Assembly: GCA_030587435.1 (NCBI GenBank)
Contig: JAUQZC010000096.1
Coordinates: 1-29,553 of the forward strand
Direction of reading: 5' to 3'
From: Candidatus Baldrarchaeota archaeon
GTDB lineage: Archaea; Asgardarchaeota; Baldrarchaeia; Baldrarchaeales; DXJG01
DNA length: 29,553 nucleotides
The notes under the pieces are model-generated. The model did no database searches. It was not told the DNA's origin and saw only the letters and a list, made by a program, of their open reading frames with translations. A program made the position numbers and the translations under genes. Positions 1 through 29,553 of the stretch are shown here, one piece after another. Every line of letters starts with the position of its first letter. Position 1 is the first letter of the stretch.

Positions 1-365
1 TCACTGTTCTCTTCTCTTGGAACCCATACAAAAGAAATATCATCGAATTCTCGAATAAGACTCTTAGCTTTTTCAAATAAGGGTAGAATTTTTGAAGCTT
101 TAACTTTGTAGCGTCCATTCAACTGTCTAATTACTAGTTGACTGTCACCCTTAACCACTATTTTTCCTCTCGTTAATTCTTCGTTGATAAGCCACTCCAA
201 AGCTTTAATAACCGCAGTGTACTCCGCTTGATTGTTAGTTACATCAACACCAAGAGCACCATACCCTTCCTTAACCTTCTTTGAATCAATATAAACTACG
301 AAACCGTAAGCACCAATTCCAGGATTCGTAGGCTCTGAAAGCCCATCAAAAAACACAACAATCAT
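1..365 (-). CDS. rnhA: Ribonuclease HI, archaeal/Sto-type (partial, 3' end outside window)
   Basis: RNase HI cuts the RNA strand of RNA-DNA hybrids (R-loops, primers). The first 121 residues can be read: Met at 365, then a strand carrying DG (Asp7), the helix NNQAEYTAV with Glu48, and KGDSQLV with Asp74. These are three of the four acidic metal ligands; the fourth Asp should lie just past the window edge, after the typical VPREEN segment. The spacing fits the short RNase HI family without a basic protrusion known from Sulfolobus tokodaii. A GAGGT ribosome-binding site lies 7 bases before the ATG. A TATA-like stretch on the minus strand near 469-480 could be its promoter, giving a leader of roughly 80 bases. 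The call is firm; the C-terminus cannot be judged. Confidence 0.88.
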   Translation of the reverse strand, partial: MIVVFFDGLSEPTNPGIGAYGFVVYIDSKKVKEGYGALGVDVTNNQAEYTAVIKALEWLINEELTRGKIVVKGDSQLVIRQLNGRYKVKASKILPLFEKAKSLIREFDDISFVWVPREENS

Positions 366-398
366 AATTTAAACCTCTTTCATATCTATTGATCAGAA

Positions 399-526
399 AA
401 TTACGTGTTTAAGATTTACCCTAAACTACTAGTTTCCGTAAGCATCTTTCGAACCTTGACACCCCACTTAATATATAACCATTACAATTATAATCTTCAC
501 CTTTTTCCACAATAATTACGTGTTTA
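399..526. repeat. 13-bp direct repeat in the gap between rnhA and the ATPase remnant
   Basis: AATTACGTGTTTA occurs at 399-411 and again at 514-526, 115 bases apart. The first copy lies in the presumed rnhA leader, the second upstream of its TATA-like box. They may be regulator sites or chance in AT-rich DNA. Confidence 0.35.
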
Positions 527-568
527 TATTATTATGACATTTATTATTATAATTGAGCCAATTTTATA

Positions 569-586
569 GGTATGGGTACCCATACC
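569..586. promoter_or_regulatory. 18-bp perfect palindrome upstream of the decayed ATPase
   Basis: GGTATGGGTACCCATACC reads the same on both strands with no mismatch. It is GC-richer than its surroundings and stands about 30 bases before the first recognisable codon of the ATPase remnant. A GGGTGCCC sequence follows at 593-600. It could be an operator for a dimeric regulator, or a scar of an insertion or recombination event. Confidence 0.5.
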
Positions 587-617
587 AAGTAGGGGTGCCC
601 TTATGTATTTCGATTAG

Positions 618-1576
618 ACATCTCTTCTTCTTGTAGGTTTAAATGAGGCTAAACTTCCTTATATGATCATAGATTGCAGAGATTTCCCGATAAACCCGTC
701 AAAAAAGATGTGATCCTAGCTTTTGAGAGAGGTTTTAACGAAATGGTGAAAAAACATGGAAAAATATGGGAGTCGATCAAAAACTACCTTAAAATAATTG
801 AAGGTGTAAAAATCCTAGGTTTAGGTGCTTCCTTTTCATGGGAGAAAACCTCTCCGTCATCAATCATTAGCGAAATTAACAACTGGGCTAGAGATCATAA
901 TACTCGTGTAGTAATTGCCTTTGACGAGTTTCAGCAAATTAGAGGAGCAAAAGAAATTTTAACTTTAATTGCACACACTTACGACTACAAAAGAAATATA
1001 AGCATAGTCTTAACCGGGTCGGAAATGGGCTTACTATATGATGCGCTTAGAATAGATGATCCTAAAGCCCCTCTATATGGCCGGTACCTATATGAAATTA
1101 AATTAAAAACTTCACCAGAGAGCAAGCCATAGAGTTTCTCCTTCTAGGTTTTCATCAACATAATATTAAACCAAGTAAAAGAATACTGGAGTATGCTGTT
1201 GACAAGTTTAATGGAATCCCTGGACGGTTAACGTTCTTTGGAGCCGAAGCAACAAGGAGAAAACATTATCAAAAGAAATCATTGACGAAATATTTGAAAA
1301 AGCCTCTCTTCAAGCACTAGAAGAAATCAAAAACTTTTTAAAACTTAGAATGGCAGCAGAAAAAAGATACAAAACAATACTAAAATCAAACGCCTCCGGG
1401 AGAACTAGGTGGAGTGAAGTAAAAAGAAGCTTAGAAGCACAAGAAGGAAGAAAGCTACCAAATGCGACAGTAACAAACCTACTAAAAACCTAGTCGAAAC
1501 ATCAATCATGAAAGATGAAAACGGAAACTACACATTCATGGATCCAATAATCGAAAACGCAGCCAAAAAACTTTGA
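618..1576 (+). pseudogene. Archaeal AAA ATPase (ATPase_2 family), decayed
   Basis: Pieces of one archaeal ATPase gene can be joined across several reading frames. From 618 the frame reads TSLLLVGLNEAKLPYMIIDC, the usual stretch right after Walker A, but the GxxRTGK part before it is gone. At about 673 the frame shifts into a long open stretch (674-1132) with the Walker B run VVIAFDEFQ and the sensor-1 strand ISIVLTGS. A further shift near 1108 leads to TREQAIEFLLLGF, another near 1265 to SKEIIDEIFEKA, and a one-base loss in an A-run near 1488 to the winged-helix end, which stops with TGA at 1574-1576. Intact relatives are P-loop ATPases common in archaea, of uncertain and often mobile or defence-linked role. 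With no P-loop and four or more shifts it is almost certainly dead. A different subfamily member, intact, lies at 18500-19924. Confidence 0.85.
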
Positions 1577-1712
1577 CTCTTACTCGATGATTTATTTTTT
1601 CATGGAATAGTCCTTTTAAGTTCTATACCGCACTATCAACCATCTCTATGTCCTTGTTTATTATATAATTAATTTAACCTTAGAGTTTACAGAGTAACTA
1701 ACATAAATACAT

Positions 1713-2333
1713 TTACAAAATTTTTTTCAGTTTCTTTAAGTAGTTAATCGTTTTAAATTTCTCTTTTTTAGTTCTTCTGGGCTCCTTTTGTACAACAGAT
1801 ATTAAAGATGATATTTTTCCCTTTATGATCTCTCTAATTTTTGGATGTTTATTGAGAAAGTCAACAACCGCTGAAATTAATGGTGGATCTTCATTAAGTA
1901 AACATATTATGTCGTAAGCAGTGTCATCATCCAATGGGGCAAGCATTTTCAATACCAGCAAAATGCCGCTCGGTAAGGAAGGATGTTCATCCTGCATTAT
2001 GTATTCACGTAATGGTATAAAATATCCCTCTTCAAACGTGCGTAGTCCATCTACGTCAACATCTATCTTAACCTTAATCGGCTCCTTTTTGAAGAAAACG
2101 AAATCTGTCCTTCTCTTACTAATACCACTAAATTTATATCCAAGATCCCTAAACAAAGCCTTAATCTTACCTATATCCTCTCTTAAAGCTACAAAATCTA
2201 TATCAAAAGTAGACCTCCTATGTGTATGACATCTAAACTTAATACCAACCGAGCCAAAAAGTTTAAGCTTTATCCCACGTAATTTCGCTTCCTTAAATAT
2301 TTTTTCTGCTTCTAACTTAATATCCCTATTCAT
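1713..2333 (-). CDS. Nucleotidyltransferase, AbiEii-like toxin candidate
   Basis: This 206-aa protein has the DNA polymerase-beta-type nucleotidyltransferase signature: GSVG at residues 27-30, DID at 44-46, and a third acidic strand KIDVDVDG around 90-96. It lies downstream of and on the same strand as an HTH protein that resembles AbiEi, the order seen in type IV AbiE toxin-antitoxin systems, where AbiEii transfers nucleotides onto cellular targets (tRNA in studied relatives) and stops growth. At 206 residues it is shorter than the usual 250-300 of AbiEii; the C-terminal half is lysine-rich and poorly conserved to my eye. The ATG at 2333 has AGGGGAAATTA in front. An ordinary small housekeeping nucleotidyltransferase is the alternative; the neighbour argues for the toxin role. 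The 136 bases downstream to the ATPase remnant hold nothing I recognise. Confidence 0.7.
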   Translation of the reverse strand: MNRDIKLEAEKIFKEAKLRGIKLKLFGSVGIKFRCHTHRRSTFDIDFVALREDIGKIKALFRDLGYKFSGISKRRTDFVFFKKEPIKVKIDVDVDGLRTFEEGYFIPLREYIMQDEHPSLPSGILLVLKMLAPLDDDTAYDIICLLNEDPPLISAVVDFLNKHPKIREIIKGKISSLISVVQKEPRRTKKEKFKTINYLKKLKKIL

Positions 2334-2469
2334 TAATTTCCCCTAACCCCATTAATTTTCATTATTATTAGGTTTTTCACGTTTCTACTATTTCAAAGAA
2401 ATATTTTGCCAGTGTTAACAACGAGTTGCACCTAGTTATTAAAGAGTTAATTCTAATTTAATTTGATAA

Positions 2470-3201
2470 CTACCGAGTAAAAGATGACTCAAATAGAAAG
2501 GGTGCCAGGTCGTCTACAACCTTAAGAGTTATTTCATAAATTTTTTTTGACGGTTTCATCAATTTAAAGCCTGAATATGGGTTTTTAAGGGAATAATCTT
2601 TACACGTCATATTAATAGCTGACAAGAGTTGCAATAGAATGTTTTTTAAATCATGTTTCACAAGTAATTTTTTTATTTTTTGAATATCACACTTTTCCCA
2701 CAAGAGTGTTGCAATCGCGCTTTTAAACCCGGCAGAATCTTTCCTTAAAATACAATCTGCAACTATCCTTTCGGGAAGCGCAACCGCAATACTCTTAATC
2801 CAAAGTTTCTTCTCAAATGCATCTAACGTTCCAACAACCTTTACGCCATTAAGAAACGATAACTCCTTGCTATTTGTTCTAATTTCGATTTCATCATCAA
2901 GTTTATAATATCCAACCAGTAGCCATTGACCAGCTACACCAGTCAAAGCGTAATCAATAGATGTAAAACGCAATATAGTTAAACAATTTTCAAAAATATT
3001 ATCTGAAATTTTTATTTTAAACAATACACCTAACTTTTCTGCTTCAATTATAGTCGCTATAGAATTTAAAACCTTCTTTCGTGCCAAATTTTCGATTCTA
3101 CTCACACCAGCTTGAGAAATACCCAGCATAGAGGCTACATCACTTTGAGAAAATTGTCTACGCAATTCTAACACTCTACGTTGGGACGGTGTAAAACCCA
3201 T
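2470..3201 (-). CDS. AbiEi-like antitoxin/regulator with Tfx-type HTH
   Basis: Residues 2-45 (TPSQRRVLELRR...SQSDVASMLGISQAGVSRIE) form a helix-turn-helix like that of the archaeal Tfx regulators. The rest resembles the AbiEi antitoxin domain: a YALTGVAGQWLL strand-helix, strands around VKVVGTLDAFEKK, then IAVALPERIVADCI, matching the aspEraLvD stretch of AbiEi proteins, and a helical tail. AbiEi binds its own promoter and counters AbiEii. The gene stands 136 bases ahead of the nucleotidyltransferase on the same strand. I chose the ATG at 3201 because GGTGG lies about 10 bases before it and Tfx-type HTHs usually begin directly with this sequence; an ATG at 3234 would add 11 residues. The upstream repeats at 3251-3282 are a plausible autoregulatory operator. 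The family call rests on reading motifs by eye and is moderately sure. Confidence 0.65.
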   Translation of the reverse strand: MGFTPSQRRVLELRRQFSQSDVASMLGISQAGVSRIENLARKKVLNSIATIIEAEKLGVLFKIKISDNIFENCLTILRFTSIDYALTGVAGQWLLVGYYKLDDEIEIRTNSKELSFLNGVKVVGTLDAFEKKLWIKSIAVALPERIVADCILRKDSAGFKSAIATLLWEKCDIQKIKKLLVKHDLKNILLQLLSAINMTCKDYSLKNPYSGFKLMKPSKKIYEITLKVVDDLAPFLFESSFTR

Positions 3202-3250
3202 AGTTATACAACCACCAAAGTATATTATAACCATTTTATGTTATATTATG

Positions 3251-3282
3251 CTATAAACCCTAAAAAGTTTTCACTATAAACC
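3251..3282 (-). promoter_or_regulatory. Tandem GGTTTATAG repeats, candidate operator of the AbiE-like pair
   Basis: CTATAAACC (GGTTTATAG on the gene's strand) occurs at 3251-3259 and 3274-3282, 23 bases apart, about two helical turns, so both would face the same side of the helix. They lie just upstream of the TATA-rich stretch before the HTH gene. Known AbiEi proteins bind paired repeats in their own promoters. The link here is inference. Confidence 0.4.
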
Positions 3283-3310
3283 TTAAATTCTAAATGAAGT
3301 TGAAAAATTA

Positions 3311-3626
3311 GTGGGCTATCTGAAAAAGCAGGAGACAGAGTATTGTACTGACAGAAACTATTTGAGCTGGTTTAAAGTGGAAACAGGGTCATGCTACCCG
3401 ATTAGAAACGGAAAAGTAAGGATTAGAGAAATAGACAAAGGTAGTGAGGAAGAACATGATGAAGTAGTAGAAGTTAACCGTTTAAATATGAAAAGATGGT
3501 ATAAAGATCCATTAAATGAGAGAAGAGAGACAAGCTTGGACGATTGAACCTGTATACGATTTTCTTCACGGTGGATGGTGGATAGTCAAACAAACGCTCA
3601 AACCATACCTAGACTGGATGAAATAA
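3311..3626 (+). pseudogene. Frameshifted gene fragment of unknown function
   Basis: An open frame from 3311 (GTG) to 3547 ends with TGA, but around 3530 the text continues well in another frame: RQAWTIEPVYDFLHGGWWIV and onward to TAA at 3624-3626. The continuation is rich in aromatic residues and has protein-like composition, so one gene with a frameshift is likelier than two short ones. The first part has an acidic stretch (KGSEEEHDEVVEV). No ribosome-binding site precedes 3311, and the frame stays open back to 3287, so the true N-terminus may be missing. I do not recognise the family. Confidence 0.4.
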
Positions 3627-3659
3627 CTGGAGAAATATGATTGCCATCAATAATTAGAC

Positions 3660-3920
3660 GTGTTAAAAATAGAAAGCGACGAGAAAAAGCTTGAAAGCAT
3701 AATTTGGATATATGAAGATGGAACTTTCATTTACTGGACAACTCCAAGCGAATATATGAATTTAAAAGCAACTATGAATTTTAAAAGTCATTATGTTGAT
3801 GGCTTACCAAGAAATATTGAAACTTTATGGACATTTGCTCCAGTAGAATTAACATCCATATATGAGAAATTAAAATTCAAAAAGGGGAGAAAAGAAACAA
3901 TAATCAGCTACAAAATATAA
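3660..3920 (+). CDS. Small hypothetical protein (86 aa)
   Basis: An open frame from GTG at 3660 encodes an aromatic-rich protein of 86 residues (SIIWIYEDGTFIYWTT near the start, lysine-rich end). No Shine-Dalgarno sequence precedes the start and the frame follows a gene fragment, so it may be a remnant or a leaderless small gene. No transmembrane segment, cysteine pair or familiar motif is visible. Function unknown. Confidence 0.35.
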   Translation: MLKIESDEKKLESIIWIYEDGTFIYWTTPSEYMNLKATMNFKSHYVDGLPRNIETLWTFAPVELTSIYEKLKFKKGRKETIISYKI

Positions 3921-3987
3921 CCGTAGAAGTATTGTTACTAAAGCTTAAATGATTATTTAATTATACTTTACAAAGAGGGTGTTAATT

Positions 3988-5367
3988 TTGCTAGATACCT
4001 TGGAAAAATTAGTAGATTATGTGAGGAAGCTTGGAGTAGACTACTGCGATGCTAGATTTGAGCATAGAGAAACCTTGCAAATTTCAACTACAAACGGGAG
4101 TATAAGGGCTATTTCTCGAAATGTTAGAAGCGGCGTCTCGGTGAGAACTTTTCTAAATGGGCATTGGGGCTATGCTTCGTCAACGGAGCTTTCATGGGAA
4201 AACCTTAAATCAGCAGCAGAAAAAGCGGTAAAAATAGCTAAATCATTCAAAAACGAAAAGAAAATAGATTTAAATCCAATCGTAGTTGAGAAAAAATATA
4301 AACCCCCAATTAAAATAGATCCACGTGAAATTGACCTCAAAGAAAAAATAGATTTACTTCTAGAGTTAGATAAAGCCCAAAGGAAAGCAGATAATAGAAT
4401 CGTAAACAGTAATGTAAGATACAGGGAGCTATATACTAGCTACATGCTTGTAAATTCTGAAGGATCAAAAATCGAATGGACTGAAATAAGAACTGGCATA
4501 GTAGCGATGCCTGTTTCTTTTAAGGCAGGGAAAATGCAGTCTTCATATTTTGTTAAAAGTGGAACTCGAGGATACGAGCTTATAAAAGAAGTAGATCCAA
4601 ATGTTGAAGGAGAAAAAGTCGCTAAGGAAGCTGTTGAACTACTCAGCGCGGAGAAGCCTCCCGGCGGATATTTAACCGTCATTGTAGACCCCGACATAGC
4701 CGGTCTTCTTGCTCACGAAGTTATGGGACATGCATCCGAAGCAGATGAAATTGTCAAAAAACGCAGCTTTTTAACGGGAATTGTTGGAGAAAAAGTTGGA
4801 AGCGAACTGGTAACTATGGTTGACGATGGCACCATACCTGGAGCACATGGAACAATACCCTTTGACAGTGAAGGCACTCCTTCTTCAAGAACTGTTATAA
4901 TTGAAAATGGGGTCTACAAAGGTTACATGCATAATTTGGAAACCGCTGCCATGATGAACGTTAAACCGACTGGAAACGGGAGAGCTCAAGACTATAATAG
5001 ACGTGTATGGGTGCGAATGACCAATACCTTTTTTGAAAAAGGTGACTGGTCTTTAGAGGAGATAATAAGTGAAACAAAAGAAGGACTGCTAGCTATGAAG
5101 GCTTTAGAAGGCATGGAGGACCCGGTTGGAGGAGGTTTCGAAGCAAGAGCATTAAAAGGATATATAATTAAGAAAGGTGAAAGAAAAGCTTTAGTTAGAT
5201 CTTTCACACTTACAGGGAAAGCCCTAGACATTTTAAAGACTGTTGACGCTGTTAGTAAAGATTTTGAACTCCAAGGCGGGTACTGCGGTAAGGGCGAGGA
5301 GGACTTCGTACCAGTATCGACAGGCGGGCCTTACATGAGGGCTAAGATACTTATTGGAGGTGGTTAA
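3988..5367 (+). CDS. tldD: TldD-type metalloprotease subunit
   Basis: TldD is the catalytic half of the TldD/TldE heterodimer, a cytoplasmic zinc protease that threads unfolded peptides; in bacteria it matures microcin B17 and degrades CcdA. The metal site is clear: HEVMGH (HExxxH) at residues 243-248, and the cysteine of GGYCGKGEEDF at about 433, the usual third ligand. The N-terminal domain (RFEHRETLQISTTNG) and the glycine-rich GGGFEARALKG segment are typical, and the length of about 459 aa is normal. I place the start at TTG 3988, with AGAGGGTG six bases before it; a GTG at 3979 overlaps that site and would add three residues. The stop TAA touches the ATG of tldE with no gap, so the two are co-translated. 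The substrate in archaea is unknown. Confidence 0.93.
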   Translation: MLDTLEKLVDYVRKLGVDYCDARFEHRETLQISTTNGSIRAISRNVRSGVSVRTFLNGHWGYASSTELSWENLKSAAEKAVKIAKSFKNEKKIDLNPIVVEKKYKPPIKIDPREIDLKEKIDLLLELDKAQRKADNRIVNSNVRYRELYTSYMLVNSEGSKIEWTEIRTGIVAMPVSFKAGKMQSSYFVKSGTRGYELIKEVDPNVEGEKVAKEAVELLSAEKPPGGYLTVIVDPDIAGLLAHEVMGHASEADEIVKKRSFLTGIVGEKVGSELVTMVDDGTIPGAHGTIPFDSEGTPSSRTVIIENGVYKGYMHNLETAAMMNVKPTGNGRAQDYNRRVWVRMTNTFFEKGDWSLEEIISETKEGLLAMKALEGMEDPVGGGFEARALKGYIIKKGERKALVRSFTLTGKALDILKTVDAVSKDFELQGGYCGKGEEDFVPVSTGGPYMRAKILIGGG

Positions 5368-6738
5368 ATGTTGGAAAATCTTATGAAAATAAGCATTGAA
5401 GCACTTAAATTGGCGAGTAGGCAAGGTGCGGATCAAGTAGAGGTCTTTACGGCATATACGAGAACAAGAAATATTTATGTAGAAAATAGTGTTCCTCATC
5501 TCTCAACAAATAATATTTCAATTGGTATAGGTTTAAAATGTGCCATAGGGAAACGTGTAGGATTTACTGCATCTACGGTGTTCTCTAAAAAGGACATAGA
5601 AAGAGTTGTGGAAGAATGTATAAGCATAACAAAAGTTAGCCCTGAGGATCCAAACTTTGAATCGTTACCTGATCCTAGAAAACCCTCAGGAACCGTAAAA
5701 AATGTTTACGACGAAGATCTTATTGAGATGGAAGAATCAAAACTATTAAAAGCAGCTGATAAGATTGTGAAAACAGCTGAAAAAGGAGGTAAGGTTAAAG
5801 TTCTTAACGGTTTGATGAGATTAGGAGAATTTACTTTCCACATTACTAATTCTCTTGGAGTAGACCAAGACCATAAAGGAACACTTGTTTTCCTACATTT
5901 TTCGGCAAAAGCAAGTGAAAACGGACGTGTAGGAGAGGGTGTTGAAAAAGCTTACTCAACAACTCTTAAAAACATAGACTTCGAAAAATTTGGAAAAGAA
6001 CTTAGAAGAAAAACACTAACAGCTTTAAAAGCTGAACTATACAAAGGCAAAGAAGAGATGCCTGTAATAATTGTTCCAGTGGAGCTTCAAGGTCTCTTTG
6101 ACTCCACAGTTGCGTTTGCCATAAGTGGAGAACATGTAAACAAGCAGAGAAGCCCTTGGAAAGACAAACTAAATGAAAAAGTTGTTTCAGAATCTTTAAC
6201 CATAGTTGATGATGGAAGAATGCCAGGTGGGATTCTTAGCGCGTTGATTGACGATGAGGGAGTACCCACTGAAACAAAAACGGTAATCGAGGGGGGTGTC
6301 CTAAAAAACTTTATCTACGATACCTATAACGCTTATATTGCTGATACTGAGTCTACGGGGAACGGTTATAGAAGATTAACGAGGACTGTCGAAGAAATAT
6401 TTATGAGACCAGTTAGCTGTACCGTGTCAAACATGGAGATAAAGCCGGGAAACAAAAGTTTGGAAGACATGGTTAGCGAAATCGATAAAGGCTGTTTAGT
6501 TGAAAAGTTTGCTGCTCCGTCAGCAGATCCGTTCACAGGGACCTTTGGGCTTGAAGTAAGATGTGCAACACTAATTGAAAACGGGTCTCTGGGAAAACCT
6601 GTAAGGCATGCACTACTCTCGGGAAACTTCTACGAAGCAATTAAAAACATCTTAATGATAGGTAAAGAGCAAGAGTTAATCGAAAATATGAAACTTCCAC
6701 CCATAGCTTTCGAAAAACTAGAACTAATAGGACAGTAA
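5368..6738 (+). CDS. tldE: TldE/PmbA non-catalytic protease subunit
   Basis: This is the partner of TldD. It shares the same fold (N-terminal RQGADQVEVFTAYTRTRNIYVEN, central DDGRMPGGILSALIDDEGVPT, C-terminal GLEVRCATLIENG), but the metal-binding HExxxH is replaced by LFDSTVAFAISGEH, as expected for the subunit that shapes the chamber without catalysing. At 456 aa it has normal length. The start ATG follows the tldD stop directly, and GGAGGTGG inside the end of tldD serves as ribosome-binding site. No further gene follows on this strand; a hairpin ends the unit. Confidence 0.92.
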   Translation: MLENLMKISIEALKLASRQGADQVEVFTAYTRTRNIYVENSVPHLSTNNISIGIGLKCAIGKRVGFTASTVFSKKDIERVVEECISITKVSPEDPNFESLPDPRKPSGTVKNVYDEDLIEMEESKLLKAADKIVKTAEKGGKVKVLNGLMRLGEFTFHITNSLGVDQDHKGTLVFLHFSAKASENGRVGEGVEKAYSTTLKNIDFEKFGKELRRKTLTALKAELYKGKEEMPVIIVPVELQGLFDSTVAFAISGEHVNKQRSPWKDKLNEKVVSESLTIVDDGRMPGGILSALIDDEGVPTETKTVIEGGVLKNFIYDTYNAYIADTESTGNGYRRLTRTVEEIFMRPVSCTVSNMEIKPGNKSLEDMVSEIDKGCLVEKFAAPSADPFTGTFGLEVRCATLIENGSLGKPVRHALLSGNFYEAIKNILMIGKEQELIENMKLPPIAFEKLELIGQ

Positions 6739-6775
6739 ACTAATTCCAAAGCTTCATATTAGGTATGTGGAACCT

Positions 6776-6796
6776 AACTCGCCTAATCTGCGAGTT
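6776..6796. terminator. Hairpin between convergent tldE and coiled-coil gene
   Basis: AACTCGC (6776-6782) and GCGAGTT (6790-6796) pair perfectly around a 7-base loop, followed on the plus strand by TTATTTAT. It sits 38 bases after the tldE stop and just beyond the end of the opposite gene, where a terminator serving tldDE is expected. Archaeal termination depends mainly on T-runs, so the hairpin may instead protect the mRNA end. Confidence 0.5.
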
Positions 6797-6799
6797 TAT

Positions 6800-8026
6800 T
6801 TATGATAATGAGGAGATATCGATTTTCACCGGCTCATTAACAATTTTTTCTATTCTTCTTTCTAAGTCTTCTTTTAATGTAAATATTTTTTCTTTTAAAT
6901 CGTTGATTTCTTTTTCTTTTGCATTGATTTCCTTTTCTAAATCATTTATTTTCGTTTTTATTTTTCTTAGTTCTTCTTCTAAATTCTCCATATCTCTAAG
7001 ATCATCTTTATGTTCTTCCTCTAGCTTCCTCTTTGTCTCTCGTAGGGATACATAACTTTTAGTTAACTCGTCTAAAACATGTTTTTCCAAAATCATTTGA
7101 ATGCTGTTTAATGCCTTTTTCGATTTTTTCTTGTCCAAACTAATTTTTCCAGATAATATCAGCCCTTTAATGGATTCTAGCAGTTCTTTTAAGATTTCTG
7201 TATCCTTTAATGACATTGTAGGGTTTTTTAACCGGTTAGTCCTGCTTAGTAACTCTTTTTGCTCTTTGGTTACCTTAACTTCCCCTCTTTCCACAAGATT
7301 TAGAAATTTTCTTAATGCTTTGTCAATTGGCGCTAAAAGATTCCGTATCTCATTTCTAACTTTGTAAGCCTTTTCTTCAAAGTCTTCGGTTTTAAGAATG
7401 TCTCTCTTTTCATTAATTTCTTCTTCCAACCTGTTTTTGATTTTTTGTAATTCTTTGATTCTAATGTTCTTTTCTCTGATTTCTTTTTGTAACTCTCTTA
7501 TCTTATTTTCTTCTTCCAGTATTTTTCTCGCTTCCTCAATGGTTTCTTCAATATGTTTGACATAAGAATACTTTGTTTCCAGAAAATTGTTAAGTTTTTT
7601 CCGAATTTTATACAAACCCTTGATATAGTAATCTATTCTTAGGATAGGTGTCTTAAATGTTGGAATACTCATCCTAGGAATATATTTTGACCCCAGTTCC
7701 CAAACAGCTCTCAAAAATTTATCTAATGTTACTTTAAATTCCGAAAGAGATCTGTAATCGAAGTTCTCAGGGACTTCAAAATTATTTAATAGTTCCAATA
7801 ATTTTTCAGAAAAGGTTGAAGCAACTTTACATGCTTTATCAAGCTTACCTTCTTTCAATAACTTATTGATATCTTTGTTAATTGAGTCTATTTCCTTACG
7901 AATTCGTTTTAAGTGCTCAGCGGTGTTCTCAACGATATCCTTTGCTTTCTTCCTAAGCGGAGACAGAAGCCTGTCAGTCTCGCTTAAAAGCCAGTTTTCA
8001 ACCTCGGAAACCGATAAATTTCTCAC
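6800..8026 (-). CDS. Long coiled-coil protein of unknown function
   Basis: About 408 residues, dominated by charged heptad-like helices. A first helical domain (to about residue 160) with a few prolines (IPRMSIPTFKTP) is followed by a coiled coil over about 155-225 (EENKIRELQKEIREKNIRIK...), a less regular middle, and a second coiled coil over about 315-395 rich in KEKEINDLKEKI-type repeats. There are no transmembrane segments, P-loop or cysteines beyond one or two, so it is not an SMC/Rad50 ATPase. A structural or scaffold role is possible but not shown. I set the start at GTG 8026 because GGAGG lies seven bases before it; the ATG at 8044 is followed by that same ribosome-binding site and is less likely. 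A TATA-like box TTTAAATATC lies at 8067-8076 on this strand. Confidence 0.75.
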   Translation of the reverse strand: MRNLSVSEVENWLLSETDRLLSPLRKKAKDIVENTAEHLKRIRKEIDSINKDINKLLKEGKLDKACKVASTFSEKLLELLNNFEVPENFDYRSLSEFKVTLDKFLRAVWELGSKYIPRMSIPTFKTPILRIDYYIKGLYKIRKKLNNFLETKYSYVKHIEETIEEARKILEEENKIRELQKEIREKNIRIKELQKIKNRLEEEINEKRDILKTEDFEEKAYKVRNEIRNLLAPIDKALRKFLNLVERGEVKVTKEQKELLSRTNRLKNPTMSLKDTEILKELLESIKGLILSGKISLDKKKSKKALNSIQMILEKHVLDELTKSYVSLRETKRKLEEEHKDDLRDMENLEEELRKIKTKINDLEKEINAKEKEINDLKEKIFTLKEDLERRIEKIVNEPVKIDISSLS

Positions 8027-8066
8027 CAATAAACCTCCACACATCCATATGATAAATATTTTTCAC

Positions 8067-8076
8067 GATATTTAAA
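8067..8076 (-). promoter_or_regulatory. TATA-like box for the coiled-coil gene
   Basis: TTTAAATATC on the minus strand lies about 40 bases before the chosen GTG start, putting the transcript start around 8042 with the GGAGG site inside a short leader. Confidence 0.45.
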
Positions 8077-8234
8077 ATTATCAAAGATTAAATCAATTAT
8101 AGTATGACATACATTTTATTTTACTAGCGGGGCAAGTAAAATAAAAGACATAAAATTGTTGTTAAAATAGATAGGCAAAAGTACAAGTGAAATCTAAGAA
8201 AATTAGAACAAACATATAATTTGGGGAGAATTAA

Positions 8235-8621
8235 ATGAAAATTCACTCAAGAATAATACTTGCAGTTTTCTTAACTGTAATAGTGCATGTATTCTTGTAC
8301 ACTGTATTTAATGTAAGTATTGGTTTGTTCACATTTCCAACTATGTTCATCATAGCGGTTATTGATTTTATCTGGTACGGTTTTAGTAAAACAGAACTGG
8401 GACTAGATGTTCTAGAACACTATCACTGGGCTCTGTTAGCATTAATATTTTCCAAGTTTTTGCCATTAGGATGTGCCCTAAGAACCCTCGGCATTTACCT
8501 TCTAATAAGCGAAATGCTTCAAACACACCCCTTTGCAATCGAGTCTACACATTTCTGGCAGTCAACAGTAATAGGCATTGTACTTACATTACTACTTGCT
8601 CTATCATATATCTATCTTTGA
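8235..8621 (+). CDS. Small integral membrane protein (128 aa)
   Basis: Hydrophobicity suggests three to four transmembrane helices: about 7-27 (IILAVFLTVIVHVFLYTVF), 30-50 (GLFTFPTMFIIAVIDFIWYG), 64-92 with a charged break, and 107-127 (VIGIVLTLLLALSYIYL). Histidines and acidic residues sit in the loop before the third helix (LDVLEHYHW). GGGGAG lies 9 bases before the ATG, a good ribosome-binding site. It stands alone between a divergent coiled-coil gene and an Lrp regulator. I recognise no family and can assign no function. Confidence 0.65.
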   Translation: MKIHSRIILAVFLTVIVHVFLYTVFNVSIGLFTFPTMFIIAVIDFIWYGFSKTELGLDVLEHYHWALLALIFSKFLPLGCALRTLGIYLLISEMLQTHPFAIESTHFWQSTVIGIVLTLLLALSYIYL

Positions 8622-8957
8622 ATTATTAAAATCTATAGTCTTAAAATAAGGAATAAATAGCTAATAACCGTTATGTCACCTCTAAATCCCTGTTTCAGCG
8701 TTATAACATGAAGTGTGAGCAATATTTTTACATTTAAGCAGTATTTGATATTATATAGTTTTGATAGAAATCGGTTTCATTTCATCGAGAAAATTCTTTT
8801 ATATTTTAAGGGTGGTATTCAAAAATTCTTCACAACACTAATAACACCTAACATCAGTTAGTAAAGAAATGGAGAACTAACTAGTAAGTAGATATTTAAC
8901 TCGTCTAAATTTGTTCATAGGAAATTTGACTTACATCGCTAATTAAAGGTGATATGT
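8622..8957. other. Gene-free stretch upstream of the first Lrp gene
   Basis: About 335 bases without a convincing frame. Short inverted elements occur 75-110 bases before the Lrp start: CTAAC (8848-8852), GTTAG (8857-8861) and CTAACT (8877-8882), the last pairing with AGTTAG at 8856-8861. They could form an operator for the downstream Lrp-type regulator, which often controls itself. A TATA-like TTTTATATTTTAAG lies near 8797-8810. No RNA gene was recognised. Confidence 0.4.
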
Positions 8958-9431
8958 TTGAAGGGGGATGAGCAAAAGGTTCAGTTGGATGATATTGATG
9001 TTGAGATTTTGAAAATTTTGCAAAAAGATTGTAGAGTTACATTAGATCAAATGTCAAAAATGTTAAACGTACCAAAATCAACGTTGCACTACAGAATCAA
9101 AAGACTTGAAAAACAGGGAGTAATTGAAGGATATTACGCAAAAATAAACCCGGCAAAGCTAGGAAAAGAATACATAACAGTAACACTCGTGAGAGCAAAA
9201 TACGGACCAGGATACCATAAAAAAGTCGGAGAAAAACTGGCAAAACTGCCAGGAGTATGGGCAGTATACTTCGTACTCGGAGAAACAGACTTCATAATCT
9301 TAACAAGGTCGAACAGCAGAGAAACTTTCATGAAAACACTGGAACAAATGATAAATAGCAAAGAAATCGAAAGAACATCAACAATGGTAGTCACCGAAAT
9401 AATAAAGGAAGATCCAAGAATTGAACTCTAA
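8958..9431 (+). CDS. Lrp/AsnC family transcriptional regulator
   Basis: A canonical archaeal Lrp-type protein of about 157 aa. The N-terminal winged HTH (LDDIDVEILKILQKD...TLDQMSKMLNVPKSTLHYRIKRLEKQGVI) is followed by a C-terminal RAM ligand-binding domain (KEYITVTLVRAKYG...LAKLPGVWAVYFVLGETDFIILTR). Such proteins form dimers to octamers that sense amino acids or other metabolites and repress or activate genes of metabolism. The start is TTG 8958, with GGTGAT (8948-8953) four bases before it; the in-frame GTG at 8949 lies inside that site. The ligand is unknown. It is followed by a second Lrp-type gene on the same strand but with its own promoter. Confidence 0.9.
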   Translation: MKGDEQKVQLDDIDVEILKILQKDCRVTLDQMSKMLNVPKSTLHYRIKRLEKQGVIEGYYAKINPAKLGKEYITVTLVRAKYGPGYHKKVGEKLAKLPGVWAVYFVLGETDFIILTRSNSRETFMKTLEQMINSKEIERTSTMVVTEIIKEDPRIEL

Positions 9432-9511
9432 CAGCAAATATTAATGAAAAACTATTTGACACTTCAGCAATACACTACTTAGATTACAGTCCTAGCTTTT
9501 AACCTCTATCC

Positions 9512-9535
9512 TCATCTATCTTAAATCTTAGATGA
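9512..9535. terminator. Inverted repeat after the first Lrp gene
   Basis: TCATCTA (9512-9518) and TAGATGA (9529-9535) pair perfectly around a 10-base AT-rich loop, 80 bases downstream of the Lrp stop. It may be a 3' end structure or an operator half-site pair. Confidence 0.3.
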
Positions 9536-9614
9536 AAACATAAAATGCTTAGAAAGCAGCCACTGAAATGTGAAATAAAAGTGGTAATATAAAGTTTTAA
9601 CAGAGAATGTCTCT

Positions 9615-9627
9615 TGCGAAGTTCGCA
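9615..9627. promoter_or_regulatory. TGCGAA-G-TTCGCA inverted repeat, candidate operator
   Basis: Thirteen bases with perfect 6-bp arms, about 65 bases upstream of the TATA box of the tandem Lrp gene. Lrp proteins favour short palindromes of this shape. Which regulator binds it is unknown. Confidence 0.4.
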
Positions 9628-9688
9628 TTCCATCTGATATTGATAAAAATTTCAATTCTATCATATTAGTTTTGGATAAGATAGTGTT

Positions 9689-9700
9689 AAATTTATATAT
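9689..9700 (+). promoter_or_regulatory. BRE/TATA-like element for the tandem Lrp gene
   Basis: AAATTTATATAT puts the expected transcript start near 9720-9725, right at the gene. The mRNA is therefore leaderless or nearly so, which matters for choosing between GTG 9724 and TTG 9733. Confidence 0.55.
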
Positions 9701-9732
9701 TATTTGGATATTGTTTTATATAGGTGGAAAAG

Positions 9733-10809
9733 TTGACAGTTATTCAAAAAATATGGGCTAAACGTGAAAAAGTAGCAAAACTTACAACTTCGGAGAAAAA
9801 ACTTCTCTCCATTTTGGATAAAGATTCTTGGCTAACACTTAGAGAAATGGGTAGACTGCTCAATATCTCCGCCAGTACAATCAATTATAGAATATCAAAA
9901 TTAATTCGCCTAGGTGTGCTTCAGCGACTATCTATAAACGTTAATCTTGAAAAAATAGGCTACAACGTTGCTTTCGTCGGGATCAATAACATAATTAACG
10001 AAGATGCATCACAAGCCGCAGAACATATATCCAAGGACAATAATGTGCTCTGTGTCCATAGAGGGATTGGCCATTACTCCCTTTTAACCAAGGTGTGCTA
10101 CAAAGATTTCAACGAGCTTTCAGATATGCTTGAAAAATGGAAAAACGATCTGGGCGATGTTCTCATGGAAGTTTTTCTGGTAACGGATATCTATAAATCC
10201 AGCGCCTTCCCAGATTTCTTCCCTGAACTTGACTACAAAGTTTACAGGCAAGCTTACACCAAAGTCTCTGAAAAAGACCAAGACAAAGCATCCAGAGAAA
10301 CAAAGGTGGATGAAAAAGATCTAAAGATTCTTACAATACTTGACAAGGATAACTGGACGAGATTTAAGGAAATCGGAGAATACGTAAAACTATCCGCCAA
10401 CAGCGTATTTTTCAGAATCAGAAAAATGATATTAAACCAAATAATAAAAAACTTCACAATAGTTATCGACCCCCAGAAGGCAGGCTTCACGGAAGTTTAC
10501 CTATTCATCGATACTCTTCGTTCACAGCTGAATTCGTTTGAGTTAGCTTCTAAACTAGCATCAGACCCAAATGTTGTCTTTGTAGCAACAGGTATTGGGG
10601 AATATTCAGTTTTAACCAGAGTTTTAGTTGAAGGACCGCTTAGAAAACTGCATAGAAAAGTTGAAGAACTAATAAAGAGAAAATACACAAACATTGGCAT
10701 AAAGTACTTTATTGCACTGGATACATGCAAAAACCTTGCCTTTCCAGACTTCTTTCCGGAATTTACACCTCGACCACCAATCAACTGCGGAAAACGTTAT
10801 TCAATGTAA
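9733..10809 (+). CDS. Tandem-duplicated Lrp/AsnC regulator (two HTH-RAM units in one chain)
   Basis: The chain of about 358 aa holds two complete Lrp-type units. Unit one: HTH at about residues 18-65 (TSEKKLLSILDKDSWLTLREMG...ISASTINYRISKL) and a RAM-like domain ending in SSAFPDFFPELDY. Unit two: HTH at about 195-240 (DEKDLKILTILDKDNWTRFKEIG...LSANSVFFRIRKM) and a RAM-like domain ending in NLAFPDFFPEFTP. The repeats align along their full length and both end in the same AFPDFFPE motif, so the gene arose by internal duplication. A covalent dimer binding an operator as one chain is the obvious inference. GGTGG lies five bases before TTG 9733; GTG 9724 would be the start if the message is leaderless. 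The second HTH is more diverged. Confidence 0.88.
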   Translation: MTVIQKIWAKREKVAKLTTSEKKLLSILDKDSWLTLREMGRLLNISASTINYRISKLIRLGVLQRLSINVNLEKIGYNVAFVGINNIINEDASQAAEHISKDNNVLCVHRGIGHYSLLTKVCYKDFNELSDMLEKWKNDLGDVLMEVFLVTDIYKSSAFPDFFPELDYKVYRQAYTKVSEKDQDKASRETKVDEKDLKILTILDKDNWTRFKEIGEYVKLSANSVFFRIRKMILNQIIKNFTIVIDPQKAGFTEVYLFIDTLRSQLNSFELASKLASDPNVVFVATGIGEYSVLTRVLVEGPLRKLHRKVEELIKRKYTNIGIKYFIALDTCKNLAFPDFFPEFTPRPPINCGKRYSM

Positions 10810-11015
10810 AACTTTAAGTTTTTTAATGTTGTATCAACAACTTACCGCATTTTCACATTGATTCGCGTAGAGTTAATACGAATGTTAATAGTTCCTACTG
10901 AGCTTTATTCCAAAGTTAAAACATACATTTGAGAATTTTAAAAACAAAGTTAGTATAGTCGTTAACTAACAATATTTCTAGTAATGTCAAATCTTGCTTA
11001 AAAGGGGTGAGAGGA

Positions 11016-11622
11016 TTGAGAATACTAGTATTAGGTGGAGCTGGATTCATAGGATCTGAAGCTGTAAAAAACCTTGTTAAAACCAGCGATTTCTCCGAAA
11101 TAGTTGTTGGAGATATAGATTTAGAAAAAGCGAAATTTCATAGTAGGGTTAAAAGATGAAAGAGTTTCAGTCATAAAGGTCGATGTACGCAATAAAAAGG
11201 AACTAGTTAACACACTGAAGGAATTTGATGTAATCGCCAGTACATTGCCTTTCAAATACGATATATTTGTGACAAAGGCTGCCATAAAAGCTGGGATAAA
11301 CGGATTAGATGTTGCTCAAGAAGAAGACCAATTTGCTCTACATGAAGAAGCTAAAAAAGCCGAAATAACTTATATTGCGGGACTTGGAGCAACACTAGGA
11401 ATAACTAATGTACTCCCTTAGATATGGTACTGATCGTCTTGATACGGTTTATAAGATAGAAATAGCATTTGCACCCTTTAGATGCGTCGCCCCAGCACCT
11501 GACTACTTTATACAACATTATGGGAAGCTGATCCTCAAGTGAAAGGACGATTGATCTATCAGGATGGCGAATTTATACGTGTACCGCCTTTGTCGTATCC
11601 AAAAATAGTAGTTTTTAGTTAA
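11016..11622 (+). pseudogene. Saccharopine dehydrogenase-like oxidoreductase, decayed
   Basis: It starts well, with GGGGTGA five bases before TTG 11016 and a Rossmann motif RILVLGGAGFIGSEAVKNLV, then VVGDIDLEKAK. Near 11140 the frame shifts; the text continues as VGLKDERVSVIKVDV and STLPFKYDIFVTKAAIKAGI. A stop follows ITNVLP at about 11420, further pieces read RLDTVYKIEIAFAPFRC and RLIYQDGEFIRVPPLSYP, and the frame ends at TAA 11620-11622. The last piece aligns with the middle of the intact paralogue at 11646-12803, so roughly 180 C-terminal residues are missing. It is a broken relative of its convergent neighbour, clearly diverged from it rather than a recent copy. Confidence 0.85.
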
Positions 11623-11645
11623 ATAAAGAAAATATTTGTGAATTA

Positions 11646-12803
11646 TTATTCTTCTGGTGTTTTTACGACTTCGTTGATTTTTATTCCCATTTTCTGCGCT
11701 TGTTTTAGGAATTTGTCAGCATCTAGGCATTCCGCTGGGAAGACTCCTCTTCTCTTGATTTCCCCTCTTGCAAGCATGATCGCAGCGACTGCAACTGGAG
11801 TTCCAGTCATGTAAGCTGTTGCATGTGTCCCATATTTTTCATACGCTTCTTTATGTGACATATATGAGTACATAATGTACCGCACTTTCTTTCCATCTTT
11901 TTCCCCTTTTACATCGGTTACAATCATTTCATGTCCTTCAAAGTTTGGCTTTAGTTCTGCTGGTGGACGTATGCATGCGAGGACTACGTCCATTGGAGCG
12001 ACTTTAACGCCTTTAACCTCTATGGGTTCTCTACTTGTAAGACCTAGCTTCCAAAGTACTTTTATCAGGTGTTTTTCCTCCTCCGACAAAGCTACTTTGA
12101 AATCAACATACCTGACTTTTTTACCAAGAAATAGAGGGAGAGTTACCACCTCTTCATGATTGGCGTAATATACTTTTAATGGACCTACAGGCTTGGGAAA
12201 TTCATATATTTCTTCGCCAGTCATGGAGGGTACCCATTTGAACTTGCCATTTTCGTACACTATTGATTTATATAGAAGTTCTTCAATTGCGATGTCTGGG
12301 GCAAAAGTAAAGATAATGTCTTCGCTGATAACTCTACTTCCATCTCTAATTCTTATTTCATCTACTGTATCAAGTTTATCAGCTATGTATTTTGCAAAAA
12401 TGTTGCTCATACCTGGGGCTTCGCCCATGCTTATAAGAGCTGATAAATTTGCCCTTTTCCATTCTTCGTCCCTAGCTAGTTGCTTGTACAGACCTTCAGC
12501 TGCTAGATCCATGTAATGTGTTCCGGTCTCGATTGCTGCGTCCATTATGCTTATATTCCATTCTGGTCGTGCAGCATTAATAACTAAATCGGCACTCATT
12601 AATGTGTTTAGTACGCTGGTAAAATCGGCGGCATTTACTTTTTTAATCTTTAGTTTATTGCTTCTTATCTTGTTTATTAACCTTTTTGCCCGTTCAATGG
12701 CGATATCTGCACAAATGACCTTAGATACTTCAGAAGCTTTGACTAAATGTTTTATTATAACGGTTCCAGCTGCACCAGCTCCACCTATCACAACGACTTC
12801 CAC
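11646..12803 (-). CDS. Saccharopine dehydrogenase-like NADP-binding oxidoreductase
   Basis: A 385-aa member of the saccharopine dehydrogenase/Lys9-like family. The N-terminus is a Rossmann fold with GGAGAAGT at about residues 7-14, a strand ending in ADIAIERAKRL (the acidic end of beta-2) and the LVINAARPEWN loop; the C-terminal half (KYGTHATAYMTGTPVAVAAIML) is the usual closing segment. Family members reduce or oxidise imine-linked amino acids (saccharopine, carboxynorspermidine) or have unknown substrates. Lysine metabolism or polyamine synthesis are both possible: the arginine decarboxylase gene next door makes a polyamine role attractive (carboxynorspermidine dehydrogenase belongs here), but this is inference. 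Start GTG 12803 follows GGAGG by seven bases; ATG 12824 would place that site inside the gene. Confidence 0.85.
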   Translation of the reverse strand: MEVVVIGGAGAAGTVIIKHLVKASEVSKVICADIAIERAKRLINKIRSNKLKIKKVNAADFTSVLNTLMSADLVINAARPEWNISIMDAAIETGTHYMDLAAEGLYKQLARDEEWKRANLSALISMGEAPGMSNIFAKYIADKLDTVDEIRIRDGSRVISEDIIFTFAPDIAIEELLYKSIVYENGKFKWVPSMTGEEIYEFPKPVGPLKVYYANHEEVVTLPLFLGKKVRYVDFKVALSEEEKHLIKVLWKLGLTSREPIEVKGVKVAPMDVVLACIRPPAELKPNFEGHEMIVTDVKGEKDGKKVRYIMYSYMSHKEAYEKYGTHATAYMTGTPVAVAAIMLARGEIKRRGVFPAECLDADKFLKQAQKMGIKINEVVKTPEE

Positions 12804-13000
12804 ATATAAGCCTCCATTACACAAAATTGAGTTCGAATCTAAGTTTAATTAAACCTTACTTACAAATTGATATTCCTTAAATGTTCCTTTCATATAGATT
12901 ACAACAGTAATATGATTTTCAAGTTCATGGGATAATAAGACTAATATGATACTTTCTAAGTTAACAAAACTGTATTAAAATGATTGAAACGCTTTTCGTA

Positions 13001-13480
13001 TTATTCCACTTCTACAACAATTGCTAATGCGCATCCGCATTTTTTGACCACATGTTCAGAGGACTTAATAATTATTCTTCCATCTATTTCCCGTTTCCTG
13101 TTTTCTGCCATTTTTATAACTCTTTTATAAGCTTCTTCTTCAGCTTCACCTGCCGAGATGTTAATATTAGAATATTCTGCAACAAGTGTTGGTCCGTTTA
13201 TTGTTCTTGCTACGGCTATGGCAGCAGCTATCTTTTGTCCCCTTTTTTCTGATGTCACAAATGTATATATTGCCGGTACATTAGAACCAGGATAAAACTG
13301 CGGTACTTTCTCTATGAATTCTACATCTGGAGGCAAAATGCTTGTTAGCTTTACTAAAGATATATCGCCTATTCCTGCTTTAATCAAACAGTTATCAAAA
13401 GCGTTTAAAGAGGTTTCTCCTTCAGCTGAAACAGCAGTTACTAAAACCTTCCTAGGTTTACCAAACATTCCCACTTTCAT
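13001..13480 (-). CDS. pdaD: Pyruvoyl-dependent arginine decarboxylase
   Basis: The enzyme converts arginine to agmatine, the first step of polyamine synthesis in many archaea. The proenzyme cleaves itself and turns a serine into a pyruvoyl group. The cleavage region LVKLTSILPPDVEF is clear, cutting between Thr and Ser (residues 46/47 from this start); the Methanocaldococcus enzyme has Ser-Ser, while the chlamydial one has Thr-Ser. The AEYS glutamate aligns with catalytic Glu109 of M. jannaschii. By hand alignment the position of Asn47 in that enzyme is Ser here. Length (about 159 aa) is normal. I chose ATG 13480 because GTGAT lies four bases before it; starts at 13486 or 13495 are possible. 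A TATA-like box lies at 13547-13557. Confidence 0.92.
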   Translation of the reverse strand: MKVGMFGKPRKVLVTAVSAEGETSLNAFDNCLIKAGIGDISLVKLTSILPPDVEFIEKVPQFYPGSNVPAIYTFVTSEKRGQKIAAAIAVARTINGPTLVAEYSNINISAGEAEEEAYKRVIKMAENRKREIDGRIIIKSSEHVVKKCGCALAIVVEVE

Positions 13481-13546
13481 TTTCATCACTATCAAGAAAC
13501 TATAAGTTCAGTTTCCTTCTCTAGTGTTATTTTCATCTTAACACCA

Positions 13547-13557
13547 ATATATTTAAA
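13547..13557 (-). promoter_or_regulatory. TATA-like box for the arginine decarboxylase
   Basis: TTTAAATATAT on the minus strand gives an expected transcript start near 13522 and a leader of about 40 bases. Confidence 0.5.
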
Positions 13558-13691
13558 AAGTTTTTAGACATATTGCCAAAATCTCTATTGAAATCGAGTA
13601 GTTAAATTTATTACTATGTTTTTAATCATTAAAATCTACAGTTTCGCTTTATTTAAAAGTTATTAACCGCTAGCTTGAATTAAAAGACTAA

Positions 13692-14098
13692 AGCCAACCA
13701 CAGCAAAGAGTTACAATTACGAAAAGCTCTATTTATTGAACCAAGTGTCTTATTGCTTGACGAGCCCCTAGGTGTACTTGACCTGAAAATTCCAATTTTC
13801 TTCCAATTTCGGTGAAAGTGGTTGAAGAACCGAAATTTGTTGGGAAAAGGTCTTCCTATCGGTGAGACTTGAAAAAATTGTTGTGGGAGAAGAAGCTAAA
13901 AACTTGAAAACCAAATGAAGGGAGCTGTTGAAAGTTATATCTATCAAGGCTCAGCAGTACTTATTAACATTAGGATAAACGATAAAACGCTCATGAAAGT
14001 TAGGGTACCAGCTACATCCGAAGTAGTAAATCCTTGAGTTAGGTAAACCTTTAACCATCGGATGGAAAAGGGAAAACGGAATACTAGTATTTCCCTAA
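13692..14098 (+). pseudogene. PotA-like polyamine ABC transporter ATPase, remnant
   Basis: Two pieces of an ABC ATPase are readable. At 13692-13790: SQPQQRVT (the end of the LSGGQQQR signature) and, after a one-base shift, KALFIEPSVLLLDEPLGVLDLK (arm, Walker B, D-loop). After a deletion that removed the switch histidine region, 13870-14098 reads EKIVVGEEAKNLK, then MKGAVESYIYQGSAVLINI and LTIGWKRENGILVFP with TAA at 14096-14098, which fits the TOBE domain found at the C-terminus of spermidine/putrescine (PotA) and related importers. Walker A and everything before the signature are gone. It lies beside the arginine decarboxylase gene, divergent from it. The exact substrate class cannot be proved from the fragment; sulfate, iron or molybdate/tungstate importers share the TOBE arrangement. 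Confidence 0.75.
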
Positions 14099-14237
14099 AT
14101 CCTAAATTTAACGTAACATTATGTTTAATTCGATTAATTAAAGTAAACAATTATTTTAGGTTAAGTGAGATAGTACTTTTTAATTGTTTAAATGTTAATC
14201 TTTATTTTTGGCAGTTTTCTGCTAGTGTTGGAACACA

Positions 14238-14250
14238 ATATTTTTAAAAT
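14238..14250 (+). promoter_or_regulatory. TATA-like box for the polyferredoxin-AOR operon
   Basis: ATATTTTTAAAAT gives an expected transcript start near 14270 and a leader of about 50 bases. The rest of the gap from 14099 to 14323 is AT-rich without other recognisable elements. Confidence 0.45.
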
Positions 14251-14323
14251 TATTATTTCCCCTCCTTTAAGTAATTAAAAGAATATGTTTGAAAACTTTG
14301 CAACATTCCAAGGTGAAGTTGAT

Positions 14324-14737
14324 ATGACAAAAAGATTAGCTGTTATAGACACGGAGAGATGTGTAGGCTGTCAAATGTGTATGTTTGCTTGTGCTCGACG
14401 TCACAGCGTAGGAGGGCTTGGAAAAAGCGCTATACATGTTAAATCAGCTGGAGGAGTGGAAAGAGGATTTGTAGTTGTAGTTTGTAGAGCATGTCCAGAT
14501 CCACCTTGCGCAAAGGTATGTCCAACTCAAGCAATAGTTCCCAGGAAAAATGGTGGAGTCCTTGTTAAACTCGACAAATGCATTGGCTGTAAACTATGTG
14601 TGGAAGTTTGCTTAATAGGTGCAGTAATATGGGATGAAGAAACAAACAAGCCTAGAATCTGCACATATTGCGGCTACTGTGCCAATTATTGTCCACATGG
14701 AGTATTAAAATTCCAAGAAATAGAGGAGGCAACCTAA
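14324..14737 (+). CDS. Polyferredoxin subunit of aldehyde:ferredoxin oxidoreductase (four 4Fe-4S sites)
   Basis: The 137-aa protein carries sixteen cysteines in four groups: 13/16/19/23, 54/57/62/66, 86/89/92/96 and 113/116/119/123, enough for four [4Fe-4S] clusters as in the small subunits of molybdo- and tungsto-enzymes (DmsB-like, AorA of Aromatoleum, WOR-S of Pyrococcus furiosus WOR5). It should carry electrons from AOR to a soluble ferredoxin or another partner in the cytoplasm. The start is ATG 14324, with AGGTGA seven bases before it; ATG 14285 would add a poorly conserved tail and has no such site. The stop TAA directly abuts the AOR start, so the two subunits are co-translated. No FAD subunit (AorC) follows. 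Confidence 0.9.
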   Translation: MTKRLAVIDTERCVGCQMCMFACARRHSVGGLGKSAIHVKSAGGVERGFVVVVCRACPDPPCAKVCPTQAIVPRKNGGVLVKLDKCIGCKLCVEVCLIGAVIWDEETNKPRICTYCGYCANYCPHGVLKFQEIEEAT

Positions 14738-16492
14738 ATGCCCGATAAATTTCTGCAAAACGTACTATATATCGATCTTACTAGGAGACGTTTCTGGGTT
14801 GAAAACAGAAAAGACCTTTTCGAAAAATACCTAGGTGGAGTTGGAGTAGCCACTCAACTTCTACTTGAAGAATGCCCTAAAAATGTTGATCCATTTGACC
14901 CTGAAAACCCTATAATTTTTGCAGTAGGCCCATTAACAGCTGTTTACCCTCTTGCTTCAAAAACTGTAGCCATGTTCAAATCTCCACATACAGGTAACCT
15001 AGGTGAGAGTCACGCTGGCGGTAGAAGTGCTGTAGCTATAAGGTCTGCTGGTTATGGTGCAATTGTAATTAAAGGATCAAGTGAAACACCGGTTTACCTA
15101 GCAATACATGAAAGCAAAGTGTACTTTAGAGACGCATCTATCCTCTGGGGAATGTGGAGCACATTTACCGTTGGTAGAATCATACGGGAAAACGAACCTG
15201 GAGCAGGTATAAGAACAATTATGCGTATTGGCAGAGCTGGAGAAAGACTTGTAACCTATGCATCAGTAATAACAGAAACATATAGACACTTTGGTAGATT
15301 AGGATTAGGGGCTGTTTTCGGAAGCAAAAAACTAAAAGCGATTCTAGTTTCTGGGAAACATTCAATACCTGTAGCCGATAAAAAAATGTATAGGGAACTA
15401 TATGATGAGATTTATGATACTGCTGTTAAATCTCCAATTATGAGAAAATATCACGACTTAGGAACGCCTGCAAATGTTTTACCACTTAATGAACTTGGAG
15501 CATTACCAACAAAAAACCTTAAGCAATCAAAATTCGAGCATGCCGAAAAAATTTCAGGCGAATTCCTCGCAGAACACTATCTTGGACGAAGAATTGCATG
15601 CTCCAATTGCCCAGTAGCTTGTATACACCTTGCAACTCTGAGAGAACCTTACATCGACGAACCCTACTTTTACAAGACAACATGGGTTTCCTACGATTAT
15701 GAACCTCTATTTGCTCTGGGCTCCATGCTTGGAGGCTTCAATGTACCAGGTTTACTTAAACTTCTAGATGAAATTGATATCCAAGGTTTAGATGCGATGT
15801 CTACAGGTGTCACATTGGCATGGGCAACAGAAGCTATGGAAAAAGGGATTATAACAAAAAACGAGACGTTAGGATTAGAGTTAAAATGGGGAGACTATGA
15901 AACATATAGGAAAGCCGTAATAAACATTGTTAAACAACCAAACGAGTTCTATCAAGCATTGGCTAGAGGAGCAGAGTATGCTGCATCAAAATATGGTGGA
16001 AAAGAATTTGCCTTGACTTTTGGTGGAAACGAAATGCCTGGCTACCATACAGGTCCAGCTGCCTATGTAGGATTTCTAACCGGCGCAAGACATAGCCATC
16101 TTGATTCTGCAGGATACAGTTATGACCAAAAAATGTTCAAGGCACAGGAAACACCAACTCCGGAGAAAATCGCAGAACAATTAGTTAAAGAAGAGTCTTG
16201 GAGACAAATACTTTCAAGCCTAGTCATATGCTTCTTTGCAAGAAACATCTATAAACCTGAAATCGCTGTTAAAGCCCTCAAAACCATGGGCTACGATTTT
16301 ACGGTTGAAGACTTAAATAAGCTAGGACGAGAGATATTGAAGAAAAAATATGAATTCAAGTTTAGAGAGGGCTTTGATCCAAGTAAACTAAGAATACCTA
16401 AAAGAATACTGGAAACCCCGACACCACATGGAAAATTAACTGAGGAAGAAATAAGGAAGGCAGTAAACCTATACTTCGAGAAACTAAAATAA
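14738..16492 (+). CDS. aor: Aldehyde:ferredoxin oxidoreductase, tungsten-type catalytic subunit
   Basis: The 584-aa enzyme oxidises aldehydes to carboxylic acids, or reduces acids with low-potential ferredoxin, using a tungsten-bispyranopterin cofactor and one [4Fe-4S] cluster. The cluster ligands are visible: Cys288, Cys291, Cys295 (ACSNCPVAC) and Cys498 (SSLVICFF), almost the same positions as 288/291/295/494 in Pyrococcus furiosus AOR. The N-terminal domain (YLGGVGVATQLL, SHAGGRSAVAIRSAGYGAIVIKG) and the TGARHSHLDSAGYSYD segment are family hallmarks. Preceded without gap by the polyferredoxin gene, with AGAGGAGG as ribosome-binding site, it resembles the two-subunit enzymes (AorAB, WOR5). 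The substrate cannot be told from sequence. It ends five bases before the end of a gene on the other strand. Confidence 0.93.
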   Translation: MPDKFLQNVLYIDLTRRRFWVENRKDLFEKYLGGVGVATQLLLEECPKNVDPFDPENPIIFAVGPLTAVYPLASKTVAMFKSPHTGNLGESHAGGRSAVAIRSAGYGAIVIKGSSETPVYLAIHESKVYFRDASILWGMWSTFTVGRIIRENEPGAGIRTIMRIGRAGERLVTYASVITETYRHFGRLGLGAVFGSKKLKAILVSGKHSIPVADKKMYRELYDEIYDTAVKSPIMRKYHDLGTPANVLPLNELGALPTKNLKQSKFEHAEKISGEFLAEHYLGRRIACSNCPVACIHLATLREPYIDEPYFYKTTWVSYDYEPLFALGSMLGGFNVPGLLKLLDEIDIQGLDAMSTGVTLAWATEAMEKGIITKNETLGLELKWGDYETYRKAVINIVKQPNEFYQALARGAEYAASKYGGKEFALTFGGNEMPGYHTGPAAYVGFLTGARHSHLDSAGYSYDQKMFKAQETPTPEKIAEQLVKEESWRQILSSLVICFFARNIYKPEIAVKALKTMGYDFTVEDLNKLGREILKKKYEFKFREGFDPSKLRIPKRILETPTPHGKLTEEEIRKAVNLYFEKLK

Positions 16493-16496
16493 GGTG

Positions 16497-17141
16497 TTAA
16501 ATGGTAACTAAGCCAAGCAACAACCATATCCAAACTATTCCAAACGTTAACAGAAGCAGTGAAATCAAGTCTAATATTAAACCTGCTTTCAACATTTTTT
16601 TAATTTTACTAAGCCTGTGCTGTAAGCTAAGGTGCTTGGAGGAGTTCCAACTGGTAACGCGAAGTCTAGGGTCTAAAAACAATATTGTAAAAGCTTCTTT
16701 CGACCTCACAAGAGGTCTATACCTAAAAACATAGACATCATCTTCAATCCTCGTAGGTCTTATGTCAACGCTGAAATTCTGGCCTTTTTTAATCGTAATT
16801 ACAAGTAAACTTGAAGCAATTTTAATAGCCGAATTGCTATGCCAAGTCAACTTAACTTTAAATTCTATGGTTGAAGTAGGGGATAACGCATAGTTTTCTT
16901 TAGCGTAAACTGTAACATTAAACTCCCTAAAGCTGAAAACATACTCTTCCCATTCAACAGATTCGCTATCTGATAAATTAAAGGTAAAAGAAACCTGTTC
17001 AGTTTGAGAGTAATCAGTAGGGTTAGGAAAGGTGAGTTTAGCTGTATAGGTTCCGAGCTGAGCGTTAGAAGGAGCAAACATATATGCGATGATTGCGACT
17101 ATAAACGATAAAGTTATTAAAACAATTTTTGAACGTTTCAA
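16497..17141 (-). CDS. Secreted or surface protein with signal peptide and C-terminal membrane anchor
   Basis: About 214 residues. The N-terminus (MKRSKIVLITLSFIVAIIAYMF followed by APSNAQ) is a typical signal peptide with an A-x-A-like end; a beta-rich extracellular part of about 150 residues follows, with several N-x-S/T sequons (NLS, NVT, NFS, NSS) that could be N-glycosylated; a hydrophobic helix (GLILDLISLLLLTFGIVWIWLLLGLV) ends the chain, with lysines before it. It should face the outside, anchored at the C-terminus. I chose TTG 17141, with GGTGA eight bases before it; GTG 17153 overlaps that site. It converges with aor with only a four-base gap. The family is unknown. Confidence 0.65.
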   Translation of the reverse strand: MKRSKIVLITLSFIVAIIAYMFAPSNAQLGTYTAKLTFPNPTDYSQTEQVSFTFNLSDSESVEWEEYVFSFREFNVTVYAKENYALSPTSTIEFKVKLTWHSNSAIKIASSLLVITIKKGQNFSVDIRPTRIEDDVYVFRYRPLVRSKEAFTILFLDPRLRVTSWNSSKHLSLQHRLSKIKKMLKAGLILDLISLLLLTFGIVWIWLLLGLVTI

Positions 17142-17334
17142 TGCTCGTTTCACCTATTCAAATTTAGCAAAATACGAGGGCTGCAAATTCTTTTTAATTT
17201 TCGACTTAAACAAATAAACTACACATAAAACTGAATTAACAAAACACAAAGCCACCAGTAAATCAAAGCTTAATAATGTAAAAACCAAACATTAAATACA
17301 ACTAAATTACGTTCAAAACTACAGTTGTTAAAGC

Positions 17335-18387
17335 ATGGAGGTATTTTCGCTGAATAATGAGGTACCAAAGTTTCTAACTGAACTTGAAAACTGCAAGCTA
17401 TGTGAATGGCAATGTGGTGTAAACAGAATTACCGGAGAACTTGGAGTATGTAAAATGGGTATTCCACAGGTTGCAAGCTGCCAACTTCATCCAGCGCCGC
17501 CTCAAAGCTACACAATTTTCATGGCAGGATGCAACTTTAAATGCTTAAACTGTCAAAACTGGACCATAGCACACTACCCAGACACCAACACCGTAATAAG
17601 AGGCTACGTGGATCCAAAAGAACTTGCAAAAGAATCCCTTGCCGCGATAAATTCTCCCATGGGGCAGTTTATAGGTGCAGATCGAATATTTTTCAGCGGA
17701 GGAGAACCTACAATACATCTACCCTACATAGAGAAAATAGTGGAAGAAGCCAGAAAAATAGGCCCAGAAACAAAAGTAAACTTTGACACTAACGGTTTCT
17801 TAACGATGAACTCTTTGAAACGAGTATTAAAATTCACAACCTCCATAACCTTTGACATAAAAGCTTACAATGACGATGTTCACAGAGCATTAACAGGAGC
17901 TCTATCGGAACCAGTTTTAAGAAACGCTGAATATATCGCTAAACATGCTAGGGACAAACTATGGGAGTATAGAATCCTAGTAGTACCTGGAATAGTAGAT
18001 GTAGAGGAGGTACAGGCTGTCTGTGAATTTATAGCGTCCATAGATCCTACGTTACCAGTTTGTTTCCTCGTTTTTAGACCAAATTTTGTGCTGGATCAAT
18101 GCATGGGTGCAACATGGAAACTAATGGATAAAGTAGTTGAAGTAGCACGTAAAGCTGGATTAATAAAAGTAGATTGGGCAGGTAGGCCAAATATACCTGG
18201 ATATGAACTAAAAAACTTCGAAAGGCTAAAAGCTAAAATTTCAAAGTACTATGAGCATGAATGGGCTTTAAAAGCAGCAGTCTACGCTTTAAAAGCTGGC
18301 TGTAAAGCACATCCAAGAAACTGCGGAACATGCAACGTTAAACTTCATTGCCCGCTCAAAAAGTATACTCCAGCGAGAACAACTTAA
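17335..18387 (+). CDS. Radical SAM protein, PflA-like, with extra C-terminal four-cysteine loop
   Basis: The 350-aa protein has the radical SAM motif GCNFKCLNC (CxxxCxxC, Cys66/70/73), the SAM-binding GGEP at 122-125 and DTNG at 151-154, all as in pyruvate-formate-lyase-activating-enzyme-like members. Before it lie Cys20, 23, 27 and 39 (ENCKLCEWQCGVNR...GVCKMG), as in the AmmeMemoRadiSam-type relatives. At the C-terminus Cys323, 330, 333 and 339 follow CX6CX2CX5C, the spacing of the endonuclease III cluster loop, and could hold an auxiliary cluster. No glycyl radical enzyme is in view, so the substrate is unknown; nearness to aor is suggestive only. The ATG at 17335 is directly followed by GGAGGT, which may mean a later non-ATG start (CTG 17350) or a short-leader message. 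Confidence 0.85.
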   Translation: MEVFSLNNEVPKFLTELENCKLCEWQCGVNRITGELGVCKMGIPQVASCQLHPAPPQSYTIFMAGCNFKCLNCQNWTIAHYPDTNTVIRGYVDPKELAKESLAAINSPMGQFIGADRIFFSGGEPTIHLPYIEKIVEEARKIGPETKVNFDTNGFLTMNSLKRVLKFTTSITFDIKAYNDDVHRALTGALSEPVLRNAEYIAKHARDKLWEYRILVVPGIVDVEEVQAVCEFIASIDPTLPVCFLVFRPNFVLDQCMGATWKLMDKVVEVARKAGLIKVDWAGRPNIPGYELKNFERLKAKISKYYEHEWALKAAVYALKAGCKAHPRNCGTCNVKLHCPLKKYTPARTT

Positions 18388-18499
18388 ACTCGTTAGTATA
18401 AAAATTTCAACTATCCTGCTCTCAGGTAGAAAGGCTTATGTATTTTTAGTCAAATTCTATGAACTATAGCTCCGCATTCTTTGTAAGTCTTTTAAGGCT

Positions 18500-19924
18500 C
18501 TAACTGAATGGATCCTCTTCGAGAGAAGGGTTAAGTTGAGATATTGTCTTTACATCTAATAATATGCCGTTTACATCTTCGATAACTGCTTTACACCCCC
18601 GGGTAAATCCGCTTTTAGAAGCTATAAGATAGATTTTCTTTTTGTTCCTAAAGAAAACTTCCCCTTTTCTTATTAGCTCGTTTGCCTCTTTTACATCAAC
18701 GGGAGATTTGCGCCATTTAACTTCACCAACTAATATCCCGTTTTTAAAATCAGCAGCAATATCTATTTCATTTCCCTTCCGGTCCCACCACATTCCTACA
18801 CTATTAAAGATTGGAAGTTTTACGCCCAGAAGTTCCGAGCCTTGGTAAGCTGAAACAATCTGTCTAACTATTTTCTCAAATCCCTTAGATGCAATTTCAG
18901 ATAATTTTCGACGCAGTAAATCTTCAACCTCATTTATTTTCCCTATCTCAAGTAGCGACATGTTGGGACGTACAAACTTAAACCAAAATTCAAAGAAACT
19001 ATCAGTTATTTCATAGCGTACAAGCTTTGTTGAAACCTTTTTCTTCCCCACAGGTCTTATTCTAGATATCAGTCCTAACTCTTTTTCTAATACACGAAGA
19101 TGATGGCCAATAGCTTCTGACGGTAATCCTACAAAGTCTGATATTTCCTTTCGAGTTGTTTTACCGCGAGCCATAGCCTCAAATATGGAAAAATATGTCT
19201 CTTCTCTTGGCCTTAACTCCATAGTTATCAAGGTTTCCGGCTCCTGGTATAGAGGAGAACCCGGCTCTAACACAATTTTTCTCAACGTTTTAACCGTGTC
19301 TTGTGAAAAATTTTCTGAGGCTAATCTAAGATACCATGGAGTACCGCCCAGAAGAGAATACAATTCAATAAGCGTTTCTTCGCTGCAATTTGGAAAGAAT
19401 TCTCTAGCTGAAAAATAACTTAATGGTCGGACGCGTATTCTTTTGGTTACTCTACCATAAAGAGGCCCTGCATAGTTTGCAAGTTTCTCCATGAGTCCAA
19501 CAATAGATCCTACAAGAATTAGCATAAGTTTTGATTTATCTCGATATTCGTCTATTAAAGCTTGCAAAATGGCGGGAACGTCAGGATTAACTGCGGCAAG
19601 TCTCTGAAATTCGTCAAAAATCACCACTATACGTCGCTTAACAGATTCCTCAAATAATTTCTTCAAAATCTCTTCCCACGAAGGATAGCCTACGAAAGAC
19701 AGTCCAAGAGCAGAAATATCCTCCGCAACCTTAGTTCTAGCATAAAGATCAGTGGACGGAAGCACATAAGTATAAACAATGTCACGCTTACCTTCCATAA
19801 ACTTTCTGACTAGAAAAGTCTTTCCAAGCCTCCGCCTACCCAATATTAACACAAGTTCTAATCTTCCACTTAAATACGCTTCACTTAACAGGTTCAAAGC
19901 AGTTTTCCTATCATAGAATTTCAT
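18500..19924 (-). CDS. Archaeal ATPase with winged helix and DUF234-type nuclease-like domain
   Basis: A P-loop ATPase of about 474 aa in the archaeal ATPase_2/DUF234 family. Walker A is LILGRRRLGKT (about residues 26-36), Walker B VVIFDEFQ (about 100-107), sensor strand LILVGSIVGLM. A winged helix follows (TTRKEISDFVGLPSEAIGHHLRVLEKELGL), and the C-terminus has GNEIDIAADFKNGILVGEVKWR, the D...ExK core of restriction-endonuclease-like folds. Function is unproven; the family is spread across archaeal genomes in many copies and has been linked to mobile DNA or defence. Start ATG 19924 is preceded by GGTG eight bases away; TTG 19936 is possible. The AT-rich palindrome at 19963-19974 lies upstream. 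It is intact, unlike the relative at 618-1576. Confidence 0.85.
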   Translation of the reverse strand: MKFYDRKTALNLLSEAYLSGRLELVLILGRRRLGKTFLVRKFMEGKRDIVYTYVLPSTDLYARTKVAEDISALGLSFVGYPSWEEILKKLFEESVKRRIVVIFDEFQRLAAVNPDVPAILQALIDEYRDKSKLMLILVGSIVGLMEKLANYAGPLYGRVTKRIRVRPLSYFSAREFFPNCSEETLIELYSLLGGTPWYLRLASENFSQDTVKTLRKIVLEPGSPLYQEPETLITMELRPREETYFSIFEAMARGKTTRKEISDFVGLPSEAIGHHLRVLEKELGLISRIRPVGKKKVSTKLVRYEITDSFFEFWFKFVRPNMSLLEIGKINEVEDLLRRKLSEIASKGFEKIVRQIVSAYQGSELLGVKLPIFNSVGMWWDRKGNEIDIAADFKNGILVGEVKWRKSPVDVKEANELIRKGEVFFRNKKKIYLIASKSGFTRGCKAVIEDVNGILLDVKTISQLNPSLEEDPFS

Positions 19925-19936
19925 TCCTCGCACCAA

Positions 19937-20271
19937 ATATATTTATAACAACTATAATTATAACAATATATTGTCATAACTATATTTTAAACTTACTAGT
20001 CTAGAACTAGAATAGAATAGATAAGGGAATTCAAATATGGTAGCACTACCGATTTTAACTAAATTGCCCGACGTCCTAAAAAGTATAGCGTCGTTATCAA
20101 CTTCAAATGACTAAAGGTAGTATCTATTGTCTAAAAAATTAGAACCTTCGTTAGAGGATACTCGAAATAGTTTAATTGGTAGCTTGATTGTTTTTATGAC
20201 TATCGCTTCTAAGGCTTATTATATTTTAGTAAAGTTTTTATTATATTTTTTTATAGTTTATGTGATTAACC
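19937..20271. other. Gene-free divergent promoter region
   Basis: About 335 bases between the ATPase gene and the nucleotidyltransferase gene. It holds AT-rich promoter-like sequence at both ends (TTATAAATATA on the minus strand near 19940; TATTTTTTTATAG near 20247-20259 on the plus strand). The 25-codon frame from ATG 20037 to 20114 is too short to support. No RNA gene was recognised. Confidence 0.4.
19963..19974. promoter_or_regulatory. 12-bp AT palindrome upstream of the DUF234 ATPase
   Basis: ACAATATATTGT is a perfect palindrome 40-50 bases before the ATPase start, overlapping its probable TATA region, among repeated ATAAC/GTTAT words. It could be an operator. Confidence 0.35.
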
Positions 20272-21030
20272 ATGATAGATGAATTTATTTTTAAAATCTT
20301 AAGAAAAGTAGGGAAAGATAGAGCAGTTCGGTTTACTGATTTGCTAAATGTGGTAAGTAACCCTAGAACCTTAAGTAGAAAACTTGAATTTCTAATTTCA
20401 AAGGGTCTTGTTAAGATTGAGGGTCGCCTATATATGTTGACTGAAAAGGGTGAGATAGCTTTGAAACTTCTTGAAAAACTTACCGCTATAGTTGAAGACC
20501 CAGAGTTTCACGTAGTAAACATTGAGAAAATTCCCCATGGAGTTTATAGTAAAATTCTAGAAAGATATTGTAAGATTTTATATGAACATTTTGGAACTAA
20601 GCTTCTAGGTATAGCTCTTTTTGGATCAATAGCTAGGGGAGATTGGAATAAAAATAGCGATATAGATTTACTGGTAATTGTTGAGGAGTGGGATAAAAAA
20701 CCCGTGTGGGAAAGAATTAGAGAACTTCTGAAGCTAAAAAAGAAGCTTAGAGAAACCGAGGAATATAAATGGGCTCTGAGAAAAGGATATTTCCCAATAA
20801 TACAACACTATCCATTAAGTCGTAAAGAAGCCTTAGAATTTCACAGAATTTACATAGATATGTGTCTAGATGGAATTATCCTCTATGAGCGAGATAAACT
20901 TCTCACAAAAATCATAGAGAAAGTACGCCAAAAACTCTTGCTTCACGGAGCAAAAAGAATAACCATCCCAGGAAAAGGTTACTATTGGATTTTAGCCGAC
21001 CTAAAAGCTGGGGAGGTCGTCGAGTTTTGA
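20272..21030 (+). CDS. HTH-nucleotidyltransferase fusion (MNT-type antitoxin candidate)
   Basis: Residues 1-70 form a winged helix (RFTDLLNVVSNPRTLSRKLEFLISKGLVK); residues 100-140 carry the minimal nucleotidyltransferase signature FGSIARGDWNKNSDIDLLVI (Gly118-Ser119, Asp130, Asp132). The C-terminus has AKRITIPGKGYYWILADLKAGE, common in the thermophile members. A HEPN gene follows with its start overlapping this stop. In studied MNT-HEPN pairs MNT AMPylates and silences the HEPN RNase. The expected third catalytic acid on the later strand (near YFPIIQHYP) is not obvious, so activity is open. The fused winged helix could make it the regulator of its own operon. The start ATG has no strong ribosome-binding site and may be leaderless. 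Confidence 0.85.
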   Translation: MIDEFIFKILRKVGKDRAVRFTDLLNVVSNPRTLSRKLEFLISKGLVKIEGRLYMLTEKGEIALKLLEKLTAIVEDPEFHVVNIEKIPHGVYSKILERYCKILYEHFGTKLLGIALFGSIARGDWNKNSDIDLLVIVEEWDKKPVWERIRELLKLKKKLRETEEYKWALRKGYFPIIQHYPLSRKEALEFHRIYIDMCLDGIILYERDKLLTKIIEKVRQKLLLHGAKRITIPGKGYYWILADLKAGEVVEF

Positions 21031-21464
21031 AAACCATTGAAATAGCTGTAGCTGGAATAAAAAGAGCTGGAAGATGGCTTCAAGGAGCAAAAAGAGCCTT
21101 AGAAGACAAAAGATGGGATGACGTAGTCTACTGTTCCCAAATGGCAGTCGAGCAAGCTACGAAATCCATCCTAATTTCACTAGCCATAGATTTTCCCAGA
21201 GAACACGACATCAGCGAAGTTTTCGCTCAACTAGCCCAGAGAAAAGATCTACCAAAATGGTTTAGGGACCAAGTTGACTCAATAAGCAACACTATAGCTG
21301 AGTTAGCAGAACTAAGAGGACTAGCAGGCTACGGCTTCGAAAAAGGTATAAATGCAGAATACTTCAAAGATTATGCCCCAGAAGCATATAGCAAAGCTGA
21401 AAAAACATACAAATCATGTATAAATCTACTTAAAGAATTATTTAAAGTAAATATTACAACGTAA
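21027..21464 (+). CDS. HEPN domain protein, partner of the MNT protein
   Basis: This 145-aa all-helical protein of the HEPN (PF05168-like) family starts at TTG 21027, overlapping the TGA of the upstream gene, with GGGGAGGT nine bases before it. Typical segments are RAGRWLQGAKRALEDKRWDDVVYCSQMAVEQATKSILI and REHDISEVF. The RNase motif Rx4-6H of toxic HEPNs is not present where expected: AELRGLAGYGFE has the arginine (Arg97) but no histidine. It may therefore be a non-RNase HEPN that binds nucleotides or RNA in complex with its partner. Classed as the second half of an MNT-HEPN module with high confidence; whether it is a toxin is uncertain. Confidence 0.85.
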   Translation: MKTIEIAVAGIKRAGRWLQGAKRALEDKRWDDVVYCSQMAVEQATKSILISLAIDFPREHDISEVFAQLAQRKDLPKWFRDQVDSISNTIAELAELRGLAGYGFEKGINAEYFKDYAPEAYSKAEKTYKSCINLLKELFKVNITT

Positions 21465-21688
21465 CAACACATAACTTCCTAAACGACTAAAACTAAATAT
21501 CCTCATAGACAAAAAGAAGTGAAGCAAGACATTGCAAACCAATCATAGCTAATAAAAAACGACAACTGAAGATTTAAATTCCTTTCTTATTATTTGTGTA
21601 ACAAGAAACTCACAATTTTAGTTTAACTAAGCTGTTTTGACTTAGAGACGAGCTACGCCTAGCTAGATTATAAATTTTGAGGACTGCA

Positions 21689-22534
21689 CTATTTGGCGAT
21701 TAACGACCTTAAAACTCTTAGATTTTCTTTATATTCTCTTTCTCCTCCGGGAGTTTCAAGTATCATGGGAAGATTTTCAAATCGTTTATCATTTACAATA
21801 ATTCTGAAAGCGTCAAGACCTATAAGACCCTTGCCTATGTGTTCGTGGCGATCAACTCTACTTCCAAGTTCTTTCTTAGAATCATTTAAATGCAAAACCT
21901 TAAGCTTCTCTAAACCAACTATTTCATCAAATTGGTCAAAGGTTTCTTCGTAAGCTTCACGCGTCCTTATATCATATCCGGCTGCAAAAACATGCGCCGT
22001 ATCAAAGCACGCGCCAACCCGCTTCTTTTCATCGACCAAATCAATAATCTCCGCAATATGCTCAAACCTATAACCAACATTAGTACCTTGACCAGCAGTC
22101 GTCTCCACAACAAACATAAGCCTATAGTTTTCGGTTCTCGCGATAATTTCATTTAAACTTTCAGCAATTTTCTTCAAAGCATATTCTTCCCCATAATTTC
22201 TATGCGCTCCTGGATGAAACACTAAGTAAGGTATTCCAAGAGCTTCTGCCCTAGCGGCTTCGTCGAGAAAGGCGTCAAAAGACTTCTTGTACTGAGTTTC
22301 ATCGGGTGAACCTAAATTAATTAAATAAGAATCATGAGCAACAGCTACCTTTATATTATAAACGTTAAGATTTTCTTTGAAACTTTCAATTTCATCTTCC
22401 GATAAGGGACGAGCCTTCCACTGCCTCTGGTTTTTAGTAAAGATCTGTATGGAATCGCAGCCAATCTCCCGGCCACGTTTAGGTGCTTTATCCACACCAC
22501 CAGAAATAGATACATGTGCTCCAAGAATACCCAT
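21689..22534 (-). CDS. nfo: Endonuclease IV (AP endonuclease)
   Basis: Endonuclease IV cuts DNA 5' of abasic sites in base excision repair. All nine metal ligands of the E. coli enzyme can be matched: His67, His107, Glu144, Asp178, His181, His215, Asp228, His230 and Glu260, in HDSYLINLG, FHPGAH, VVETTAGQG, CFDTAHVFAAGYD, LHLNDSK, DRHEHIGKG and LETPGG. Length of 281 aa is normal. It is divergent from the helicase gene with a 174-base shared promoter region, and endonuclease III lies beyond that helicase. Confidence 0.96.
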   Translation of the reverse strand: MGILGAHVSISGGVDKAPKRGREIGCDSIQIFTKNQRQWKARPLSEDEIESFKENLNVYNIKVAVAHDSYLINLGSPDETQYKKSFDAFLDEAARAEALGIPYLVFHPGAHRNYGEEYALKKIAESLNEIIARTENYRLMFVVETTAGQGTNVGYRFEHIAEIIDLVDEKKRVGACFDTAHVFAAGYDIRTREAYEETFDQFDEIVGLEKLKVLHLNDSKKELGSRVDRHEHIGKGLIGLDAFRIIVNDKRFENLPMILETPGGEREYKENLRVLRSLIAK

Positions 22535-22708
22535 TAAAATCCCCAGCTAGAAATGCAATCGTTCCACATATTTAAATATAGTTTCAATTTCACTGATGCA
22601 TATACGGGAATTTAATGCACTAATTTCTTAATGGAAAAGCTCAGGTAAAATAGGGCATTCACAAAATTTAATAATGTACTGGATTGTTCCTTTTAAAGGC
22701 AGATTAAA

Positions 22709-25291
22709 ATGTTTGAGAATACAACTATAGTATTTCTAAGGTATAAGGAGAAGAGTATGGAATTTATGGTGGGTGTTTTTGTTAGTGGTAAGAAGGCAAA
22801 GTATAGTAGACCTGATTATAGAGGTAGGCTTCAAATATACTTTAAAAACGATATGTTTCTTAGGCCACGTAGACTTTTGCTTGAAATTAAGGGAAGATTA
22901 GAAGCCTATCCACCAGAAGAATTCATAAAAATGTTAAGATCATCAAATAAGGTTCTCATATCTGAAAAAATTCAAGAAAATGTAAAGAACATGCTTTTAG
23001 AAATGTTTAAGGCATATAGTATTCGGGATTCTAAGATACGAGTTGCTAAGTTTTGCCCATTTTGTGAAATAGAGGGAAAAGTTACAGTTCTTGAAACTAA
23101 ATCCGAAATTTTTAAAGTTCAGGAAAGATATGTCTGTTTCAAATGTGCAAAGGATGAACTGTTGAGAGAACTTAAATTTAGGGGAATACGCGTTTCAGAT
23201 ATGATTTCTGAAAGACTTTTCACATTGCTTAGAAAAGTTAGAAGTGTAGATAAACTTCTCGGACATCTAGTGACCGGAATGAATATTTACGTGAATCCTG
23301 AACTCACACTTTTCGACAAAAAAGAAGCTAAACCCGAAATCACGGAACGATTAACGGTTGAAGACCTTGAAATACCAGATGCTCTGAAAAATGTTCTAAA
23401 GGAAAATGGGATACATGAGCTATTACCGATACAGGTTAAAGCGTTGAAAAGCGGATTACTGAAAGGTGAAAGTATTCTTGTTGTCTCTGCAACTTCTACA
23501 GGTAAAACGCTCATAGGCGAACTCCCAGGTGTTCTCGCTGCTTTAAATGGAAAGAAAATGCTGTATCTATGTAATCTTGTAGCTCTTGCAAACCAAAAAT
23601 ACGAAACATTCAAAGCAAGGTATTCAAAACTTGGATTAAAAGTTGCAATAAGAGTTGGAATGAGTAAAATAGATGTAGGCGAAGAAGAACTAGTAATAGT
23701 TGATGAAGATGTTAAAAACGCAAACATTATCGTTGGAACCTACGAGGGACTAGACTACCTAATAAGATCAAGTCAACACAGCGACCTAGGAGACATAGGC
23801 GTAGTTATAATAGATGAAATTCAAAGTCTCAGCGACGAGGAAAGAGGACCAGAACTAGATGGACTTATCGCAAGAATTAGATCCCTATTTCCAAAATGTC
23901 AAATAATCGCCTTATCAGCAAGTGTTGGAAACCCTGAAGAACTAGCCAGAAATCTCAACCTAAAACTTGTAAGATACTCTGAGCGCCCTGTACCACTTGA
24001 ACGACACCTAGTCATCTGCCTATCCGAAAAAGACAAGCTCAAAGCAATAGAAAACGTAATAAAACAAGAATGGAGAACGATAAGCAGCCACGGATTCCGA
24101 GGACAAACAATAATATTTACAAACTCTAGGCGAAGAGCTCATCAGATCAGCAACTGGCTAAACAAAAGAGGCCTAAAAGTAGCCACCTATCATGCAGGTC
24201 TCACCTATCCTAGGAGAAAAATGATAGAACTAGGTTTTGAAAACGGATTTTACCAAGCAGTCGTCACAACTTATGCTCTTGGCGCAGGTTTCGATGCTCC
24301 CGCAAGTATGGTGGTCTTCGAATCTCTTGCTCAAGGCATTAATTTCATTACTAAGAGTATGTTTGAAAATATGGCTGGAAGAGCAGGACGCTTAGGAAAA
24401 CATGATAGAGGACGTGTAGTCATACTAGTTGAACCTGGAAAGAAATATAGAGGAGCTGTTGAGGAAACAGAAGACTCAGTAGCAATAAAACTACTTGAAG
24501 AGGAATTAGAGCCCGTTGAGTTTTCCTACGACATTGAAGGATGCGCTGATCAAGTTCTCGCTTACATATCAGCAAAAGGAGAAGTATTTCTTGATGATTT
24601 AAAACAATACTATAGTATGTTGCTAGGAGCATCTGAAAACCTGGATCATGTCCTTGAAACTTTGCTAAAAGATGGAATGATAACGATGAACAACGGTAAA
24701 GTAGCAGTGACCCCTTTGGGAAGAGCTACTGCTACGTCATTTTATAAGTTGTCTGAAGTGAAAATAGCGAAAAAATACCTCAAGGACGATATGAATGTTC
24801 TTGATGTAGCAATACTCTTAGAACCGTTTACTCAAATCTATGTTTCTACGAAGGTGCAAGGTGAACTTGAAAAAGCATTTAACGTGCGTTTTTCATCAAA
24901 GCTTTTCTCGGATGCTATCCTCGACGTAATGGATGTCTCTACGAAGAAGGAGATGCCTAAACTACCTAAATGGCTCCTTGAGTTATTTGCAAAATGGTCA
25001 CTTGAATTCTTTAACTGCAAATGTAAAGAAGCTCCGTTCTGCGAGCACGGAATAGTAAACCTCTGCAAAAAAATAGTAAAACTAAGACTAGAAGAGAAAT
25101 TAAAGCTAAGAGAAATATCTTCACGCCTACAAAAAGAATATGAACTATATGTTTATCCAGGAGACCTTTTTAGATGGTTGGACTCGCTAATACATAAACT
25201 CAGAGGAATAAGTAGACTAGCAAAAGTCTGGAACCTCAAAGAAGCAGCGGAAACCGCTGAACAAATTGTAAAACGCATTGAAAGACCGTAA
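22709..25291 (+). CDS. Ski2-like superfamily 2 helicase, archaeal MJ1401-type
   Basis: An 860-aa SF2 helicase. The N-terminal 200 residues form an extra domain with a zinc-ribbon-like set CPFC (116/119) and CFKC (143/146). The helicase core has the Q-motif region LLPIQVKAL, Walker A variant SATSTGKT (260-267), DEIQ (369-372), SAS (403-405), FTNSRRRAH, ATYHAGL, TTYALGAGFD and MAGRAGR (555-561). A Ski2-type winged helix and helical region follow. The C-terminus carries FFNCKCKEAPFCEHG with four nearby cysteines. This layout suits the archaeal helicases related to M. jannaschii MJ1401, separate from Hel308. It probably unwinds nucleic acid; the repair neighbours suggest DNA, but RNA cannot be excluded. 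Confidence 0.88.
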   Translation: MFENTTIVFLRYKEKSMEFMVGVFVSGKKAKYSRPDYRGRLQIYFKNDMFLRPRRLLLEIKGRLEAYPPEEFIKMLRSSNKVLISEKIQENVKNMLLEMFKAYSIRDSKIRVAKFCPFCEIEGKVTVLETKSEIFKVQERYVCFKCAKDELLRELKFRGIRVSDMISERLFTLLRKVRSVDKLLGHLVTGMNIYVNPELTLFDKKEAKPEITERLTVEDLEIPDALKNVLKENGIHELLPIQVKALKSGLLKGESILVVSATSTGKTLIGELPGVLAALNGKKMLYLCNLVALANQKYETFKARYSKLGLKVAIRVGMSKIDVGEEELVIVDEDVKNANIIVGTYEGLDYLIRSSQHSDLGDIGVVIIDEIQSLSDEERGPELDGLIARIRSLFPKCQIIALSASVGNPEELARNLNLKLVRYSERPVPLERHLVICLSEKDKLKAIENVIKQEWRTISSHGFRGQTIIFTNSRRRAHQISNWLNKRGLKVATYHAGLTYPRRKMIELGFENGFYQAVVTTYALGAGFDAPASMVVFESLAQGINFITKSMFENMAGRAGRLGKHDRGRVVILVEPGKKYRGAVEETEDSVAIKLLEEELEPVEFSYDIEGCADQVLAYISAKGEVFLDDLKQYYSMLLGASENLDHVLETLLKDGMITMNNGKVAVTPLGRATATSFYKLSEVKIAKKYLKDDMNVLDVAILLEPFTQIYVSTKVQGELEKAFNVRFSSKLFSDAILDVMDVSTKKEMPKLPKWLLELFAKWSLEFFNCKCKEAPFCEHGIVNLCKKIVKLRLEEKLKLREISSRLQKEYELYVYPGDLFRWLDSLIHKLRGISRLAKVWNLKEAAETAEQIVKRIERP

Positions 25292-25429
25292 CAATCTAAT
25301 TGCGAAAATCAAAATAATGACGGCTAAAATAACAAAAGAGACTGCAAAAGTTATCGAACAATTCTATAAGTTATGCTAAAAATACTTAAAGTAACATAAC
25401 CACGTTGTTGTGTACTATCATCGTAAACA

Positions 25430-25445
25430 CGTGCAAAATTGCACG
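25430..25445. promoter_or_regulatory. CGTGCAA-AA-TTGCACG inverted repeat upstream of nth
   Basis: Perfect 7-bp arms around two bases, about 90 bases upstream of the endonuclease III start. Its GC content exceeds the neighbourhood. It may be an operator for nth or a 3' structure of the helicase transcript (140 bases after its stop). Confidence 0.4.
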
Positions 25446-25533
25446 AAAGAGTCTAAAGGTGCTTTGTAACGATTAAAAGCAATTCGTATATCAACATCAT
25501 TAAAATTTAGAGTTAAAGGCTTAGGTGATTTAT

Positions 25534-26178
25534 TTGATTGATAACTCCAACATATCAGAGGTTTTAAGTATCGTTAGAAAAGCTGTTTCAAAATTTGAAA
25601 GGCCAGCTGTATCTGTTGTTGCAAATAGAGATCCTTTCAAGGTTCTTATCGCCACAATTCTAAGTGCAAGAACGAAAGACGAGGTGACAATTAAAGCTTC
25701 TCGAAAACTGTTTAGTGTAGCTGACAACCCTCAAGATATGATAAAACTTGGAGAAAAGAAAATCTCCGAACTAATTTACCCCGTGGGATTTTACAGAAAT
25801 AAGGCAAAAAACATTGTTCAAATCTGTAAAGAACTAGTAGAAAAATATGGTGGCAAAGTTCCGGACACAATGGAGGAACTACTAAAGCTTAAGGGTATAG
25901 GGAGAAAAACAGCAAACCTTGTCCTAATATTAGGATACGATAAAATGGGTATCTGCGTTGACACCCATGTGCATCGAATAACGAACAGATGGGGCTACGT
26001 AAAAACAAGAACCCCGGAGGAAACAGAAATGGAACTACGAAAAAAGCTACCAAAGAAACACTGGAAAGAAATAAACGAACTACTAGTATCATTCGGACAA
26101 CACATATGTAAACCGGTAAAACCACAATGCAACACGTGTCCCGTGCAAAAACTATGTCCTAGAATCGGAGTAAGATAG
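25534..26178 (+). CDS. nth: Endonuclease III
   Basis: Endonuclease III removes oxidised pyrimidines and cuts the strand by beta-elimination. The helix-hairpin-helix with catalytic lysine ([16 protein letters not shown]), the aspartate segment [14 protein letters not shown], and the cluster loop [17 protein letters not shown] (CX6CX2CX5C) are all present, and about 214 aa is the normal length. The start is TTG 25534, with GGTGAT (25524-25529) four bases before it; GTG 25525 lies inside that site. The 54-aa gene that follows is probably co-transcribed. Confidence 0.95.
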
Positions 26179-26188
26179 GTGTATAAAC

Positions 26189-26353
26189 ATGAAAGATAAA
26201 AAATCTAAGCTATTAGAGGAAGCTTGTAAACCAGTTAAAGAAGTAAATATTGAAACGCTTCTCGAAGAACTTTTAAAAGAGAGAAGAAAGGAACTTGAAA
26301 AGAAGAATCACAAAGAAGTAATAGATGAAATATCTTTACCTAAACAAAATTAA
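26189..26353 (+). CDS. Small charged protein (54 aa) downstream of nth
   Basis: ATG 26189 opens a frame of 54 codons ending at TAA 26351-26353. A GGTG site overlapping the nth stop region lies eight bases before it, so translation is likely coupled to nth. The product is highly charged and helical-looking (ETLLEELLKERRKELEKKN), with a single cysteine and no membrane segment. I recognise no family. It may be a small partner of endonuclease III or an unrelated operon passenger. Confidence 0.6.
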   Translation: MKDKKSKLLEEACKPVKEVNIETLLEELLKERRKELEKKNHKEVIDEISLPKQN

Positions 26354-26432
26354 ACAACTTTTACTTTACCGTAGCTTTTCAGATTGTTCTAACCAATAAA
26401 TTGGCATTGGTGGCAAGCTACATACAGGAGGA

Positions 26433-27194
26433 TTACACTAGTCTTTTAAATTCGTCAAACTTTATACCAACTTCTTTCTCAGCCTTCGGTAACATCTGTT
26501 TCCAAAGATAGTTTAGGGCGTTTCTACGTCTTTGAAGATCCTTTATGGAGAGATCTTTTACGAATATTATTTCTTTTAACTTTTCTTTAAATCCTCTGGG
26601 TAGCCATTTCAACCGTTGAACTTGATACATTTGCCACTTTTCGTCAGGTAGTAATTGATTATTTAACCCAAAAAGAGCTTTCATCAAATATTTTAAAGCA
26701 AGATCTATAGAGTAATGAGCACTTATAAGATCATTTCTATGAACCCATGCTTCCGAATTATAATTACAATACCATTCAGATTGCGTCATACCTTCTACTA
26801 TCATCCATTTCTTCTCTTCATCTTTGAGACGAACCTTTTTATTGATCAAAGCCTTAATTTTTCCTTCCGGATCATAGAAAATTTTTGCGCTGGAAAAAGC
26901 CCATCTCTTCTCCATCTCCCATTCCGATTTCACAGAATCTTCATAGCTTATAATTTCATAGTCGATCTTGAACCCTTTAAATTCAATTTCGTCTTCACGC
27001 TTCATCCCAATTTTTACCCTCTTCCTTTTGAAGATAATGATATCAATGTCAGAAAACTTGTCGAAATATCCTCTAGCAACTCCACCTAAAAATACAATGC
27101 CAACCACACCTTTTCGTTTAAATTTTGACGCGAATTCTTTAGCTACAGCCATTGCTTCAACAAGTCTTTCCGTTCCAAGTTCCTCAAATTGCAT
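26433..27194 (-). CDS. Nucleotidyltransferase with helical C-terminal domain (DUF4037-like)
   Basis: The 253-aa protein has a polymerase-beta-type nucleotidyltransferase domain: FLGGVARGYFDKFSDIDIIIF (Gly37-Gly38, Asp49, Asp51) and a third acid in FKIDYEI (Asp78). The second half is helical (VHRNDLISAHYSIDLALKYLMKALFGLNNQLLPDEKW), like the DUF4037/kanamycin-nucleotidyltransferase-type C-terminus that in turn resembles HEPN. No HTH partner is adjacent. Biological target unknown; an antibiotic-resistance label would not be justified. The ATG 27194 has only a weak ribosome-binding site. It converges with the nth operon. Confidence 0.82.
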   Translation of the reverse strand: MQFEELGTERLVEAMAVAKEFASKFKRKGVVGIVFLGGVARGYFDKFSDIDIIIFKRKRVKIGMKREDEIEFKGFKIDYEIISYEDSVKSEWEMEKRWAFSSAKIFYDPEGKIKALINKKVRLKDEEKKWMIVEGMTQSEWYCNYNSEAWVHRNDLISAHYSIDLALKYLMKALFGLNNQLLPDEKWQMYQVQRLKWLPRGFKEKLKEIIFVKDLSIKDLQRRRNALNYLWKQMLPKAEKEVGIKFDEFKRLV

Positions 27195-27506
27195 ACAATC
27201 AACTTCCCTTTCCTCTACTCCAATCCGACTTTAATGATTATCAAGCTAGCAAACCTCAACCATATGCTATAATCTTTTTATTACTTATTAATGTCTATGT
27301 TTCACGCTAAAACATAGCAAAATTCATGAGGAACTTAAAACCATTCAGAAAATCGTTAACAAAAATTGCTATTTATTTAAAATACTATCTTATTTCCCTT
27401 TACAAGCCACACGGATAACATTATAATCCGTGCATGATAGTTTTCTTTATAAGTTTATATGTTTTATGATAATATAGAATTATGTAAAATGAGTTGATGA
27501 TCCTTG
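27195..27506. other. Divergent regulatory region with two inverted repeats
   Basis: About 310 bases without a gene between the nucleotidyltransferase and the HTH-PIN operon. It holds CTATGTTT/AAACATAG (27295-27317, 7-base loop), CACGGAT/ATCCGTG (27410-27432, 9-base loop) and TATA-like sequence CTTTATAAGTTTATATG at 27445-27461, expected to start the HTH-PIN transcript near 27480. Confidence 0.5.
27410..27432. promoter_or_regulatory. CACGGAT/ATCCGTG inverted repeat, candidate operator of the HTH-PIN operon
   Basis: The arms are perfect over seven bases and lie directly upstream of the TATA-like element at 27445-27461. That position suits autoregulation by the winged-helix protein encoded next. 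Confidence 0.45.
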
Positions 27507-28013
27507 ATGGCTAAGATTTTCCTACGCGTTCCCACTCTTCTGGAGGTAATTTTTAAAGGTGGATCAAAGCTTAAGATCATTCTTTTAATGTTAAAGCGAG
27601 GTAAACTAACTGCAATGGATATTTCAAAGATGCTTAAAATACCTATAGCAACGGTCTACAAGCATTTAAGGGAATTAGAGGATGCTGGTCTAATAAAAAG
27701 TGAAAGCATAAATGGCAAAAAAGTTTTTGCGATAGGCGATTTTACTCTTAAAGTTGAATGGAGAAGTAACGGAGAAGATATAACTTTCACAATTTCCCCA
27801 AAGAATATGACAGTTTTTCTAGCTGTCGATAAACCTGAAACCTCGTATTTTATTAGTAGAAGAGGCTTAGAGAAGTTCTTAAAATTCGCTGAACTTTATG
27901 AAGACTACGTTGATGGTAAGGTTACGGTATCCATGATAGCTAAGATAATAGGTGTAACTGCAATGGAAGTTGCTGCTCTAATAAGCGAGGTAGAAGAGGT
28001 TGCAGAAATATGA
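27507..28013 (+). CDS. Winged-helix regulator with UPF0175-like C-terminus (antitoxin candidate)
   Basis: 168 aa. Residues 15-75 form an ArsR-type winged helix (KLKIILLMLKRGKLTAMDISKMLKIPIATVYKHLRELEDAGLIK). A beta-rich middle (to about 120) follows. The end, ELYEDYVDGKVTVSMIAKIIGVTAMEVAALISEV, looks like the short HTH of UPF0175 antitoxins, whose partners are often PIN-type proteins, and a PIN gene indeed overlaps its end. It likely represses its own operon and neutralises the PIN toxin. ATG 27507 is preferred over TTG 27504; TGAT lies five bases before it. The UPF0175 match is by eye and only moderately sure. Confidence 0.72.
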   Translation: MAKIFLRVPTLLEVIFKGGSKLKIILLMLKRGKLTAMDISKMLKIPIATVYKHLRELEDAGLIKSESINGKKVFAIGDFTLKVEWRSNGEDITFTISPKNMTVFLAVDKPETSYFISRRGLEKFLKFAELYEDYVDGKVTVSMIAKIIGVTAMEVAALISEVEEVAEI

Positions 28014-28500
28014 CTACATGATAGCAGATACAAGCTACCTAGTTCACCTAGATAGGAAATACAAAGAAAATCTGAAAAGCAAATTAAAGAAAATTCTTAA
28101 ATTAAATGTTAAATATCGGAAAGTGATAATTTCACCAGTCGTTAAATTCGAGTTGATAGACCAGCCACTTAGACAAAATATTTATTTTGACTCTGTTGAA
28201 CGGTTTCAAAGACTCTTAAACGAAAAGCTAATTGAGGTAAGGGAAGTTGATTATGATAATCCAAGAATATCAAAAATAAGCGATGAAGCTAAGAGATATT
28301 TAGCTAAAAAATCAGGAAAATATGAACATCTCGTAGAGAGAGCAGATGTAGAAACTATAACTTTAACTTTTAGCTTTCTCCTGGAAAGAACTAGCGTTCT
28401 TGTAGCAGTTAAAGATAAAGCGCTCAAAGAAGTATTAAAAAATTTACTAAAACAACATAAATTGACCGCAGAAGCAGAGATCATAGAGCAAAACATTTAA
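28000..28500 (+). CDS. PIN-domain nuclease, toxin candidate
   Basis: 166 aa, starting at TTG 28000 inside the end of the HTH gene (14-base overlap), with GAGGT seven bases before it; ATG 28018 is the alternative and begins right at the domain. All four acidic PIN residues are visible: Asp10 (IADTSYL), Glu51 (VKFELI), Asp116 (ERADVETI) and Asp139 (VAVKDKAL). PIN toxins cut RNA with magnesium. The overlap with the regulator implies coupled translation, as in toxin-antitoxin pairs. A charged insert (SDEAKRYLAKKSGKYEHL) separates the second and third acids. A housekeeping RNase role is less likely given the context. Confidence 0.8.
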   Translation: MQKYDYMIADTSYLVHLDRKYKENLKSKLKKILKLNVKYRKVIISPVVKFELIDQPLRQNIYFDSVERFQRLLNEKLIEVREVDYDNPRISKISDEAKRYLAKKSGKYEHLVERADVETITLTFSFLLERTSVLVAVKDKALKEVLKNLLKQHKLTAEAEIIEQNI

Positions 28501-28626
28501 CAAGGACACATTCCATCGATATTATATTTCAATACTTTAGTAGTTGATAGATTACCCAATTTTATAGGCACTTGGTCCTTTAACTTTAAAACGTGAATAT
28601 TTTAACGTCAGAGTTGTAGCAACAGG

Positions 28627-28635
28627 TTTTTAAAG
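28627..28635 (+). promoter_or_regulatory. TATA-like box for the AbrB antitoxin gene
   Basis: TTTTTAAAG places the transcript start near 28655, immediately before the GGTGAT ribosome-binding site at 28656-28661. Confidence 0.45.
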
Positions 28636-28666
28636 TTATCTTACAACTATGTTCTGGTGATGTCAG

Positions 28667-28897
28667 ATGAGTCTGACTGTTCGAGTTGGTAAGAAATATA
28701 CTGTTTATTTACCGAAGGCTATCGTTGAAAAGTTAGGTATCAAGGAGGGTGACATCCTCGTATTCAATGTTAGAGGAGATAAGTTAATTGTTAGACCTAT
28801 GAAAAAGTTTTTGAAAGCTAGAAAGGCATGGAGTAGTGTTGGTTTTGAGGAGGTTGAGGCAGTTGGCGAAAAAATCTCAGCTAAAATCCTTAAATAA
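28667..28897 (+). CDS. vapB: AbrB/SpoVT-type antitoxin (VapB-like)
   Basis: The 76-aa protein begins with a swapped-hairpin AbrB DNA-binding domain (TVRVGKKYTVYLPKAIVEKLGIKEGDILVFNVRGDKLIVRPM), then a helical tail (FLKARKAWSSVGFEEVEAVGEKISAKIL) of the kind that blocks a VapC toxin. GGTGAT lies five bases before the ATG. The toxin gene begins in the overlapping frame at 28863 but breaks off at 28943, so the antitoxin appears to have outlived its toxin. Confidence 0.88.
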   Translation: MSLTVRVGKKYTVYLPKAIVEKLGIKEGDILVFNVRGDKLIVRPMKKFLKARKAWSSVGFEEVEAVGEKISAKILK

Positions 28898-28943
28898 AGT
28901 TGTTATTGATACTTCTTGTATATCGCCTTGGTATAGAAGTTAA
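28863..28943 (+). pseudogene. VapC-like PIN toxin, N-terminal remnant
   Basis: TTG 28863, in the frame overlapping the end of the AbrB gene, opens 26 codons that read NKVVIDTSCISPWYRS, matching the first strand of VapC with its catalytic Asp, then TAA at 28941-28943. The following 270 bases hold no further PIN motif that I can find in any frame. The overlap is the usual vapBC arrangement. The toxin is thus truncated to its first strand. Confidence 0.7.
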
Positions 28944-29167
28944 AGATGTAGACGAATAGGAACTTCCTAACATTAGGTAAGACATTCAAAAACTTTCTCA
29001 AGCAGGAAACTTCGAACATGAAAGGCTGATAAGTCATAAAGAATTGGTCAAGATAAGTAAAACATCGTAACGCTCAGAACAATGTTAGTACGTACTCGCC
29101 TTGAATTTGAGAGATAAATTCTGCCACTACTGGAGAGTTTTATGCTAAATTAATTAAATGATTGATA

Positions 29168-29177
29168 TTTTTAAAAC
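29168..29177 (+). promoter_or_regulatory. TATA-like box for the PAP2-like gene
   Basis: TTTTTAAAAC gives an expected transcript start near 29200, just before the strong GGAGGAGG ribosome-binding site at 29201-29208. Confidence 0.45.
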
Positions 29178-29213
29178 TTTATAGGATTTCAAGTTTAATG
29201 GGAGGAGGTTAAG

Positions 29214-29553
29214 ATGGAAAAGTTAAGAGAATTCAGTTGGCTGTTTAAAAGCAGTTTGTTTGTTGTTGCTTATGCTGTTATTGCTCTCGTAGTTTATGAT
29301 ATTGTCGCTGAAATACATATTCAAACGACTAGAACGCTATTTACCTCAATAGACCATGCGATACCCTTCATATCAGCTTTCGTCGTCCCCATATGTCTTT
29401 ATCTTTTATCCGTTCATAATCTTCACGCTCGGATATTTTGCATTCGTAAAACCGCAGAAAATTAACCAATATTTCACAGCAATCTAATAGTCTATGCCAC
29501 TTCCTACCTAACCTACATTGTTTTCCCTGTAATGATGATAAGGCCTAGCCCAG
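29214..29553 (+). pseudogene. PAP2-like membrane phosphatase/transferase, frameshifted and partial
   Basis: ATG 29214, with GGAGGAGG five bases before it, opens a membrane protein: SSLFVVAYAVIALVVYDIV, then IDHAIPFISAFVVP. Near 29397 the frame shifts by one base; the better continuation is FIFYPFIIFTLGYFAFVKPQK and NQYFTAI. A further one-base loss near 29485 leads to IVYATSYLTYIVFPVMMIRP at the window edge. The IDHAIPFIPAF and ylTYxvFPvxxxRP pattern is that of PAP2/inositol-phosphorylceramide-synthase-like enzymes, which act on lipid phosphates at the membrane; the catalytic histidines would lie past the edge. Two frameshifts make it a pseudogene, unless the assembly is wrong here: the promoter and ribosome-binding site look excellent. 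Confidence 0.72.

Follow-up and report, generated by a model that had tools for sequence, protein, structure and literature searches.

The described proteins that come closest to the enzyme considered here resemble different parts of it. Its core recalls that of pyruvate formate-lyase activase (PflA; 3cb8, 3c8f, 8fo0), the activating-enzyme fold of which, together with sequence similarity, is predicted in the query, the N- and C-terminal parts being hardly covered by the VIA comparison. Its cysteine-rich C-terminal tail invites comparison with two iron-sulfur loops. In the HydA/NuoG-type loop of hydrogenases, the ligands are one histidine and three cysteines. The [4Fe-4S] loop of endonuclease III has the spacing CX6CX2CX5C according to passages of PMC11138216, which also name reduction of the SAM cluster, acceptance of an electron, and coordination of substrate as roles of auxiliary clusters.

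The gene and its three cysteine motifs

Within the window (the whole stretch of DNA analysed, 29,553 nucleotides), the PflA-like radical SAM gene occupies 17335..18387 on the plus strand, beginning with ATG and encoding 350 residues with three cysteine motifs. When the translation was read, both this frame and the cysteine spacings of the original prediction were found as described, and the motif cysteines were counted as eleven (of 15 in the protein) rather than twelve. The N-terminal four-cysteine motif Cys20/23/27/39 (CX2CX3CX11C; 17392..17451, +), which is conserved in the alignment, precedes a radical SAM core of predicted PFL-activating-enzyme fold at about residues 42-281 (17458..18177, +), which holds the catalytic cluster motif Cys66/70/73 (CX3CX2C; 17530..17553, +). 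PF04055 is matched with an E-value of 1.4e-21, and the score of 77.8 bits against a gathering score of 29.5 places the protein within the radical SAM superfamily. The C-terminal extension, residues 293-350 (18211..18384, +), appears in the full-length model as helices followed by the four-cysteine tail, with a pLDDT of about 90-97; modelled in isolation, it is poor (pLDDT 67.7). The tail motif itself, recognised from sequence, alignment, and profiles, is Cys323/330/333/339 (CX6CX2CX5C; 18301..18351, +), with His326 and Arg328 lying within it.

Conservation was assessed with the best 120 of 1031 matches from a protein search (121 sequences with the query) and the best 80 of 90 loci from a scan of species genomes, 48-97% identical to the query. 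The merged alignment comprises 196 unique members and, counted over the rows with a residue at the column, keeps Cys66, Cys70, and Cys73 in 196/196, Cys20, Cys23, and Cys27 in 194/194 each, and Cys39 in 195/195; in the tail, the counts are 192/192 for Cys323, 193/193 for Cys330, 192/192 for Cys333, and 193/193 for Cys339. Gaps occur in the rows of the fragments P0005, P0106, L035, L094, and L056 and in that of L109, the tail of which has other spacings; L039, split in two frames and left outside the set by a score cut of 300 bits, carries the motif on its tail piece. At locus L031, the encoded protein shares 97% identity with the query, which places the window's host near Candidatus Baldrarchaeota, an Asgard lineage; L031 and L035 are 97%, and L032 85%, identical to the window. 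All eleven motif cysteines are thereby kept in the alignment of homologues, and the tail cysteines, the loss of which in close homologues would speak against the original prediction, persist as the strict motif in 120 of the 121 sequences (query and best 120 of 1031), the exception, P0005, being a 280-aa fragment.

Twenty-four radical SAM paralogues with lower scores, taken without exception from genomes that had been drawn as relatives, all lack the tail motif. In a quick tree that combined 74 members with eight other sequences and was built with the members' tail columns removed, the family forms one side of a branch with an SH-aLRT support of 97, at which long branches join. The proposal that these enzymes form a subfamily of their own, with an additional site in the tail, is upheld by the conservation of the tail and by the absence of its motif from those paralogues, and the proposal of up to three putative metal sites draws support from the conservation of the three motifs. 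A search with residues 293-350 had the near-identical P0002, among five candidates, as its sole find.

The spacing of the tail is not conserved family-wide. Seeding a search with L109 brought up a Theionarchaea-type subclade, two members of which carry that name, and gave 109 new proteins, 61 with CX6CX2CX5C, 15 with CX7CX2CX5C, and 33 with another arrangement; P0122-P0148 are of other arrangement without exception (27/27), most of them retaining four cysteines as C-x6 to x15-C-x-C-x2-C. The four-cysteine pattern is present in all of 230 proteins but P0005, P0224, whose sequence ends before the tail, and P0014, in which the motif lies farther from the end, and 227 of the 230 have an R-x-C-x(1,2)-C stretch within 75 residues of the C terminus. 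As judged from these sequences, the tail of L109 and P0122-P0148 is a natural rearrangement of the putative four-cysteine site.

The N-terminal spacing CX2CX3CX11C recurs, by eye, in the second ORF of L111 and in L112, L113, and L114, which we take to be PflX-like (COG1313) proteins; these also share a GVNR-type sequence and a radical SAM motif, CX3CX2C or CX4CX2C, whereas their C-terminal half is, by eye, a different one without the four-cysteine tail. Against the PDB, the N-terminal motif drew leukotriene receptor matches only, at E 0.83 or worse, and against Pfam weak scattered ones; its site may hold zinc or an Fe-S cluster. A related core is found in the AmmeMemoRadiSam radical SAM enzyme (TIGR04337), a family outside which the query is left by its 71.4 bits against a cut-off of 220; the first ORF of L111, assigned to AmmeMemoRadiSam by place and sequence, has an N-terminal Cys4 motif too, spaced CX2CX3CX9C. 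Since TIGR04337 members above the cut-off coexist with the family in 49 of 50 host genomes, the family is no replacement for the AmmeMemoRadiSam enzyme; Memo was found in 49 of the 50. Six loci, L051 among them, have a Memo-like gene (in L051 a copy of AmmeMemoRadiSam protein B) next to the family gene in opposite orientation, followed by a gene that is RtcA-like by eye.

Relatives and candidate ligands of the tail

PF10588, the NuoG-type 4Fe-4S region, was matched in 64 of the 121 members in a Pfam scan (best E 6.8e-5) and in 22 of 36 in a second scan; the query scored 9.6 as a whole and 17 as a fragment, both below the 27-bit cut-off, and its Pfam matches at a threshold of E 0.01 include no hydrogenase or NuoG domain. 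When a profile built from 36 tails was searched against the PDB, two different sequences came up within E 10, both hydrogenase subunits: 7p5h, an Fe-hydrogenase alpha subunit (E 0.0017), and the electron-bifurcating HydA1 8a6t (E 0.76), the HydA match being short, at about 20 residues. Hydrogenase likeness should be judged by these E-values and the Pfam scan. With a profile of 192 tails, the 7p5h and 8a6t loops score 27.7 and 19.2 bits, which 0 of 1000 cysteine-keeping shuffles reach for either, counts that are only illustrative because the loops had been picked beforehand as best matches. What the query shares with this region (PF10588; 7p5h, 8a6t) is HX3CX2CX5C and matching surrounding residues, whereas the family adds the conserved Cys323 and its histidine is not invariant.

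Four readings of the tail have to be weighed against one another. The original prediction had likened it to the loop of the endonuclease III encoded in the same window, and this protein does share the spacing CX6CX2CX5C, its motif starting at residue 195 (the end of its ORF at 26178 was given rightly, the start being 25525, a GTG, rather than 25534). The common spacing is the whole of the likeness, however: similarity does not extend past the cysteines, the spacing varies in the family, PF10576 was matched in 0 of 121 members at E 10 with HMMER filters that discard weak matches, and the window's endonuclease III loop scores 6.6 bits against the 192-tail profile, which 284 of 1000 shuffles equal. 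Kinship was rejected on these scores, and a tail that descends from, or acts as, such a loop contacting nucleic acid is hardly credible. A genuine His-Cys3 cluster of the NuoG and HydA kind, in which His326, Cys330, Cys333, and Cys339 were the ligands and Cys323 was left to catalysis or some other function, would agree with HX3CX2CX5C in the window protein and with the HydA match, and the retention of His326 in 157 of 193 rows points to a possible role of this residue at the cluster. Nevertheless, His326 is absent from 35 of the 192 full-motif members, so that the invariant histidine of the PF10588 type is not a property of the family; on the quick tree, where 27 of 79 inner branches are weak, the position switches state at least 10 times; and the L109-like subclade has, by eye, no histidine at the hydrogenase position, while Cys323 is kept. 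Because His326 varies and Cys323 stays, the four cysteines are the likely ligands, and the His-Cys3 arrangement is judged quite unlikely.

Cysteine conservation alone does not separate Fe-S from Zn, and the tail might thus be a structural zinc site (a Cys4 knuckle) with no redox cluster, leaving an enzyme of one Fe-S cluster and two structural zincs. Varying spacings, which the family has, are common in zinc knuckles, and weak zinc-finger matches were obtained with PF22995 (4/121 and 1/36) and PF21957 (1/121 and 1/36); on the other hand, a 4Fe-4S region is the most frequent of the weak profile matches, hydrogenase subunits alone were matched in the PDB within E 10, and many hosts belong to lineages known as anaerobes, as judged from their names. 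This zinc site is regarded as doubtful, and a [4Fe-4S] cluster held by the four tail cysteines is modestly preferred.

Activase names and neighbouring genes

Many family matches among the best 120 of 1031 bear the JGI name pyruvate formate lyase activating enzyme, and the family could accordingly be taken for a conventional glycyl radical enzyme activase with extra clusters, like other activases, an assignment with which the PFL-AE fold and similarity agree. The activase models do match, yet far under their cut-offs, with 78 bits against 231.75 for TIGR02493, and the query differs from PflA in its additional N- and C-terminal Cys4 motifs. In a screen for glycyl radical enzymes restricted to PF02901 and PF13597, PFL-like enzymes were detected in 20 of 50 hosts, NrdD in 18, and neither in 16, many of the genomes being incomplete; hosts without either family include G108, G118, G124, G128, G136, and G139, whose records are titled chromosome. 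The activase name of the members is not borne out by the profile scores and the hosts lacking such enzymes, and a conventional activase is disfavoured family-wide and considered unlikely; since the nearest relatives of the window host carry NrdD (G100 and G101) and a PFL-like enzyme too (G101), the window host could still use the protein in such a role. That the protein matures the aldehyde ferredoxin oxidoreductase (AOR) encoded nearby is far less probable. In the window, L031, and L035, an aor gene is found upstream, and the AOR family occurs in 43 of 50 host genomes (counted with no matched control); against this, no AOR match was found in the other 7, some of them incomplete, and the query reaches 31.5 bits against a cut-off of 380 for TIGR04317, the tungsten cofactor oxidoreductase maturase, which leaves it outside that family. 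The linkage to aor genes that was to be looked for did not materialise and was rejected: aor is near the family gene in 6 of 80 loci (best 80 of 90; up to 8 kb of flank), repeats the arrangement of the window (upstream, same strand, separated by a gene of opposite orientation) in L031 and L035 only, is on the opposite strand and elsewhere placed in the other four, and was not found in the 85% identical L032, though the in-between gene is kept there.

Among the annotated neighbours in the 80 loci, no general operon partner pointed to a substrate. A second PflA-like radical SAM gene (about 345 aa) adjoins the family gene in 5/80 loci (L056, L061, L080, L087, L088), and a MoaA-like one (about 272 aa) stands in tandem with it in another 5/80, downstream in L077, L096, L104, and L105 and upstream in L107; four of these five MoaA-like neighbours were profile-scanned, all falling below cut-offs. 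The second PflA-like gene was present in 26 of 50 hosts versus 4 of 20 control genomes and the MoaA-like gene in 27 of 50 versus 9 of 20, the controls being genomes without a strong family match, all of the window's phylum and not lineage-matched. Neither neighbour tracks the family well, and no pathway is therefore claimed.

As to the other genes of the window, a gene for a ferredoxin-like 4Fe-4S protein and, directly after it, the aor gene span 14285-16492. The 218-aa frame at 16497-17153 (-) is an internally shortened copy of a gene for a 595-aa membrane protein, by eye a transporter, which is full-length in L031 and L032; about 1.1 kb of the L031 sequence is missing from the window here. 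Overlapping nucleotidyltransferase (NTP_transf_2 with HTH_45) and HEPN genes at 20272-21464 resemble the MntA/HepT toxin-antitoxin pair, with a score below the MntA cut-off, and a run of repair genes at 21689-26178 encodes deoxyribonuclease IV, a Hel308-like helicase with a DUF5814 tail, and the endonuclease III.

Proposed function and distribution

From sequence conservation, the predicted core fold, and the similarity of the tail, which are the observed basis, we infer the rest of a mechanism that is held with slightly better than even confidence: a radical SAM subfamily with a pyruvate formate-lyase activase core, a [4Fe-4S] relay cluster in the tail, and a substrate that is family-wide probably no classical glycyl radical enzyme. 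Cys323, Cys330, Cys333, and Cys339 would bind the cluster, which, by analogy with the similar HydA loop, would act as a relay, passing the SAM cluster electrons supplied by a ferredoxin-like donor or recovering them from the product radical; the SAM cluster would generate the 5'-deoxyadenosyl radical and abstract hydrogen from the substrate. A bolder proposal, offered tentatively and with rather low confidence, is that this widespread subfamily gained, at the C-terminal end, an electron-entry cluster of the hydrogenase/complex I type, with the conserved cysteine replacing the histidine ligand or standing beside it, such that radical chemistry would be wired to the ferredoxin/bifurcation electron pool, the N-terminal site would be a third metal centre, and the reaction would be new.

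The family was found in Asgard and other archaea and in Thermodesulfobacteriota, Armatimonadota, and other bacteria, and no description of it was encountered in the titles and abstract openings of the open-licence PubMed Central literature. The subfamily is real, conserved, and uncharacterised, and its enzyme carries two four-cysteine motifs besides the catalytic one. Auxiliary clusters determine the chemistry accessible to radical SAM enzymes, and the conserved four-cysteine tail delimits a testable subfamily among them.
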